Below, piece by piece: positions 1 through 64,000 of a DNA stretch of 64,000 nt. The DNA lies in contig NZ_JAUSYS010000001.1 in assembly GCF_030817015.1 (NCBI RefSeq), positions 3,658,001-3,722,000 of the forward strand. The letters are read 5' to 3'. Position 1 is the stretch's first letter. The number at the start of each line of letters is the position of its first letter. The stretch is from Arthrobacter sp. V1I7 (GTDB taxonomy: Bacteria; Actinomycetota; Actinomycetes; Actinomycetales; Micrococcaceae). A program made the position numbers and the translations under genes. The notes beneath the pieces were generated by a model. That model saw only the letters and a program-made list of their open reading frames with translations, did not search any database and had not been told where the DNA came from.

Positions 1-108
1 CCCGGCCGGGCCGGCCAGGCCCCTGCGTGCTGACTGAGAAGCTGCCACCGTGTTCATTTCCATTCCAGATCCCCTGTCTGCTGAGCGTGCCGCTACCGGC
101 GGCCGAAC

Positions 109-145
109 GTGTATCTTCCAGATATAAACTATCTGGAAGATACAC
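109..145. promoter_or_regulatory. Perfect inverted repeat upstream of padR (putative PadR operator)
   Basis: Two exact 15-bp arms, GTGTATCTTCCAGAT (109-123) and its reverse complement (131-145), flank a 7-bp AT-rich spacer. The site ends 48 bp before the padR start codon, in the only AT-rich part of this leader. PadR-family dimers normally bind such palindromes and repress their own gene, so autoregulation is the natural reading. Binding itself is inference. Confidence 0.7.
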
Positions 146-192
146 TAGTCTCGATGGACCATCTTGGCTAACACTTCTACGAAGGAGTACCG

Positions 193-774
193 ATGGCGCG
201 CTCGGACCAGACCCAGACAGCTGTTCTGGGCGCCCTGAGCATTATGCCGATGTCCGGCTACGCGCTCCGGGAAGAAATCAAGAACACCCTGGGACATTTT
301 TGGAGCGAGAGCTTCGGCCAGATCTATCCCGCTCTGGCGGAACTCCAGCGCGCCGGGCTCGTCGAACGCCGGGACGACGCCGCAGGCCGTTCCTCGAGCT
401 ATGACATCACCCCGGCCGGCACGGCCCGGCTTCGGGAACTGCTTGCCGAACCGCCGCAGCCGAACAAGCCCCGAAACGGTGTGCTCCTGCGTCTCTTCTT
501 CGGCCGGCAGCTCGGTCCGGATGCCTGCCGTCGGCTTGTGCTCGAAGCGCAGGCCCAGGCCGAAACGCAACTAGCGGCCATGCGGGAGGCCCGGACCGAG
601 CTGGCGGGAGGCAAGCTTGGGGACAACAATCCCTATGCCCTGATCACCGTTTCGGCGGGCGAACGCTCCGCCCGGGCCACGATCGACTGGGCCAGGGACG
701 CCCTGGCCATCCTCGACGCCCTCGACGTTCTCGACGAGGAGCCTGTTACTTCCCCGCCGGCCACTGGGACGTGA
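193..774 (+). CDS. PadR family transcriptional regulator
   Basis: This is a 193-residue regulator. Residues about 9-80 form the PadR winged helix (AVLGALSIMPMSGYALREEI, then the IYPALAELQRAGLVERR recognition region), followed by a C-terminal alpha-helical dimerisation half as in the longer PadR/Vir_act_alpha_C subfamily. GAAGGAG six bases before the ATG fixes the start. A perfect palindrome lies upstream. PadR proteins repress detoxification, efflux or stress genes; the target here is unknown. The last codons look remodelled: the final 30 bp and the following bases match, in antisense, the 3' end of the lipoprotein genes at 2033 and 2814, so the C-terminal tail was probably created by rearrangement. 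The family is certain, the ligand is not. Confidence 0.9.
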   Translation: MARSDQTQTAVLGALSIMPMSGYALREEIKNTLGHFWSESFGQIYPALAELQRAGLVERRDDAAGRSSSYDITPAGTARLRELLAEPPQPNKPRNGVLLRLFFGRQLGPDACRRLVLEAQAQAETQLAAMREARTELAGGKLGDNNPYALITVSAGERSARATIDWARDALAILDALDVLDEEPVTSPPATGT

Positions 775-787
775 TCAGCTTCTCTAG

Positions 788-1171
788 CTAGGGGCCGGTC
801 AGGAAGTTCCAGATCGCCTCGGCGATCGGCTTGGCCTGGGTCCAACGCAGGTAGTCACCGCCCGCCAGTGGGACAATCTCGTGGCGTTGGACGTTTGTCA
901 GCAGCTCCTCAAGGGCGGCAGCCTTGGCCGGCTCCCCCGGTCGTCCGGCGCCAGGCGCCAGGCGCCAGGCCAGCACCGGCAGCCCGTCGGGATAGCAGGC
1001 CCCTCCGAGAGCCGCGGCATTGTTCCCGATTCGGGCGGTCTCGTCAGCGACGGCCTGATTGCCCAGGTTCCAGCTCGTCATCAGGCGCATGCGTTCCCGT
1101 TCGTCGGCCGTGAACGCGTTCCCGACGGGTTCCACGAGCCCAGGGGGCCCTGCCACAACTGTGCGGCCCAC
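788..1171 (-). pseudogene. Truncated alpha/beta-hydrolase (C-terminal remnant)
   Basis: The 127 residues resemble only the C-terminal half of actinobacterial alpha/beta hydrolases: a cap helix with TSWNLGNQAVADETARI, a DGLPVLAWRLAP strand, then VPLAGGDYLRWTQAKPIAEAI. In functional relatives the last motif carries the catalytic histidine (GGHYLHW type); here it is Asp. The N-terminal half with the nucleophile elbow is absent. Hydrolase-like residues (ALSLPVGDSQLVVPFG) appear in another frame just upstream, to about 1265, which suggests a frameshift. I read it as a dead gene. Confidence 0.6.
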
Positions 1172-1263
1172 ACTCGTAACTGGCTATGCGGGCAGGCCCA
1201 GTACCGAACGGCACCACGAGCTGGGAATCGCCGACGGGCAGGGACAAGGCCTGCGCCTCAGGT

Positions 1264-1701
1264 TCAGGGCTTGGACAGGGATTCAGGGAGCAGGCCGAGT
1301 TGTCCCAGGAACTCCATCTGGTCAAAGTAGAAGTTGTGAGTTGTGATCAGGCCCCCTTCGACGTGGGCGATGTCGCAACTTCTCACCCTGATGCTTTTGC
1401 CCGTGGGAGGTAGGCTTTCCCCGGATGGCAGGGGCAGCGGTCCGGTGTTCGTTCCAACGACAAAGCCCTCATCGATCGCCACATTTCCGGCCTCATACTT
1501 CTGCGCATACTCATAGCTGATATCCGGGAACGATTCCCCGAATTGCGACAGGTAGTTGCTGATTGCTTCCGGCCCGACAAGCTCGCCCTCTTCAGGGGTG
1601 AAAGCCACCGCATCAGCCGCGTAGCAGGCTGCCTGTGTCTCTTTGTCTCTCGCCATCACTGCAGTGGTTAAGCGGTCCATTACTTCGCGCGCCTGTCCCA
1701 T
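1264..1701 (-). CDS. SnoaL-like / NTF2-fold protein
   Basis: A protein of 145 residues with the NTF2-like cone fold pattern: REVMDRLTTAVMARDKETQAACYAADAVAFTPEEGELVGPEAISNYL at the N terminus and a C-terminal LITTHNFYFDQMEFLGQLGLLP. Families with this fold include polyketide cyclases, ester cyclases and small stress proteins. No catalytic set can be read with certainty. GGAGG seven bases before the ATG at 1701 makes this start better than the upstream ATG at 1770. It stands alone between a dead hydrolase and the rearranged padR/lipoprotein segment. Confidence 0.75.
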   Translation of the reverse strand: MGQAREVMDRLTTAVMARDKETQAACYAADAVAFTPEEGELVGPEAISNYLSQFGESFPDISYEYAQKYEAGNVAIDEGFVVGTNTGPLPLPSGESLPPTGKSIRVRSCDIAHVEGGLITTHNFYFDQMEFLGQLGLLPESLSKP

Positions 1702-1917
1702 TTTTCGACCTCCGTCTATTGGCGGCCTCACGGAAAGGTCAGGCCGCTCCATGGCTTGGCTTCTGTTCAAACAGAAGCGGGTTCAAGTACACGCCGGGCA
1801 GGGAGGAGTGTCAATGGCTCCAGCATGGGCACGAAGTGTCCCCTGACATGGAGCACTTCGCTGGCGTTAGCTAGCGTTACAGCGAGTTAGTGGGCCTTGA
1901 ACGGTGCCAGAATCTAG

Positions 1918-2064
1918 GCTGTGGCGCAATCCCTTTCGGCCGACGAACGCTCCGCCCGGGCCACGATCGGCTGGGCCAGGGACGCCCTGGCCGTCCTCGA
2001 CGCCCTCGACGACGTTCTCGACGAGGAGCCCCTTACTTCCCCGCCGGCCGCAGGGACGTGATCA
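1918..2064 (+). pseudogene. Remnant copy of the padR 3' end
   Basis: About 130 bp from 1929 matches 649-778, the 3' end of padR and its flank, with a handful of substitutions and one 3-bp insertion (an extra GAC in the TCGACGCCCTCGAC stretch). The homology runs through the padR stop region and on into the 3' end of the convergent lipoprotein gene at 2033. The rest of padR is missing, so this is a fragment left by duplication and deletion. Confidence 0.8.
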
Positions 2065-2782
2065 TCTTCCGGATGTCCTGGTACTCGGGCGTCGCAGCGT
2101 AGAGCCTCGCCTTTTTTAGGTACGGCAGGGACGGGTCGCCCGGCGTCGTGTTGTTCTCCGGGTTGTAGGCCGCCCCGAACAAGGCGCCGCTTGGCGACCA
2201 GAGGAACAGGTGGAACATGGGGCAGGCCGTGCTGCCGGTTTCTTCCGGCACCAGGGTGATTCCGTAACCGGCGATGGTGGGCGGTGCCGCCACCGGAGCC
2301 GTGCCATCTCCCCGAGCTTCGAAGACGAAGCGGGGTACCGGGGCGTCGGCGGCACCGTCCTCGGCCAGCGCCTGCAGCGGTTCCGAATCGAACACCACGA
2401 ACGGGTACCGCTCCGTGCACTGCGCCCCGGTGACGATGTTGGTCCGCAGGCTGGCCATCGGCTTACCGGCCTCGTTGACCACATCCACGAACTCCCCTTC
2501 GAGGGGCATCTCCCCGGCGGGGTCCCGGACACTCCAGCGAGCGGGAAAATCGAAGGACAGCCCGCCGTCCGACGTCGTGAAGGTCTTCAAGCCCGACGAC
2601 GGCGTAGCCGCCGCGGTGCCCGACCCCGACGACGACGCGGTGGAGGGCGCCTTGGTATCGGGCGCCGCCGACGAGGCCGGCGGCAGCGGGACCGGCTCGA
2701 CCGGCGAACTGCAGGACAACAGCATCAGCGCGAGGCCCAGGGCGGCGGATACCGCGGCCACTGGCCTACTTGCCCCCATCAT
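2033..2782 (-). CDS. Secreted lipoprotein, tandem paralogue 1
   Basis: A protein of 249 residues with a type II signal: Arg near the N terminus, a hydrophobic run and lipobox LLSC (Cys about 24), then a Ser/Pro/Ala linker to about residue 65. The mature domain starts near FTTSDGGLSFDFPARWSVRD and ends SLRPAGK. I do not recognise a named domain; the FDFPARWSV pattern resembles PsbP/DUF-type folds of actinobacterial lipoproteins. The next gene (2814-3554) is a clear paralogue with the same order of blocks, so this is a tandem duplication. The 3' end overlaps the padR remnant on the other strand. Confidence 0.8.
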   Translation of the reverse strand: MMGASRPVAAVSAALGLALMLLSCSSPVEPVPLPPASSAAPDTKAPSTASSSGSGTAAATPSSGLKTFTTSDGGLSFDFPARWSVRDPAGEMPLEGEFVDVVNEAGKPMASLRTNIVTGAQCTERYPFVVFDSEPLQALAEDGAADAPVPRFVFEARGDGTAPVAAPPTIAGYGITLVPEETGSTACPMFHLFLWSPSGALFGAAYNPENNTTPGDPSLPYLKKARLYAATPEYQDIRKMITSLRPAGK

Positions 2783-2813
2783 TGCGCCTGCCGTCCGGCC
2801 GGCAGCCGCTCGG

Positions 2814-3554
2814 CTACTTTCCCGCCGGCCGGAGCGAGGTGATCATCTTCCGGATGTCCTTGTACTCGTCTGTCTCGGTATAGGCCTCCGGGGTGTCCAC
2901 GTTCGGCGGGTTTCCGGGCGTTGTGTCGAACGGATCGTAGACGCCGCCGAACATCGCCCCACTCGGCGGCCAGGTGAAGAAGTGGAAGATGGGGCAGGCT
3001 GTGGGCCCGGAGGGTTCGGGGGCGGAGGTGATCCCGTAGGCCAGGGGGTTCGACTCCGCAGCGTCCGTGGAGGTGGGATTGGCGCGGCCTTCGAATACAT
3101 AGCGGGGCGTCTGGCCCGCCTGCTCCAGAGCCGGCAGGTCCTCGGAATCAATGAGCGAATACGGATACTTCTCGAGGCATTCGGATCCGGTGACCATGTT
3201 GGTCCGCAAGGTAGCGATCGACTTCCCGGTTTCACCCAGGACCTCCACGAAGACGCCGCCCGGGGCGGCTTCTGCTGCGCGGTCCTTGATCGACCACTCG
3301 GCCGGGTAGTCGAACGTCAACTGGCTGTCCGGCGTCGTGAAGTTCTTCCAGTCCGACGACGCGGGATCCGACGAAGGCGCCGACGCCGCAGTGCCGGAAG
3401 GGGTGGACGTAGCCGGCGCAGAGCTTGCTGTGGCCGGCGGCGCGGGCGGCGAAGTGGTAGCCGGAGCTGTACCGGGAGGAGCGCACGCCGCGAGCAAGAC
3501 GGCTGTACAGAACGCAACAGACACAGCCCGGCGGGATGATCCAATTCGGCGCAT
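2814..3554 (-). CDS. Secreted lipoprotein, tandem paralogue 2
   Basis: A protein of 246 residues starting at the ATG at 3554, preceded by GGGAGG six bases upstream; a longer frame to 3701 lacks a better site. The signal has RR, a hydrophobic run and lipobox LAAC, then a Thr/Ser/Pro/Ala linker. The mature domain shares FTTPDSQLTFDYPAEWSIKDR, YGITSAPE, ACPIFHFF and the terminal MITSLRPAGK with the downstream paralogue. The protein should be anchored on the outer face of the membrane; function unknown. The 31-bp gap between the paralogues suggests co-transcription. Confidence 0.82.
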   Translation of the reverse strand: MRRIGSSRRAVSVAFCTAVLLAACAPPGTAPATTSPPAPPATASSAPATSTPSGTAASAPSSDPASSDWKNFTTPDSQLTFDYPAEWSIKDRAAEAAPGGVFVEVLGETGKSIATLRTNMVTGSECLEKYPYSLIDSEDLPALEQAGQTPRYVFEGRANPTSTDAAESNPLAYGITSAPEPSGPTACPIFHFFTWPPSGAMFGGVYDPFDTTPGNPPNVDTPEAYTETDEYKDIRKMITSLRPAGK

Positions 3555-3616
3555 ATGGCCCTCCCCCTGGGATGCAAGTGGTTCGACAATTCTCGTTTCT
3601 TCAGGTGTGAAAAATA

Positions 3617-3674
3617 GGGTCTTTAGACCCCGTGCGGGAGACCGTTCGAGTTCAGCATGCCGGGCATGCCCGGC
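3617..3674. promoter_or_regulatory. Two palindromes in the divergent lipoprotein/mscS promoter region
   Basis: GGGTCT-TT-AGACCC (3617-3630) and the perfect 16-bp GCCGGGCATGCCCGGC (3659-3674) lie between the divergent starts at 3554 and 3742. Either could be an operator. Nothing ties them to a known regulator. Confidence 0.3.
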
Positions 3675-3741
3675 GTGACGCTTCCCACGCTGGCACGGCA
3701 TCGATTTCAGTTGCCACCGGAAGCTTGCTAGAGCTTAAGTA

Positions 3742-4995
3742 ATGCAAGAGTTCCTGACCCCCGCGATCCCGTTCCTGGCCATGGCCTTCGCCGTGATTGC
3801 CGGACTCGTCCTGTCCTGGCTGGTACGCCGGGTTGTGCTCCGGCTCAACCGCGGGAAGCCCGAGCTGCGGGAGACCTCCCGCGTGGCACGGCTGCCGTTG
3901 CGCTTTGCGCTCTGCCTGATCGGCGTTCGGATTGCCCTGGCCACGACCACCGAGGATGTCGAGTGGCGCCGCAACGTGGACCATCTGCTCGTCATCGCCC
4001 TGATCGCCTCGGTGGCTTGGCTGTCCATCGCCCTGCTGCTCATCATCGAGATGATGGTGCTGACCCGCTACCGGGTGGATGTGGCGGACAACCGGCGCGC
4101 CCGGCGGCTCCGCACCCAGGTGATCCTTGCCCGGCGGATCGGTGTCGCCCTGATCGCCGTGGTGGCTCTGGGCAGCATGATGCTGACGTTCCCGGCGATC
4201 CAAGCCCTCGGCGCCGGGCTGCTGGCCTCCGCGGGGGTTCTCTCGATTGTGGCCGGCCTCGCCGCGCAAACCTCCCTGGTCAACGTCTTCGCCGGAATCC
4301 AACTCGCCTTCACGGACGCCATCCGGGTGGACGACGTCGTGGTGGTGCAGAAGGAATGGGGCCGCATCGAAGAGATCACCCTGACCTACGTGGTGGTCCA
4401 TATCTGGGACGACCGTCGACTGATCCTGCCCTCGACGTACTTCACCACAACGCCGTTCGAGAACTGGACCCGTCGCCAATCCGAGGTCATGGGCACCGTG
4501 GAGTTCGACCTCGACTGGCGTGCCCCCGTCGAAGCGATGCGCGCCGAGCTGAAGAAGGTCCTGGCGGGCACGGAACTGTGGGACGAACGCGTGGGCATCC
4601 TGCAGATCACGGACGCCACGTCCGGCTTTGTCCGGGTCCGGATCCTGGTCAGCGCCGCGGACAGCGCCTCGCTTTTTGACCTGCGCTGCCTCATCCGGGA
4701 AGAACTCGTGCTGTTCCTGCAGCAGGACCACCCCACCGCGCTCCCGCATGTACGCCTCGAATCGCTGCCCTCCCCCGCCGCCACGCCGGGCATGCCGGAC
4801 GCCTCCGGAGCTCCCGCCGGGTCCAGGCGCCCGGGCAAGGCGTCCGCCGCCGAGCACACCCGGCACCCGGCGGACCCGCACGATTCGCAGCTGTTCACCG
4901 GATCCATCGAGGCAGTCCAGCGTTCCCGGGCCTTCTCCGGCCCCGGTGACGACGTTTTCGAAGACCGCGACAAAACCATCGCCGCGCAGAACTAA
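3742..4995 (+). CDS. Mechanosensitive ion channel, MscS family
   Basis: A membrane protein of 417 residues. There are four predicted membrane segments, about residues 5-30, 50-70, 82-105 and 130-185. The last includes the pore-lining TM3 pattern (ALGAGLLASAGVLSIVAGLAAQTSLVNVFAGIQ, rich in Ala/Gly). The MscS beta domain follows (IRVDDVVVVQ...GRIEEITLTYVVVHIWDDRRLILP) and then the alpha/beta cytoplasmic domain. The last about 80 residues are a Pro/Ala/Ser/Gly-rich tail longer than in short MscS proteins. The channel would release osmolytes on hypo-osmotic shock. No strong ribosome-binding site precedes the ATG. Confidence 0.9.
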   Translation: MQEFLTPAIPFLAMAFAVIAGLVLSWLVRRVVLRLNRGKPELRETSRVARLPLRFALCLIGVRIALATTTEDVEWRRNVDHLLVIALIASVAWLSIALLLIIEMMVLTRYRVDVADNRRARRLRTQVILARRIGVALIAVVALGSMMLTFPAIQALGAGLLASAGVLSIVAGLAAQTSLVNVFAGIQLAFTDAIRVDDVVVVQKEWGRIEEITLTYVVVHIWDDRRLILPSTYFTTTPFENWTRRQSEVMGTVEFDLDWRAPVEAMRAELKKVLAGTELWDERVGILQITDATSGFVRVRILVSAADSASLFDLRCLIREELVLFLQQDHPTALPHVRLESLPSPAATPGMPDASGAPAGSRRPGKASAAEHTRHPADPHDSQLFTGSIEAVQRSRAFSGPGDDVFEDRDKTIAAQN

Positions 4996-5099
4996 GAAGG
5001 GGTCTTCCCAGCCTGCGCCAACTGTTCGATAATCAGACGTTGGCGAGGCGGCCGCGGCGCTGCCCGCGACAGCCTGCCGGTCCAGCTGAGGAGCCCCAC

Positions 5100-6917
5100 A
5101 TGACGGTCCACCAAGCACCTGCCGAGGTGCACGAGGCAGCCGGCCGCGACTGGTTCCAGAGCGCCGTCGTCTACCAGATCTATCCGCGCAGCTTTGCCGA
5201 TTCCGACGGCGACGGCGTCGGCGACCTGCGCGGCATCATCAGCAAGCTGGACTACCTTCACCGGCTCAGCGTCGACGTCGTCTGGCTCTCGCCGGTCTAC
5301 ACCTCACCGCAGGATGACAACGGCTACGACATCAGTGACTACCGCAACGTGGATCCGCTCTTCGGGACCCTCGAGGACCTGCAGGAACTCACCGACGGCC
5401 TCCACGTGCGGGGCATGAAGCTGGTCATGGACCTCGTGGTCAACCACACCTCCGACGAGCACCCCTGGTTCATGGAATCCCGCTCCTCAAAGGACAACCC
5501 GAAGCGGGACTGGTATTGGTGGCGGCAACCCCGGGAAATTTCTGCCCGGTCCTCCCAGCGAGGCGAAGGCGCGGAACCGAACAACTGGGGCTCGGCGTTT
5601 TCCGGACCTGCCTGGGAGTTCGACCAGGCCACCGGCGAGTACTACCTGCACATCTTCTCGAAGAAGCAGCCGGACCTGAACTGGGAAAACCCCGAGGTCC
5701 GGACCGCGGTCTACGACATGATGAACTGGTGGCTGGACCGCGGCATTGACGGGTTCCGGATGGACGTCATCAACTTCATCTCCAAGGACATCGCCCTCCC
5801 GGACGGGCCCATCGCCGATGGCAAGCTCTACGGCGACGGCACCCCCTTCTACATCAATGGCCCCCGCATCCACGAGTTCCTGCAGGAGATGCACCGCGAG
5901 GTCTTCGCCGGCCGCAGCGGCCAGTTGCTGGCGGTCGGCGAAATGCCCGGCGTGACGGTGGAGGAAGCCATCCTGTTCACGGATCCCGCGCGCGCCGAGG
6001 TGGACATGGTGTTCCAGTTCGAGCATGTGGCCCTGGACCAGGAAGACGGCAACAAGTGGCGGCCGAAGAAGCTCAAACTCACCGAGCTGAAGCGCACCCT
6101 GGGCCGCTGGCAGGAGGGCCTGGCCGAGCGGGGCTGGAACAGCCTGTACTGGGGCAACCATGACCAGGCCCGCGCCGTGTCGCGCTTCGGCCATGACGGC
6201 CACTACCGCGAACTCTCCGCCAAGATGCTCGCCGGCATCCTGCACCTGCACCGGGGCACGCCCTACGTCTACCAGGGCGAGGAACTCGGCATGACCAACA
6301 TGACGTTCGGCGCGATCAGCGACTACCGCGACATCGAGGTCCTCAACCACCACCGCGAAGCGACCACCCACCTCGGCCACACCGACGCCGAAGTGCTCGC
6401 CGCGCTCGCGCCGCTAAACCGGGACAACGCCCGGACCCCGGTCCAGTGGGATGCCTCGCGCCATGCCGGGTTCACCACCGGCGCGCCGTGGATCGCCGTC
6501 AACCCGAACGCCAACCACATCAACGCCGCCGCCCAGGTGGACGACCCCGACTCGGTCTACAGCTTCTACCGCACGGTGATTGAACTGCGGCACGCTGAGC
6601 GTGCGGTCTCGCATGGGAATTTCACCATGCTGCTGCCCGACGACGAGCACGTCTACGCGTTCACACGGTCGCTCAGGAGTCCCGCAGAGACCAGGGAGCT
6701 GCTGGTGCTGGGCAACTTCTCCGGGGAGGAACACGCCGCGGAGCTCAGTGATGAAAGTTGGGGCGGAGCCGAACTGATACTCGGGAATTACCCGCCCGAC
6801 GGCGGCGCTTCCGCGGCCGCTTCCGGTGCTGCTTCCGGTGCTGCTTCCTACGGCGGCCGGCTGCGCCTGCGGCCCTGGGAACTCAAGGTTCTGCGCCGCA
6901 GAACCGAAGCGCAATGA
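5100..6917 (+). CDS. GH13 alpha-glucosidase (oligo-1,6-glucosidase type)
   Basis: A protein of 605 residues with the GH13 layout: QIYPRSFADSDGDGVGDLRG near the N terminus, the DLVVNHTSDEHPWF region, nucleophile Asp222 in GFRMDVI, acid/base Glu281 in VGEMPG and the third carboxylate Asp355 in GNHDQ. No signal peptide, so cytoplasmic hydrolysis of short alpha-glucosides (maltose, isomaltose or sucrose type). Substrate cannot be settled from the sequence. The ATG at 5100 follows GAGGAG; a longer frame to 5040 lacks support. Near the C terminus a (AAASG) run of direct repeats makes a low-complexity linker. No regulator or transporter is adjacent. Confidence 0.92.
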   Translation: MTVHQAPAEVHEAAGRDWFQSAVVYQIYPRSFADSDGDGVGDLRGIISKLDYLHRLSVDVVWLSPVYTSPQDDNGYDISDYRNVDPLFGTLEDLQELTDGLHVRGMKLVMDLVVNHTSDEHPWFMESRSSKDNPKRDWYWWRQPREISARSSQRGEGAEPNNWGSAFSGPAWEFDQATGEYYLHIFSKKQPDLNWENPEVRTAVYDMMNWWLDRGIDGFRMDVINFISKDIALPDGPIADGKLYGDGTPFYINGPRIHEFLQEMHREVFAGRSGQLLAVGEMPGVTVEEAILFTDPARAEVDMVFQFEHVALDQEDGNKWRPKKLKLTELKRTLGRWQEGLAERGWNSLYWGNHDQARAVSRFGHDGHYRELSAKMLAGILHLHRGTPYVYQGEELGMTNMTFGAISDYRDIEVLNHHREATTHLGHTDAEVLAALAPLNRDNARTPVQWDASRHAGFTTGAPWIAVNPNANHINAAAQVDDPDSVYSFYRTVIELRHAERAVSHGNFTMLLPDDEHVYAFTRSLRSPAETRELLVLGNFSGEEHAAELSDESWGGAELILGNYPPDGGASAAASGAASGAASYGGRLRLRPWELKVLRRRTEAQ

Positions 6918-6979
6918 CAGACCCCACTGGTCAGCGCCTGATCCACTGACCCGGACCGCAAAATAAGAGGGAGCCCAGC

Positions 6980-7213
6980 ATGACCATTCCACCGCCACGC
7001 GAACCTGAACCGTTCCCGCCGGATCCCGGACCCACGACGCCGCAGCCCGAGCCGGGGGACCCTTTTCCCCCGGAGCCGGGCCCGCCCACACCACCGCCGC
7101 CGATTCCGGAGCCGGGGCCGTCACCGGCGCCGGGGCCGTTCCCGGCGCCCGGGCCGCTTCCGATTCCGGACCCCGGGCCGGTGCCGCCTGGCCCTGACCC
7201 GACACGGTTCTAG
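6980..7213 (+). CDS. Small proline-rich protein
   Basis: A 77-residue frame made almost entirely of Pro, Gly, Glu, Asp and Phe in PxPGP-like repeats, with no Cys, Lys or membrane segment. GAGGGAG seven to eight bases before the ATG and a stop before a strong hairpin support translation. It follows the GH13 gene by 62 bp and could be its last operon member. Such sequences are disordered; function unknown. Confidence 0.55.
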   Translation: MTIPPPREPEPFPPDPGPTTPQPEPGDPFPPEPGPPTPPPPIPEPGPSPAPGPFPAPGPLPIPDPGPVPPGPDPTRF

Positions 7214-7262
7214 GGGAGCTCAGCCAGCAGCGGGCAGGTTCACGACGCAAATTGCGGCCCGC

Positions 7263-7320
7263 GACGCGCAAATGACCCCTCGACGCCGGAATTCCGTTGT
7301 CGAGGGGTCATTGGCGCGTC
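7263..7320. terminator. Bidirectional terminator-like hairpin
   Basis: The arms 7263-7284 and 7299-7320 are complementary over 22 bp with one mismatch and a 14-nt loop, sitting between convergent genes (ends at 7213 and 7345). There is no T-run on either side, so it may be an RNA-stability or Rho-assisted structure instead of a classical intrinsic terminator. Confidence 0.65.
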
Positions 7321-7344
7321 GCCAGGACGATATGGTGTCGGTGC

Positions 7345-8241
7345 CTACGGCAGGATGATGTCGCGGGTCCGGTGATCGTAGTGGATGACTAGGACGCCGC
7401 CGCCGTGATGCACCTCGTGGTTGGGCCCGTCGAATTCCCCGTACGCGCCGTAGTTTTCATCCCAGGAGCGGTTCAAGGCGATCTTGAACCTGTAGAAGCC
7501 GGCCGGAAGATCCGCCGCGATCTTCCACAGCTGGTCCACCTCGTCCAGTTCCATCTGCGATTCGTCGTACTGCGGAGCCCAGTTGGCGGGTGCACCCAGC
7601 AGGATGTTGAAGTCACCGGCAACGGCAACGGCCTCCGGCTGCTCGATGGTTTCGGTGCTGAGTGCGGGAGCCTCGGGGGCGGCGGCGGTGGCAGCGGACG
7701 GAGCAGGAGCTTCAGCGGCGCCGGGCTTCTTCTCAGCTGTCTTGCGCTTCCGCACGGCCTTCGTGACCGGGGCGACGGCGTCTTCGATCAGCTTGGCGGC
7801 CTTGCCGGCCACCTTCGCGGCCTTCGACGGCGGCTCCTCCGCGGAAGCGGCCTTCACCGCAGGCTTGCCGGCGGGAGCAGCCGGCAGGGGCGTGCCGGCT
7901 GGAACCGGAGTGCCGGCGTCGAGCGCTGCGGCGAAAGCAGCCGGCTCGGCGAAGGCGACCGTGGCCCGCTGGCCATCCTCGGTGATCGACCAGCCGGACC
8001 GGCCCTTGACCAGCCAGCCGGCCTTGACCAGCTTTGCGGTGGCGGTGGTCAGCGTCTTGTGGCCGCGGGGAATGCCGCCGCTTAGCAGTTCACGTTCATG
8101 GTCATTGAGCGGCACCTGCTCGATCGCTTCGCCCAATACGGCTCCGGCGTTGAGTTTTTCACCCGTCCACACCCCCTCTGCCAAGACATCCAGCACGGCT
8201 TTGAGCCGAAGGTTGGTGTTTTCCGCGGTGTTCGCGCCCAT
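7345..8241 (-). CDS. Winged-helix protein fused to a pullulanase-type X25 module
   Basis: A protein of 298 residues. Residues about 1-95 look like a winged-helix region (LLSGGIPRGHKTLTTATAKLVKAGWLVKGRSGWSITEDGQRAT). Residues about 96-205 form an Ala/Pro/Lys-rich linker with histone-like KAAKVAGKAAKL and RKRKTAEKK stretches. Residues about 206-298 match the X25/BaPul fold (VAGDFNILLGAPANWAPQYDESQM, then DLPAGFYRFKIALNRSWDENYG). X25 domains normally sit in secreted pullulanases and bind glucans. Here there is no signal peptide, so the protein is cytoplasmic. AAAGGAG precedes the ATG. The role may be sensing or handling of glycogen-like glucan, but that is inference. Confidence 0.7.
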   Translation of the reverse strand: MGANTAENTNLRLKAVLDVLAEGVWTGEKLNAGAVLGEAIEQVPLNDHERELLSGGIPRGHKTLTTATAKLVKAGWLVKGRSGWSITEDGQRATVAFAEPAAFAAALDAGTPVPAGTPLPAAPAGKPAVKAASAEEPPSKAAKVAGKAAKLIEDAVAPVTKAVRKRKTAEKKPGAAEAPAPSAATAAAPEAPALSTETIEQPEAVAVAGDFNILLGAPANWAPQYDESQMELDEVDQLWKIAADLPAGFYRFKIALNRSWDENYGAYGEFDGPNHEVHHGGGVLVIHYDHRTRDIILP

Positions 8242-8257
8242 GGGTCTCCTTTAGAAG

Positions 8258-8617
8258 CTATTGATCCACCTGCATCTTGCCAAGAATGTGGGCGTTTTCG
8301 CGAGTGGAATCGGTTAACTTTGTGTGTCGTGACCCACTATGACGGAACCATGTCGTCGCCGTTGGCTTCCATGCCGGACCGATTGCCGTCAGCACCTGGC
8401 CAGATATCTTCACTCTGTCACCGGTTTCGGACAGGCAACCCAACCGGTCGATGACGAAGCCGGCCACCGTCGCGTAATGACCATCTGGCAACTGCGTGCC
8501 CGCCACCGACTCGAATTCCTGCAGGATCAGGCCGCCGTCGACGTCGACCGATCCATTGGTGACTCTGAGGCAATCCTCGTGGTCGGCGCCGGCGTCTTGG
8601 GCGTACGCTTCTGACAT
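8258..8617 (-). pseudogene. C-terminal fragment of a CorC/HlyC-type (CNNM) transporter protein
   Basis: Residues about 18-75 match the CorC_HlyC transporter-associated domain (VTNGSVDVDGGLILQEFE, LPDGHYATVAGFVIDRLG, GDRVKISGQVL). The membrane DUF21 and CBS domains that should come first are absent, and after GDRVKISGQVL the frame runs into unrelated sequence. The 5' end abuts the start of the next gene on the opposite strand. A relic, not a functional gene. Confidence 0.55.
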
Positions 8618-8906
8618 GGAAGCTCAGTTTGAGGTTGAGGCGTTAATCGAGCACGAGTATCTGGTGCGTACCCAGGCCGAGGGGGAAGTGATCGAGTCCA
8701 GGTTCAGAGTCGATCCCGGCGTGCTTGAACAACTGGAGCTGGAGGGCGCCGACGAGCGGCAGGTGGTCAGGCAGACGGCGGTGTTTCTGGCCACCCATCA
8801 ACCGATCATCGATTTCCCGCCCATGCTGGATCTGGCCGACGTCATCGCAAGCTACGACGACTACCCCGAGCGGCTGCGGCGGCAGTTGGCAGCGGAATCT
8901 GGGTAA
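8616..8906 (+). CDS. Conserved small hypothetical protein
   Basis: A protein of 96 residues, strongly acidic: EAQFEVEALIEHEYLVRTQAEGEVIESRF, then VLEQLELEGADERQVVRQTAVFLATHQPIIDFPPMLDLADVIASY. The alternation of charged and hydrophobic residues looks like a real folded protein. I recognise no family. The ATG at 8616 is chosen because the longer frame to 8496 runs through the antisense relic. Confidence 0.6.
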   Translation: MEAQFEVEALIEHEYLVRTQAEGEVIESRFRVDPGVLEQLELEGADERQVVRQTAVFLATHQPIIDFPPMLDLADVIASYDDYPERLRRQLAAESG

Positions 8907-8962
8907 ACTCCCGGCACCTCTGTATCGCAGTTCTGCCCCTGCGCCTTAAGCTGCGGTGCCGC

Positions 8963-9628
8963 TCATTCCGTCACGGCGGTTAGCCGGGCGCAGCAGGCTG
9001 AACTCTCGGGCGCTGGCTCGATCCGGTGTTGAGTGTCGTTGCATCCGTCCAGCGTTCCCTGCAGGAGGGCGGCATTGAGACCGCAGACGACCTGAGTATG
9101 GTCCCTGGAGAGACGGTGGAAGGGGCAGTTGCCTAAAGCCAGTCCCTGTCCGTCGGTCTCGGGTTCAAACCCGTTGTCGGACAGGGCTTGCTCGATGTTT
9201 CCTGCGCGGAGTCCTAGTCTTTGGCCTTCGTTGTAGGCAACCGCGCGAAGGGCTTCCTCGACAGGTTCTCCGGTCGCGACGGATGCTTCTATCGCGGAGG
9301 CGAGCAAACGGGCTGCGAGTTCGTATTCGCGCGCGGGAATGGAAACGCTGACCTCATCAAGTGCGGGTTTGTACAGCTTGGTCGGCCTTCCGGATCCCGG
9401 ACCCGTCCGCGTGCCCAACTTTCTGCTTTCCGTTTCCAGCAACCCCTCACGGACCATCCTCTCCAGGTGAAAGGATGCGGTGCTCGGAGCGAGGTTCAGT
9501 GTCCGCACCAGCTGATCCCGGGAGAGTGGAACCGTGCTGCGTATCAGCGCCCGGTAAAGAGAGCGCCTTACAGGATCCGCCAGCGTGGCGACGTCGGGGC
9601 TGTGCGGTGAAATCGACGAAGAATCCAT
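8963..9628 (-). CDS. HTH transcriptional regulator with C-terminal Cys/His metal- or Fe-S-type domain
   Basis: About 221 residues. Residues about 10-90 form an ArsR/MarR-like winged helix (PVRRSLYRALIRSTVPLSRDQLVRTLNLAPSTASFHLERMVREGLLE). The C-terminal part carries NCPFH, a second Cys in VVCGLN and a CC pair near the end, the arrangement of regulators related to SufR, where Cys residues hold an iron-sulfur cluster. The start is uncertain: GGAGG lies 15 bases before the ATG at 9628 but nine before an in-frame TTG two codons upstream. An inverted repeat at 9677-9705 lies in the divergent region. Targets are probably the divergent membrane protein/GH15 genes, by position only. Confidence 0.72.
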   Translation of the reverse strand: MDSSSISPHSPDVATLADPVRRSLYRALIRSTVPLSRDQLVRTLNLAPSTASFHLERMVREGLLETESRKLGTRTGPGSGRPTKLYKPALDEVSVSIPAREYELAARLLASAIEASVATGEPVEEALRAVAYNEGQRLGLRAGNIEQALSDNGFEPETDGQGLALGNCPFHRLSRDHTQVVCGLNAALLQGTLDGCNDTQHRIEPAPESSACCARLTAVTE

Positions 9629-9676
9629 GGGCAAATTCAACCACCTCCAAGAGGACTTGACGCAACCAAGTATACG

Positions 9677-9705
9677 TTCTAAATTCAAGATACCCAACTT
9701 TAGAA
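9677..9705. promoter_or_regulatory. Inverted repeat between divergent regulator and membrane-protein genes
   Basis: TTCTAAA (9677-9683) and TTTAGAA (9699-9705) are exact 7-bp arms separated by 15 bp, in a locally AT-rich divergent promoter region. Likely operator of the HTH regulator; unproven. Confidence 0.45.
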
Positions 9706-9714
9706 TAGGGCATC

Positions 9715-9933
9715 ATGTTATCCCCTCAGTATCAGGACCGGCAGCGCCAGTACACCGACCCAACTGATGAACTGGACCAGCTTGACCTTAAGCGCGGCGC
9801 GCCTGCAGGCATCGATGTTGACGGGGCGCAGGCGGCCATCGCAGGTTTGCTGGTCGCTCACCACCCGTTGCCGTTCCGGGGCGTGGCGCGTATCGATTAC
9901 CTGCGTTTGGCGAAAGCACCCTCGGGCAGTTGA
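9715..9933 (+). CDS. Small ORF of doubtful status before the membrane protein
   Basis: A frame of 72 residues beginning just after the inverted repeat and ending one base before the next start codon. It has no convincing ribosome-binding site and no recognisable domain. The close junction with the following gene could mean translational coupling or chance. I keep it only as a possibility. Confidence 0.25.
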   Translation: MLSPQYQDRQRQYTDPTDELDQLDLKRGAPAGIDVDGAQAAIAGLLVAHHPLPFRGVARIDYLRLAKAPSGS

Positions 9934-9934
9934 G

Positions 9935-10411
9935 ATGGACTGGCAAGGCTGGGCTCTCTTTGGTCTTCTGGCCACCGGCGCGCTGACTGCCGTGATGATT
10001 GCAGCACAAATGGCCGGTTGGACACGCCTTGACCTGCCGTTGGTGCTTGGCACCCTGCTGACCCCGGACCCGGACCGGGCACGAATCGCGGGTTTCTTTA
10101 TCCACCTTGCCGCCGGCCAGGTATTCGCCCTGGGATACGCCGCAACATTTGCCCTCCTGGACCAGGCAACCTGGTGGATCGGGGCATTGCTTGGGCTGCT
10201 CCACGTCGCCGTCGCGCTGACGGTCATCCTTCCCCTGCTGCCCGGCGCCCACCCCCGCATGGCCTCGACCAGGGCAGGGCCCGCCAACAGAGCTGTGCTG
10301 GAACCCCCTGGCCTGCTGGGCCTGAACTACGGCATTCAGACACCCGCGGTCGCCATCGTCGCCCACCTGGTCTATGGCACAGTTCTCGGAATGCTCCTGA
10401 GGGCGTCATGA
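9935..10411 (+). CDS. Small multi-pass membrane protein
   Basis: A protein of 158 residues with about four hydrophobic segments: WALFGLLATGALTAVMIAAQ, FIHLAAGQVFALGYAATFALL, WIGALLGLLHVAVALTVILPLL and AVAIVAHLVYGTVLGMLL. The start at 9935 is preferred over a longer frame from 9767 whose extra residues look non-coding. It overlaps the GH15 start codon by four bases (ATGA), so the two are translationally coupled. I do not recognise a named family. Confidence 0.72.
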   Translation: MDWQGWALFGLLATGALTAVMIAAQMAGWTRLDLPLVLGTLLTPDPDRARIAGFFIHLAAGQVFALGYAATFALLDQATWWIGALLGLLHVAVALTVILPLLPGAHPRMASTRAGPANRAVLEPPGLLGLNYGIQTPAVAIVAHLVYGTVLGMLLRAS

Positions 10412-12291
10412 GAACACACCGCAGAACACACGAAACCGAAAGCGGCGAAAAGGTTTCCGCCGCCGCCCGGGGCTGGGAGCCCTCGCCCATCGCGGACTAT
10501 GGGTTGCTGGGCGACACCCGCACCGCGGCCCTGATCTCCGCCGCCGGCGCCGTGGACTGGCTCTGCGCCCCCACGTTCGACGGCGAGCCTGTTTTCGGTG
10601 CGCTCCTGGGCGGCGCCGAAGCAGGGACCTTTGTGGCCGGGCCGGCCCTTCCTGCACGAATGCTATCCCGCCGCTACCGCCCCCACAGCGCAACCCTGGA
10701 AACAATCTGGTCATCCGGCGAAGGCCGGCTCATCCTCACCGAAGCCATGGTCGCTGAAGTCGCCGGCCAGCTGCTTCCGACGACAGTTCTGATCCGACGC
10801 CTCTCGGCAGAAGGTTCATCCGTGCGGGCCGTCATCGACTTTGACCCCAGGCTGGGCGAACAGCACCGCCGGCCGCGAGTCCGCCGCGGGCGGGACCTGG
10901 TCTACGAATGGGGCCCGCTGGCCCTGTCCCTGGGCTGCAGCCCGGCCTTGGCACTGCAGCCGGGCCAGCAGCTATTCGTGACCGTATTGCCCGGCCAGCC
11001 TGTGACGCTCGTACTGGCGGTGGCGTACGGGGAACCGCTCATTCACCTCGATCCGGAATCAGCCTGGGACCTGGCCGAGGCCGACGAGGCCCGCTGGCGC
11101 GAATGGACAGCGGAGGTTGATCAACGAATTCCGTTCCGCGAACCGGTCCTCCGGAGCCTGCTCACACTGCGGCTGCTGACCTATTCGCCCTCGGGCGCAC
11201 CGGTGGCGGCACCCACCACCTCCCTGCCCGAGCATGTGGGCGGTATACGCAACTGGGATTACAGATACGCCTGGCCGCGGGACGCCAGTATCGGCGTCGG
11301 GTCCTTCCTGGGTGCCGGCAAATCCGCTGAAGCGCGCAAATTCCTCGGCTGGCTGTTGCACGCCAGCAGGCTTGAGCGGCCCCGCCTGCCGGCCCTGTTG
11401 ACCCTGACCGGAGGACATGTTCCCCGGGAACGTACGCTCCACGGCTGGCCAGGGTATGCGAACAGCACGCCGGTCCGGACCGGTAACGGCGCCGCCCATC
11501 AACACCAGCTTGACGGCTACGGCTGGGTCCTGGACGCGGCCTGGGTGCTGGTGAACGACGGACACCGGCTCTATTCAGAGACCTGGCGGGCCATGCGCGG
11601 CTTCACTGACCTGGTGGCCCGGCGATGGCAGGAGCCCGATGCCGGGATATGGGAGATCCGTGCCGACGCCGCCCAGCATGTGCACTCCAAAATGATGGGC
11701 TGGCTCACCTTGGACAGGGCGCTCCGGATCGGCCAGACCCATCACCTTCGCCCACGGCAGCAACGGCGATGGCAGACAGCCAGGGACAATATCGCCGACG
11801 AGATCAAGACCAAGGGCTTCGACCCGGTCAGGAACACCTACACCCGCATCTACGGATCCTCCGACCTGGACGCCGCACTGCTCGTCCTGCCCATCATCGG
11901 CCTCGAAGAGGCCGGCTCGGAACGCGTCAAAGGAACCGTAGACGTCATCCGCGAGGAGCTGTCCGCCGGCTTTCCACTCCTCTACCGGTATCCGCCAGGG
12001 AAGGACGGGCTGCCCGGAGTTGAAGGGGCATTTTTGCCCTGCTCGTTCTGGCTGGTTCAGGCCCTCGCACACACCGGCCGGCACTCCGAAGCCAGCGAAC
12101 TCTTCGAAGCGCTCCTGGACAAGGCCAACCAGCTGGGCCTCTACAGCGAAGAAATCGATCCGGCTACCGGCGCCCTTCTGGGCAACTTCCCACAAGCCCT
12201 GACTCATGCCGCACTCGTCCAGGCAGCGCTTGCCCTCCGCGACACTCGGACCATGGGCGGTGAAGATGCCACAGGCCGTGCACAACCGTGA
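10408..12291 (+). CDS. GH15 glycoside hydrolase (glucoamylase/trehalase-like)
   Basis: A protein of 627 residues. The N-terminal beta domain starts IADYGLLGDTRTAALISAAGAVDWLC, which is typical of bacterial GH15. The (alpha/alpha)6 catalytic domain includes GGIRNWDYRYAWPRDAS, the first acidic region near MMGWLTLDRALRI, and the C-terminal SEEIDPATGALLGNFPQALTHAALV with the conserved Glu and Asn. No signal peptide, so cytoplasmic. Actinobacterial members act on trehalose or on malto-oligosaccharides and cannot be told apart here. The ATG overlaps the upstream stop. A DUF488 gene follows 69 bp later. Confidence 0.9.
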   Translation: MRTHRRTHETESGEKVSAAARGWEPSPIADYGLLGDTRTAALISAAGAVDWLCAPTFDGEPVFGALLGGAEAGTFVAGPALPARMLSRRYRPHSATLETIWSSGEGRLILTEAMVAEVAGQLLPTTVLIRRLSAEGSSVRAVIDFDPRLGEQHRRPRVRRGRDLVYEWGPLALSLGCSPALALQPGQQLFVTVLPGQPVTLVLAVAYGEPLIHLDPESAWDLAEADEARWREWTAEVDQRIPFREPVLRSLLTLRLLTYSPSGAPVAAPTTSLPEHVGGIRNWDYRYAWPRDASIGVGSFLGAGKSAEARKFLGWLLHASRLERPRLPALLTLTGGHVPRERTLHGWPGYANSTPVRTGNGAAHQHQLDGYGWVLDAAWVLVNDGHRLYSETWRAMRGFTDLVARRWQEPDAGIWEIRADAAQHVHSKMMGWLTLDRALRIGQTHHLRPRQQRRWQTARDNIADEIKTKGFDPVRNTYTRIYGSSDLDAALLVLPIIGLEEAGSERVKGTVDVIREELSAGFPLLYRYPPGKDGLPGVEGAFLPCSFWLVQALAHTGRHSEASELFEALLDKANQLGLYSEEIDPATGALLGNFPQALTHAALVQAALALRDTRTMGGEDATGRAQP

Positions 12292-12360
12292 ACCATGTCC
12301 GACAAGGAACTCGCAGCGGACGGCCACCACCACGCCGTCCGCGAAAGGAGAGACACCCTA

Positions 12361-12762
12361 ATGGCCACCCGACATGAAGTGAAAGTACGGCGCATCTATG
12401 AAGACCCCTTGGAAACGGACGGCACGCGTATCCTCGTGGACCGCCTCTGGCCGCGTGGCCTAAGCAAGGAAAAGGCGCACTTCGACGAATGGTGCAAAGC
12501 GGTAGCCCCATCAGCTGAGCTGCGCAAGTGGTACGGCCACGACCCTGGCCTCTTCGAAGATTTCAGCCGGCGCTATCGCAGAGAGCTCAAAGAACCTGAG
12601 CCTGCAGCCGCCCTTTCCCGGCTCCGAAGCCTGGCCGGTCAGGGTCCATTGACGCTGCTAACGGCCACAAGGGAACCCGCCATCAGTGAGGCGGCAGTAC
12701 TGTGCGCACTGATCCGAGAGAGCCTCCAGCGGCCGGTTTCCGGACATGGCCCTTCTCGCTAA
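12361..12762 (+). CDS. DUF488 family protein
   Basis: A protein of 133 residues carrying the DUF488 hallmarks: VKVRRIYEDPLETDGTRILVDRLWPRGLSKEKA, the LRKWYGHDPGLFEDFSRRYRREL block and a C-terminal LTLLTATREP. AAAGGAGA about ten bases before the ATG at 12361 fixes the start; a longer frame from 12295 is not needed. The biochemical role of the family is unknown. Confidence 0.88.
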   Translation: MATRHEVKVRRIYEDPLETDGTRILVDRLWPRGLSKEKAHFDEWCKAVAPSAELRKWYGHDPGLFEDFSRRYRRELKEPEPAAALSRLRSLAGQGPLTLLTATREPAISEAAVLCALIRESLQRPVSGHGPSR

Positions 12763-12877
12763 GGAACCAACCAGGACCAGACACAGACCGGCCTGCATTT
12801 CAGCGCGACCAGCGCTATAGAGGCGCTAGAGCGCCGGCCTGCCACCCTACGGGATCCCGATCGGTGTGGTGCGGAGC

Positions 12878-13969
12878 TCATTGCCCGGACGCCGCCAGTT
12901 CCGCCAGCAGCTCGGTTTTTCGCTCCTCGCTTGCGAAGGAGGAACGGATCGAGTTCGCCGCCAGGCGCACGCAATCGAACTCGGACAGGCCGATCACCGA
13001 CTTCAGCTTTTCGAAGTTGTCGTCCACGTACCCGCCGAAATAGGCCGGATCGTCCGAGTTCACGCTCACGTTCAGCCCGGCCGCGAGCATCGCCGGCAGC
13101 GGATGGTCCGCCAGCATGTTCACGGCCCGGAGCCGGACGTTCGACAGCGGGCACACGGTCAGCGGGATGAGATCATTCACCAGCCGCTCCACCAGCTCGG
13201 GATCCTCCATGCAGCGGATGCCGTGGTCGATCCGTTCCACCTCCAGGATCTCCAGCGCCTCGATGATGTACGACGGCGGTCCCTCCTCGCCGGCGTGCGC
13301 GATCCGGTGCAGCCCGGCTTCCTTGGCGCGGGCATAGAGCCGCTCGAACTTCGCCGGCGGGTTGCCCACTTCCGCGGAATCGAGGCCGATTCCGGCGATC
13401 GGGGCGTTCAGGGCGAGCAGCTGCTCCAGTACATCGAGGGCGGATTCCTCGGGGAGGTCTCGTAGGAAGGCCGCAATCAGCAAGGTGGAAATGCCGAACT
13501 CCTCCAGGGAACCTTTCAGCACGGACGCGACCCCGTTGATGCAGGTCTCCAGTGACACCCCGCGGGACACGTGGGCCTGCGGGTCCAACATGATCTCTGC
13601 ATGCCGGACCCCGGCGAGCGCCGCGCGGGCCAGGTACGCCCGGGTCATGTCGGCGAAGTCCTGCTCGGTCTGCAGCACCGCCATGTTGGCGTAGTACAGG
13701 TCGAGGAAGGACTGGAGGTCCGTGAACTCATAGCGCGAGCGAAGCTCCGCCAGGTTGGCATACGGCAGCTGGATTCCGTTGCGTTCCGCGAGCGCGAAAA
13801 TCAGCTCCGGTTCCAGCGTTCCCTCAATGTGCAGGTGCAGCTCCGCAACCGGCAGCGCGCCATCAACTCCCCCGGGCGTTTCAGCCGGTGCCGGCGCGGC
13901 GCCGCTGTCCGGGTCGGTGGCTGCCGCGTCTGTTCCGGGGGCGTCAGCGCCGCCGTCGTAAGTGTCCAT
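12878..13969 (-). CDS. Adenine deaminase (adenosine-deaminase superfamily)
   Basis: A protein of 363 residues of the metal-dependent ADA fold: zinc ligands in LHLHIEG, the HAGEE motif and SDDPAYF. Two features favour adenine rather than adenosine as the substrate: HIEGTLEPELIFALAERN at the N terminus and SVNSDDPAYFGGYVDDNF, which are typical of yeast Aah1-like adenine deaminases; adenosine deaminases usually have SLNTDDP. The enzyme would convert adenine to hypoxanthine in purine salvage. The first about 40 residues are an Asp/Ala/Pro-rich extension, so an internal start is possible. Confidence 0.82.
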   Translation of the reverse strand: MDTYDGGADAPGTDAAATDPDSGAAPAPAETPGGVDGALPVAELHLHIEGTLEPELIFALAERNGIQLPYANLAELRSRYEFTDLQSFLDLYYANMAVLQTEQDFADMTRAYLARAALAGVRHAEIMLDPQAHVSRGVSLETCINGVASVLKGSLEEFGISTLLIAAFLRDLPEESALDVLEQLLALNAPIAGIGLDSAEVGNPPAKFERLYARAKEAGLHRIAHAGEEGPPSYIIEALEILEVERIDHGIRCMEDPELVERLVNDLIPLTVCPLSNVRLRAVNMLADHPLPAMLAAGLNVSVNSDDPAYFGGYVDDNFEKLKSVIGLSEFDCVRLAANSIRSSFASEERKTELLAELAASGQ

Positions 13970-14177
13970 CCGGTAAGGATATGCCCGCCCCCGGTCAGGA
14001 CCGATAGACCGGGGATGCCGCCGTCGCGTTTCAACAGCGCGGCGGCACGCCGAGTTCGGGCTCCACGGTCGGAATGCTCCGGAAACCGGACCGTGCCCGC
14101 GCTGCGGCGTCAGCGGCCCCCAAGCCCGAGGCCGCCGGCGGCTCCATTGTCGGGCAGAAATCAGGAAAGATCACGTC

Positions 14178-14206
14178 TTGATAACGGAACGGCCCTCCCT
14201 TAGCCT
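14178..14206 (+). promoter_or_regulatory. Predicted sigma-70-like promoter of the rpf-type gene
   Basis: TTGATA (14178-14183), a 17-bp spacer and TAGCCT (14201-14206) fit a housekeeping promoter. A transcript from here would have a leader of about 160 nt before the rpf start. In the rest of 13970-14371 I see no gene. I looked for the c-di-AMP (ydaO) riboswitch often found before rpf genes and did not find its conserved blocks. Confidence 0.4.
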
Positions 14207-14287
14207 AGGGTCCATGCCCGATTCCGGGTATTGAATGCCCGGTGCCGCCACCACCAGATACTGCCCGACCGGCGGACACCGCAATGA

Positions 14288-15046
<759 letters not shown>

Positions 15047-15090
15047 TCCGCGCGCGCGTAATCCGCGCGCGGAAGGGGTGTTTAAACCAT

Positions 15091-15130
15091 GACGCCGGAG
15101 CGGTCCCCCCAAGGGGAAAGCTCCGGCGTC
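15091..15130 (+). terminator. Terminator-like hairpin after the rpf gene
   Basis: GACGCCGGAGC (15091-15101) pairs perfectly with 15120-15130 around an 18-nt loop, 45 bp after the rpf stop. The following bases are moderately T-rich. Confidence 0.65.
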
Positions 15131-15189
15131 GTGCTGTTCTTTCGTCATGCTGTTTTTGGTCGTGCTGTTCTTGGTCATGCTGTTCTTGG
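15129..15189. repeat. Four-copy 15-16-bp tandem repeat
   Basis: Units of the type TCRTGCTGTTCTTGG occupy 15129-15144 (16 bp, divergent), 15145-15159, 15160-15174 and 15175-15189. They sit between two convergent genes, immediately after the rpf hairpin. A likely slippage product; reading frames through it encode only repetitive peptide. Confidence 0.8.
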
Positions 15190-15241
15190 TCGCGCGGTTG
15201 GCATGCGCCGTCCAGGCCTTGCCGGCCGGCGCCGGGGGACT

Positions 15242-15814
15242 TCAGGCTGCCCGCGGTATTTCGCGGACGATCCGTACCTTCCACGCGCCATCGTCGCTCG
15301 TGTCCAGCAGGGCAACGGTGCCCATCGCGAGGTGGAGGGCCACCCGCTTGCCCGCAAGAAGCTCAAGGTAAAGGGTTTCATTCATCCGGGCCGGCGCATC
15401 AATGACGTACTTCACGGCGTCTCGGACCTTGCGGTAATTGGCACTCTGCTCCCGGTGCAGGTGCAGTTCGAGCATCCGGCGCTGCTTGATTCGTGGTTCG
15501 TGCCGGTTCAGCCATGACACTGCGGCGTGGACCGCCACCACCAATGCCAGCGAGATGACGTAGATCTCCCAGCCGCTGGAGAGCAGGAACAACGGCAGGT
15601 TGGCGATGGCCACCACTGCGATGAACAGACGCAGCGCGAGCAGTCGCCGCATCGTGAGCGCGAGGGATGCCATGGCTGCCCGGAAACCGTGTTGTTCCTT
15701 GCGGGCCGCCTCCGGGTCGATGGTGAATTCTTCCAGCACCAGGATGCCGTTCGCTTCGGGGCTGAGCATTTGTCCGTACTTGGGCGCGAAGGGCGCCGAA
15801 ACTGCAGTATTCAT
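15242..15814 (-). CDS. Hypothetical membrane protein with two membrane segments
   Basis: A protein of 190 residues. Two hydrophobic helices (about LFIAVVAIANLPLFLLSS and IYVISLALVVAVHAAVSWL, residues about 75-115) follow a charged N-terminal part. After a basic segment (RHEPRIKQRRMLELHLHREQSANYRKV), the C-terminal domain resembles a small beta-rich module. No family recognised. GGAAG precedes the ATG at 15814; a longer frame starts at 15847. Confidence 0.6.
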   Translation of the reverse strand: MNTAVSAPFAPKYGQMLSPEANGILVLEEFTIDPEAARKEQHGFRAAMASLALTMRRLLALRLFIAVVAIANLPLFLLSSGWEIYVISLALVVAVHAAVSWLNRHEPRIKQRRMLELHLHREQSANYRKVRDAVKYVIDAPARMNETLYLELLAGKRVALHLAMGTVALLDTSDDGAWKVRIVREIPRAA

Positions 15815-15959
15815 GGCGTGTCTTCCGGGGCGGCGGGAATGGTTCATGCTATTTTATCCGCTCCCCGACACCACTGTCTCCCCTGTCCCGAAATGTGAAC
15901 GCGCTCACCACGACGGCCCTGCAATTGGCGCATTTGCTCCGGGGCCCCAAACTGGAGAG

Positions 15960-16860
15960 ATGCAGACCTTCCTCCCCTTCCCCGATTTCCAGCAGAGCGC
16001 CGCGGCCCTGGACCGCGTGCGGCTCGGCAAGCAGCGCGTTGAAGCGCTGCAGATCCTGCGTGCGCTGGTGATTCCGGAGTACGGCTGGCAGTCTCACCCC
16101 GCCGTCCGGATGTGGATGGGGTACGTTCCCGCGCTGACCCTGTACGGCCTGGCCATGGTGGATGAGTGGACGTCCCGGGGCGGCGAGGACACCACGCGCG
16201 AAAAGATCATGGAGTTCGCGCCCCAGGCGGCGCACCCCGACTACGCCGCCAAGATCCCGATGCCGCCATGGCTCGGCGACCCCGATTTCCACCTGAGCCA
16301 CCGCTCCCGGCTGATCGCCAAGGACCCGCGCTTCTACGCCCCGTTGTTCCCGGATACCGAAGCGGACCTGGAGTACGTCTGGCCCGAACCCCGGCTCGAG
16401 CTGTTGCCCGAGGATCCCGCCGGTGAGCGCATGTGGGTACTCCGACTTCCGCTCGGAGACACCGAGCCGGAGCAGCTGAAGACCGTCACGCCTGCCGCCG
16501 GTCGGACGCGCGAAGGCCGCTGCCGCGGACGACGACTACCAATTCGTCTATGCCGATTCCGGCGCGCGCCGCCCGGCCAAGCAGCGCAAGCTTCCGCCGA
16601 AGCAGCTCGTCAAGAAGCCCACCCGGAAACGCCAGCAGCAGGAAGAGGCGTTCACCACCCTTCCGGGCAACTCGATAGTCGCCATCCCGGTCGACGGCGG
16701 ACGCTCCTTCGCCGTGGGCAAGGTCCTGGGCCGTCCGATCACCGTCGACGGCCAGTTCGCGCGCAACTTCCAGGTGGACGAGATCGTGGACCGCTCGGCC
16801 TTCGATTACCCCGCGCTGCTGCAGGACCCGCGGGCCTTCTTCCCGGTGCCCGCACGGTAG
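15960..16860 (+). pseudogene. MSMEG_6728-type protein (pyrimidine-dimer glycosylase-like), frameshifted
   Basis: The first about 180 codons (MQTFLPFPDFQQSAAALDRVRLGKQRVEALQILRAL...GYGWQSHPAVRMW) match the MSMEG_6728 family, related to the Pyr_excise fold. Near 16490-16520 the frame breaks. From about 16518 a different frame continues naturally through DDDYQFVYADSG, a basic linker and a compact end (NSIVAIPVDGGRSFAVGKVLGRP...FDYPALLQDPRAFFPVPAR) to TAG at 16858-16860. The total length is 3n+1, so a single-base indel separates two otherwise healthy halves. It is either a recent mutation or a sequencing error. Confidence 0.7.
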
Positions 16861-16948
16861 CCGTAAGCCGTCCAACGTCGGGCTGCGCGTCCATCAGATA
16901 TCCGTTTCGGGGAGCCGGTCGTCTCCTTAACACTGGCAGACTGGCTCC

Positions 16949-17869
16949 ATGACTGTACTGCTAGCCGGTTGTGGCGACCTGGGCACCGAGGCCGGGCTGC
17001 GCTTTGCCGCGGCCGGGCACCGCGTGCTGGGCTGGCGGCGTTCGCCGGAGAAGCTCCCGGCCGAGATCGAAGGGGCCGCGGCTGACCTGAGTTCCGGCGA
17101 ACTGCCGCCCATCCCGGCGGACACGTCCGCCGTCGTCGTCGCCGTTGCGGCGGACTCCCCCACGGAGAAGGCCTACCGGGCCGCCTATGTTGACGGGCTG
17201 TCCAAGGTGCTGGATGCGGTGCTGGCGTCCGACGCCGGCATCGGCCGGGTCCTCTTCGTCTCCTCCACGGCCGTCTACGGGGACGCCGGCGGCGGCTGGA
17301 TTGATGAAAGCACGACGCCGGAACCCGGCGGGTTCTCGGGCCGCATCATCCGCGAGGCGGAGGAGCTGCTCTTCGACCGCCTGCGGGGCACCGGCATCAT
17401 CCCCGTGGCCCTGCGGCTCGGCGGCATCTACGGCCCGGGCAGGACCCGCCTGATTGACCAGGTGCGCGGCGGAACAGCCGTACTCCCGGCCGAACCGCGC
17501 TTCACCAATCGCATCCACCGCGACGACGCCGCTGCCGCAATCGTCCGGCTGTGCACCATGGAGGCGGTTCCTGGGCCCGTATATCTGGGAGTCGACAATG
17601 ATCCTGCTGAGCTGGGCGAGGTGCTGAGCTTCCTGGCGGCCGAACTGGGACTCCCCCGGCCGCCGTCGTCCGGCAGTTCCGTCTCGAATGCCGGCGGCGG
17701 CCCTTCCAGGGCGGGCGGCACTTCCAAGGCGGGCGGCGAGCCGGCGCGGGGCGGCAACAAGCGCTGCAGCAATGCGCTGCTTCGAAGCACCGGCTTTGAG
17801 TTCCGATATCCGAGCTTCCGCGAAGGTTACCGCGACATTCTGGCCGGCGTCGGCGTCCGTCATCCCTAG
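16949..17869 (+). CDS. NAD(P)-dependent epimerase/dehydratase-like protein (extended SDR)
   Basis: A protein of 306 residues with a Rossmann start LLAGCGDLGTEAGLRFAAAGHRV, the strand VLFVSSTAVYGDAGG ending in the catalytic Tyr, and LRLGGIYGPGR. This looks like the YeeZ/atypical SDR group, whose substrates are mostly unknown. A Gly/Ser-rich insertion with repeated GGxS/KAGG units lies near residues 235-270. It stands alone between the broken MSMEG_6728 gene and DUF1622. Confidence 0.82.
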   Translation: MTVLLAGCGDLGTEAGLRFAAAGHRVLGWRRSPEKLPAEIEGAAADLSSGELPPIPADTSAVVVAVAADSPTEKAYRAAYVDGLSKVLDAVLASDAGIGRVLFVSSTAVYGDAGGGWIDESTTPEPGGFSGRIIREAEELLFDRLRGTGIIPVALRLGGIYGPGRTRLIDQVRGGTAVLPAEPRFTNRIHRDDAAAAIVRLCTMEAVPGPVYLGVDNDPAELGEVLSFLAAELGLPRPPSSGSSVSNAGGGPSRAGGTSKAGGEPARGGNKRCSNALLRSTGFEFRYPSFREGYRDILAGVGVRHP

Positions 17870-17907
17870 TCTGCTTTCACTTCACTGCCCGTATTCGAAG
17901 GGGAACC

Positions 17908-18297
17908 ATGGACTTTCAGCACATTATTGAGACTGTCGGCCGCTATATGGACTTCGCTGGCGTGGCCGTGATGGTGGTCGGCGCCGTCGTATCCATCCCG
18001 CTGGCGTTGCGGGGATTCCGGCCGCGGCGCCTGCCGGCCGGATCCGAACCGCTCTCCGCTTACCGTTCCTACCGCCGACTGCTGGGTCGATCCATCCTGC
18101 TGGGCCTGGAACTGTTGGTCGCGGCGGACATTATCCGGACCGTCGCCGTCGCTCCCACCTACGAGAGCGTCGGCGTGCTGGCCATTATCGTGCTCATCCG
18201 GACGTTCCTGAGCTTCTCGCTCGAGCTGGAGATCACCGGGCGCTGGCCCTGGCAGAAGGAGCCCGAAAGCTCTCGTACTGCTTCAGCTGCGGGCTGA
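17908..18297 (+). CDS. DUF1622 family membrane protein
   Basis: A protein of 129 residues with three hydrophobic segments: FAGVAVMVVGAVVSIPLAL, SILLGLELLVAADIIRTVAVA and VLAIIVLIRTFLSFSLELEI. The LGLELLVAADIIRTV and LIRTFLSFSLELEI blocks are the DUF1622 signature. GAAGGGGA precedes the ATG. Function unknown. Confidence 0.88.
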   Translation: MDFQHIIETVGRYMDFAGVAVMVVGAVVSIPLALRGFRPRRLPAGSEPLSAYRSYRRLLGRSILLGLELLVAADIIRTVAVAPTYESVGVLAIIVLIRTFLSFSLELEITGRWPWQKEPESSRTASAAG

Positions 18298-18338
18298 GGA
18301 CCCTTTCGGGCGTCGCGGGCTCACGCTAGGCTCGGGCA

Positions 18339-19208
18339 ATGAGAGGGCTGATCCGTAGAGGCCACGATCCTTGGCCGGATGCCCCGAAGCTGCCGTCCCC
18401 GACCATTTTGAAGCAGCGATGGACAGATGCAGTCTTTCTGCATTGGCGCATCCCTGAGGCGGTCGCGGCAGCGTTCATGCCTCCCGGTGTCTACCCGGAC
18501 GTGTTCGACGGATCCGCCTGGGTGGGGCTGATCGGATTCCGTGTGCAGGGCGCCGGTCTGGGGCGCGGGCCGGGTATCCCGTACTTTGGGAGCTTCGACG
18601 AGATCAATGTTCGCCTTTACTCCCGGGAGCCGGATGGCACGCGGGGTGTGGTCTTCCTGAGCCTGGATGCTTCGCGGCTGGCGGCGGTGCTGGCGGCGCG
18701 GGCGGCTGGGATGCGGTATGTGTGGTCGCGTACGAGTTTCCTCGGTGCGGGGTCTGCGGAAGCGGGGTCTGCGGAAGCGGCGCGGCCGGTGGAGGCCGTG
18801 GGTTCAGGGGATTCTCACGAGCTGTTGGGTCCGACCGCCGGTCCTGCTGGAGGCGGGCCGTCGAGACATGCGATGCGCCGGTCGGTGGGGTATGACGTGC
18901 GCCGGTTCCGGGGTGGCAGCCGGAGTGTCTTCGCAGTGGTCCCGGAGCTCGACGCCGGCGCCACTGATTTGCTCTCCATCCACCTCACCGCGCGGTTCGG
19001 TCTGCATACCCGCTTCAGAGGCCGAACCCTGTATGTCCCCAACTCGCATAGCCCGTGGCCGTTGTATCGGGCGCAACTGGCCCGGCTTGAAGATCAGCTG
19101 GTCGCCGCTGCTGGCATCAGCGTGGCGGGACCGCCGGAATCCGTGTTGTTCTCGCCCGGTGTTCACACCCAGTTCGGCCGGCCGCGGGTCGTGGATCGCG
19201 GCCACTGA
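18339..19208 (+). CDS. DUF2071 (YqjF-like) protein
   Basis: A protein of 289 residues with LKQRWTDAVFLHWRIPEAVAAAFMPPGVYPDVFDGSAWVGLIGFRV and a C-terminal GLHTRFRGRTLYVPNSHSPWPLYRAQL, both typical of DUF2071. A 15-bp unit is tandemly repeated near 18747-18780, giving GSAEAGSAEA in a hydrophilic insertion. Members are soluble and act in unknown ways, some in acetoacetate-decarboxylase-like folds. Confidence 0.82.
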   Translation: MRGLIRRGHDPWPDAPKLPSPTILKQRWTDAVFLHWRIPEAVAAAFMPPGVYPDVFDGSAWVGLIGFRVQGAGLGRGPGIPYFGSFDEINVRLYSREPDGTRGVVFLSLDASRLAAVLAARAAGMRYVWSRTSFLGAGSAEAGSAEAARPVEAVGSGDSHELLGPTAGPAGGGPSRHAMRRSVGYDVRRFRGGSRSVFAVVPELDAGATDLLSIHLTARFGLHTRFRGRTLYVPNSHSPWPLYRAQLARLEDQLVAAAGISVAGPPESVLFSPGVHTQFGRPRVVDRGH

Positions 19209-19324
19209 AGGCCTGAGGAGGCCGTGGCCCACGGAATGCTGGAATGCCAGTACTTCACTTCGGGTTCCATGATCCCGATTTCTGTACCTCGTGGTCCGGG
19301 CGAGCTCTGGTGATTACGCCATAA

Positions 19325-19690
19325 TCTCAAGCCCCTCGGCGGCAAGAGCAATGTCGTGATCGTCCGCAGCATCTCCGGCCTCTCGACCGACGAGAACGGT
19401 TACGCAGGTCGAGCTGGGCAGCTGCGGGCGGCCCTACGCCACTCCATGCGAGCACGAACACGCCTGCATCCGCTGCCCGATGCTCTAATTCGACCCTGTG
19501 ATGATCGACCGCCTCGACGAGATCAATGAGGACCTCATCACCCTGCACTGGTCGGAACAAAGGGGTGGCTCGGCGAACTCGAAGGCATTGACCTCACCCT
19601 CCGCTTCCTCCAGGAAAGCGCGCGGACGCAAACGACTCGCCCGGCTCGGCCCAACCAACCTCGGAATGCCAGGAGTCCCGCGTCAAAGCT
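19325..19690 (+). pseudogene. Decayed tyrosine integrase/recombinase C terminus
   Basis: Translation near 19402-19488 gives VELGSCGRPYATPCEHEHACIRCPML and then a stop (TAA, 19486-19488). Cys-rich PCEHEHACIRCPML sequences like this end actinobacterial site-specific integrases of mobile elements. Reading on after the stop gives FDPVMIDRLDEINEDLITL; one base shift later comes GWLGELEGIDLTLRFLQES, the usual coiled-coil end of the same family. The gene thus carries a stop and a frameshift and has lost its N-terminal half. It marks an old mobile element next to the fructan locus. Confidence 0.65.
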
Positions 19691-19806
19691 GATAATTGGA
19701 CCGCCGGATGCACGGTTGAGCGGGCAGGCCTGGATTTCCGGCCCGAAGATCAGCCCGTTGAGTCTGGCTGTCTGTCGGCCCTGCCCGCGGGCGCCTATCC
19801 GCCATG

Positions 19807-19856
19807 TTGACGGTCGATGTGATGCAGGCTACAGTTGACCCAGTTATACGAATAAC
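19807..19856 (+). promoter_or_regulatory. Promoter and overlapping LacI-type operator of the fructan operon
   Basis: TTGACG (19807-19812), exactly 17 bp, and TACAGT (19830-19835) form a near-consensus promoter. GTTATACGAATAAC (19843-19856) lies over the expected start point; its outer five bases on each side are exact inverted repeats around a central CG, as in LacI-family operators. The LacI gene starts 32 bp downstream, so autoregulation of the whole operon is likely. Confidence 0.65.
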
Positions 19857-19888
19857 CCGATCTTCAAACGCTGACCCAAGGAGGTGTC

Positions 19889-20932
19889 ATGGCTGGTTTA
19901 CGGCCAAAGTCAGGACCGACGATGCATGACGTTGCCGCTGCCGCCGGAGTTTCTCAGGCCACAGTTTCCCTGGTTCTCAATTCGGCTTCAGGGTCCCGTT
20001 TCTCGGAGGATACGCGCAAGCGGGTCCGGGATGCTGTGAACCGGCTGGGTTACCGTACCAACGCCCATGCGAAGACGCTCCGCGACGGCGTGGCCGGGAT
20101 GATCGGCTTTATTGGCGATTCGGTGGCTACCTCTCCCTTTGCCGGCGCGATCATCGAAGGCGCCCAGCAGCGGGCGTGGGAGGACGGGCTCCTCCTGCTC
20201 ACGGTCAACACCGGGGGCGATAAGGAGCTGGAAGCCGCCTCTCTGGACACCATGCTCTCCTACAAGGTAGCGGGCGTCGTCTACGGCGCCATGTACCACC
20301 GCAAACTGGAAGTACCCGAGGCCCTGGCCGGCGTCCGATCCGTCGTACTAAACTCCCAGGACCGAGCCGGGAACCTCCCCAGTGTCGCCCCCAATGAAGT
20401 GAAAGGCGGCTACACGGCTACGCGTAGGCTGCTGGATGCGGGGCACCGCCGGATAGCCCTCATTAACATTGAGAGCCTTGAAAGCGAACTGCCGGCAGCC
20501 GTCGGACGTCACGAGGGCTACCGGAAAGCTCTTGAAGAAGCCGACCTGGAGTCCGATCCGGACCTGGTCCGCTTCGGCAAAGGCGGTGAGGAAGACGGCT
20601 ACAAATACGCAACGGAGCTGCTGACATCCAGCCAGCCGCCCACAGCCATCTTCTGCGCAAACGACCGAGGCGCCTGGGGCGCCTACCAGGCGATATCGGA
20701 CCTGCGCCTTTCCGTCCCTAATGACGTATCGATCGTGGGATTCGATAACCAGGCCATCCTGGCCCCGCATCTGCGCCCGGGACTGACCACCCTGGAATTG
20801 CCGTTCGTCGCCATGGGCCGGCGCGCGGTTGAACTGATCCTCCAAGGCGCCGAACCCGATGGCCGGGTCGAGCTCATGGACTGCCCCCTGATCGAACGGA
20901 ACTCAGTGACCCATCCCAAGGAGATGCCATGA
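19889..20932 (+). CDS. LacI family transcriptional regulator
   Basis: A protein of 347 residues. The HTH and hinge occupy about residues 10-65 (TMHDVAAAAGVSQATVSLVLN, RVRDAVNRLGYRTNAHAKTLR), followed by a periplasmic-binding-type effector domain (IFCANDRGAWGAYQAISDL, VSIVGFDNQAILAPHLRPGLTTLELP). AAGGAGGT precedes the ATG. It overlaps the first permease gene by four bases (ATGA), so it is the first gene of the operon it most likely controls. The probable effector is fructose or a short fructan, judged from the GH32 and fructokinase genes. Confidence 0.93.
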   Translation: MAGLRPKSGPTMHDVAAAAGVSQATVSLVLNSASGSRFSEDTRKRVRDAVNRLGYRTNAHAKTLRDGVAGMIGFIGDSVATSPFAGAIIEGAQQRAWEDGLLLLTVNTGGDKELEAASLDTMLSYKVAGVVYGAMYHRKLEVPEALAGVRSVVLNSQDRAGNLPSVAPNEVKGGYTATRRLLDAGHRRIALINIESLESELPAAVGRHEGYRKALEEADLESDPDLVRFGKGGEEDGYKYATELLTSSQPPTAIFCANDRGAWGAYQAISDLRLSVPNDVSIVGFDNQAILAPHLRPGLTTLELPFVAMGRRAVELILQGAEPDGRVELMDCPLIERNSVTHPKEMP

Positions 20933-21903
20933 GCCGCACCATCCCGGCCCGACGCGGGCGTCCTGCTGCGGCACCGTTGCTGCAGCGAAAAGATTCTTTT
21001 TCGCTCCGCCTCAAGAGAATTTCCCGCGCCTGGCAGTTATACGTATTACTAGCGCCGGCCGTCGTCTATATTCTGGTCTTCAAGTACTGGCCGATGTATG
21101 GCGTGCAGATCGCTTTCAAGAACTACAACCCGGTGGACGGGTTCACCGACAGCCCCTGGGTAGGCCTGACGCACTTCATCCGGTTCGTGAACTCTTATCA
21201 GTTCGGCCAGGTCGTCGGCAACACCCTGTGGATTGCCGTCCTCGGCCTGTTGATTGCCTTCCCCATCCCGATCATCCTGGCGCTGCTGGTCAACCAGCTC
21301 CAAAGTGAGAAGTTCAAGAAGTTCACCCAAACCGTGCTGTATTCGCCGGCCTTCATCTCCACCGTTGTGGTCGTGGGCATCATGTTCGTCATCCTCTCCC
21401 CCAGATCCGGTCTGGTGAACAATGCCATCCAGCTGGCGGGCGGGGAGCCGATCTTCTTTATGGGTTCGGCGGAATGGTTCCGTCCCATCTACGTGATCTC
21501 GGATGTCTGGCAGAACGCCGGCTTCTCGATGATCGTGTACCTTGCAGCTCTCGCGGCCATTGATCCGGCCCTGCATGACGCGGCCAAGGTCGACGGCGCC
21601 TCGAAGCTGCAGCGCATCCGGCACATTGACCTGCCCGGCATCATGCCTGTCGTGACGATCCTGTTCATCCTTGCTATCGGCAACCTGCTGAACGTTGGCT
21701 TTGAGAAGGCGCTGCTGATGCAGACGCCGCTGAACATCTCCTCTTCGGAGATCATTCAGACCTACGTCTACCACGCGGGCCTTCAGCAGGCGCAGTTCAG
21801 CTACTCGGCCGCCATCGGCCTGTTCAACTCCCTCCTCAACCTGGCGTTGCTGCTCGTCTTCAACACGATTGCACGCCGGGCCAACCAAGCGACCCTGTGG
21901 TGA
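20929..21903 (+). CDS. ABC sugar transporter permease (LplB type)
   Basis: A protein of 324 residues of the CUT1 family with six membrane segments. The coupling loop reads AALAAIDPALHDAAKVDGASKLQRIRHIDLPGI (EAA-type motif). The start AWQLYVLLAPAVVYILVFKYWPMYGVQIAFKNY and the late YVYHAGLQQAQFSYSAAIGLFNSLLN are typical of LplB/YtcP-like permeases for oligosaccharides. It pairs with the next permease and the binding lipoprotein. No ATP-binding subunit is encoded in the operon, so a shared MsiK-like ATPase elsewhere is likely. AT-ending codons cluster at 21037-21051 (see operator-like site). Confidence 0.92.
   Translation: MSRTIPARRGRPAAAPLLQRKDSFSLRLKRISRAWQLYVLLAPAVVYILVFKYWPMYGVQIAFKNYNPVDGFTDSPWVGLTHFIRFVNSYQFGQVVGNTLWIAVLGLLIAFPIPIILALLVNQLQSEKFKKFTQTVLYSPAFISTVVVVGIMFVILSPRSGLVNNAIQLAGGEPIFFMGSAEWFRPIYVISDVWQNAGFSMIVYLAALAAIDPALHDAAKVDGASKLQRIRHIDLPGIMPVVTILFILAIGNLLNVGFEKALLMQTPLNISSSEIIQTYVYHAGLQQAQFSYSAAIGLFNSLLNLALLLVFNTIARRANQATLW
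21036..21050. promoter_or_regulatory. Operator-like site inside the first permease gene
   Basis: GTTATACGTATTAC matches the operator at 19843 at 12 of 14 positions. It falls in codons TTA TAC GTA TTA CTA, unusual for this GC-rich gene, where Leu and Val are otherwise mostly CTG/CTC/GTC. A secondary site for looping with the promoter-proximal operator is plausible, as with the internal lac operator. Confidence 0.4.
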
Positions 21904-21910
21904 TGCCGAC

Positions 21911-22870
21911 ATGTCTTTGACAACCAACCCCCGCGCAACTGAAACCCCGGCCCGGACGATCAATAAGGTCCGCCCCAAACAATCGCTGCGGGACAAATAC
22001 GGCGACCGCGCATTCAACATCGGCGCCACCGCTGTCCTGCTGCTGTCCATCCTGGCCGTGGTGTACCCGCTGTACTTCATTGTCATCGCCTCCATCAGCG
22101 ACCCGAACGCCGTCTACGAAGGCAAAGTCTGGCTCTTCCCCTCGGGCATCACCACCGAAGGCTACGAGCGGATCTTCGCCGACAGCCGTATCTGGAACGG
22201 CTTGGGCAACACCGTCATCTACACCGTGCTCGGCACCGCCATCAGCGTCACCACCATCCTCTGCGGCGCCTACGCCTTGTCCCGCAAGGACATGCCCGGC
22301 CGGAAAATCCTGATGCTCCTGTTCGTGATCACCATGTTCTTCGACGGCGGACTCATCACCAAGTACCTGGTGGTCCGTGACCTGGGCATGCTGGACACCG
22401 TCTGGGCCGTGGTCCTGCCCGGCGCAGTCGGCGTGTGGAACCTGATTATCGCCAGGTCCTTCTTTGAACACACCATCCCGAACGAACTGCGCGAAGCCGC
22501 CCAGATGGACGGGGCAACCGACTTCAAATTCTTTTTCAAAATGGTGCTTCCACTGTCCAAACCACTGATCATGCTCATGATCATGGTCCACATCGTGGCG
22601 CACTGGAACTCGTTCTTCGATGCCCTGATCTTCCTCAACGACGACTCCAAGTACCCGCTGCAGCTCGTGCTGCGCAACATCCTCATCCAGTCCGACGTCT
22701 CATCCACCGGAACCACGGGCGGAGACATCGAATCCTATGCCGCCGCGCAAAGGATCGCAGAGCTCACCAAGTACGCCATGATCGTCGTCTCGAGCCTGCC
22801 ACTCATGATTGCCCTGCCATTCATGCAGAAGCACTTCACCAAGGGCGCCATGATCGGCGCCGTCAAATAG
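21911..22870 (+). CDS. ABC sugar transporter permease (LplC type)
   Basis: A protein of 319 residues of the CUT1 family. Six membrane segments surround the EAA-like loop (NELREAAQMDGATDFKFFFKMVLPLSKPLI). The C terminus (LPFMQKHFTKGAMIGAVK) is the classic end of LplC/YtcP permeases. The ATG at 21911, eight bases after the upstream stop, is chosen over a frame opening at 21869 inside the previous gene. Confidence 0.92.
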   Translation: MSLTTNPRATETPARTINKVRPKQSLRDKYGDRAFNIGATAVLLLSILAVVYPLYFIVIASISDPNAVYEGKVWLFPSGITTEGYERIFADSRIWNGLGNTVIYTVLGTAISVTTILCGAYALSRKDMPGRKILMLLFVITMFFDGGLITKYLVVRDLGMLDTVWAVVLPGAVGVWNLIIARSFFEHTIPNELREAAQMDGATDFKFFFKMVLPLSKPLIMLMIMVHIVAHWNSFFDALIFLNDDSKYPLQLVLRNILIQSDVSSTGTTGGDIESYAAAQRIAELTKYAMIVVSSLPLMIALPFMQKHFTKGAMIGAVK

Positions 22871-22940
22871 CACCTCAGAACCGTCACCCGGCATTCACCC
22901 GGACGACACCCAGCAACCCCACCTAAGAATAGGAATGACC

Positions 22941-24548
22941 ATGGCATTCAGCCGCAAATACGCTGCCCTCGGCGCCGTCTTGGCCGGAACATTGACGTTC
23001 ACCGCCTGCTCCGGCGGCGGCTCCGGCGCCACGGAGATCAAAGACGCCTCCGCCGACTTCGGTTTCCAGGAGACCGGCTTCCCGATCGTCAGTAAGCAAC
23101 TGGACCTAAAGTTCTCCGGCACCAAGGCCGCCCTGGCGCCGGACTACAACACCATGACCGTGGTGCAGGAGTGGGAAAAGGCCACCAACATCCACATCAA
23201 CTGGGAGAACCTGCCCGAGACGGTTTTCCAGGAAAAGAAGAACCTCATCCTCGCCAGCGGTGACCTCCCGGACGCGTTCTTCAACAGCGGATTGACCGAC
23301 GCCGAGATCGCAACCTATTCGGCAAGCGGCACCCTCATCCCGCTCGAGGGTCTGATCGAGAAGAACGCCCCCAATCTCTCCAAACTGCTCGCCGAACGGC
23401 CCGACATCAAAGCCGCCATCACCTCCTCGGACGGGCACATCTACTCCCTGCCCTCCGTCGAGGAACTCGGCCTGGTCCAGTTCCCCCACGCAATGGCCAT
23501 CAACACATCATGGCTGAAAAAGCTCAACATCCCGATGCCCAAGACCATTGATGAGTTCCATGACGCGCTTCTGGCCTTCAAGAACCAGGACGCCTCCGGG
23601 ACCGGCAAGACCATCCCGCTGAGCTTCATTCCCGGCTCCTGGTGCGGAGACATTGTTGACCTGATCGCCGCCCTGGGCGGGGTACCGGACAACATGGACC
23701 ACCGCATCGTCCAGGACGACAAGGTCATCTTCACCGCCACCCAGGACGGCTACAAAAAGGCCATCCAGACCCTCCACGAGTGGTACCAGGAAGGCCTGAT
23801 CGACCCCGAATCCTTCTCCCAGGACGACAAGGCCTACCTGGCCAAGGGCAAAGCCGCGACCGAAAACCTCGGTTCCTTCGTCTGGTGGGAAATCCCCGAA
23901 ATGGTCGGCGCGGACCGCGCCAACAACTACGCCCTCGTCCCGGTCCTTGAAGGCGTGGACGGCAAGCGGATCGCCAGCCAGTCCAACAACCAGGAAATCG
24001 CCCGCGGCGCCTTCGCCATCACCCGGGCAAACAAATACTCCGCAGCGACCATGCGCTGGGCCGACAACCTCTACGACCCCATCCAGTCGGCCCAAGCCAA
24101 CTGGGGACCCATCGGTGAAACCCTGCAGAAGGACGCGAACGGCCTGCTGACCCAGATCCCTGCCCCCGCAGGCACCAGCGAAGGCGAACGCCGCCAGAAG
24201 GTCGCTCCTGGCGGACCGAAGGCCAACACCGCAGAGAACTTCACAACCGTCGTCGCGCCCGAACCCCGCGCCGCCGAACGCCAGAAAACCGTCAACGAAC
24301 TCTACAAGCCCTTCGCCGGCAGTGAGGGATACCCCCCGGTGGCTCTGTCCAACGAGGAACTTCAGCAGATCACCACCATCCAGACCGACGTCACCTCCCT
24401 GGTGAAGCAGAACACCGCCAAGTGGATCGTCTCCGGAGGTATCGAGCAGGAATGGGACGGTTACGTCTCCCAGCTCAAAAACGTCGGCGTCGACAAAATG
24501 ATCGAGGTTTACCAGCAGGCCTACGACCGCTACAAAAAGAACTCCTAG
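22941..24548 (+). CDS. Extracellular sugar-binding lipoprotein (LplA type)
   Basis: A protein of 535 residues. The lipoprotein signal has the hydrophobic stretch YAALGAVLAGTLTFT and the lipobox FTAC, followed by SGGGSG. The mature protein is a cluster D-type solute-binding protein (TNIHINWENLPETVFQEKKNLILASGDLPDAFFNS). The AGGA box is adjacent to the ATG at 22935 but six bases from the ATG at 22941, so the latter is preferred. It should deliver oligosaccharide to the two permeases upstream. A strong hairpin after the gene would stabilise its mRNA. Confidence 0.92.
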   Translation: MAFSRKYAALGAVLAGTLTFTACSGGGSGATEIKDASADFGFQETGFPIVSKQLDLKFSGTKAALAPDYNTMTVVQEWEKATNIHINWENLPETVFQEKKNLILASGDLPDAFFNSGLTDAEIATYSASGTLIPLEGLIEKNAPNLSKLLAERPDIKAAITSSDGHIYSLPSVEELGLVQFPHAMAINTSWLKKLNIPMPKTIDEFHDALLAFKNQDASGTGKTIPLSFIPGSWCGDIVDLIAALGGVPDNMDHRIVQDDKVIFTATQDGYKKAIQTLHEWYQEGLIDPESFSQDDKAYLAKGKAATENLGSFVWWEIPEMVGADRANNYALVPVLEGVDGKRIASQSNNQEIARGAFAITRANKYSAATMRWADNLYDPIQSAQANWGPIGETLQKDANGLLTQIPAPAGTSEGERRQKVAPGGPKANTAENFTTVVAPEPRAAERQKTVNELYKPFAGSEGYPPVALSNEELQQITTIQTDVTSLVKQNTAKWIVSGGIEQEWDGYVSQLKNVGVDKMIEVYQQAYDRYKKNS

Positions 24549-24559
24549 CTCCAACCAAC

Positions 24560-24590
24560 GGGGTGGGCCGGCTCGAGGCCGACCCACCCC
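24560..24590 (+). terminator. Intercistronic hairpin after the binding-protein gene
   Basis: The 13-bp arms GGGGTGGGCCGGC (24560-24572) and 24578-24590 pair with one mismatch around a 5-nt loop. There is no T-run and the operon continues 72 bp later, so this looks like partial termination or 3' protection of the upstream message. Confidence 0.6.
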
Positions 24591-24661
24591 ACCGCCAGGG
24601 AACCCGTAGACGCGGATTCTCCACACAACCTGAACCTGCACAGAAACGAGACACAGCCTTC

Positions 24662-26170
24662 ATGACTGCCGCGACCGCCACGACAGCCGAGACATTCCGG
24701 CCGGCCCTGCACTACGCCGCACGGAACACCTGGCTCAATGACCCCAACGGCCTGATTTTCCATGAAGGCGTCTACCACCTCTACTACCAGAACAACCCCT
24801 TGGGCAGCGTCTGGGGAAACATGTCCTGGGGACACGCCACATCACCTGACCTGCTGACCTGGACCGAACACCCCGTCGCCATCAGCTGTGACGAGGACGA
24901 GGACATATTCTCCGGCAGCATCGTCTATGACCGCGACAACACCAGCGGCTTCGGCACCGCGTCCGCCGCCCCGCTGGTCGCCATCTACACCAGCGCCTTC
25001 AAACCCGGCTCCGCCCACGAGGGCATCCAAGCCCAGTCCCTGGCCTACAGCCTGGACGGCGGTTACACCTGGACCAAACACCGCGCCAACCCCGTACTCA
25101 GCCGCGGATCCGCCGAGTTCCGCGACCCCAAGGTCATCCGCTACGACGGCGGCGCCGGCAGCTACTGGGTCATGGTCGCCGTCGAGGCCAAAGACTTCCA
25201 AGTGGTGCTCTACAAGTCGCACGACCTTAAGGACTGGCAGCCCTTGAGCAGCTTCGGCCCCGCAAACGCCACCGGCGGCGTCTGGGAATGCCCGGACCTC
25301 TTCCCCCTCCCGGTCAACGGCGACCCGGAAAACCTCAAATGGGTCCTGACAGTAAACCTCAACCCTGGCGGGCCCAACAACGGCTCAGCCGGGCAGTACT
25401 TCGTCGGACACTTCGATGGAACCACGTTCACCTCAGCCACCACGATCACCGAAGGCCTCCAGGACCCGGACAGGTTGGGCGAATACCAGTGGCTCGACTG
25501 GGGCCGTGACTACTACGCGGCCGTCTCCTTCAGCGACGCCCCAGACAACCGCCGCCTCATGATCGCCTGGATGAACAACTGGGAATACGCCAACGAGATC
25601 CCCACCTCCCCGTGGCGCAGCCCCATGTCCCTGGTCCGGGAAGTGTCCCTTCAGTCCATGGATGGGAGCTGGCGGCTGGTGCAGCAGGCCGCAGGGGATC
25701 TGGCCCCACGCGCTGAGCAGACCCCCTCATTCAGCCTCGCGAGAGTCGAAATATCCGACGGCCAGCACCTCCTGGACGGCGCAGCGGGCAGCGTCCAACG
25801 CATTGAGCTCACCGTTACACCGGGAACAGCCGAGGAATGCGGACTGATTGTCCGTGGCGATGGAGCGCAGGGAACCCGCATCGGCATCCGGCCTAGTGAA
25901 GGACTCATCGTCATCGACCGCCGGGAATCCGGGCAAACAGACTTCCACGAATCCTTCGCGTCCATCGACACCGCCCCGATCCGGACGACAGACGGTTCCT
26001 ACGAGCTAACCATCTATGTGGACCGCTGCTCCGTCGAGGTTTTCGCCCAGGGAGGCCAGGTCACCTTGACCGAATTGATCTTCCCTGCCGCCACCAGCGC
26101 CGAGGTCTCGCTTTACGCCATCGGTGGCACAGCAATCATCAATAGCCTGAGTGTCACCCAGTACGCTTAA
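24662..26170 (+). CDS. GH32 beta-fructosidase (levanase/inulinase/sucrase type)
   Basis: A protein of 502 residues. The five-bladed propeller carries the family's catalytic set: nucleophile Asp27 in WLNDPNG, transition-state stabiliser Asp155 in FRDPK and acid/base Glu209 in WECPDLF. A C-terminal beta-sandwich ends near SLYAIGGTAIINSL. There is no signal peptide, so imported fructo-oligosaccharides or sucrose would be cut in the cytoplasm, unlike secreted levanases. The start at 24662 begins the recognisable domain; the longer frame from 24422 overlaps the upstream gene. Confidence 0.92.
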   Translation: MTAATATTAETFRPALHYAARNTWLNDPNGLIFHEGVYHLYYQNNPLGSVWGNMSWGHATSPDLLTWTEHPVAISCDEDEDIFSGSIVYDRDNTSGFGTASAAPLVAIYTSAFKPGSAHEGIQAQSLAYSLDGGYTWTKHRANPVLSRGSAEFRDPKVIRYDGGAGSYWVMVAVEAKDFQVVLYKSHDLKDWQPLSSFGPANATGGVWECPDLFPLPVNGDPENLKWVLTVNLNPGGPNNGSAGQYFVGHFDGTTFTSATTITEGLQDPDRLGEYQWLDWGRDYYAAVSFSDAPDNRRLMIAWMNNWEYANEIPTSPWRSPMSLVREVSLQSMDGSWRLVQQAAGDLAPRAEQTPSFSLARVEISDGQHLLDGAAGSVQRIELTVTPGTAEECGLIVRGDGAQGTRIGIRPSEGLIVIDRRESGQTDFHESFASIDTAPIRTTDGSYELTIYVDRCSVEVFAQGGQVTLTELIFPAATSAEVSLYAIGGTAIINSLSVTQYA

Positions 26171-26299
26171 CGGTCCCGAGCTTCCCGTCCAAGCGGCAGC
26201 GGCCGCCCGATGACCCCGTGGCCTGATCACTTCCCGCAGCATGACGCCGCATCCTCCACCGCGAGCAGGGGCAGCACACCACCTGAAGAAGGACATGAC

Positions 26300-27235
26300 A
26301 TGCAGTATCTCGAGTCCACTGGACCGTCCCGGCAGTTCCTGGACGTCGTCGTTGTCGGCGAAGCGCTCATCGACGTCGTCACCTCGCCCCGGGGTACTAG
26401 TGAATACCCCGGCGGGTCACCCGCAAACGTCGCCTATGGGCTTGGCCGGCTCGGCGTCAACACCGGGCTGTTGACCGCCATTGGCGACGACGAGCGCGGC
26501 GCGGCCATCGAGCGGCACCTGCACAGTGCCGGCGTGACGCTCCTGCCCGGCTCACACTCCCTGGGAAGGACCGCGTCTGCGACGGCGACGCTCGCTCCGG
26601 ACGGGTCTGCCAGCTACGACTTCGACATTTCATGGGCACTGGAACCGGTCGCTACCGCCTACGTCCCTAAGGTCCTTCACACCGGTTCGATCGCCACTTT
26701 TCTTGCACCGGGCGCGGACGCGGTCAAATCCCTCCTGCAGCAATGCCGCCACGAATGTACGGTCACCTATGACCCCAATATCAGACCCGCCCTACTGGGC
26801 AGCCACGCCCAAGCCAAGTCCATTTTCGAAGATCTGGTTCACCTGACCGACGTCGTCAAACTCAGCGAAGAGGACGCACAGTGGCTCTACCCCAGGAAGC
26901 ACTTAGATGACACCGCCGCGCACCTCCTGGGGCTGGGCGCCGACCTGGCAGTCATCACCAAAGGCTCACAGGGTTCACTGCTCGCCGCAGCTGCGACACG
27001 GCTGAACATCCCATCAGTAGAATCCGGGGTCGCTGACACGATCGGCGCCGGCGACTCGTACATGGCAGCCCTGATATTGGGACTCCTCACCCATGGGGCT
27101 GATGGCCTCGCGCCTGCTGTTCTGGAACAGCTGGGGCGCACGGCTGCCATGGCGGCCGCCATCACCGTGCGGCGCCCGGGCGCAAATCCTCCGACTTTAG
27201 AGGAACTCCGGGCCCATCTGCAGCCCGCGTCATAG
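26300..27235 (+). CDS. PfkB family carbohydrate kinase, probable fructokinase
   Basis: A protein of 311 residues of the ribokinase fold: VVVGEALIDVV at the start, GGSPANVAYGLGRLGV for sugar binding and DTIGAGDSYMAAL with catalytic base Asp252. GAAGGA six bases before the ATG at 26300 decides the start. As the last gene of the LacI-ABC-GH32 operon it should phosphorylate the fructose released by GH32. Confidence 0.9.
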   Translation: MQYLESTGPSRQFLDVVVVGEALIDVVTSPRGTSEYPGGSPANVAYGLGRLGVNTGLLTAIGDDERGAAIERHLHSAGVTLLPGSHSLGRTASATATLAPDGSASYDFDISWALEPVATAYVPKVLHTGSIATFLAPGADAVKSLLQQCRHECTVTYDPNIRPALLGSHAQAKSIFEDLVHLTDVVKLSEEDAQWLYPRKHLDDTAAHLLGLGADLAVITKGSQGSLLAAAATRLNIPSVESGVADTIGAGDSYMAALILGLLTHGADGLAPAVLEQLGRTAAMAAAITVRRPGANPPTLEELRAHLQPAS

Positions 27236-27333
27236 CCCTGGGGCAAGACCATCCTTCTGACAATTCAGAATCCCCTCGCTGCTTCCAATCCGGAGGCCGC
27301 CGGCAGGATCTGACTCGGAAAGGCACTACGAGA

Positions 27334-27558
27334 ATGGAATACCGCAAGCTTGGTTCATCCGGTATGTACGTCAGCTAGCTCGCCTACGGAAACTGGGTTA
27401 CCCACGGTGAGTAGATCGACCAGGACATGGCCACGGCCTGCATCCGGCAGGCCGTGGATCTGGGCATTACCACCTTCGACACCGCCGACGCCTACGCGAG
27501 CACCCGCGCAGAGCAAATCCTGGGTTGGAGCGTTAAGCCCACCGCTACGACTACGTGA
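27334..27558 (+). pseudogene. Aldo/keto reductase remnant with two in-frame stops
   Basis: Translation from 27334 gives MEYRKLGSSGMYVS-stop-LAYGNWVTHGE-stop-IDQDMATACIRQAVDLGITTFDTADAYA. This is the start of a family-11/12-like aldo/keto reductase with TAG at 27376-27378 and 27412-27414, where the family has Glu and Gln. After ILGWSV the homology ends and the frame closes at 27556. Single C/G-to-T changes explain both stops. The catalytic Tyr and Lys regions are otherwise partly present (FDTADAYA), so decay is recent. Confidence 0.85.
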
Positions 27559-27590
27559 CGATCACGTCGGGTCAGGGCTAGATTGATTCT

Positions 27591-27854
27591 GTGGAGCAGG
27601 ACCTTGTAATCAGGCGGGTCTGGGCGGCGCGGCAGGGACGCGCGGCGATTTCGCCGTCTGAAGCGTCCGAGGCCTTCACCCAGGACTACTGGCAGGCCGC
27701 TGAAGTCATTGCAGCGCCGGAACCGGATCGGTTCTTTAGCCTCCTGTGGGCAGGGGAAGAGGCTGTTCGAGTGCACGTCCTGGACCCCGCCGAGCACGTG
27801 GCTTCAGGCTGCACGGTTGACGGAATTGCCGCTCCGGAGAGGGCCGGCGCATGA
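27591..27854 (+). CDS. Small hypothetical protein
   Basis: An 87-residue frame opening with GTG and ending in a four-base overlap with the SDR start codon. It contains VRRVWAARQGRAAISPSEASEAF-like segments and FSLLWAGEEAVRVHVLDPAEHV. No family is recognised. The coupled junction with an intact SDR is the main support; the region around it is degraded. Confidence 0.4.
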   Translation: MEQDLVIRRVWAARQGRAAISPSEASEAFTQDYWQAAEVIAAPEPDRFFSLLWAGEEAVRVHVLDPAEHVASGCTVDGIAAPERAGA

Positions 27855-28606
27855 GCGAGTTGCAGGGCCTGGTGGCCATCGTGACGGGAGGGTCATCCGG
27901 CATTGGCGACGCGATCGTCGGCAGGTTCCAGGCCTTGGGCGCTGACGTCGCGGTGCTGGACCGTCATCCGACCAGATCAACGCGGGGCGCCTTCCCCGCG
28001 GTCTGCGACGTGAGCGATGACGGCTCCGTCCGTGCCGCCGTCGGCTCCGTCTTGGCGCAGTTCGGCCGGCTGGACATAGTGGTGAACAACGCAGGCATCG
28101 GTGCCCAGGGCACCGTAGCGGACAACCCCGACGACGAATGGCACCGGGTGTGGGACGTCAACGTCGTGGGCATGGTGCGCGTCAGCCGGGCTGCGCTTCC
28201 GGCGCTGCGGGAGTCGCCATCGGCCGCCATCGTGAACATGTGCTCGGTTGCCGCTACGGCCGGTCTCCCGCAACGGGCTCTGTACTCAGCCACCAAAGGT
28301 GCGGTGCTGTCGCTGACCCAAGCCATGGCGGCGGACCACCTCCGTGAAGGCATCAGGGTGAACTGCGTCAATCCCGGGACGACTGACACTCCATGGGTCT
28401 CCCGCCTGTTGGAGGCGGCCCCAGACGCGGCTGCGGAACGCGCCGCCCTTGAAGCCCGCCAGCCTCATGGCCGGCTGGTTTCCGCGGACGAGGTGGCGGG
28501 CGCCGTTGTCTACCTCGTAAGCCCCCTCTCCGGGTCCACGACCGGCGCGTCCATATCCGTCGACGGCGGTATGCAGGCGGTGCGCCTACGCCCGGCACCG
28601 CGGTGA
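27851..28606 (+). CDS. Short-chain dehydrogenase/reductase
   Basis: A classical SDR of 251 residues: cofactor motif TGGSSGIG, NNAG, catalytic Ser in SVAATAG, YSATK (Tyr/Lys) and a C-terminal SVDGGMQAV. It keeps all catalytic residues although the genes on both sides are ruined. Similar SDRs oxidise sugars such as L-fucose or L-rhamnose, but the substrate cannot be read. Confidence 0.85.
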   Translation: MSELQGLVAIVTGGSSGIGDAIVGRFQALGADVAVLDRHPTRSTRGAFPAVCDVSDDGSVRAAVGSVLAQFGRLDIVVNNAGIGAQGTVADNPDDEWHRVWDVNVVGMVRVSRAALPALRESPSAAIVNMCSVAATAGLPQRALYSATKGAVLSLTQAMAADHLREGIRVNCVNPGTTDTPWVSRLLEAAPDAAAERAALEARQPHGRLVSADEVAGAVVYLVSPLSGSTTGASISVDGGMQAVRLRPAPR

Positions 28607-28705
28607 ACCGGTCCGAAAACAACGCGATCGGACGAGCCACGGGCATGGCCATCATGGGATTCGGCGGTGGCGCCCTGATCGCCGGCCCGGTGTCCACGGC
28701 CCTGC
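28603..28705 (+). pseudogene. Stub of an OFA-type MFS transporter
   Basis: A few codons after the SDR, ENNAIGRATGMAIMGFGGGALIAGPVSTAL matches a conserved block of OFA (oxalate/formate-type) MFS transporters. Homology stops abruptly and no other part of the transporter is found. A deletion relic. Confidence 0.6.
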
Positions 28706-28874
28706 CCCATGATTGTTCCCCTTGCTCGTTAACGACAGCGGTCTCCAGGACACAGGCAAGGGCTCAACCCGGGCCGTTGCCTCCGGCAATCATGGTGCAG
28801 ATACTAAGCAAACGTCCTAATTCTGCGCCGGACGGTAGCGCTGAAGCGACGAGCGGTACGAGACCTGAGGGGCG

Positions 28875-31377
28875 CTACTTTTTCAGGCCCGCCCGACGGA
28901 GTGCTTCGGCCATGGCGGTGTTCGCGGGCGGCGGCGTGGTCCGCGGTTGAGCGGGCGTCCGGTGGGGCTGGGACTGCCTTCCGGCCGCCTTCTCGGCGTT
29001 GGGCTGCCGCGGCTGTGGCTGCGAAACCCGCGGTTGGGGAGCCTGCCGCCCCGGTTGGGGAGCCTGGGCGGGCCGGGCACCGGCGCGGTCGCCGGAAGAC
29101 GACGCGCCGCCTCCGGAACCTGCCGGTTCGTCGTCGAGCCTCAGGGTCAGCGAGATGCGCTTGCGTTCCGGATCCGCTTCCAGCACCTTCACGCGGACGA
29201 CCTGCCCGGATTTCACCACCTCGCGGGGGTCCGAGACGAAGCGGTTGGCCAGCGCGGACACGTGCACCAGTCCGTCCTGGTGCACGCCGACGTCGACAAA
29301 CGCGCCGAACGCCGCCACGTTAGTCACCGTTCCCTCCAGCACCATGCCTGGCCTGAGGTCGGAGATCTTCTCAATCCCTTCCGAGAACGTCGCCGCTGCG
29401 AAGGCCGGACGGGGGTCCCGGCCAGGCTTCTCGAGTTCGGCGATGATGTCCTGCACCGTGGGCAGGCCGAAGGTGCCGTCCACGAAGTCCTGCGGGTTCA
29501 GCGCAGAGAGGGTCCCTCCCTCCGGGCTGATCTTCGCCGCGGCTCTGATTTTCCGTGCCACCGGGTAGGCCTCCGGGTGCACGCTGGAGGCGTCCAACGG
29601 CTCCGCTCCCCCGGTGATCCGCAGGAAGCCGGCACACTGCTCGAACGCCTTGGCGCCCAGCCGCGGGACCTTTTTCAGCTCGCTGCGCTTGGCGAAGGGG
29701 CCGTGTTCGTTCCGGTAGGCCACGATATTCTCGCTCAGCAACGGCCCGACGCCGGCCACCCGGCTCAGCAGCGCGGGCGAGGCCGTGTTGACGTCCACGC
29801 CCACCGCGTTCACGCAATCCTCGACAACCGCGTCGAGGCTGCGGTCCAGCTTGGCGGCCGTGACATCGTGCTGATACTGCCCGACGCCGATCGACTTCGG
29901 TTCGATCTTTACGAGCTCGGCGAGGGGGTCCTGCAGCCGCCGTGCGATCGAGACCGCGCCGCGCAGCGAGACATCCATGCCCGGCAATTCCGCCGAGGCG
30001 AGCGCCGAGGCCGAATACACCGAGGCGCCGGCTTCGGACACGACGATTTTCTGGGGTTTGGTGTCCGACCCGGTGGCGAGCTGCTTGAGCAGTTCGGCGG
30101 CGAGCTTGTCCGTCTCGCGTGACGCCGTCCCGTTGCCGATCGCCACGAGTTCGACGCCGTGCTTCCTGGCCAGGCCCACGAGCGTGCGCAGCGCTTCGTC
30201 CCATTTCCGGGCCGGGGCGTGTGGGTAGATGGTGTCCGTCGCGACGACCTTGCCCGTGCCGTCCACGACGGCGACCTTCACGCCGGTCCGCAGTCCCGGG
30301 TCCAAGCCCAGGGTGGCGCGGTTTCCGGCCGGCGCCGCGAGCAGCACGTCCCGCAGATTGGCCGCGAACACGCGCACGGCCTCGTCTTCGGCGGCGGCGA
30401 ACATCCGGCTGCGCAGATCCCCGGTCAGCCGGGCCAGCACCCGTGAACGCCACGCCAGCTGCGCGGTCTGCAGCAGCCACGCGTCGGCGCGGCCGGCCGC
30501 GGTCGGCCACCCCGAGGAACCTGGCCACGGCGGCTTCGTACCGGCCGCGGGCGGCGGTGAGGGCGGCGTCGTCGTTCGGTTCAGCCTCGGCGAGATCCAG
30601 CTCCAGCACGCCGTCCTTCTCGCCACGCAACAGCGCCAGGACGCGGTGCGAGGGCATCCCGGACGGTTGCTGGGAGAACTCGAAGTAGTCCTTGAACTTC
30701 TGGCCCTCGGCTTCCTTGCCATTCTTGACGCGCGACACCATCCGGCCCTGCGTCCAGAGCCGCTCCCGCAGCGTCGCGGCCAGATCCGCATCCTGCGCGG
30801 CCCGTTCCACCAGGATCGAGCGGGCACCGGCGAGCGCCGTGGCTCCGTCCCCGATGGCGTGCTCCGCGTTGAGGTACTTGGCCGCTTCGCGCTCCGGATC
30901 CAGCTCCGGACGTTTGAGCAACGCATCCGCGAGCGGCTCCAGGCCGGCCTCGCGGGCAATCTGGGCCTTCGTGCGCCGCTTGGTCTTGAATGGCAGGTAG
31001 ATGTCCTCAAGCCGGGACTTCGTGTCGGCACCGACGACGGCGGCCTGCAGTTCCGGGGTCAGCTGGCCCTGCGCGGCGATCGCTTCCAGAACGGTGCGCC
31101 GGCGGTCTTCGAGCTCGCGGAGATAGCGCAGCCGCTCCTCAAGGTCGCGGAGCTGGGTGTCGTCCAGCGTGCCGGTGGCTTCCTTGCGGTAACGGGCAAT
31201 GAACGGGACCGTGGATCCGGCGTCGAGCAAGTCCACGGCAGCCTTGACCTGCCACGCCTGGACGCCGAGTTCGTCGGCGATCTGCGCGGCGATGCCGGTT
31301 TCCTGGGTCTGCGGCGTGGAGGCCTTCGGCGAAGGGGTGGAGGCGGGTGTGGCGGGGGGCTGCGGGAGTTGGGTCAC
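28875..31377 (-). pseudogene. tex: Tex-type S1 RNA-binding protein, interrupted by one frameshift
   Basis: Both halves are well preserved. The N-terminal half (from GTG at 31377: IAAQIADELGVQAWQVKAAVDLLDAGSTVPFIARYRKEATG) carries the Tex_N helices to about position 30520. The C-terminal half follows in another frame with the YqgF/RuvC-like block ([20 protein letters not shown]), helix-hairpin-helix repeats, the S1 domain ([28 protein letters not shown]) and a Pro/Gln tail. The span is 3n+1. The break lies in a GC-rich run near 30490-30520 where GVADRGR should continue to ADAWLLQ. Tex is widely conserved, so a sequencing error is as likely as true loss. Confidence 0.8.
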
Positions 31378-31534
31378 CCTGCTATTTTGCCTTACGGCGA
31401 GGATCCGGGGTCCGGACAAGTTGACCGAGCCTAATTGTCGGGGGGCTTTGGTAGCTTGGCAGGAAGACATCACCGGCAGAGGACATCACCGGCGATGGGG
31501 CCACACCAGACAGAGCCACAGCAACGGGGGCGCA

Positions 31535-34500
31535 GTGTTTTTTCTTGAACCGGAGGTGCCGGGCTCCGGACCGGATCTGGTCTTTTCCGCGAGCGACCTG
31601 GTGATCGCGGCCAGCTGCGAGTACCAGCTGCTCCGGAAACTCGACGAGCGGCTGGGCCGCTCCCCCAGACCGGATTTCGGCGTCGACGAGATGCTTGAGC
31701 ACGCGGCCAGGCTGGGCGACGTCCACGAGCGCAAAGTCCTGGACGCTTTCGTCAAGGAGTTCGGGCTGTGGGATCCCTTGTCCCGGCGGGGCGTGTACGA
31801 CGTCGTCCCGGCCCAGCGCATGGACCGCGCCACCCTGCTGGCGAAGCACCATGAGTCCATTGAAGCGCTGCGGTCAGGAGCGGACGTCGTGTTCCAGGCG
31901 GCCTTCTTTGACGGCCGGTTCCATGGGCGCTCCGACTTCCTGGTGCGACAGGCTGATGGAAGCTATGCCGTGTTCGACACCAAGCTGGCCCGCCACGCGA
32001 AGGTGACGGCCCTGCTCCAGCTGGCCGCCTACGGTGACCAGCTCCTCCAGGCCGGGATCACCCCCGACCCTGCCGTGACACTGGTCCTCGGAGCCACCGT
32101 TCCACTGCCGGGCGGCGGTTTCGACTACGTCCGCAGCCACCACAAACTCGCCGAAATCCTGCCGGTGTTCCGCGAACGCCGGGAGCGCTTCCTCGCCCTG
32201 ACCTCCGCGCACGTCGCGCAGCCCGGCACCGTCCGCTGGGGCGAAGCGGGCATCACCGCCTGCGGCCGCTGCGACTACTGCCAGGAGATGGTCAAGGCCA
32301 CGGACGATCTGCTCCTGGTGGCCCGGATGAACTCCGCGCAACGCAAGGCCCTCCGCGCATCAGGCATCTCCACCGTTCAGGAACTGGCTCAGGCCGCTCT
32401 CCCGGATGCGAGCGCCGCCCTCCGGCGCCTGCAGGAGCAGGCCCGGATGCAGAGCGGGCTCGGCGGCGCCGACGGCGGCGTGCGGTACGTCAAGGACGGC
32501 GAGGAGCATTCGCTCAGGTACGCGGTCATCCCCGAAAACAGCCTGGCCGAGCTCCCTGTCCCCAGCGAAGGCGACATCTTCTTCGACTTCGAGGGCGACC
32601 CGCTGTGGCAGGAAAGCGCCACCGGCGTCTGGGGCCTGGAGTACCTGTTCGGTGTCATCGAAGCGCCTACCAAAGCCGGTGCCCACGGCGTATTCAAGCC
32701 GTTCTGGGCGCATAGCCGGGAAGCGGAGAAGCAGGCCTTCCTGGACTTCCTCGCCTATGTGGAGAAGCGCCGGCAGGAGTACCCCGACATGCACGTCTAC
32801 CACTACGCCGCGTATGAGAAGACTGCCTTGCGCAAGCTGTCCGTGATGCACGTGGCGGGCGAGGACACCGTGGACCAGTGGCTCCGCGACGGGCTTCTGG
32901 TGGACCTGTACCAGACCGTCCGGAACAGCATCCGCATCTCCGAGAATTCCTACAGCATCAAGAAACTTGAGCCGCTCTACATGGGGCAGAACCTCCGTTC
33001 CGGGGAGGTAAAAGACGCCGGCGCCTCCGTGGTTGCCTATGCCCACTACTGCGAGGCGCGCGACAACGGTCGTCCCGCGGAGGCGGACAAAATCCTTGCC
33101 GGGATCTCGGACTACAACGAGTACGACTGCCTGTCCACGCTCGAGCTCCGGAACTGGCTCCTGGGCCTGGCGCAGGACCGCGGGATCTCGGCCGGCGGTC
33201 AGGGCGGCCGCGCCGGGGCCGGCGGTCAGGTCGGCCGCGCGGGGGCCGACGTCTCCCCGAGCGCCGGGACTTCGACCGGATCTGACCACGAAGACCGGGG
33301 AACCGACGTTGCCCTGAGCCCGGCCGAACTCGCACTGACGGAGTTCGCCGCGCCGGGGACCGGTCTGCCGGAGGACGACCGGAAGGCTGTAGCAATGCTA
33401 GCGGCGGCCGTGAGTTATCACCGCCGGGAGCGCAAGGCGTTTTGGTGGGCGCACTTCGACCGCTGCGAGCAGGGCCCCGATACCCATGTCCGGGACAGAA
33501 ACGTCTTCCTCGTCGAATCCGCCGAGATACTGGACGGCTGGCGGCAGGAAGGCACTAAACTCCCCGAACGTCGGGTCAAACTGACTGGCACCGTGAGCCC
33601 GGGCTCCGATCTGCGCGTCGGCAGCAAATGGTTCCGGATGTACGACCGCCCGCTTCCTGCCGGGCTGGAGGGAACCGGGAAGGACGGAACCGGACGCAAC
33701 GGTTGGTTCGGGACGGAAGTCCTGGAGCTGGGACACGAGGACGGCAGTGACACCGTCATCATCCGAGACCGGCTGCACCGGAAGGTGTCACCCCACAATG
33801 ATCTCCCCATCGCCTTGACGGAGGACCAGCCGCTCGCGACCAAGAGCCTCGAGGACTCGTTGGCTTCTCTGGCTGACAAAGTGGCGGCTGGCCTGGGATC
33901 CTCGGTGATTCCCCGTCATCCCGCGCTGGATCTCGTCCGACGCCTGCCGCCACGGCTGGTTACCGGACACTCGTTGCCGCAGCCCGGTGCGGGGCCGGAC
34001 CGTTTCATAGATGTCATTACCGAGGCTGTCCTGCACCTGGATCACTCGTACCTGGCGGTGCAGGGACCTCCCGGCACCGGCAAGACCCATGTGGGTTCCC
34101 ACGTCATCGCACGGCTGGTTGCCCGCGGCTGGAAGGTCGGCGTCGTGGGCCAGTCCCACGCTGTCGTAGAGAATCTGCTCAAGACTGCGGTGACCAGCGC
34201 CGGAATTGATCCGTCCATCGTCGCCAAGGAAGTGAAACACGCGGACCCCATCCCCTGGGAGCAACGCACAGCGAAGGACGTTGCCCGGCTCCTCGGCTCG
34301 CCGGGCGGGGCGCTCGTTGGTGGCACTGCGTGGACCATGACGGGAGCCAATGTCCCCGCCGGATCACTGGACCTGCTGGTGATCGACGAGGCCGGCCAAT
34401 TCTCCCTGGCCAATACCCTGGCGGTGGCGCAGGCCAGCAGCCGCCTGCTGCTGCTGGGCGATCCCCAGCAGTTGCCGCAGGTCAGCCAAGGCTCGCATCC

Positions 34501-35182
34501 CGAGCCTGTGGACGAGTCTGCTCTCGGCTGGATATCCGCCGGCCACGCCACGCTGCCGCCGGAATTGGGCTATTTCCTGGCCGACTCGTGGCGAATGACC
34601 TCCGCGCTGTGCCGGGCCGTGTCCGAACTGTCCTACGAGGGGCAGCTCCGGTCTGCACCCGCCGCCGAACTCCGGCGGCTTGACGGTGTTTCGGCCGGGA
34701 TCGAAACAGTACTCGTCGAACACAGCGGCAATATCACGTCCTCGCCCGAGGAGGCCTCGGAAGTCGTTCGCCAAGTGCGGCGGCATCTGGGGTTGCAGTG
34801 GCACACCGAACAGGGCTCGCGACCCCTGGGTGCCGACGACATCCTGGTGGTGGCCGCCTATAACGCCCAGGTCAACGTGATCCGCGACGCGCTGGAGGTT
34901 GCCGCCCTGTCAGGGGTCCGGGTAGGGACGGTGGACAAGTTCCAGGGCCAGGAAGCGGCGGTGGTGATCGTGTCGATGGCCTGTTCGGCCGTGGCCGAGG
35001 CGCCGCGCGGGATGGAGTTCCTGCTCTCGCGCAACCGGATCAACGTGGCGGTCTCCCGCGGGCAGTGGCGGGCCGTGATCGTCCGCGCCACGGAACTGAC
35101 GAACTACCTGCCAGCGCACCCGGAGGGCATGGAACAGCTGGGCGGCTTCATCGGCCTGTGCCAGCGCTCAGTGGCTTCCTGA
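31535..35182 (+). CDS. TM0106-family RecB-like nuclease fused to superfamily 1 DNA helicase
   Basis: A protein of 1215 residues from a GTG start preceded by GGGGG. The N-terminal PD-(D/E)XK nuclease has GRSDF and DTKLARHAK (about residue 148) and a Cys cluster (CGRCDYC, about 245), as in Fe-S-containing RecB-like nucleases. A central RNase-H-like exonuclease block follows (FFDFEGDP, about 351). The C-terminal SF1 helicase has Walker A (GPPGTGKT, about 845), DEAG (about 950), GDPQQLPQ and the final DKFQGQEA...NVAVSRG motifs. It probably processes DNA ends or R-loops. It is divergent from tex and its 3' end abuts the 35.2-kb repeat array. Confidence 0.88.
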   Translation: MFFLEPEVPGSGPDLVFSASDLVIAASCEYQLLRKLDERLGRSPRPDFGVDEMLEHAARLGDVHERKVLDAFVKEFGLWDPLSRRGVYDVVPAQRMDRATLLAKHHESIEALRSGADVVFQAAFFDGRFHGRSDFLVRQADGSYAVFDTKLARHAKVTALLQLAAYGDQLLQAGITPDPAVTLVLGATVPLPGGGFDYVRSHHKLAEILPVFRERRERFLALTSAHVAQPGTVRWGEAGITACGRCDYCQEMVKATDDLLLVARMNSAQRKALRASGISTVQELAQAALPDASAALRRLQEQARMQSGLGGADGGVRYVKDGEEHSLRYAVIPENSLAELPVPSEGDIFFDFEGDPLWQESATGVWGLEYLFGVIEAPTKAGAHGVFKPFWAHSREAEKQAFLDFLAYVEKRRQEYPDMHVYHYAAYEKTALRKLSVMHVAGEDTVDQWLRDGLLVDLYQTVRNSIRISENSYSIKKLEPLYMGQNLRSGEVKDAGASVVAYAHYCEARDNGRPAEADKILAGISDYNEYDCLSTLELRNWLLGLAQDRGISAGGQGGRAGAGGQVGRAGADVSPSAGTSTGSDHEDRGTDVALSPAELALTEFAAPGTGLPEDDRKAVAMLAAAVSYHRRERKAFWWAHFDRCEQGPDTHVRDRNVFLVESAEILDGWRQEGTKLPERRVKLTGTVSPGSDLRVGSKWFRMYDRPLPAGLEGTGKDGTGRNGWFGTEVLELGHEDGSDTVIIRDRLHRKVSPHNDLPIALTEDQPLATKSLEDSLASLADKVAAGLGSSVIPRHPALDLVRRLPPRLVTGHSLPQPGAGPDRFIDVITEAVLHLDHSYLAVQGPPGTGKTHVGSHVIARLVARGWKVGVVGQSHAVVENLLKTAVTSAGIDPSIVAKEVKHADPIPWEQRTAKDVARLLGSPGGALVGGTAWTMTGANVPAGSLDLLVIDEAGQFSLANTLAVAQASSRLLLLGDPQQLPQVSQGSHPEPVDESALGWISAGHATLPPELGYFLADSWRMTSALCRAVSELSYEGQLRSAPAAELRRLDGVSAGIETVLVEHSGNITSSPEEASEVVRQVRRHLGLQWHTEQGSRPLGADDILVVAAYNAQVNVIRDALEVAALSGVRVGTVDKFQGQEAAVVIVSMACSAVAEAPRGMEFLLSRNRINVAVSRGQWRAVIVRATELTNYLPAHPEGMEQLGGFIGLCQRSVAS

Positions 35183-35196
35183 CACCTTGGCTTCGG

Positions 35197-35721
35197 GGAC
35201 ATGCCCATTTCGTGGTCCCTCCGCGGGACATGCTCATTCCTTGGCCTGCGACCGAGGGACATGCCCATTTCGTGGTCCCTCTGCGGGACATGCTCATTCC
35301 TTGGCCTGCGACCGAGGGACATGCTTAATCCTCGGCCTGCGACCGAGGGACATGCTCATTCCTGAATGCGAACAGTGGGCAGAATGCCATTGTGCCCATC
35401 GTTCTTTGCCGCGGCGGGACATGCCCAGTCCTTGACCCAGCGACCGAGGGACATGCTCATGCCAAAATGCGAACAATGGGCAGAATGCCATGGTGCCCAT
35501 CGTTCATGGCCGCGGCGGGACATGTCCAGCAGTCGCCGTGGCCGCGGCGGGACATGTCCAGCAGTCGCCGTGGCCGCGGCGGGACATGCCCAGCGGTGAC
35601 CGTGGTCGCGGCTGGACATGCCCAGTCCTTGGCCCCGCAACCGAGGGACATGCTCATTCCTGAATGCGAACAGTGGGCAGAATGCCATTGTGCCCACTGT
35701 TCGCGGCCGGGGCGGGACATG
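35197..35721. repeat. Phased GGACATG repeat array with three hairpin modules
   Basis: Fourteen GGACATG copies begin at 35197, 35226, 35257, 35286, 35317, 35348, 35417, 35449, 35518, 35550, 35582, 35614, 35646 and 35715. Intervals are 29-32 bp, except three of 69 bp, where a 37-bp imperfect palindrome (CGAACAGTGGGCAGAATG type) is inserted. Upstream units read GGGACATGCTCATTCCT, downstream units GGGACATGTCCAGC. 35201-35260 is repeated with one mismatch. It fills the gap between convergent genes. A shorter copy lies at 46780. Confidence 0.9.
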
Positions 35722-35750
35722 TCCAGCGGTGATGATTCTTGTGGCTGGCC

Positions 35751-36566
35751 CTAATCCCGGTGGACGGCGTCCGCCGAGGGGAAACCGTCCGCCAGCAGGA
35801 GTGCCTCATCCAGCACCGTGCCGAAGTTCACCGGATCGTGCGCAAACCGACCCAGGAACAGGCCTGAGACACCCTCGAGCGTGGGCAGCAGTCCGGGCTT
35901 GGCGGAGCCGCCGTAGATGACCGGCAGCTCCGGCACCCCGGCCGCGGCGAGCCGTCCGCGGAGCCGTTGGACGACGTCGGACACGTACGCCGCGGCGGCG
36001 GGCTCCGCCGCGCCGATGGCCCAGACGGGTTCGTACGCGATGGTGAGCCGGCCCGCGAGGTTCCAGTCGCCGTCGACGGCGGACCTGATCTGGCGGTACA
36101 CAAAGTCCGCGGCGGGCGCCGGCTGGCCGGCGTCGCGCTCCCCCACGCACAGCAGCGGCGTGAGCCCGGCGTCATCCGCTGCCCGGACCTTGCGGGCCAC
36201 CATGGCATCGTCTTCGCCGAAGTGCTGGCGGCGTTCGGCGTGGCCGATTTCCACGAGCCGGACCCCGAGTTCCGCGAGCATGGACGGTGCCACCTCCCCG
36301 GTCCACGGGCCGTCCGCCCAGCCGCAGTTCTGGGCGCCGAGCAGCAGCGGTGAATCTGCCAGCAGCCCTGCTGCCGCGGGCAGGACGGGGAAGGACGGAA
36401 TGACGAACGGGACAACCCGCCCGGCCGCGAGAGCCGGACGAGTATCCACTTCGTGCCGCAGCCGCTCCAGCCAGTCCAGGCTGTCCCGGTATCCCAGGTA
36501 CATCTTGGTGCTGACCCCCACCAGGATGCGGGCGCTGGAGGTCTGGCTGCCGGGGCTCTGCTGCAT
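35751..36566 (-). CDS. lerI: Triose-phosphate-isomerase paralogue (probable L-erythrulose-1-phosphate isomerase)
   Basis: A protein of 271 residues of the TPI fold. The catalytic Lys is in STKMYLGY (housekeeping TPI has NWKMN), His in EIGHAERR (usually GHSERR) and Glu in AYEPVWAIG. These departures, and the location with a DhaK-DhaL kinase and RpiB, match LerI, which converts L-erythrulose 1-phosphate to D-erythrulose 4-phosphate in known tetritol and acid-sugar pathways. It is the last gene of the leftward cluster. The symbol is by family and context; glycolytic TPI would be elsewhere. Confidence 0.75.
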   Translation of the reverse strand: MQQSPGSQTSSARILVGVSTKMYLGYRDSLDWLERLRHEVDTRPALAAGRVVPFVIPSFPVLPAAAGLLADSPLLLGAQNCGWADGPWTGEVAPSMLAELGVRLVEIGHAERRQHFGEDDAMVARKVRAADDAGLTPLLCVGERDAGQPAPAADFVYRQIRSAVDGDWNLAGRLTIAYEPVWAIGAAEPAAAAYVSDVVQRLRGRLAAAGVPELPVIYGGSAKPGLLPTLEGVSGLFLGRFAHDPVNFGTVLDEALLLADGFPSADAVHRD

Positions 36567-36612
36567 GTGTTGGTGCTTTCTGCTGGATCCAGTTGATGGG
36601 TGCTGGAGGAGC

Positions 36613-37962
36613 TTACTCCTCCAGCAGCTCGTCGGCCTTGTTCTTGAACCGCTTGGTTGCGAACATCATGGCCGCGGCCAGGAACGGCAGCACGCCCAGG
36701 GCGTAGACCCCCATGGTTCCGGTGTCCGAGGCGGTGATCTGGTTGACCGAGGTCCGCAGGATCGGAGCGACGAAGCCGCCCAGGTTGCCGAGCGAGTTGA
36801 TCAGGCCGATACCCGCGGCCGCAGCCGTTCCGGTGAGGAACGCCGTCGGGTAGGACCAGGCGATGGGGCCGATGGAGAGGAAGCTGCAGACGGCGAGGGT
36901 GATGAAGATGATGCCGAGTGCCGGGATGTGGTTCGCGCCGGCCCACGCGGAGCCGAAGATGCAGAGTCCGGTGGAGATGAACAGCCCGGTGCCCCAGATC
37001 CGGCGGCGGATCACGGTGTTGGCGGCCCTGCCGATGAAGTAGCAGGCGAAGATGCCGAAGAACCACGGGATGGCGGCCATCAGGCCGACGGCGAGGCCCA
37101 CCTTCTGGCCGGTCAGCTGGGCCACCTGCTGCGGCAGGTAGAACGTCACGCCGTAGACGGCGATCTGCAGGCAGAAGTAGATGACGGTGAAGTACCAGAC
37201 CTTGCGGTTCTTCATGGCGGCGAGGACGCCGCGCGGGCCGGACTCTTCCTTGACGGTGTCCTCCAGCGCCATGACTTCCAGGAGCGCGTTCTTCTCCTCC
37301 TTGGTCAGGAACTTGGCGTCCTGCGGGCTGTTGATCAGGAAGAAGTACGCGGCGATACCGGCGACGACTGCAAGCATGCCTTCGACGAAGAACATGACCT
37401 GCCAGCCGGCAACACCGGGAACCTGGTCGCCGATGTTGATCAGCCAGCCGGACAGCGGGGCGCCCATCATCTGGGAGAACGGCTGGGCCAGGTAGAAGAT
37501 GGCGAACATCTTGACGCGGACCTTGTTGGGGAACCACGCCGCGAGGAACATGATGACGCCCGGGAACAGCCCGGCCTCGGTGACACCCAGCAGGAACCGC
37601 AGGATGATGAACGAGGTCTCGCCCTGGACGAACGCGAAGCAGGCGGAGACGATGCCCCAGGTGATGGCGATGCGGGCCAGCCAGACCTTGGCGCCATACT
37701 TGGTCAGGAGCAGGTTGCTGGGGATTTCGAACAGGGCGTAGCCGATGAAGAAGATCCCGGCGCCCAATGCGTAGGCGCCTGCGGTGATGCCCTTGTCCAC
37801 GCCCAGGGCGGCCTCGGCGAAGCCCACGTTGGTGCGGTCCAGGAAGGCCACGACATAAAGGATCACCAGCATGGGCATGAGCCTGCGGGACGCCTTGGAG
37901 ATGGCCGATTTCAGTACCGGCGTCTCCAGGAGATCCCTGGTGGACGTTGTTGTTAACGTCAT
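36613..37962 (-). CDS. MFS transporter, anion:cation symporter (ACS) family
   Basis: A protein of 449 residues with twelve predicted segments. Typical ACS features are LMPMLVILYVVAFLDRTNVGFA, FFIGYALFEIPSNLLLTKYGAKVWLARI and FLLGVTEAGLFPGVIMFLAAWFPNKVR. Family members carry organic or sugar acids with protons. GAGGAG five bases before the ATG at 37962 decides the start over a TTG codon immediately upstream. It lies between the small membrane protein and the TPI paralogue, so it is likely the uptake system for the cluster's substrate. Confidence 0.88.
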   Translation of the reverse strand: MTLTTTSTRDLLETPVLKSAISKASRRLMPMLVILYVVAFLDRTNVGFAEAALGVDKGITAGAYALGAGIFFIGYALFEIPSNLLLTKYGAKVWLARIAITWGIVSACFAFVQGETSFIILRFLLGVTEAGLFPGVIMFLAAWFPNKVRVKMFAIFYLAQPFSQMMGAPLSGWLINIGDQVPGVAGWQVMFFVEGMLAVVAGIAAYFFLINSPQDAKFLTKEEKNALLEVMALEDTVKEESGPRGVLAAMKNRKVWYFTVIYFCLQIAVYGVTFYLPQQVAQLTGQKVGLAVGLMAAIPWFFGIFACYFIGRAANTVIRRRIWGTGLFISTGLCIFGSAWAGANHIPALGIIFITLAVCSFLSIGPIAWSYPTAFLTGTAAAAGIGLINSLGNLGGFVAPILRTSVNQITASDTGTMGVYALGVLPFLAAAMMFATKRFKNKADELLEE

Positions 37963-38020
37963 CAAAACTCCTCTTTGAGTAAATCAGTTGAGTGAATCAA
38001 TGGAGCGAATCAGGAGGGTA

Positions 38021-38091
38021 GATCAGGTCAGCGAGGTTCCCTAGCGTGAATCTGGTGGGAAGATCAGGTCAGTGAAGTTCCCTAGCGTGAA
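38021..38091. repeat. 30-bp direct repeat before the MFS gene
   Basis: 38021-38050 and 38062-38091 are the same 30 bp (GATCAGGTCAGYGARGTTCC core) with two mismatches. The right copy contains the stop codon of the small membrane protein gene; the left copy is a spare of that 3' end. Confidence 0.8.
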
Positions 38092-38207
38092 AACGCGATG
38101 ATCATGATCCCGGCCAGGCAGGCCAGGATCCCGACGGCGAGGTAGATCTTCCGTCCCTTGCTCCAGGATGCGAATCCGGTGGCGGGGGGTTGGCTGTGTT
38201 GTGCCAT
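38082..38207 (-). CDS. 41-residue single-pass membrane protein
   Basis: A short frame of 41 codons: a polar start (MAQHSQPPATGFASWSKGRK) and a single membrane helix (IYLAVGILACLAGIMIIAF) ending Ser-Arg. AAGGAAC seven bases upstream and the conserved operon direction support translation. It sits between the SDR (13 bp away) and the ACS transporter, so it may be an accessory of the transporter. No homologue known to me. Confidence 0.6.
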   Translation of the reverse strand: MAQHSQPPATGFASWSKGRKIYLAVGILACLAGIMIIAFSR

Positions 38208-38219
38208 GATGCTTGTTCC

Positions 38220-38987
38220 TTAGTGCATGTAGAGTCCGCCATCCACATTCAGCGTCTGGCCGGAGATGTACCCGGCGTCCTCGCTGATGAGGAAGGCGAT
38301 GGCTGCTGCGATGTCCCGGGTGGAGCCAACGCGGTTGACCACGAGGTCTTTGGTGAGTTCGTCCTTGCGTTCCGCACTGAGGGTGCCGCCCATGATGTCG
38401 GTGTCGATGGGGCCCGGGGAGATGGCGTTGACCGTGATGTCGTACTCGCCGAGTTCACGGGCCGTTGCACGGGTCAGGCCGATCACGCCCGCCTTCGCCA
38501 CCGAGTACGGCGTCTTGGAGAACGTGCCGCCGCCGCGCTGCGCGGAGACCGAGGAGATGTTCACGATGCGCCCGATCCTGTTCTTCGCCATGGACTCTGC
38601 GACGCGGCGCGTGGCGTAGTGGACGCCGTTGAGGTTGATGTTCAGCACCCGGTCCCATTCGGCGGCGTCGAGCTCCAGGTAGGGAACCGGTGAGCTGACG
38701 CCGGCCACATTGGCGAGCGCCACGATCTGCGGCAGTTCCGCCTCGATGGCGTCGATTGCTGCCCGCACCGAGCTCTCGTCGGAAACGTTGGCGCCGGCGC
38801 CGAAGGCCTTGACGCCGTGCTCGGCGGCGAGTTCCTTGGCCGCAGCCTTGCAGCGTGCGTCGTCGAGATCGATGATGCCGATGTTCCAGCCCTGTGCCGC
38901 CAGGTAGCTCGCGGTGGCGCGGCCGATGCCTCGCTCGGACACGGCACCGGTGATGATCGCGGTGCGTTCTGGGGGGAAAGTGCTCAT
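38220..38987 (-). CDS. Short-chain dehydrogenase (SDR), sugar/polyol type
   Basis: A protein of 255 residues: TGAVSERGIGRA cofactor loop, NVAG, ISSVSAQ serine, YSVAKAG (catalytic Tyr/Lys) and DGGLYMH at the end. In a cluster feeding L-erythrulose it could oxidise a tetritol or a sugar to the keto form. That role is inference from neighbours. Operon member, 39 bp after the 3-hydroxyacyl-CoA-type dehydrogenase gene. Confidence 0.85.
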   Translation of the reverse strand: MSTFPPERTAIITGAVSERGIGRATASYLAAQGWNIGIIDLDDARCKAAAKELAAEHGVKAFGAGANVSDESSVRAAIDAIEAELPQIVALANVAGVSSPVPYLELDAAEWDRVLNINLNGVHYATRRVAESMAKNRIGRIVNISSVSAQRGGGTFSKTPYSVAKAGVIGLTRATARELGEYDITVNAISPGPIDTDIMGGTLSAERKDELTKDLVVNRVGSTRDIAAAIAFLISEDAGYISGQTLNVDGGLYMH

Positions 38988-39025
38988 GGGTGTGCTCCTG
39001 AAAGTGTGGAAGTGAACGTTGGAGT

Positions 39026-40012
39026 TCAGTTGATGGGTGCGGGGCCGAGCTCGTCGATGAGCTTCTGCATGGCCACGTACGCCTTGTTCCGGTACGCGAT
39101 CAGTTCGGGGGTGCGCTCCGCCGGGACGTTGAGGAAGCCTGCTCCGGTCTTGGTGCCCAGCTTGCCGGCCTCCACGAGGTCGGTGAGGATCTTCGGGGTG
39201 GCGAAGCGTTCCGGGAAGTCCGTCTGCAGGGACTTGTAGCAGAAGTTGTAGACATCCAGGCCTGCCATGTCGGCGATCGCGAAGGGCCCGAAGAACGGCA
39301 GCCGGAAGCCGAACGTGGTGCGGACCAGGGTGTCGACGTCTTCCGCCGTCGCGATCTCCTGCTCCACCAGCTGGGCGGCCTCGTGGAAGAGCGCGTACTG
39401 GAGCCGGTTGAGCACGAAGCCGGTGACGTCCTTGACGACGGCGGTCTGCTTGTTGGCGGCGTGGACCAGGTCGCGGACGGCGCCGACCGTGGCCGCCGAG
39501 GTCCCGGCGTGAGGGATGATTTCCACGCCCGGGATGAAGGGCGAGGGGTTGGAGAAGTGCACGCCCAGGAAGCGTTCCGGGTTGGCGACGGGCTCGGAGA
39601 GGTCCGCGATGGAGATCGTCGAGGTGTTGGACCCGATGATGGCGTCGGGACGGGCGGCCGCGCTGATGCGGGCGAGCGTCTGGTGCTTGATCCCGATGAC
39701 CTCGGGCACGGCCTCTTCGATGAAGTCGGCGTCAGCCACGGCCTCCTCGATGTCCTGGGCGGCCCAGAGGTTTTCCTTCAGGATGGCGGTGGCGCCTTCC
39801 GGGAAGAGCCCCGCGGCCACGAATTCGTCGGATTCCGCCAGGAGCCGCTCGTAGTTCTTCTGGGCCACTTCCGCGGACACATCCGCCAGCGCAACCCGGG
39901 CGCCGCCGAGGGCCAGGACCTGGGCGATGCCCCCGCCCATGTAGCCGGAGCCGACGACGGCGATCTTCCGGGCGGCGTTGATGGCGGCTGCGGTTTCTGT
40001 TGATTCGGTCAT
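39026..40012 (-). CDS. 3-hydroxyacyl-CoA dehydrogenase-family oxidoreductase
   Basis: A protein of 328 residues. The Rossmann domain starts IAVVGSGYMGGGIAQVLALGG; the C-terminal dimer domain includes GFVLNRLQYALFHEAAQLVEQ and GPFAIADMAGLDVYN. The substrate loop reads GVHFSNPSPFIPGVEIIP; the family's usual FNPVPLM-type block is altered. Non-CoA members of this family oxidise sugar acids such as L-gulonate, and this cluster has no other CoA enzymes, so a sugar-acid substrate is likely. RpiB ends three bases before its ATG. Confidence 0.82.
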   Translation of the reverse strand: MTESTETAAAINAARKIAVVGSGYMGGGIAQVLALGGARVALADVSAEVAQKNYERLLAESDEFVAAGLFPEGATAILKENLWAAQDIEEAVADADFIEEAVPEVIGIKHQTLARISAAARPDAIIGSNTSTISIADLSEPVANPERFLGVHFSNPSPFIPGVEIIPHAGTSAATVGAVRDLVHAANKQTAVVKDVTGFVLNRLQYALFHEAAQLVEQEIATAEDVDTLVRTTFGFRLPFFGPFAIADMAGLDVYNFCYKSLQTDFPERFATPKILTDLVEAGKLGTKTGAGFLNVPAERTPELIAYRNKAYVAMQKLIDELGPAPIN

Positions 40013-40014
40013 GT

Positions 40015-40497
40015 TCAGACTGCCTTCGTGTATTCGGGTTCGTACGAGCAGATGGCGTCCACCTTGGCGGCGGAGGAGGAGTTTTCATCGAAGCGGTGGC
40101 TGAGCCATTCGCCGACGAGCTTCTTGGCCAGTTCCAGGCCGATCACGCGCTGGCCCATGGTGAGGACCTGGGCGTTGTTGCTCAGGACCGAGCGTTCCAC
40201 CGAGTAGCTGTCGTGCGCGGTGACGGCCCGGATGCCGGGGACCTTGTTGGCCGCGATGGCCACGCCGAGGCCCGTTCCGCAGATCAGGAGTGCCCGGTCG
40301 GCTTCGCCTTCGGCCACCTTCCGGGCGGCGTCAACGGCCACGTGGGGGTAGGCGGTGGAGTCGTTGGCGCCGACCCCGATGTCCAGCACGGAGGCCACGC
40401 GGGGATCCGCTTCCAGCAGTGCTTTCAGGGCGTCTTTGTATTCGACGCCGGCCTCGTCGTTGCCGACGACGACACGCCAGCCTGTTGTGGTGCTCAT
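40015..40497 (-). CDS. eryI: RpiB/LacA-LacB sugar-phosphate isomerase (probable D-erythrulose-4-phosphate isomerase)
   Basis: A protein of 160 residues of the RpiB fold: [16 protein letters not shown] at the start, [25 protein letters not shown] with the catalytic Cys, and [22 protein letters not shown]. Next to DhaK-DhaL and a TPI paralogue it fits EryI/DerI, which convert D-erythrulose 4-phosphate to D-erythrose 4-phosphate. It overlaps the kinase gene by four bases. Ribose-5-phosphate isomerase activity is the alternative. Confidence 0.8.
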
Positions 40498-42281
40498 GCT
40501 TTTGCTCCTTGCTTCGCCGGCTCGGGGTGAGCGAGCCTGGCGTCGGTGTGTGCAGTGCCTGCGTGTGCAGTGTTGATGTGTGATGAGATCCGGGCCGCGA
40601 TGAGGGCGAACGAAACCGCGCCGGGGTCCGGGTGTCCAAGGCTTTTTTCAGCGAGTGGACGGGCGCGGCCCTTGAGCGGCCGGAGGTCCGCCGTCCGGTC
40701 GGCGGCTGTCTGCGCGGCGGCAGCAGCCGCGCCGAGCGAGGCGCCCACTGAGGCGCCGCCGTCGAGCGCGCCGAGGAAGGCGTCCCGGAACGGCAGCAGC
40801 GCGTCCACCATGGTCTTGTCCCCCGGCTCCGCCTTGCCGAGCTCGGTGATGGCATCAACGAAGGCGCTGACAGCCGCGGCCGCGTCCTCACCGGAGTAGC
40901 TCTCCCGGTTGCCCAAAGCGAGTCCGGCCGCGATGATCGCCGACCCCCACAGCGCACCGGAGGTTCCGCCGGCACGCTCGCTCCAGGCCTCCCCCGCGGC
41001 GGTCAGGACCCGCGACGGCGACGCGCCGCCGTCGTTCGCCGCCGCCTGCTGGGCGGCGGAGACGGCCGCGTCCACGCCTCGGCGCATCCCGATGCCGTGG
41101 TCGCCGTCGCCGGCAATCGCATCCAGGCGTCCCAATTCCTCTTCGTGTTCGACGACGACGTCCCGCACCTGGGCGAGCACGCCCGCTGCCTGCCGGCCGA
41201 TGGCCGCTGCCGCCGTCGTGGCGTGCTCGATGTCGGAGACCATCTCGGCCTCCGGACCCGCGAGCTCGCGGCGGGCGCGGGGTGCCAGGTTGCCCTTGCG
41301 GTACGCCGGAGTGTCCGCCGGGGCTGCCCAGTACTGCTCGAGTTCGTCGTCCAGCCAGAGCAGGGTCAGGGAGAGCCCGGACATGTCCAGGCTGGTGACC
41401 AGCTCGCCGCACTCGGGTTCCACCACGGTCAGTCCCGCGGCGTCGAGGAGCTTTTCGATCTTGCCGAAGAGCAGGAACAGCTCGTCGTACTTGACGGTGC
41501 CCAGTCCGTTGACGATCGCCACCACACGGGTGCCCGCGTCCTCGGGCTTGTCCTCGAGAAGCCTTCCGACCAGCAGTGCGGCGAGTTCAGAGGCGGTCGG
41601 CATCGGGTGCTCGGAAATGCCCGGCTCGCCGTGGATGCCCAGGCCCAGCGACATCTGGCCTTCCGGAACCGAGAACAGCGGCGACTCCGCTCCCGGGAGG
41701 GTGCAACCGCCGAACGCCACGCCGAGCGAACGGGTGCGGTAGTTGGTCCTGATGGCCAGCCGTTCCACGTCAGCCAGGCTCAGGCCCGCCTCGGCCGCGG
41801 CGCCGGCGATCTTGAAGACCGTCAGGTCCCCGGCGATGCCGCGGCGCTTCCCGATCTGGTCCAGCGGGGCGCTGGCGATGTCGTCGGTGACGAGGACGGT
41901 GCGGGTCTCGATGCCTTCCGCGTTGAGGCGCAGTTGGGCCTGGCCGAAGTGCAGCACGTCCCCGGCGTAGTTGCCGTAGCTCAGCAGCACGCCGCCGCCG
42001 GCGTTCGCGGCCTTCGCCACCCGGTAGACCTGCCCGGCCGCGGGCGAAGCGAACATGTTGCCGCACGCCGATCCCGTGGCCAGGCCCGGCCCCACCAGCC
42101 CGGCAAAGGCAGGATAGTGTCCGGAGCCGCCGCCCACGACCAGGGCCACCTGCCCGGCGGGGACCTCGGTGGAACGGACGACGCCGCCGTCCACCCGGGC
42201 CACGTAGCCGCGGTTGGCGGCCACGAAGCCGTCCAGTGCCTCATCCGCAAAGTCAGCGGGGTTGTCGAAGATCTGGGTCAT
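40494..42281 (-). CDS. lerK: Fused DhaK-DhaL dihydroxyacetone-type kinase (probable L-erythrulose kinase)
   Basis: A protein of 595 residues. DhaK domain, about 1-335: [15 protein letters not shown] and [14 protein letters not shown] with the substrate-binding His. DhaL domain, about 380-575: [17 protein letters not shown], binding Mg-ATP. A one-chain DhaK-DhaL uses ATP and needs no PTS partner. With the TPI-like and RpiB genes it matches LerK, phosphorylating L-erythrulose. Dihydroxyacetone is the other possible substrate. A long Ala/Asp/His C-terminal tail follows the last helix. GAGGA precedes the ATG. Confidence 0.8.
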
Positions 42282-42404
42282 TATTCCTCATCGAATCCGT
42301 ATTGGAGAAGTGATGCTGGGTGGAGCTGTGCTCGGCCGCCGGCCGGATGGCGGGGCGGCCGAGCCGGCCGGTTCAGACGCTGGCGGATTTAGACGCCGGC
42401 GGCG

Positions 42405-43409
42405 TCAGACGCTGGCGAGTTCCGCCGTCGCGGGCTGCTGCCGGCCCTGTGCCACCTGGCTCTGCCCCAGGGCATAGCCGTCCGTCTTCGGCAGAATCTG
42501 GCGGCGCAGGTAGTCCTGGTTGCGGGCCGTGACGGACAGGCCGTCGCCGCCGTAGTGCTCGGTGCAGAGGATCCCCTGGAAGCCGACCGACAGGGCGACC
42601 TTGAACGCCTCGCGGTAGTTGATGAGACCGGATTCCATCGGGGCGGGCATCGCAACGTAGCTGTCACGGGCCACGTCTTCATCACGGATGTAGTTCTTCA
42701 TGTGCCAGTAGTTCGAGTACGGCAGGGTCTTGGCCACCATCTCGCGCCAGTCCTCGATGGGGCGGTGCAGCCGGATCAGGTTGCCGATATCCGGGTTCAG
42801 GCCGACGTTGTCCAGTCCGATGTCCTGAACCAGCTGCACAGACATATCCGCGGTGCCGAGGTAGGTGTCCTCGTACATTTCCAGCGAAAGCAGGACGCCC
42901 GCGTCCGCCGCGTGCCGGCCGAGTTCGCGGAGGCGCGTGACGGCCTTGCCCCAGGTTTCCTTGTCGCCCACCGGGTCCTTGTGGCCTTCGACGGTCCAGA
43001 ACCACAGCTGCTTCTGCTGCTCCGGCGTGAGCGCCTGGTGCAGCCCGAAGGAGACCACCTCGCAGCCCAGTTCGGCCGCGGCGTCGATGGTGCGGTGGCT
43101 GTAGGCCAGGTTGGCTTCCCAGTTGCCTTCCTCGATCACGCTGCGGCGGATGGCGGAGATGACGGGAATGCCGATTCCCACGTTGTCCGCGGTCCGCTTG
43201 AACTCTGCGAGCCGGGCTGAGCTCAGATCGCCGGGCCGGACCCAGCTGTCCGTGAGGTCGGCGTCGGCAAAGCCGGCTTCCTTGACCTCGGCGAAGACCT
43301 TGGCCCAGGTGGAGGCGTCGGCGTCGTTGACGTGGTTGCCCTGCGCATCCGTGCCCGGGAACTGCAGCAGCGCTGCGGTGATGGGCCAGTTCTCAGCTGT
43401 ATAAGCCAT
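42405..43409 (-). CDS. Sugar phosphate isomerase/epimerase-type TIM-barrel enzyme
   Basis: A protein of 334 residues of the xylose-isomerase-like TIM-barrel superfamily. Metal ligands can be seen as Glu in SLEMYED, Asp in LNPDIGN, His in YWHMKNY and Glu in CTEHYGG. GAAGGAG eight bases before the ATG at 43409 decides the start over the GTG at 43418. Enzymes of this fold isomerise, epimerise or decarboxylate keto sugar acids; the 3-oxo-isoapionate decarboxylase that yields L-erythrulose belongs here. That assignment is speculative. Its ATG overlaps the dehydrogenase stop. Confidence 0.75.
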   Translation of the reverse strand: MAYTAENWPITAALLQFPGTDAQGNHVNDADASTWAKVFAEVKEAGFADADLTDSWVRPGDLSSARLAEFKRTADNVGIGIPVISAIRRSVIEEGNWEANLAYSHRTIDAAAELGCEVVSFGLHQALTPEQQKQLWFWTVEGHKDPVGDKETWGKAVTRLRELGRHAADAGVLLSLEMYEDTYLGTADMSVQLVQDIGLDNVGLNPDIGNLIRLHRPIEDWREMVAKTLPYSNYWHMKNYIRDEDVARDSYVAMPAPMESGLINYREAFKVALSVGFQGILCTEHYGGDGLSVTARNQDYLRRQILPKTDGYALGQSQVAQGRQQPATAELASV

Positions 43410-43414
43410 GGGGT

Positions 43415-44575
43415 TCACTCCTTCGTGGAATCCTGTTTCCTATAGGATCTACTATTTGAAAGGATGTTGTCAAGGTCACATGCCGGGTTACCCTGCTTCG
43501 CGGCGAAGGCCGCGGTTGCAAAGACTTCCGGATTCAGGACGTCGGCGGGACGCTCCCCCGCCGCCACCGCCAGGATCGACGCGATGGCGCTGGCCGCCAC
43601 ATCCCGGGTGAAGTCCTCGGTCCAGCACAGCGAATGCGGGGAAAGCACCACGTTGTCGAAGGTCAGCAGCTCGTCGTCGGGAAGCAGGGGTTCCGGCTCA
43701 AAGACGTCGAGCCCCGCACCGGCGATCCGGCCGTCCCGCAGGGCGTCCCGGAGGGCATCCGTGTCCACGAGCTTTCCGCGGCCGATGTTGATCAGATAGG
43801 CGCCTGACTTCATCCGGGCCAGTGCCGCGGCGTCGATCAGCTTTTCGGTCGCCGGTGTGAGCGCGGCGCAGAGCACAACGTAGTCGGAGACCTCCAGCAG
43901 CTCGTCCAGGCCCAGCAACTCGACCCCGAGTTCCGCGGCCTCCGCGTGGCGGCCGCTGCGGTTGTTGCCCACCACCTTCATCCCGAGCGGAGCCAGCAAC
44001 CGGGCGAGCTCGGCGCCCACGCTGCCGAAGCCCACGATCCCGACCGTCCGTCCCACCAGCGGCGCGCCCCGGTAGTGCTCACGCTGCGCCCAGTCAGAGG
44101 TCCGCGTCAGCCGGTCCTTGGCCAGGAGCTTGTGCGAGAGCGACAGGAGAAGGGTCAGCCCCGCCACTGCCAGCGGCCGGCGAATGGCGTCCGGGGTGTT
44201 GGTGACGACGACGCCGGCGCGGGTGCAGGCATCCAGGTCGATGGTTTCGTACCCTGCCCCGAACCGGGCGATCAGCCTCAGGTCCGGGGCGTGGTCCACG
44301 GTGCGCGAATCGAAGGCGATGTGTCCGAGCGCCAGAACGGCCTGGACTCCGGCAAGATCGGCCAGCGGAACCGGGTCCGTGTAGCTGGGCAGGACGCCCC
44401 AGCTGATGCCATTCTCGCTGAGCCGCTGCAGTCCCAGGTCCCCGTGGATGGAGCTGCCGTCAGGCCGGGCAGCGTCGGCCGTGACCGCCACGGTGAATGG
44501 CGGGCGGGTGGTGCCCGCCAGGGCGACCGACTTGCTGGCGGCCGCCGTCGTCAATTCATTTGTTGCTGTGCTCAT
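43415..44575 (-). CDS. D-isomer-specific 2-hydroxyacid dehydrogenase family protein
   Basis: A protein of 386 residues. The NAD domain has GIVGFGSVGAELARLL; catalytic residues are Arg in INIGRGKLVD, Glu in DVFEPEP and His in LSPHSLCW. The N-terminal substrate domain is longer than in phosphoglycerate dehydrogenase and begins with about 25 low-complexity residues. It probably oxidises or reduces a sugar acid in the cluster's pathway. The MFS stop and this ATG overlap (ATGA). A GntR-type operator site lies inside the last codons. Confidence 0.87.
   Translation of the reverse strand: MSTATNELTTAAASKSVALAGTTRPPFTVAVTADAARPDGSSIHGDLGLQRLSENGISWGVLPSYTDPVPLADLAGVQAVLALGHIAFDSRTVDHAPDLRLIARFGAGYETIDLDACTRAGVVVTNTPDAIRRPLAVAGLTLLLSLSHKLLAKDRLTRTSDWAQREHYRGAPLVGRTVGIVGFGSVGAELARLLAPLGMKVVGNNRSGRHAEAAELGVELLGLDELLEVSDYVVLCAALTPATEKLIDAAALARMKSGAYLINIGRGKLVDTDALRDALRDGRIAGAGLDVFEPEPLLPDDELLTFDNVVLSPHSLCWTEDFTRDVAASAIASILAVAAGERPADVLNPEVFATAAFAAKQGNPACDLDNILSNSRSYRKQDSTKE
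43437..43448. promoter_or_regulatory. GntR operator-like site 3 (TTCCTATAGGAT)
   Basis: This site shares the CCTATAGGAT core with two other sites in the cluster. It lies inside the end of the dehydrogenase gene, 28 bp before the TIM-barrel gene start, so it could control an internal promoter. Confidence 0.6.
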
Positions 44576-45909
44576 GCGTCGGCGCTCTCCGTCTGGGTTG
44601 CCGCGGTCTTGTCCCTGATGGGTTCGCGGACCAGCACGGTGTAGGCCACGGCGGCGAGGGCTGCGATGATGCCGCCGATGACGAACGACGGCGCGTAGGA
44701 GCCGGTTGCGTCGGCGATCACGCCGGTCAGCAGCGGGGCAAAGGCGCCGCCGAAGTAGCCGCCGAAGTTCTGGATGGCACCGACGGATGCGACCTGGGAG
44801 TTGTCCACGATGTCACCGGGCATGGCCCAGGCCGCCGCCTGCATGGTGGCGACGAAGCCCAGTGCCACGGTCATCACGGCGAGGGCGAGCGGGAGGGAAT
44901 CCACAAACGGGATCAGGCAGATCAGGATGCCGGCGATGACCGCGGCCACGGACATCACGTGGCGCTTGGCCAGAAGGGGATCGCGGCCTGCCTTCTTGGA
45001 GTAGCGGGTCATGACCCAGCCGCCGGTGATGCCCAGAATAGCCGCACCCAGGTACGGTACTGCAGCCAGCCAGCCAGAGTTTGCGATACTGACGCCGCGC
45101 TCTTCCTGCAAGTACAGCGGAAGGAAGACGATGAATATGTTCCAGATCCAGATGACGCAGAAGAAGCCTGCCATCATTCCCCAGATCTGGCGGTGCTTGA
45201 AGAGGCCCAGCCAGGAGACCTTCTTGGCGGTCAGGACCTGCGTCGTGCGCTGGCTTTCGATGTAGTCCAATTCCTTCGCGCTGATGCTCTTGTGCTCTTC
45301 GGGGGCGCGGTAGTACATGAAGAAGGCAAGGGCCAGCACCAGGCCAGCGACGCCGAGGAACAGGAAGATGGCCTGCCAGCCGAAGGTGAGCATGATGGCA
45401 GTCAGGACGGGCGGTGCAATGGCGGGTCCCCATTTGGAACCACTGTCCCAGATCGCGGTGGCCTGTCCGCGCTCGGCACGGGGGAACCAGTCAGCTGTGA
45501 GCCTGGCCGAGGCCGGTCCGTTCGGTGCTTCGGTGACGCCGAGCAGGAAGCGGAAGGTGATGAAGTGCCACATCTTGCCGCCGATGGCCATCAACGCGGT
45601 AGCGATGCTCCAGCCTGCGATGGCGAGGAAGTACATTTTGCGGGCGCCGAGCTTATCCACGAGCCAGCCGGCGGGCAGCTGGGCAAAAGCGTAGGTCCAG
45701 GAAAACACGGTGCCTAGGAGGCCAATGTCCGTCCGGGTCATGCCGAATTCTTTGATCAGTTGTGGCGCGGCGATGGAGATCGCGCTGCGATCCATGTAGT
45801 TGATGATGCCGGCGGCTAGCGCCCAGCCGAGGATCCACCATCGCAGATTCTTGATGGTGCGGCGTGTTGCTGATTCCTTAGGCCCTGCGGCCAAAGCTTC
45901 TGTGTGCAC
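44572..45909 (-). CDS. MFS transporter, hexuronate/sugar-acid (ACS) type
   Basis: A protein of 445 residues with twelve predicted segments: WWILGWALAAGIINYMDRSAISIAAPQL, FSWTYAFAQLPAGWLVDKLGARKMYF and FLLGVTEAPNGPASARLTADWFPRAERGQATAIWDSGS, as in ExuT/GudP-like sugar-acid symporters. GAGGGAG precedes the GTG start at 45909. A near-perfect 22-bp palindrome lies about 48 bp upstream, so this is probably the first gene of the GntR-controlled operon. Confidence 0.88.
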   Translation of the reverse strand: MHTEALAAGPKESATRRTIKNLRWWILGWALAAGIINYMDRSAISIAAPQLIKEFGMTRTDIGLLGTVFSWTYAFAQLPAGWLVDKLGARKMYFLAIAGWSIATALMAIGGKMWHFITFRFLLGVTEAPNGPASARLTADWFPRAERGQATAIWDSGSKWGPAIAPPVLTAIMLTFGWQAIFLFLGVAGLVLALAFFMYYRAPEEHKSISAKELDYIESQRTTQVLTAKKVSWLGLFKHRQIWGMMAGFFCVIWIWNIFIVFLPLYLQEERGVSIANSGWLAAVPYLGAAILGITGGWVMTRYSKKAGRDPLLAKRHVMSVAAVIAGILICLIPFVDSLPLALAVMTVALGFVATMQAAAWAMPGDIVDNSQVASVGAIQNFGGYFGGAFAPLLTGVIADATGSYAPSFVIGGIIAALAAVAYTVLVREPIRDKTAATQTESADA

Positions 45910-45956
45910 TGTTCACTCCCTCGTGACTCCGATGCCGGCACCATAGCCGCCACAAT

Positions 45957-45978
45957 CGAAGATCCTATAGGGTCTTCG
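45957..45978. promoter_or_regulatory. GntR operator-like site 1, near-perfect 22-bp palindrome
   Basis: The centre is ATCCTATAGGG, flanked by CGAAG and CTTCG. Reading both strands, 20 of 22 positions are symmetric. It is the longest of the three sites and lies upstream of the first MFS gene, where repression of the operon would be exerted. Confidence 0.72.
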
Positions 45979-46048
45979 ATCCGTTTGTGAAGAGGCTCAC
46001 AGAAAGATGCTGCGGGAGCTTATTGCGGCCCGTTTGGGGAAAGGAGGC

Positions 46049-46759
46049 TTACTCGGCGGGGGCGTCCGCGATGGCCCGGCCGCGCACCTTCTTTACATGC
46101 TCTGCCATGGCTGCCGCGGCCCTGTCCGGGTCGCCCGAGGAAAGCGCGTCCAGAACCGCTTGGTGCTCGGCGATCGCTTGGTCCGCGTCCGTGATGCCCA
46201 CCCCGCCAAACAGGCGGAAGCGCTGGACCTGCCCGCCGAGGGCGGCATAGGCGGCGACCATGAACTGGTTGCCGGTATGTTCCGCGATCAGCCGGTGGAA
46301 CCGCTCGTCGGCTTCGAGATAGTCACGGAATTCGGAAAACGATGGGCCGCGGGGCGCCTTCTTGAGGTCCGCGACAGCGGTGGCCAGCTCGGCATGGTGC
46401 GCCGGCGTCAGCCGGGCGCACGCCAGGCGGGCGTTGACGGGCTCGATCGCCAGCCGCGCTTCCATGAGCTCGGCGAAGTCCTCCTGGGTGAACATCGGCG
46501 CAACCCGGTAGCCCTTGAGTGCGACGCGGCGAACCATTCCGGTGTGCTCGAGCCGGGCAAGGGCTTCGCGCACCGGCGTGGGGGAAACATCGAGCTCCCT
46601 GGCGGTTCCATCGATGCTCACCGCGGCCCCGGGTTCGAGCCGCCCGTCCATCAGCGACGCCAGGAGCTCTTCATAGACGTGGTCAGCGAGGACCTGGCGG
46701 CTGACGGTCCGGCCAGTGGGGCCGCCCTCGGAGCGACTCCCGGAGGAAGCTAGTTGCAT
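46049..46759 (-). CDS. GntR family regulator, FadR/FCD subfamily
   Basis: A protein of 236 residues. Winged helix residues about 20-90 (VYEELLASLMDGRLEPGAAVSIDGTARELDVSPTPVREALARLEHTGMV), then an all-helical FCD domain with metal-ligand-type residues (Asp/His in YLEADERFHRLIAEHTGN, later AEHQAVLDAL and MAEHV). FCD effectors are usually organic or sugar acids, which fits the two ACS transporters. It reads toward the operon and has an operator-like site at its own start, so it should autoregulate. Confidence 0.9.
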   Translation of the reverse strand: MQLASSGSRSEGGPTGRTVSRQVLADHVYEELLASLMDGRLEPGAAVSIDGTARELDVSPTPVREALARLEHTGMVRRVALKGYRVAPMFTQEDFAELMEARLAIEPVNARLACARLTPAHHAELATAVADLKKAPRGPSFSEFRDYLEADERFHRLIAEHTGNQFMVAAYAALGGQVQRFRLFGGVGITDADQAIAEHQAVLDALSSGDPDRAAAAMAEHVKKVRGRAIADAPAE

Positions 46760-46763
46760 GTTC

Positions 46764-46778
46764 AGATCCTATAGGACA
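46764..46778. promoter_or_regulatory. GntR operator-like site 2 at the regulator's own start
   Basis: AGATCCTATAGGACA shares the CCTATAGGA core with the sites at 45957 and 43437. It is five bases before the GntR start codon, overlapping the edge of the adjacent repeat array. Confidence 0.65.
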
Positions 46779-46779
46779 G

Positions 46780-46960
46780 GGACATGCCCACTCCTGTGTC
46801 CCGCGACCGAGGGACATGCCCATTCCTGGATCCCGCGTCCCAGGGACATGCCCTCACTCCTGTGTCCCGCGACCGAGGGACATGCTCATTCCTGGATGCG
46901 AACAGTGGGCAGAATGGCATTCTGCCCACTGTTCGTGGCTGCGGCAGGGCATGTCCCGCG
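46780..46960. repeat. Second GGACATG repeat array with a perfect hairpin
   Basis: GGACATG at 46780, 46812, 46844 and 46878 gives intervals of 32, 32 and 34 bp. A degenerate GGCATG follows at 46948, 70 bp on. In that last gap is a perfect palindrome: CGAACAGTGGGCAGAATG at 46899-46916, one central base, and its exact complement at 46918-46935. Units upstream of the hairpin are the CATTCCTGG type, the one downstream the CCCGCGG type, as in the first array. Confidence 0.9.
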
Positions 46961-46995
46961 GCGGGGTGTGCTGCTGCTGTTTGACGCTGCGGGCC

Positions 46996-48066
46996 TTAGT
47001 TCTGGTACGCCGGGTAGTCGGTGTAGCCCACGGCGCCCTCGGTGTAGAACGTGGACGGGTCCGGGTCGTTGACCGGCAGGCCTTCACGCCAGCGGCGGAC
47101 CAGGTCCGGGTTGGCGATGGCAGGGCGTCCGACGACCACGGCGTCAGCGTGGCCTTCTGCGACCAGGGCCTTAGCTTCCTCGCGGGTAGTGACAACGCCA
47201 AAGCCTGTGTTCAGCAGGAAGGTTCCACCAAACCGTGCGCGCAGGTCCTGGACCAGCTCGGCGGCGGGGTCCTTGTGCAGGATGCTGAGGTAGGCCAGCT
47301 TCAGCGGAGCCAAGGCGTCGACGAGGTGGGCGTAGGTGGCCCGGACGTCCGCCACGTCGAGTTCGAGGGCACCCTGGACATTGTGCTCCGGGGAAATGCG
47401 GATGCCGACACGGTCCGCGCCGACGGCGTCCACCACGGCCCGGGCAACTTCAATCACGAAGCGCGCGCGGTTCTCCGGGGAGCCGCCGTAGACGTCGTCG
47501 CGCTGGTTGGCTGCCGGGGTAAGGAACTCGTGCAGAAGGTAACCGTTAGCGGAGTGCAACTCCACGCCGTCGAATCCGGCATCGATGGCCTTGCGGGACG
47601 CCAGGACAAACTCCTGGACGATGGCCGGGAGTTCTTCGGACGTCAGGGCGCGGGGAACGGGGAACGGCTTCTTTCCCTCGTACGTGCGGGTCTCTCCGTC
47701 TATGGCGATGGCGCTGGGTGCAACGACCTCGTAGCCGCCTGTGGTGTCCGCGTGGGTTACCCGGCCGGCGTGCATCACCTGGGCGAAGATCCTGCCGCCC
47801 TCGGCGTGCACGGCAGACGTGACGTTGGCCCAGCCCTTGAGCTGCTCGTCGGTCACGAGCCCGGGCTGGCCCGGGAAGCCTCGGCCGGCGTGGCTGGGGT
47901 ACGTTCCCTCGCTGACGATCAGGCCGAGCGAAGCGCGCTGGCGGTAATGCTCGACGACCAGCGGGCCGGGGATTCCTGCTTTGCCGGAGCGGACGCGGGT
48001 GAGGGGCGCCATCACGAGTCGGTTGGGCAGTTCCAGCTCGCCGAGGGTCAGGGGGGAAAACAGCAT
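46996..48066 (-). CDS. Alkene reductase, old yellow enzyme family
   Basis: A protein of 356 residues with an FMN-dependent TIM barrel: LFSPLTLGELELPNRLVMAPLTRVRS at the start, FDGVELHSANGYLLHEFLTPAANQRDDVYGGS and LLNTGFG...AVVVGRPAIANPDLVRRWREGLP. The family (NemA/OYE) reduces activated C=C bonds or nitro groups with NADPH. AAGGAA lies before the ATG. It is the last gene of a three-gene leftward group with an alcohol dehydrogenase and a monooxygenase. Confidence 0.9.
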   Translation of the reverse strand: MLFSPLTLGELELPNRLVMAPLTRVRSGKAGIPGPLVVEHYRQRASLGLIVSEGTYPSHAGRGFPGQPGLVTDEQLKGWANVTSAVHAEGGRIFAQVMHAGRVTHADTTGGYEVVAPSAIAIDGETRTYEGKKPFPVPRALTSEELPAIVQEFVLASRKAIDAGFDGVELHSANGYLLHEFLTPAANQRDDVYGGSPENRARFVIEVARAVVDAVGADRVGIRISPEHNVQGALELDVADVRATYAHLVDALAPLKLAYLSILHKDPAAELVQDLRARFGGTFLLNTGFGVVTTREEAKALVAEGHADAVVVGRPAIANPDLVRRWREGLPVNDPDPSTFYTEGAVGYTDYPAYQN

Positions 48067-48148
48067 GCGCAGTTCCTTTCACAGTGGAATGGGTTCACTG
48101 GCGGCAACTGCAAGGCGCCTGCAACTATTCCTCGTGAGACTCGGATCA

Positions 48149-49204
48149 CTACGGGTGGACGATGATTTTCACTGCGGTGTCGTTGTGGTTGATCAGCGTA
48201 TCGAAGCCCTTGTCCACCAGGTCGTCCAAGGCGATTCTCCCGGTGATGAAGGGTTTCAGGTCGACTTTTCCTTCCTGGACCAGCTTGATGGCGGCGGCAT
48301 GATCGCCGCAGTAAGCGATGGTGCCGCGCAGATCGATTTCCTTCAGCACGACTTTTTGCATATCCACTGTGGCCGGGTGTCCCCAGATCGAAACGTTGAC
48401 GACGACGCCCGCCGGCTTCACGACGTCGAGCATCGTGTCCAGCACGGCATTCACGCCGGCACATTCAAAGGCCCCGTTTGCACCCGCACCTGCGGTCAGT
48501 TCCAGCACGCGCGCCTTGACGTCGTCGGAGCTCGGATCGAGAAGATGATCCGCGACCCCGGACGACACCGCCTTGTCCTTGCGGGCTGCCGACAGCTCAG
48601 TGACAATCGTGGTGATACCGAGGCCTTTCAGGACCGCTGCGGTGAGCAGTCCGATAGGTCCGGCGCCCCCGACGACGGCGGTGTCGCCGGCTTTGAGGCC
48701 GCTCCTGCCGACGGCGTGGTACGCCACCGCGAGAGGTTCGATGAGCGCGGCTTCGTCCAGCGGGATGTCGCCGACGGAGTGCACCCACCGGGCGTCGACC
48801 ACAATCTTCTCGCTCAAGCCTCCACCGCCGCCCGCCAAGCCGATGAAGCCCATCTTTGTGCAGAGGTTGTAGTGCCCGCTGAGGCAGGGTCCGCATTCAT
48901 TGCAGACGAAGTACGGCTCCACTACAACGTTGTCTCCGACGGTAAGACCGCTGACGCCCTCCGCAACTTCCTCGACGATGCCGGAGAACTCATGGCCCAG
49001 AGTGACAGGGGCGTCCTCGTGGGTAAGCCCATGGGGATTCCCTGGCGGCGGGGTGAAGATGGGCCCTTCCATGAATTCATGGAGGTCGGTGCCGCAGATG
49101 CCGCACCAGGCCACCGCGATCTTTACCGCCCCGGGACGCAGATCGGGCTCTTGGACATCTTCGATCCGGAGATCCTTGCGGGCGTGGAATCGTGCTGCTT
49201 TCAT
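48149..49204 (-). CDS. Zinc-dependent alcohol dehydrogenase, 2,3-butanediol dehydrogenase type
   Basis: A protein of 351 residues of the MDR family. Catalytic zinc site: CGICGTDLHEF and GHEFSG. Structural zinc cluster: CNECGPCLSGHYNLC. Cofactor site: VVGGAGPIGLLTAAVL. The EFMEGPIFTP insertion after the first Cys is typical of (R,R)-butanediol dehydrogenases, but the substrate is not proven. GAAGG nine bases before the ATG at 49204 decides the start over a longer frame to 49324. Confidence 0.88.
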   Translation of the reverse strand: MKAARFHARKDLRIEDVQEPDLRPGAVKIAVAWCGICGTDLHEFMEGPIFTPPPGNPHGLTHEDAPVTLGHEFSGIVEEVAEGVSGLTVGDNVVVEPYFVCNECGPCLSGHYNLCTKMGFIGLAGGGGGLSEKIVVDARWVHSVGDIPLDEAALIEPLAVAYHAVGRSGLKAGDTAVVGGAGPIGLLTAAVLKGLGITTIVTELSAARKDKAVSSGVADHLLDPSSDDVKARVLELTAGAGANGAFECAGVNAVLDTMLDVVKPAGVVVNVSIWGHPATVDMQKVVLKEIDLRGTIAYCGDHAAAIKLVQEGKVDLKPFITGRIALDDLVDKGFDTLINHNDTAVKIIVHP

Positions 49205-49336
49205 GGTGTTTCGCCTTCGCGTTCCAGGCCGTGGATGCGCCCGGTCAGGCGCATCCACGGAGTGTCGTTGGAGTCTCACAGCAGGGGCGGTACCCCAGTC
49301 TGGTTGCCGTGCTGTGCTTGTCACGGCCTGCCCCGA

Positions 49337-51127
49337 TCAGCGGGTGTGGTGCGTGGGCTGCAGCTCGAAAACCGGCGTCGGCAGTCCTTCCATCCTTGCC
49401 TTGAGCTGCAGAGCCAGGTAGTTGGAGTAGTGGCGGCTCTGGTGCAGATTGCCGCCGTGGATCCACAGGTTCTCCACATTGGTGGGCTTCCACATATTGC
49501 GGAGTTCCCCCTCCCACGGCCCCGGATCTTTGGGCGTGTCCGATCCGAATCCCCAGCACTTGCCGACGGCGTCGGCCACCTCGGGCGAGACCAGATCCGC
49601 CAACCAGCCGTTCATCGACCCGTAGCCGGTGGCGTAGATGATGACGTCTGCGTCCAGTTCGGTTCCGTTGGCCATCACGACGGAGTTGCCGGTGATCTTG
49701 CTGACCTCGCCATTGGCGAGCTTGACCCGGCCGTCGATGATCAGCTGCGAGGCACCGACGTCGATGTAGTAGCCGGAACCGCGTCTCAGGTACTTCAGGA
49801 ACAGACCGGAGCCGTCAACGCCGAAGTCCAGGTCAAAGCCGGCGGCCTCCAGCTGCGAGTAGAACCCGGCGTCCCGCTTGGCCATCTCCGCATAGACAGG
49901 GATCTGGGCTTCGGGCAGGATCCGGTAGGGCAAGGAGGCAAACAGCAGATCGGCTTTCTCCGTAGTGACGCCGTTGGCCAGTGCCTTTTCGGAGTACAGA
50001 TCGCCCAGCGCAAGGTCCATGAGGGATTCGCTGCGGGCAATGTGGGTGGAGGACCGCTGGACCATGGTGACATCGGCGCCATGCTCCCAGAGGTCGGCGC
50101 AGATATCGTGGGCCGAATTGTTGGAGCCGATGACCACGGCCTTCTTGCCGGTCCAGTCTCCGCCGCCGGGGTGCTTGGACGAGTGGTACTGCTCCCCCAG
50201 GAAGGATTCGGCGCCGTCGAACGCGGGGACGCTCGGGTATCCCGAAACACCCAGGGCGAAGACGAGCTGCTGCGGGCGCAAGGTGACCGGTTCGCCGTCG
50301 CGCACCACCTCCACCACCCACTCCTGGGACGCTTCGTCGAAGCTGGCGTTGGTGCACTCGGTCTTGGACCAGTAGTTCAGCTCCATGATCCGTGTGTAGT
50401 TCTCCAGCCAGTCGCCGATCTTGTCCTTGGCCGCGAAAACCGGCCAGTCGTCGGGGAACTTCATGTAGGGCAGGTGGTCGTACCAGACCGGATCGTGCAG
50501 GTGGAGGGACTGGTAGCGGTTGCGCCAAGAGTCACCCGGACGCTCATTCTTTTCGATGATGATGGTGGGCACGCCGAGTCTGCGCAGCCGCGCCCCCAGC
50601 CCGATCCCGCCCTGGCCGCCGCCGATGATGACGGTGTAGGGCTGGTCTTCGTAGCCGAGCCGCGCTTCCTGCTCTTCCTTCAGTTCCAGCCAGGATTTGC
50701 GGCCCTTGGTGATCTCATGGGCGACTCCCTTGTCCCGGTTGGGGCCCTTCCTTTCCTCAAAGCCCTTGAGTTCCTGCATGGTGGTGAGCAGGGTCCAGCA
50801 TTTGCCGTTGCGGAGGCGGAGGTGGGCGTAGCCCCGGGCCTGGGCGGTCTCGAAATTCACCCAGGCCTCGGTGTTGACGGCGTCACCGGTGGCGTCCTCG
50901 GCGAGGGTCCAGTTGCTTGGCTGCACCTCGTCCAGGGTCGCCTCGAGCATGCGGGCGATGGCTGCTTTGCCCTCAAGCGTCTTGAGGTTCCAGGTGAAGG
51001 AAACGAAGTCGCGCCAGTACGAATCGTCGTCGAAAAGATCCAGTGCGGCGTCCGTGTTGTGGCTGCGCAGTGCCTCATCGAACTGCGCCAACCACGCCCC
51101 GACCACGCCGTTTGCTGTCTCAGGCAT
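49337..51127 (-). CDS. Flavin-containing monooxygenase with N-terminal NTF2-like domain
   Basis: A protein of 596 residues. Residues about 1-135 form an NTF2/SnoaL-like domain (VVGAWLAQFDEALRSHNTDAALDLFDDDSYWRDFVSFTWNLKTLEGK). The FAD/NADPH part follows: GGGQGGIGLGARLRRLGV (FAD), FLGEQYHSSKHPGGGDW near the FMO/BVMO fingerprint and VVIGSNNSAHDICADL (NADPH). It likely oxidises a ketone or heteroatom substrate. The ATG at 51127 is preceded by AGAGGA. Divergent from a GAF regulator. Confidence 0.85.
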   Translation of the reverse strand: MPETANGVVGAWLAQFDEALRSHNTDAALDLFDDDSYWRDFVSFTWNLKTLEGKAAIARMLEATLDEVQPSNWTLAEDATGDAVNTEAWVNFETAQARGYAHLRLRNGKCWTLLTTMQELKGFEERKGPNRDKGVAHEITKGRKSWLELKEEQEARLGYEDQPYTVIIGGGQGGIGLGARLRRLGVPTIIIEKNERPGDSWRNRYQSLHLHDPVWYDHLPYMKFPDDWPVFAAKDKIGDWLENYTRIMELNYWSKTECTNASFDEASQEWVVEVVRDGEPVTLRPQQLVFALGVSGYPSVPAFDGAESFLGEQYHSSKHPGGGDWTGKKAVVIGSNNSAHDICADLWEHGADVTMVQRSSTHIARSESLMDLALGDLYSEKALANGVTTEKADLLFASLPYRILPEAQIPVYAEMAKRDAGFYSQLEAAGFDLDFGVDGSGLFLKYLRRGSGYYIDVGASQLIIDGRVKLANGEVSKITGNSVVMANGTELDADVIIYATGYGSMNGWLADLVSPEVADAVGKCWGFGSDTPKDPGPWEGELRNMWKPTNVENLWIHGGNLHQSRHYSNYLALQLKARMEGLPTPVFELQPTHHTR

Positions 51128-51332
51128 GATTCCTCTTTCCATTGCTGACAGTGGGTCACTCCCGTTGCGTGACGTCTTGACCACGCAGTGACCCGCATCA
51201 CAAGTAAAAGTCGCAGGGGGTTACAATCGGGTTACACGGAGCTCTCAAGCTGTTGGCCGGCGCGTACGGGCAGCCGGCGGCGGCAGGGATCAGCGGGGTG
51301 CGACGATTCGAGGGCGAGTTGGGAGAATGAGC

Positions 51333-52670
51333 ATGCGGCAGGGCAACGGCTCCATCACGCATCCCTCAGACCTCAGGTTTTCCGCACCGGCGGAGTACGC
51401 CCGAACCCTCCGGGCAGCGCACGAGGCCACCATTTCCGGCAATCCGGATCCGCACTTGTCGCCGTCGCTCATCAAGTCCTGGCAGCGTTCCCTCGCCTTG
51501 GGCATCAATCCGGACCAGCACCGGCCGCTCCACCGGCATGAAGTCTCCGAGGCGCGCTTACTCAGTGCTGGGCATCGGCTGGCTGCGGTCATGCCCGCGC
51601 TGTCGCAGCTGCTGGCCGATGAGACGGTGACGGGACGCCATTTGCTGATCGTGACCGACCACCAGGGCGAAGTCCTGTGGCGCCTTGGCAGCAGGCAGGC
51701 GTTGCGGCTCGCGGACTCCCTGGAGTTTGTGGAGGGTGCCGACTGGTCCGAGTCCGGGGTCGGCACCAACGCCATCAGCGAGGCTTTAGTGACCGGAGCC
51801 CCGGCGCAGCTCTTCTCGGCCGAGCACCTCGTGCGGACGCATCATGATTGGGCTTGCACTGCGTCTCCCATCCGCGACCCCTTGACGGGAGAAATCGTCG
51901 GCGTCCTGGATGTCTCCGGCCCGTTCGAGTCGGTCACGCCGGACAGCCTGCGGCTGGTGCGTTGTGGGGTGCGGCTTGCGGAGGAGCTGCTGAAATCGGC
52001 AGCGGGTCCCGATGGCGGTAGCGGGGGCTTTGGACAGCCGCTACGACGTGACGAGCAGACACCGCGCGACGGCGACGCCCAGTCGCAGCTGTTGCTGCGG
52101 TTGTTGGGCGACGTCCCGTCGGCGGTGATCGACGGCGGCATCCGGCGCCCGCTGACGTTGCGCCGTGCCGAGATCCTGGCACTGCTGGCCTCGCGTGACC
52201 AGGGCTGGAGCGCCGATGAACTGGCTTACGAGATCCATGGCGACGCTGGCACCGGCGCCGCGATCCGGACCGAGATGCACCGGATACGCAATATCCTGGG
52301 CGGTGTCCTGGACGCGAACCCCTATCGGTTCTCTTCAACAGTCAAGGTCGTGACGGATGCCTCGGTTGTGGCCGGCCATCTGCGGGACGGGCAGGTTGCC
52401 GAGGCTTTGGCGGCCTACCCGGCAAAACTCCTCAACCGGTCGGTCAATCTGGCGGTCGGGTTCATGCGCGACGAGCTCAACGTCGCCGTGGGAGCGTCCG
52501 TACGCTCCAGCGGTGATGCCCGGCTGATACTGCAGTGGTGCACAACCGACATGGGATCTTCCGATACCGCGGCTGCGGCAGCCGCGGCGGCACTGATCGG
52601 ACCGGCGGATCCTCGGTGCCAGCTGGTGAGCGCCCGGATGGAACGGGTGGACCGGGAGCTGCGAGCCTAG
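51333..52670 (+). CDS. GAF-domain transcriptional regulator
   Basis: A protein of 445 residues. The N-terminal half matches the AcoR-like sensor (LSPSLIKSWQRSLALGINP, LLIVTDHQGEVLWRLGSRQALRLADSLEFVEGADWSESGVGTNAI, then ASPIRDPLTGEIVGVLDVSG). Instead of a sigma-54 AAA+ domain there is a winged-helix-like C-terminal region (LTLRRAEILALLASRDQGWSADELAYEIHG). GGGAGA six bases before the ATG at 51333 favours it over 51327. It probably activates the divergent monooxygenase-dehydrogenase-reductase group. Confidence 0.85.
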   Translation: MRQGNGSITHPSDLRFSAPAEYARTLRAAHEATISGNPDPHLSPSLIKSWQRSLALGINPDQHRPLHRHEVSEARLLSAGHRLAAVMPALSQLLADETVTGRHLLIVTDHQGEVLWRLGSRQALRLADSLEFVEGADWSESGVGTNAISEALVTGAPAQLFSAEHLVRTHHDWACTASPIRDPLTGEIVGVLDVSGPFESVTPDSLRLVRCGVRLAEELLKSAAGPDGGSGGFGQPLRRDEQTPRDGDAQSQLLLRLLGDVPSAVIDGGIRRPLTLRRAEILALLASRDQGWSADELAYEIHGDAGTGAAIRTEMHRIRNILGGVLDANPYRFSSTVKVVTDASVVAGHLRDGQVAEALAAYPAKLLNRSVNLAVGFMRDELNVAVGASVRSSGDARLILQWCTTDMGSSDTAAAAAAAALIGPADPRCQLVSARMERVDRELRA

Positions 52671-52698
52671 CCACGGGCTCAACCCCAGGGGCTCGACA

Positions 52699-53640
52699 CT
52701 AGGGAGACGGCTGGGCGACGCCTGGGCAGCCTTGGCCTTGGGGATTCTGGAGACAATCGTCAGCGTAGTTCCTGGTGATCGAGCGCCACACACTCACAGG
52801 CTGCGGCGGCGAGCTAAAGGAGCCCTGCCCCGGGATGGGCAGGGGCGGGCCGCCATTCACGGAATAGGTGCCTTGGAAATGGGTGGTCAGCACGACGGCG
52901 AAGTCCCCAGTCTGGGTGTAGACATGGCTGGTGGGGGTCTTTTCCCCCCAGTGCTCCTGCGGCAAAGGACCGCCAGCTGCCGTTTGGGGACCGAGTGCAG
53001 CTCCGTCACCGTAGTTCCACGTGTATTCCACGGGCTTTGCCACCACATGCACCCTCTGGGCCAGGATCGTGATGTCGAATTGTTGTTCTGCCGCATTCCC
53101 GAAGAAGTTGGTTTCCGCACCGCGCAGGGTATGCGGGCTCGGTTGGGCCGCCACGGTTCCTGCCGAGACCGGAAGTCGCTGGAACTCGGTTTGGATCAGG
53201 GCGGCGATCCGGGGCAGCAGGTCCTCTGGCCTGGGATCAAAAAGACATGTCGGCCCGGAGTGATAGGTCCACGAGGGGTTCGCGATCCCTGCTGGTGCCT
53301 TAAGCCAAACGACCGGGATACCTTCTTTGCCGCCTGGCCCGTTCTTACAGTCGACGAGGACCGCGAGACAATCCGTGTCGAAGTCACCTCCGCCCAAGTG
53401 ACATTGAAGCTCGTATTTGTACTGAAATGGATCGGCGGAGGGGGCTCCCGGCTGAGTCCGAACGAAGTCATTCAATGCTGGATCCCAAGCCCACCCTCCT
53501 ACGTGCGCGTCCTTGGGCCCCCAGCCCCCGGAAATAGACGGGTCCGCCGCTGCTCCGTCCGCTATGGCTGGGGGAGCCGATGCAAACATTAAAAGGAACA
53601 GCATTGCGCGCCCAAGCGCTTGAGATCGAAGGGTCCCCAT
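52699..53640 (-). CDS. Secreted protein, PKD-like hypothetical
   Basis: A protein of 313 residues with a Sec signal (AMLFLLMFASAPPAIA, cleavage about residue 27). The mature part has Cys pairs (LQCHLGGGDFDTDCLAVLVDC) and a PKD-like segment (VEYTWNYGDGA...SHVYTQTGDFAVVLTTHFQG). It starts two bases after the DUF6318 stop, so it is coupled with that lipoprotein. Function unknown. Confidence 0.75.
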   Translation of the reverse strand: MGTLRSQALGRAMLFLLMFASAPPAIADGAAADPSISGGWGPKDAHVGGWAWDPALNDFVRTQPGAPSADPFQYKYELQCHLGGGDFDTDCLAVLVDCKNGPGGKEGIPVVWLKAPAGIANPSWTYHSGPTCLFDPRPEDLLPRIAALIQTEFQRLPVSAGTVAAQPSPHTLRGAETNFFGNAAEQQFDITILAQRVHVVAKPVEYTWNYGDGAALGPQTAAGGPLPQEHWGEKTPTSHVYTQTGDFAVVLTTHFQGTYSVNGGPPLPIPGQGSFSSPPQPVSVWRSITRNYADDCLQNPQGQGCPGVAQPSP

Positions 53641-53642
53641 TT

Positions 53643-54299
53643 CTAGCCGACAATGCTTCCGACATCATCAACGTGCCAAGTGTTATTGCGGAAGGCAACG
53701 AGGAGGAGGTTGCCAGTATCGTCTTTTTGCTCGCCCTTCTGGGCGACGCTCCCGTCAGCCCTGACATAGGTAAGTGGGACTTGATGAACCTGGACAGCAA
53801 CCTTGTAAATGCCGTCGGCTCCAGCTGAAAATGTCGTTTCCACAGCAGGGGTCGTGATCTGACCGCCTATGAGCCACCGACCTTCTTGATGCCAAGGGAT
53901 GATGTCGCTTTTGGCCGTTCCGCATGGAGAGCATGCCGGCGAGGTCACGCTTTCCAAGGGCCCCGTATCGCCGGTCTCGTACCCGTAACTCAGCAGCTGG
54001 AACCAGTACCGTGCAAATGCCTCCAGCCCTTCCTTCGTCTCCGACTTCGCGACCTCGGGCAGCACCGGGACGGGGACGTTCTGGGCCCTCCCTGAGGCGT
54101 CGGCCGGCTTGTAGCTTGGGGTTGGGGTCGGCGTGGCACTCGGAGTCGACGCGGCAGAGGGGCTTTGCGATTCAGCCGGCGGGGACGCGGCGGGCTGCAC
54201 GCCTCCCCCGTTACAGGCGCTGGCAGATATGAGGAGTGCGACAACAAGAGCAGCCGACCGAAAGCATTTGCTAGTGGAGCTCGAAGTGCGAGATGTCAT
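53643..54299 (-). CDS. DUF6318-type lipoprotein
   Basis: A protein of 218 residues with lipobox SASAC (Cys about 29), a Ser/Thr/Pro linker and a mature domain typical of actinobacterial DUF6318 proteins (EGLEAFARYWFQLLSYGYETGDTGPLESVTSPACSPC). GGGGAG precedes the ATG. The downstream secreted protein is in the same operon, an arrangement common in Arthrobacter. Role unknown. Confidence 0.8.
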   Translation of the reverse strand: MTSRTSSSTSKCFRSAALVVALLISASACNGGGVQPAASPPAESQSPSAASTPSATPTPTPSYKPADASGRAQNVPVPVLPEVAKSETKEGLEAFARYWFQLLSYGYETGDTGPLESVTSPACSPCGTAKSDIIPWHQEGRWLIGGQITTPAVETTFSAGADGIYKVAVQVHQVPLTYVRADGSVAQKGEQKDDTGNLLLVAFRNNTWHVDDVGSIVG

Positions 54300-54519
54300 G
54301 GTCAGCTACTCCCCGATAGAAATCACGACGCCTGAAGCCAAACAGTGGCTTAAGGGTAACCGACGTCGCATTCGGGCCGTCAAAGTTTTCCACAGCCAGG
54401 CCATCCCGCTCTCCACCTGAAAGTGGGCAGCCGCGGAAACTGCCCCGAGCTACAGCGGAAGAGATGCCGGCACAGGAGTCCCGAGTCCCGCCATCCCAGC
54501 CGCCGCCTAGACTTAAATC

Positions 54520-54960
54520 ATGGCGGACAAGCTGACACCGGAGCGGCGCAGCTGGAACATGTCCCGCATCAGGGGCAAGAACACCAAACCTGAACTACTC
54601 GTGAGAAAGCTGCTGCATTCAAAGGGCTACCGCTACCGATTGCATGGCACGGCCCGCGGCGGCAAGCTCCCGGGCAGCCCTGACCTGGTCTTCGCCAGCC
54701 GCCACAAAGTCATCTTTGTCAACGGCTGTTTCTGGCATTTCCACGACTGCCGTGTGGGGCAGCACGCTCCCAAAGCGAATGCAGAGTTCTGGGAAACCAA
54801 GCGGACCCGCACACGGAACCGCGATGCTGAACAGCTTCACCAGCTGGAAACCTCAGGCTGGAAAGTGCTGACCGTCTGGGAGTGCCAACTCAAGGACCCG
54901 GCAATGCTGGAACAGCACCTGGACTCGTTCCTCCGAAACACCGAGCAGTCGCCGCACTAA
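54520..54960 (+). CDS. vsr: Very short patch repair endonuclease (Vsr)
   Basis: A protein of 146 residues with the full Vsr pattern: RSWNMSRIRGKNTKPELLVRKLLHSKGYRYRLH, PGSPDLVFASRHKVIFVNGCFWHFHDC (active-site Asp in SPDLVF and His) and a C-terminal GWKVLTVWECQLKD. Vsr nicks T:G mismatches made by deamination of 5-methylcytosine. No cytosine methyltransferase gene is seen in the window, but an McrBC-type system follows 1.2 kb downstream, so this looks like a small restriction-modification neighbourhood. Confidence 0.93.
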   Translation: MADKLTPERRSWNMSRIRGKNTKPELLVRKLLHSKGYRYRLHGTARGGKLPGSPDLVFASRHKVIFVNGCFWHFHDCRVGQHAPKANAEFWETKRTRTRNRDAEQLHQLETSGWKVLTVWECQLKDPAMLEQHLDSFLRNTEQSPH

Positions 54961-55038
54961 GCGGCCGGCCACACCCGCCCACCACACCCGCCGACCACAG
55001 CGGCGAACCATAGCGGCCGACAGGCTAAGCCCGAAACC

Positions 55039-55674
55039 TCAACCGCGGCTGTGAGCGATCAGCCAGCCGGCCATCTCGCGGGAGCGGCCTGCGGCGGCGC
55101 GGTCGCCCTCCGCAGCGGAGACGATGGATCCCTTCATGAGGATGTGCCAGGACCGGGAAAAGTTTTCCGGATCGCGCAGCCCTGCCTCTTCGGCCAGTTG
55201 CTGAACATGGGTACGGATTTTCGCAAGGTAGTCGATACTGGCCTGGCCAAGCGGATGGTCCGGACCCATTTCGAGGAGGATGTTCACGAACGAGCACGCC
55301 TCGAAATCATCGCGTGCGAACCAGTCGGCAAAGACGTCAAAGATGGCGAGCAACTGCTCCTCCGGGGTCTCGCCCCGACGCCGGGCCTCTGTGATGATCT
55401 TGTCCACGGTCCACTGCTGGTCCCGGCGTTCGAGGAAGGCCAGCACCAGATCGTCCTTGGAAGCGAAATGCCGGTAAAAGCTCGCCTTGGCCACTCCAGA
55501 ACGGCTGATTAGTTCGTTGACACCGACGCCCCGGACGCCCCGCCGGGAAAACAGCTCATAGGCGACGTCGAGAATCCGCTCCCGCACTCCCGGGACAGCG
55601 TCAGCGACAGACGCACTGTTCGGCAGCTCGGGCGGCGGGGACGATCTCCGAACGGGACTAGTTGAAAGTGACAT
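55039..55674 (-). CDS. TetR family transcriptional regulator
   Basis: A protein of 211 residues. The HTH occupies about residues 30-75 (RERILDVAYELFSRRGVRGVGVNELISRSGVAKASFYRHFASKDDLVLAFL), the C-terminal ligand domain is helical (FARDDFEACSFVNILLEMGPDHPLGQASIDYLAKIRTHVQQLAEEAGL). The ATG at 55674 is favoured; a longer frame to 55935 runs through the divergent gene. Palindromes at 55699-55727 could be its operator. Confidence 0.88.
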   Translation of the reverse strand: MSLSTSPVRRSSPPPELPNSASVADAVPGVRERILDVAYELFSRRGVRGVGVNELISRSGVAKASFYRHFASKDDLVLAFLERRDQQWTVDKIITEARRRGETPEEQLLAIFDVFADWFARDDFEACSFVNILLEMGPDHPLGQASIDYLAKIRTHVQQLAEEAGLRDPENFSRSWHILMKGSIVSAAEGDRAAAGRSREMAGWLIAHSRG

Positions 55675-55698
55675 CAAAAATATTCTAGCGTGTTGCGA

Positions 55699-55727
55699 GA
55701 CAGAGTGGTCTGTCCGGAGTAGACTCC
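55699..55727. promoter_or_regulatory. Palindromes in the tetR/hypothetical divergent region
   Basis: GACAGA-GTGG-TCTGTC (55699-55714) and GGAGT-AG-ACTCC (55716-55727) are two perfect short inverted repeats lying side by side, 25 bp upstream of the TetR start. The first has a typical TetR-operator length. Confidence 0.4.
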
Positions 55728-55790
55728 CTATTCGGGCCTTGGACTTGCAGTCCGCAGTGCTCGAAACTACTACGCACGCGGGAGAGCCAG

Positions 55791-56087
55791 ATGTTGCATC
55801 AGCTGATGTCAGAGGAGTCACTGAGTCCCGACGCACCACGCTCCACGCCATCCTCCGTAGCCCGGTTAAACGACTACCGGCGGGCCAAAGGGGCTGACCC
55901 TGATGTCGAGCCCCTGCGCAGGCAGGTGTCGGCAATCATTGATGCGATTCTCGCTGACAACGCGCCCGATGAGGCGGAGGTGCGCGAAAAGCTTCGCCGG
56001 CATGTCGCCCGCAACCCCGGTCGGCCGGAAAAGGCGCTCCTGGGCCACTTGATCTCAATGTCAGACCGGCAGGACGAAGCAGGGTAA
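55791..56087 (+). CDS. Small hypothetical protein
   Basis: A protein of 98 residues, hydrophilic and helical, rich in Arg/Glu/Ala (LRRQVSAIIDAILADNAPDEAEVREKLRRHVARNPGRPEKALLGHL). No family recognised. Divergent from tetR; no obvious ribosome-binding site precedes the ATG, and an internal start at ATG 55806 is possible. Confidence 0.5.
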   Translation: MLHQLMSEESLSPDAPRSTPSSVARLNDYRRAKGADPDVEPLRRQVSAIIDAILADNAPDEAEVREKLRRHVARNPGRPEKALLGHLISMSDRQDEAG

Positions 56088-56170
56088 CTGCGGAAATCGC
56101 CTGGCCGCCCCAACTCCCGCTCGGCGACCTTACTTTCACGCCAGCCTCCACGGAACCCTCATCGCCACGC

Positions 56171-57397
56171 CTACCGGCTGATCGTGGCCTGCCGCACGAC
56201 TTCGCCCCAGGATTGTTGTGCAAGATCCGCCACGGAGGCCAGGATCTCCGCGGGCGACTTGGACAGATCCAGGGGAAACTCCACAATGTCGATGTCCGTG
56301 TTCAGGATCCGACGCAGCTTGATTTCCCCGGCACCCGGGTAGATGAGCCACGCCGTCGGGACGCGCAACGAGGTGCAGTACGCCAGCATCCGGTAATGGT
56401 CGCCGGAGAGTGAAGCCCCGACGTCGGATGCCGCCTGGTACTTCGCGTCGTAGACCATCACCGGCCGTCCGCCCAGCAGGTGCACGGCGCCCGGCTGCAC
56501 GATGATCCGGTCCGAGTCCCGGACGGCTTCGTTGAGCAAGGCGTTGTACCGCAGCCGCATCTCCCCCGGGAAGGCGGTCATGGCCTCCCGCAGTGCGACC
56601 CCGACGAAGTCCTCGAACACGCTGGACATGTCCACCACAAACGACGCCGACTGCTGCTTGCCGTCGCCGGCTTCCGCGGAGGCGTTGCGCAGGATCAGTT
56701 CGGCGAGCCGCAGGGCAGCGTGGTAGCGGGTATTCATCCGGCTGGCCCGCCAGGCCGGCAGTGGCGCACCGGACTGAAGGCGGGTCACGGCGGCGAGCTT
56801 CCCGTTCAGTTGGCGCAGCCTGCTGAGGACTTCGGGGCGCACCCCCGGGACCTGGGACATCCGCTCGAGCGCGGCCCGAAGGATCCGGTTTTCCGCAATG
56901 TCTTCGGTGAACTCGTCATAGGAGACCTCCAGCGGGACCAGCATGCCGGGTCGGCGGGAGATCTGGTCCGAGATCCGGATCCTGCCCTTGACCGTCCGGA
57001 GGGATTCGTCCACGCTCAGGTAGCCTTGCAGGACTCCGCGGCTGAGGGCGCGGTTCGCGAGTTGCGCCAGCGATTCGGCCAGGGCGCTCCAGAGGTCTGT
57101 CTCCTCGACGGCGGAGACGGAATCCTCGCGGAAGCCCTGGTCCCCCGCGTAGCCCAGCAGGAACAGCAGCCGGCCCAGCCCGAGTCGCTCCTTGGGCCGC
57201 ACCTCCAGTTGCACCGTCGGGGTGCGAACGGACCCGACTCTCCCGACGGGCTCGATTCGGTACAGCCCCATGCCCATCGGCGAGGCCTTCGCGAGCCCGC
57301 TTCCGTTGATGTAGGCCGCGCTGGCCGGGTCGAGCCGCTCCGCGACCCCGACGGAGAGCTCGTCCAGCACGATCCGGCGCAGCGAAGCCGCGCCCAT
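56171..57397 (-). CDS. mcrC: McrC-type subunit of a modification-dependent restriction system
   Basis: About 408 residues. Residues up to about 100 hold VRTPTVQLEVRPKERLGLGRLLFLLGYAGDQGF, typical of McrC N-terminal domains. The C-terminal PD-(D/E)XK nuclease shows GRPVMVYDAKYQAASDVG (D...DxK, with the AKYQ lysine) after an Asp-containing strand. The nuclease works only with the McrB GTPase encoded immediately upstream (TTG at 57427 is an alternative start overlapping mcrB; ATG at 57397 is given here). Confidence 0.85.
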   Translation of the reverse strand: MGAASLRRIVLDELSVGVAERLDPASAAYINGSGLAKASPMGMGLYRIEPVGRVGSVRTPTVQLEVRPKERLGLGRLLFLLGYAGDQGFREDSVSAVEETDLWSALAESLAQLANRALSRGVLQGYLSVDESLRTVKGRIRISDQISRRPGMLVPLEVSYDEFTEDIAENRILRAALERMSQVPGVRPEVLSRLRQLNGKLAAVTRLQSGAPLPAWRASRMNTRYHAALRLAELILRNASAEAGDGKQQSASFVVDMSSVFEDFVGVALREAMTAFPGEMRLRYNALLNEAVRDSDRIIVQPGAVHLLGGRPVMVYDAKYQAASDVGASLSGDHYRMLAYCTSLRVPTAWLIYPGAGEIKLRRILNTDIDIVEFPLDLSKSPAEILASVADLAQQSWGEVVRQATISR

Positions 57398-57413
57398 GGC
57401 GCGCGCGCCCTGG

Positions 57414-59645
57414 CTAGGCGTGCTCAAGGCGGGCGAGCAGTTGGTCCAGTCCGAACCGTTCCTCCAGCTGGGCCCGGCTGAGCTGGCCGTGATAGTGCTC
57501 CTCGAGCAGCGGCATCAGCTCGTACTTCCAGATTCGGCGCAGGCCCTTGGGGCTCTGGGCGGACTTCTTCATGAAGTAGGACGGCCCGATCATGAGGTCG
57601 CGGTCCCACTCATCGATCGCATCGTTGAGTGCGTCCATCAGCAGCGCCGGCGTGGTGTCCAGCTCCCTGGCCTGCAGGAAGCGCAGCAGCGAGCCTTTCA
57701 CCGGCTCGGTTTTGGGGTGCAGCTCGATGAAGTTGAAGCGTCGCCGGATGGCGGCGTCCATCATCGCGATGGAACGGTCCGCGGTGTTCATGGTGCCGAT
57801 GATGTACAGGTTGTCCGGCAGCGTGAAGGGCTCGTTGGGGCTGTACTGGAGATAGATCCTGTCGTCACGGTACTCGAGCAGGAAGTACAGCTCGCCGAAA
57901 ACCTTCGCGAGGTTCGCCCGGTTCATCTCATCGATGATCAGGAAGTACGGCTTGCTCTCATTGCCGGGTTTGGCCGCCTCCTCGGCGATGCGGCGCAGCG
58001 GACCGGCGACAAGCTTGAAGGACACCTGTCCCTCATCCGTCTTGTCCGGGCGGAAACCCTCGAAGAAGTCCTCGTAGGCGTACGAAGGGTGGAACTGCAC
58101 CAGCTTCACCCGCTCGTCGGTGGTATCGCCGGCGAGCTGCGCCGCCAAGTGCTTGGCCAGATAGGTCTTGCCGGTACCGGGCGGCCCGTACAGCACCAGC
58201 TGCCGGTTTTCCTCCAAGAGTTCCGCGATCTCCTGCAACGGCTCCAGGTCCATGTGCAGGGAAGCGGCGAATTCCGGAGTCAGCGGGCGGAAACCCTCAG
58301 AAGCGAGTTCGACGACGATGTCAGCTGCGGCGCCGTCGCCGGCTTCGGCTTCCGCTTCGGCCGGCAGGAGGGCCTCGAGCGACTGGATCACCCGGGTTAT
58401 GTCGACAACGATCCCCGAGGACGCCAGCTGCCGCTGCACGTGCCGGGGCAGCTCCGACATGCTGTGGGTTTCGTCGAACCAGCGGACCTTGCGGCGCAAC
58501 CGCCGGTTGTCCTGATGGTGTTCGGGTTCACCCAGGACAACGCCCACCCGTACGGTGCCCGAGCTCTGGTACAGGGCGAGGTCGCCGGGCTTCATCACGG
58601 TCAGGAAGGCGAAGACGGCGGTCTTGGTGTCCTCGCGCTCCACGTAGCTGAGGTGCTTGTAGTCCTCATCCACGGCGTGCTGGACCAGCCCGGCGGTGAC
58701 GCCCGGATCGAGCAGGCGGAGGTGTTCGACGTCGAGCGTCACCGTTTCATCGGCCTGCCAGGTGCCGAGCATGTCGGCGTTGTCCTGATGCGTGCGCAGC
58801 AGCCAAGCGCGGCGGCCGGGGTCTCCCACCTTGCGCCACTGGCTCACGAGCTGGCGGGAGTACCAGTCGATCCGCTGGCCGGCCTGCTCGTCCAGGTGCA
58901 GGCGGATGCGGTGGATGTCGGCCGAGATTTCCTCGTCGCTGTCCCCCTTAGCCCCGCCCACGAGCGAGGCAAAGGCGTCGCGGATTTCCTGGCGCTCGAT
59001 GTCGGCCACGACCGGCTCGAAGTAGCTCGGCCAGACCAGGAATTCGATGCTGCGGCGGATCGCCGGCTGGTCATCGGGAGTGCCGGCAACCAGCAGGTGG
59101 AAGGCCAGCGGGTCCTTGACGGCGGCGGCGACGACACCAGCGGGCCGCCGGGCGACGTGCTGGACGAAACGGCAGAGCCACTTCAGGTGATCCCAGATGG
59201 TCCAGTTGAACTCCGCGGTACGGTCCCGGATCACGCCGTGGTCGGTCATGCCCGCATACAGCTCGTCCGGAAGTTCCAAAGGCGGTTCCAGCCACGTTGC
59301 GGCCTCGGCCACCCGGGCGCGTTTCACCTTGAGGGATTTCACCTCATGGGCCAATGGAAGGGACTGAAGAAACAGCAGCTCAACTGCCAGTTGCTTGGCT
59401 CCCCGGGAAGCATCCGCCAGGTTCTCCCGGAGGTTGGTCATCATGGGCGCCTTGGAGTCCGGCACACCCCGCTCGAGGCGTTCCAGCAACTCCGCGGCGG
59501 CCTGCACCGACCAGGTTTTGGTGCGTCCGTCCAAGGCCGAGGCCTTGCCGTGCAACCCCGGCCCCAAGACAAACCACGCCGCGTCCTCAATCTCCTTGGA
59601 GATGCCGAGGGCGCGGTGCATGGCAGGCTTTTTGGATGGGGTCAT
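57414..59645 (-). CDS. mcrB: McrB-type AAA+ GTPase with PUA/EVE-like recognition domain
   Basis: A protein of 743 residues. Residues about 350-395 (GDLALYQSSGTVRVGVVLGEPEHH...RRKVRWF) resemble the PUA/EVE-like modified-base reading domains found before McrB motors. The AAA+ GTPase has Walker A (LYGPPGTGKTYLAKHLA, about 485), Walker B (FLIIDEMNRAN) and the McrB signature MNTADRS (about 620), ending DRDLMIGPSYFM. The first 350 residues are a long helical region without a name I can give. It would power cleavage of DNA carrying modified bases. Confidence 0.88.
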   Translation of the reverse strand: MTPSKKPAMHRALGISKEIEDAAWFVLGPGLHGKASALDGRTKTWSVQAAAELLERLERGVPDSKAPMMTNLRENLADASRGAKQLAVELLFLQSLPLAHEVKSLKVKRARVAEAATWLEPPLELPDELYAGMTDHGVIRDRTAEFNWTIWDHLKWLCRFVQHVARRPAGVVAAAVKDPLAFHLLVAGTPDDQPAIRRSIEFLVWPSYFEPVVADIERQEIRDAFASLVGGAKGDSDEEISADIHRIRLHLDEQAGQRIDWYSRQLVSQWRKVGDPGRRAWLLRTHQDNADMLGTWQADETVTLDVEHLRLLDPGVTAGLVQHAVDEDYKHLSYVEREDTKTAVFAFLTVMKPGDLALYQSSGTVRVGVVLGEPEHHQDNRRLRRKVRWFDETHSMSELPRHVQRQLASSGIVVDITRVIQSLEALLPAEAEAEAGDGAAADIVVELASEGFRPLTPEFAASLHMDLEPLQEIAELLEENRQLVLYGPPGTGKTYLAKHLAAQLAGDTTDERVKLVQFHPSYAYEDFFEGFRPDKTDEGQVSFKLVAGPLRRIAEEAAKPGNESKPYFLIIDEMNRANLAKVFGELYFLLEYRDDRIYLQYSPNEPFTLPDNLYIIGTMNTADRSIAMMDAAIRRRFNFIELHPKTEPVKGSLLRFLQARELDTTPALLMDALNDAIDEWDRDLMIGPSYFMKKSAQSPKGLRRIWKYELMPLLEEHYHGQLSRAQLEERFGLDQLLARLEHA

Positions 59646-59715
59646 CCTTTCAATTTACAGGCTTAAGCTGAACGCCGGCATCATGGGTGCCTCAGGGCTC
59701 CTGCCAGGAAGGCGC

Positions 59716-59820
59716 TGGCAGCAGACCGGCCGCGCGGGGACCGACCCGCTGCTCGTGGCAGCAGACCGGCCACGAGGGACCGACCCGCTGCTCCTGGCAG
59801 CCGGCCCAGCACCGCGGCCC
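59716..59820. repeat. 40-bp direct repeat upstream of mcrB
   Basis: The segment 59716-59755 (core GGCAGCAGACCGGCC) is repeated at 59756-59794 with few changes, followed by a partial third copy (GGCAGCCGGCCCAGC). It lies between the mcrB start and the end of the next gene on the same strand, so it may hold the mcrB promoter region. No gene is seen in it. Confidence 0.65.
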
Positions 59821-59830
59821 CGAACTGTCG

Positions 59831-60085
59831 CTATCGGACTGTGGGGTCGCGCCTGACGCCGAAGGTGAAATAACCGGCCGGGCCGATGAAGTTGACCAGG
59901 GTGGCCACCCGCCACAGCGCCTTGCTGCCACGGATCTGCTCGGCCGGACGGCGCGAGATATCACGTTGCGCCGCAATCAGGAGCGAGAGGTGAACGCCGG
60001 CCGCCGTGATGGTGCCGAACTTTGCCAGCGGCGGAAGTTCGGCCCAGGACTTCTTCCGGGCATTCATCTTGCTTCGTCTCGTCAT
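59831..60085 (-). CDS. PLDc_N-like small membrane protein
   Basis: A protein of 84 residues. Two hydrophobic stretches (FGTITAAGVHLSLLIAA and ATLVNFIGPAGYFTFGV) flank a QRDISRRPAEQIRGSKALWRV loop, the pattern of PLDc_N-type proteins. GGAAGGAG nine bases before the ATG at 60085 is strong. A possible 23-codon leader frame overlaps the start. Confidence 0.7.
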   Translation of the reverse strand: MTRRSKMNARKKSWAELPPLAKFGTITAAGVHLSLLIAAQRDISRRPAEQIRGSKALWRVATLVNFIGPAGYFTFGVRRDPTVR

Positions 60086-60153
60086 AGGTCGTTACTCCTT
60101 CCTTCCGCGGGAGTGGATGCTTCCGCGGGAGTGGGTGCTTCCGGGGTGTTCAT
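60082..60153 (-). CDS. Possible 23-codon leader ORF containing an 18-bp repeat
   Basis: A frame reading MNTPEAPTPAEASTPAEGRSNDL ends in a four-base overlap (ATGA) with the start of the next gene. It encodes a TPAE repeat that mirrors the tandem 18-bp DNA repeat at 60102-60137. No ribosome-binding site is visible before its ATG, so it may only be the repeat read in frame. Confidence 0.22.
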   Translation of the reverse strand: MNTPEAPTPAEASTPAEGRSNDL

Positions 60154-60226
60154 TCTAGAGGCGATCCGTGGCCCCGAGGTAGAGTCGCGGCGTGCAGGCA
60201 GAAGGGCGTACTGGCCGGCCGCGGGC

Positions 60227-60685
60227 CTACGGTGCAGCGCGGACGGCGTTCGGATGCGCGGGAGTGAACCGCGCAAGCGTCTCCTTCTGCTCCGGGGTCA
60301 GCCGCAGCACGCGCCCGGTGGCTTCTTCCACGAAGGCAAGGTGGCTCGTGGCGCGGACGCAGTCCTCCCGCGTCACGGGGTCCTGCACCAGGTAGTGGAT
60401 GTCGAAGCTCGCTCCCTTCACCGCGCCGATCCAGAGCTGGACCAGCGCAGGAATGTTGCGGTATTCGAGCGTCCGCACGTAGCGGATCTTGTGCTCCACG
60501 ACGAGGGCCAGGGTGCCCTCCGGGACCTCGCTGAACAGCGGCACCGGCGGCTCGATTCCGGGTAATCCGGCACCGCGGGGCGGGCCGAACGCCGCAATGC
60601 GGGCTTCCTCCAGGATGCGGACGACCTGCACATTGTTGATGTGGCCGTAGGCATCCATATCGCTCCAGCGCATCGGCACCTGCAC
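60227..60685 (-). CDS. Acyl-CoA thioesterase, hotdog (4HBT) fold
   Basis: About 152 residues. MRWSDMDAYGHINNVQVVRILEEARIAAF near the start holds the catalytic Asp of the DxDxYGHxNN motif. The rest (VVEHKIRYVRTLEYRNIPALVQLWIGAV, CVRATSHLAFVEEATGRVLRL) is typical of the YbgC/FcbC group. The GTG at 60685 or the ATG at 60673 could start it; no in-frame start lies closer to the upstream ABC gene. Confidence 0.8.
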   Translation of the reverse strand: MQVPMRWSDMDAYGHINNVQVVRILEEARIAAFGPPRGAGLPGIEPPVPLFSEVPEGTLALVVEHKIRYVRTLEYRNIPALVQLWIGAVKGASFDIHYLVQDPVTREDCVRATSHLAFVEEATGRVLRLTPEQKETLARFTPAHPNAVRAAP

Positions 60686-60729
60686 CTCGATGCGCCGGGG
60701 GTCCTCAACGGCGCCCGGCCCGGAGGCGC

Positions 60730-62772
60730 TCAGCTGTGCACCGCCGTCGCATCGTCGGCTGTGTTTTCCGAAAAGGCCGCCTCGGCATCCTCGCCAGCGA
60801 ACTGGGACATGTACAGGCGGTAGTAGGCGCCCTTCAGCTCCAGCAGTTCCGCATGACTGCCCTGCTCCACGATCCGCCCGGCTTCCATCACCAGGATGGT
60901 GTCGGCGTCGCGGATGGTGGAGAGACGGTGGGCGATCACAAAACTGGTCCGGTCCGTGCGCAGCGCCGCCATGGCCTTCTGGACCAGCACCTCGGTGCGG
61001 GTATCCACCGAACTCGTCGCCTCGTCCAGGATCAACAGCGACGGGTTCGCCACGAAGGCACGCGCGATGGTGATCAGCTGCTTCTCGCCGGCGCTGACGT
61101 TGTTGCCTTCCTCGTCGAGGACGGTGTTGTAACCGTCCGGAAGGGCCCGGACGAAGCGGTCCACGAAGGTGGCCTTGGCCGCCTCCATCACCTGATCCTC
61201 GGTGGCGTCCAGATTGCCGTAGCGGATGTTCTCGTAGATGGTGCCGCCGAACAGCCACGCGTCCTGCAACACCATGCCGACCTTGGAGCGCAGTTCCGCG
61301 CGGCTCAGCTGCGTGACGTCAACGCCGTCGAGAGTAATGCTGCCGCCCTGGAGTTCGTAGAAGCGCATCACCAGGTTCACCAGGGTGGTCTTGCCGGCAC
61401 CGGTGGGCCCGACGATCGCCACGGTGTGGCCGGGCTCGGCCGTGAAGGACAGCTCCTCGATCAGCGGCTTGTCCGGGGTGTAGCTGAAGGTGACGCGCCG
61501 GAACTCCACGTGGCCGTCGGTCTTCGCGGGGAGCTGCCCGGTGGCGGTCTCCGCGTCCTGCTCATCGGCGTCGAGGAATTCAAAGACCCGCTCCGCGGAC
61601 GCGACGCCGGACTGCAGCATGTTGGCCATGCCGGCCATCTGGCCCAGCGGCTGGGTGAACTCGCGGGAGTACTGGATGAACGCGGTGGCGTCGCCCAGGC
61701 TCATGCCGCCGGAAGCGACGCGGAGGCCGCCGACGACGGCGATGCCCACGTAGCTGAGGTAAGACACAAACTGCATGACCGGCATGATCATGCCGGAGAC
61801 GAACTGCGCGCCGAAGCTGGCCTTGTAGAGGGCCTCGTTGCGTTCGTCGAAGCGGGCGAGCATGTCGGCGTCGCGGCCGAAGACGCGGACCAGGTCGTGG
61901 CCGGAGAAGGATTCCTCGATCTGGCCGTTGAGTTCGCCGGTGTTCTTCCACTGCGAGGCGAAGAGCTTCTGGCTCCGGGAGCCGATGATGCCGGCGGCAA
62001 CGCCGGAGAGCGGCAGCGCGATGAGGGCGATCAGGGCCAGCTGCCAGGACACGATGAACATCATGATCACGATGCCGATCACCGTCAGCGCGGAGTTCAC
62101 CAGCTGGGCGAAGGCCTGCTGGAGCGCCTGCTGGATGTTGTCCACATCGTTGGTGACCCGGGAGAGGATGTCGCCGCGCTGCCGGGTGTCGAAGTAGTTC
62201 AGCGGCAGCTTGTTCAGCTTCTTTTCGGTGTCATCGCGCAATTGGCGGACCACGCGCATGACGAGGACGTTCAGGACGTAGCCCTGCAGCCAGAGGAAAA
62301 TATTGGCCACGAAGTACATCACCAGGACCACGCTGATGAGGAAACCGAGTTTCTGGAAGTCGATGCCGACGCCGGGGATCAGGTCCATCTTGGCGAGCAT
62401 GTCCGCGAAGTTATTCTCGCCCTGGTCCCGGAGGCCCTCGACGAACTCATCCTTGGTGACCCCCGCGGGCAGTTGTTTGCCCACCACTCCCCCGAAGATC
62501 ACGTCCATCGCCTGGCCGAGGATCCGGGGCGCGATCACATTGAGGACGACGGCGACGGCGACCATGAAGAAGACCGCGATGATACCGGTCCGCTCGGGCT
62601 TGAGCAGGCCCAGCAGCCGCTTCGCGGAGGGCCAGAAGTGCTCGGCTTTCTTGGATGCCACGGCGCCGAACATGCCGCCGTCGGCCTCGCCCGGGGTGTA
62701 TTCCTCCTCGTAGAAATCATCGTCGGGGGCAGCGTCCGGAGTATTGGTAATGACCTTTTCGTTGGTGCTCAT
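60730..62772 (-). CDS. ABC exporter half-transporter, canonical ATP site
   Basis: A protein of 680 residues: six membrane segments (about 60-370), then the nucleotide domain with Walker A VGPTGAGKTTLV, signature VSAGEKQL (unusual AGEKQ) and Walker B LLILDEATSSVD with the catalytic Glu. A hydrophilic N-terminal extension of about 45 residues precedes the first segment. It pairs with the next gene, whose stop overlaps its start (ATGA), to make a heterodimeric multidrug- or lipid-type exporter. Confidence 0.9.
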   Translation of the reverse strand: MSTNEKVITNTPDAAPDDDFYEEEYTPGEADGGMFGAVASKKAEHFWPSAKRLLGLLKPERTGIIAVFFMVAVAVVLNVIAPRILGQAMDVIFGGVVGKQLPAGVTKDEFVEGLRDQGENNFADMLAKMDLIPGVGIDFQKLGFLISVVLVMYFVANIFLWLQGYVLNVLVMRVVRQLRDDTEKKLNKLPLNYFDTRQRGDILSRVTNDVDNIQQALQQAFAQLVNSALTVIGIVIMMFIVSWQLALIALIALPLSGVAAGIIGSRSQKLFASQWKNTGELNGQIEESFSGHDLVRVFGRDADMLARFDERNEALYKASFGAQFVSGMIMPVMQFVSYLSYVGIAVVGGLRVASGGMSLGDATAFIQYSREFTQPLGQMAGMANMLQSGVASAERVFEFLDADEQDAETATGQLPAKTDGHVEFRRVTFSYTPDKPLIEELSFTAEPGHTVAIVGPTGAGKTTLVNLVMRFYELQGGSITLDGVDVTQLSRAELRSKVGMVLQDAWLFGGTIYENIRYGNLDATEDQVMEAAKATFVDRFVRALPDGYNTVLDEEGNNVSAGEKQLITIARAFVANPSLLILDEATSSVDTRTEVLVQKAMAALRTDRTSFVIAHRLSTIRDADTILVMEAGRIVEQGSHAELLELKGAYYRLYMSQFAGEDAEAAFSENTADDATAVHS

Positions 62773-64000
62773 GCCACTGCCTCCGCGTTCAGCTGGGATT
62801 CGACGATTTCCTGGTAGGTGCTGGAGCTGTCCAGGAGTTCCTCGTGGGTGCCGCGGTCCACGATCCGGCCGTTGTCGAGCACCAGTATCTGGTCGGCGTC
62901 GGCGATGGTGGACACGCGCTGGCCGACGATGATGACTGTCGCGTCCGTGGTTTTTGCCTTCAGGGCGCGGCGGAGCCTGGCGTCGGTGGCGACGTCGAGG
63001 GCGGAGAACGAGTCATCAAACAGGAAGACCTTGGGTTCGGTGACGAGTGCCCGTGCGATACAGAGCCGTTGCCGCTGGCCGCCGGAGACGTTGGTGCCGC
63101 CCTGGGCGATGCGTGAACCGAGCCCGTTCTGCTTGTCCCGCACGAAGTCCGCGGCCTGGGCCACGGTCAGCGCCTCCCACAGGTCTTCGTCCGTGGCGTC
63201 GGGCTTGCCGAAGCGGAGGTTGTGCTCGATGGTCCCGGAGAACAGGTAGGGGCGTTGGGGCACCATGGCGACGCGCCGGGTGATGTCCGAGCGGTCAAGG
63301 TTGGTGACCGGGACGCCGTCGAGCAGTACTTCGCCCGAGGCGGCGTCGTAGAGGCGCGGCAGCAGGGCCAGCAGGCTGGTCTTGCCGGCGCCGGTGGAGC
63401 CGATGATGGCCACGGTCTGGCCGGGTTCGGCGGTGAAGCTGATGTCGCTCAGCACCGGCGCTTCGGCGCCGGGGTAGGCGAAGGACACGTTCCGGAACTC
63501 CACCCGGCCGGCCTTGTAGGCCGGGGCCACGGGGGTGAGCGGCTCGTGGATGGAGGGTTCGACGTCGAGCACCTCGCCGATGCGGTCCGCGCAAACCGAG
63601 GCGCGCGGAATCATCATCGCCATAAACGTGCCCATCATGACGGCCATCAGGATCTGCAGCAGGTACTGCAGGAACGCCGTCAAGGCTCCGACCTGCATGT
63701 CGCCGGCTTCGACCCGCTGGCCACCGAACCACAGCACGGCGGCGGTGGAGACGTGCAGGATCATCCCGATGGTGGGGAACATCAGCACGAACAAGGCGCC
63801 GATTTTCAGCGAAACATCGGTGAGTTCCTTGTTGGCCGCGCCGAAGCGTTCCGCTTCGTGCGGTTCGCGCACGAAGGCACGGACCACGCGGATGCCGATG
63901 ATCTGCTCGCGGAGGATCCCGTTGAGCCGGTCGATCTTCGTCTGCATGGAACGGAAGAGCGGCATCAGCCGGACCACGAGGTAACCCACGACCACCACCA
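62769..64000 (-). CDS. ABC exporter half-transporter, degenerate ATP site (partial)
   Basis: The 5' end lies beyond the window; about 410 residues are seen. They include the last membrane segments, Walker A IGSTGAGKTSLL, signature VSGGQRQRL and Walker B VFLFDDSFSALD. The residue after the Walker B Asp is Asp instead of the catalytic Glu, the known mark of the degenerate site in heterodimeric exporters. The partner gene downstream has the intact Glu. Confidence 0.9.
   Translation of the reverse strand, partial: VVVVGYLVVRLMPLFRSMQTKIDRLNGILREQIIGIRVVRAFVREPHEAERFGAANKELTDVSLKIGALFVLMFPTIGMILHVSTAAVLWFGGQRVEAGDMQVGALTAFLQYLLQILMAVMMGTFMAMMIPRASVCADRIGEVLDVEPSIHEPLTPVAPAYKAGRVEFRNVSFAYPGAEAPVLSDISFTAEPGQTVAIIGSTGAGKTSLLALLPRLYDAASGEVLLDGVPVTNLDRSDITRRVAMVPQRPYLFSGTIEHNLRFGKPDATDEDLWEALTVAQAADFVRDKQNGLGSRIAQGGTNVSGGQRQRLCIARALVTEPKVFLFDDSFSALDVATDARLRRALKAKTTDATVIIVGQRVSTIADADQILVLDNGRIVDRGTHEELLDSSSTYQEIVESQLNAEAVA

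Follow-up and report, generated by a model that had tools for sequence, protein, structure and literature searches.

What kind of sequence fills the gap between two convergent genes of Arthrobacter sp. V1I7 with near-identical GGACATG units, and does it work as RNA at the ends of transcripts or as double-stranded DNA? We approached this question from a window of 64,000 nucleotides (the whole stretch of DNA analysed, positions 3658001-3722000 of a 4.87-Mb contig) and extended it to the whole genome, termed G000, and to related genomes. The array in question (array 1, 35196..35728, assigned to neither strand) combines half-units with three 87-bp modules and is flanked upstream by a gene for a 1215-aa protein with RNase_H_2 and AAA_11/AAA_12 helicase domains (31535..35182, + strand, by our own gene call; the longest open reading frame of this nuclease/helicase gene starts at 31199) and on the other side by a convergent gene of the triosephosphate isomerase (TIM) family (35751..36566, - strand). 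GGACATG occurs 14 times within 35197-35721, as a preliminary description had it; the steps measure 29, 31, 29, 31, 31, 69, 32, 69, 32, 32, 32, 32 and 69 bp, and the octamer GGGACATG occurs 21 times in the window (13 of them within array 1) against 2.8 ± 1.8 expected from 100 dinucleotide shuffles. A coding role was rejected: several overlapping open reading frames run through the array, yet its units, being 29, 31 or 32 bp long, break the reading frame.

Along the array, five type-1 half-units (GGGACATGYYCATT or similar; 35196..35343, + strand), set 29, 31, 29 and 31 bp apart, are directed towards module 1 (35344..35430, +), which is also a covariance-model match. Module 2 (35445..35531, +) is joined to module 3 (35642..35728, +) by half-units at steps of exactly 32 bp (35517..35641, +), the first of which doubles as the right arm of module 2. 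A near-palindrome is present in each of the three 69-bp steps, as had been proposed, whereas the proposed meaning of that distance, one unit plus a hairpin, gave way to another: 69 bp is the outer-to-outer distance within a single symmetric 87-bp module. This module consists of an outer dyad (GGRCATGYCC), 29 bp, a core (GGRCA-11 bp-TGYCC), a further 29 bp and a second outer dyad, the core repeating the two halves of the outer dyad, GGRCA and TGYCC, at a separation of 11 bp, and the half-sites inside the module are spaced 29 bp on the left and on the right. Across 254 modules (250 distinct) from the source genome and others, the core consensus is TGGRCATA-N7-TATGYCCA, and the same module symmetry underlies at least five forward/reverse pairs of GGGACATG at 73 bp, at three loci or more, among the matches listed.

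Extra outer half-units stand in tandem, most commonly 32 bp apart: among 115 same-direction neighbours at distances other than 69 bp, 34 are separated by 32 bp, 14 by 40 bp and 12 by 31 bp. The 29- and 40-bp spacing peaks were rejected as tandem steps, being mostly outer-to-inner distances within a module in the examples inspected. The arm type that stacks in tandem is GGRCATGYYCANTCCT, and the type-1 tail of the outer arms (498 arms) was found on the module-facing side in 265, on the far side in 55 and on neither in 178. At 10.5 bp per turn, a 32-bp step spans 3.05 turns, in keeping with the idea that all units face one side of the helix, but the 29-bp (2.76) and 69-bp (6.57) steps do not agree with it, leaving strict helical phasing over the entire array 1 unsupported; sites keep largely one helix face inside tandem stretches and lose it from one side of a module to the other (69 bp, 6.6 turns).

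Elsewhere in the window lies a second copy, array 2 (46778..46960, +), in which half-units are followed by one 87-bp module with a perfect central palindrome (46874..46960, +). Our scan of the whole genome counted at least 29 arrays, which together comprise 68 modules (67 with an alternative finder), and a covariance model of the module returned at least 144 matches, which collapse to the same 29 arrays, among 150 candidates scored on both strands, with no match on the second contig. For all covariance-model searches, at most 75 or 150 candidates were scored per genome, on both strands, and E-values are rough. The proposed cassette of left unit, hairpin and right unit has its counterpart genome-wide, with an identical layout at the 29 loci and in other Arthrobacter genomes. 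The modules lie outside genes, with no overlap above 60 bp with a called gene and one overlap of 6 bp among the 68, and among 80 named loci a called gene sits between or over modules in 3 clusters. The octamer GGGACATG numbers 144 + 164 in a whole-genome search, versus 58 + 63 for its reversed control, and is by itself a poor marker because, in stretches of 400 kb each, module-free G001 and G018 still carry 20 and 9 copies (G010, 23 copies and 3 modules).

A gap-free alignment of 41 copies contains 17 invariant columns, and the module measures exactly 87 bp in all but 17 of the 144 covariance-model matches, though the model permits gaps. Information content averages 1.63 bits per column in the sites and 0.54 in the linkers (250 distinct modules); as the module finder and the scan of named genomes presuppose the geometry, this site information and the count of 69-bp distances (177/203) are partly built in. 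Columns 11-13, 32, 54 and 73-75, required by no finding pattern, carry 1.1-2.0 bits each. Local tandem duplication of an old sequence under no selection would be compatible with the differing module number of orthologous gaps within the group of genomes that we call clade A (e.g., 7 in G000 versus 2 in G010), but neutral drift would erode sites and linkers equally, whereas here the linkers drift and the half-sites are kept over 29 loci and several species, and the arrays favour gene ends (see below), so that this explanation is already largely refuted and we regard it as very improbable.

With respect to genes, 59 array gaps are convergent, 61 co-directional and 14 divergent, against 36, 158 and 109 background gaps, a bias towards gene ends for which the Fisher p of 1.8e-15 (convergent versus divergent) is too favourable, since orthologous gaps from several species were counted repeatedly. 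These counts cover 134 of 145 array clusters (8 had no called gene on one side, and 3 with a gene between or over modules were dropped), and the background comprises gaps of 100-1200 bp from the same stretches, with positions and orientations from our own simple gene caller. In co-directional gaps, arrays lie a median of 56 bp past the stop of the upstream gene and 164 bp before the start of the downstream gene. The source genome alone has 10 convergent, 12 co-directional and 7 divergent arrays, and these 7 of 29 count against the DNA-site reading favoured below.

Such a location invites an RNA interpretation, in which the element acts at mRNA 3' ends as a terminator or as a hairpin blocking exonucleases, and two genes bear on it from different sides. 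Downstream of purH, the terminator carries the GGACATG half-unit motif in 11 of the 12 genomes that have the element and in G018 (L193-L222, L365-L373), and the first half-unit pair there is a plausible intrinsic terminator, which supports the RNA interpretation and counts against DNA sites; G005 and 23 element-free genomes have a different, GC-rich terminator (ACGGCG or similar; by eye), with the purH ends of G004, G015 and G036 outside the comparison. Downstream of rpsA, by contrast, modules lie beyond the gene's own canonical terminator (by eye) in 9 of the 12 element genomes (G000, G010, G012, G014, G019, G022 and G031 by the finder; G024 and G143, missed by the finder, by eye); in G032 a module lies only past the following gene, and G005 and G163 lack modules there. 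At the same gene the finder gave no module in G018 and 16 readable element-free genomes (the G013 stretch is cut). A general terminator signature, comparable to inverted DNA-uptake sequences, was also considered and rejected, as the exact hairpin TGGACATG-N6..28-CATGTCCA occurs only 0-4 times per genome in 39 genomes, a rarity that likewise speaks against the RNA interpretation. Its purH copy is shared by G018 and 10 of the 12 element genomes; another match to this hairpin, 24 bp long, recurs in genomes both with and without the element. No terminator-like site was found within 35100-35800.

Selection on RNA structure would leave traces beyond the palindrome itself, which is real, with 69% of cells paired versus 37-43% when the arms are slid. 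Arm pairing beyond the consensus lies at the shuffle mean, with no excess, and permuting arms among 18 loci gave a null result for the whole linker, with less complementarity than expected in the outer linkers and marginally more in the inner linker (p 0.02-0.12 over three draws). G-U pairs show no excess (96 versus 110 A-C, in 92 distinct modules from co-directional gaps read along transcription), and orientation in co-directional gaps shows no polarity with transcription (26 versus 24, 45 undecided); in divergent gaps the arm polarity is 17 to 9, with 11 undecided. Folding of nine copies was uneven: several fold far better than their shuffles (z down to -9.0), while L092 does no better (z -0.1), and in array 1, module 3, the better-folding of the two modules folded, reached z -7.4 on the + strand while module 1 hardly rose above shuffles (z -1.7 on one strand, -0.7 on the other). 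A search of Rfam with the window and six array loci returned 0 matches at the gathering score, and a known Rfam family was therefore rejected. Compensatory change maintaining the stem beyond the consensus was not detected, the inner linker being marginal. The real palindrome (which a hairpin explains too), the marginal inner-linker signal and the strong folds of several copies count against DNA sites; since the complementarity, G-U and polarity tests were null, we favour double-stranded DNA sites for a putative protein over an RNA hairpin and consider an RNA element improbable. The earlier idea of a structured 3' element thus stands as to location, the arrays lying at gene ends, and not as to structure, for which the tests of selection were negative or marginal.

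How widely is the element shared? The search across Arthrobacter genomes that the preliminary description had called for revealed a patchy distribution within one genus, frequently at orthologous sites, and with the same layout in other Arthrobacter genomes the unit is neither confined to this genome nor randomly spaced elsewhere. Among 37 genomes of the genus, 10 have 31 to at least 75 covariance-model matches (both strands), G018 has 2 and 26 have none, and 22 genomes from other genera of the order gave no match. Half-unit matches in 120 genomes of the family numbered 64 in G000, 16 in G143 and 6 in G163, with none in three other members of the genus and 0-3, the chance level, in 114 genomes of other genera. 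A scan of named genomes yielded at least 120 stretches, and by their titles the 80 loci listed all belong to Arthrobacter or Pseudarthrobacter.

The distribution requires two changes of state on a purH tree of 30 genomes and five on one of 50, four of the five being forced by well-supported branches; the outgroup of the 50-genome tree is not monophyletic, as one of its 11 rows falls on the wrong side. G018, whose purH and rpsA sites have no modules, is sister to G024, and because G024 carries 73 matches the element was probably lost in G018. When the top-scoring arrays of each genome were compared by flanking genes, at least one gene was shared with G000 array neighbourhoods for 10/10 arrays in G010 and 7/7 in G014, G031 and G032 together, while in G012 and G022 only 1/9 arrays (rpsA) matched, purH being a further shared site. 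Given these shared flanking genes at orthologous gaps, inheritance within clade A is mostly vertical, and from clade to clade arrays may have been gained at favoured sites, exchanged or lost. A freely mobile element was rejected, as clade A shares orthologous positions and no match was found in phages or plasmids (one query) or in viral contigs (one exact pattern).

The patchiness, including the five changes on the larger tree and the contrast between G018 and G024, also speaks for the main rival to a host-used DNA site, namely a non-autonomous, REPIN- or MITE-like replicator copied by a putative enzyme, with host function unneeded. A candidate for that enzyme is encoded between typA and fdxA by a gene with AbiEi_4 (E 2.5e-06) and REase_MTES_1575 (E 3.4e-06, under the curated cut-off) domains (L156 3230-4039; L467 10562-11368, with modules on both sides), which modules bracket in all five element genomes with both flanks read (G000, G010, H16F315, SO3 and AL12), three of the five being drawn from the module scan and hence a biased sample. 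A close homolog lies in L306, and a copy in L253 is cut by the stretch end. The gene was not found at typA-fdxA in G018 or G017, in a comparison that covered three element-free or near-free genomes (G018, G001 and G017), each partially, with the locus unseen in clade B and G163. Between typA and fdxA, G018 has a short regulator-like gene and a transporter-like gene (L426), judged by sequence only. Against the replicator, an IclR-like gene is likewise bracketed by modules in G012 and G022, element-free G001 retains a 49% homolog of the nuclease gene with no modules, the Y1 transposase domain PF01797 was found in just one of the 12 element genomes, no phage, plasmid or viral match was found in the searches above, and the likeness of copies at one locus, set against differences between loci (68-90% in BLAST matches), points to local duplication. 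We therefore see the replicator as possible though rather doubtful, and the nuclease gene, its candidacy weakened by the G001 homolog, as a weak candidate for the missing factor.

Set beside known systems, the Arthrobacter palindrome arrays are a REP/BIME-like family; among the open-licence papers searched for Arthrobacter intergenic repeats, titles and abstract beginnings gave no earlier description, so the element does not appear there as a known one. In the portions available to us, REP sequences are described as 20-40 bp long with a preference for convergent and unidirectional gaps (PMC3733652), as best known together with RAYT transposases (PMC8049555, PMC3733652) and as lasting over long periods as populations of sequences (PMC8049555). 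To the extent of these portions, the likeness to REP, BIME and REPIN lies in extragenic palindromes that number from tens into the hundreds and often form arrays or inverted pairs, and the Arthrobacter family is palindromic, high-copy and extragenic with the same convergent and co-directional preference; the differences are the 87-bp length, the fixed 29/11/29 geometry and the polar tandem half-units, as opposed to 20-40 bp (PMC3733652, same portions). Unlike REP hairpins, selection on a stem is unsupported, and unlike REPIN/RAYT systems the module has no GTAG tag (column frequencies of 138 oriented modules, by eye). A RAYT-driven REPIN was rejected, as 11 of the 12 element genomes, including G000, lack PF01797. 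G032 is the one tested element genome with Y1 transposases (two PF01797 matches, L363 and L364). CGTC-tagged REPs are reported as palindromic repeats without a dedicated transposase in the part of PMC3733652 available, and they have another architecture, with no CGTC tag in the Arthrobacter column frequencies; a word search of that text found neither Actinobacteri- nor Arthrobacter. The RepRanger report (PMC12306157), in the part seen, lists Arthrobacter livingstonensis in one table row, where the automatic calls number 5,512 and 705, and gives no description of an Arthrobacter array element.

The ~30-bp period recalls CRISPR, whose exclusion in the preliminary description holds on repeat structure, since the linkers also repeat, over 29 intergenic arrays. 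In plasmid iteron arrays with inverted-repeat operators, direct half-sites in tandem adjoin an inverted pair built from that half-site, a layout like the present one, although the Arthrobacter arrays are chromosomal and occupy tens of loci.

We give an even chance to the reading that the arrays form a clade-specific, chromosomal REP/BIME-like family acting as double-stranded DNA through a putative protein. The preliminary description's idea of an ordered protein-binding array is plausible. From the strict spacing and conserved half-sites we infer a dimeric reader, to which GGRCA/TGYCC would be offered twice, abutting in the outer dyad and 11 bp (about one turn) apart in the core. A single such protein may nucleate on the core and then, if it polymerises, fill the outer half-units, which point inward and lie about three turns from one another, and the resulting complex would occupy the space beyond gene ends, where its function would most likely concern nucleoid or supercoil structure or a transcription boundary. 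A bolder version, which we think unlikely taken whole, treats the inverted core with inward tandem half-sites as a chromosomal site grammar so far unseen in bacteria: a protein dedicated to it and specific to the clade would read the sites, the arrays would persist at the ends of orthologous genes, and losing the protein would mean losing them all, amounting to a REPIN-like symbiosis under a non-RAYT factor, possibly the AbiEi_4-REase_MTES_1575 nuclease. A large, geometrically strict family that mostly lacks RAYT makes testable what maintains such repeats, and its wholesale presence or near-absence between close species (G024 versus G018) opens a comparison of gene content. To our knowledge few sequence-specific chromosome organisers are known in this group, and the binder, were it a nucleoid protein, would be one.

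The window contains further features in its own right. About two copies of a 41-bp direct repeat lie in an intergenic region at 38007-38091, and a tandem 15/30-bp repeat, GTCGTGCTGTTCTTG, lies at 15128-15199. A gene for a Vsr mismatch endonuclease (54520-54960) is followed ~1.2 kb on by a gene for an McrBC component with an AAA ATPase neighbour (56171-59621), a region that may represent a modification-dependent restriction island.
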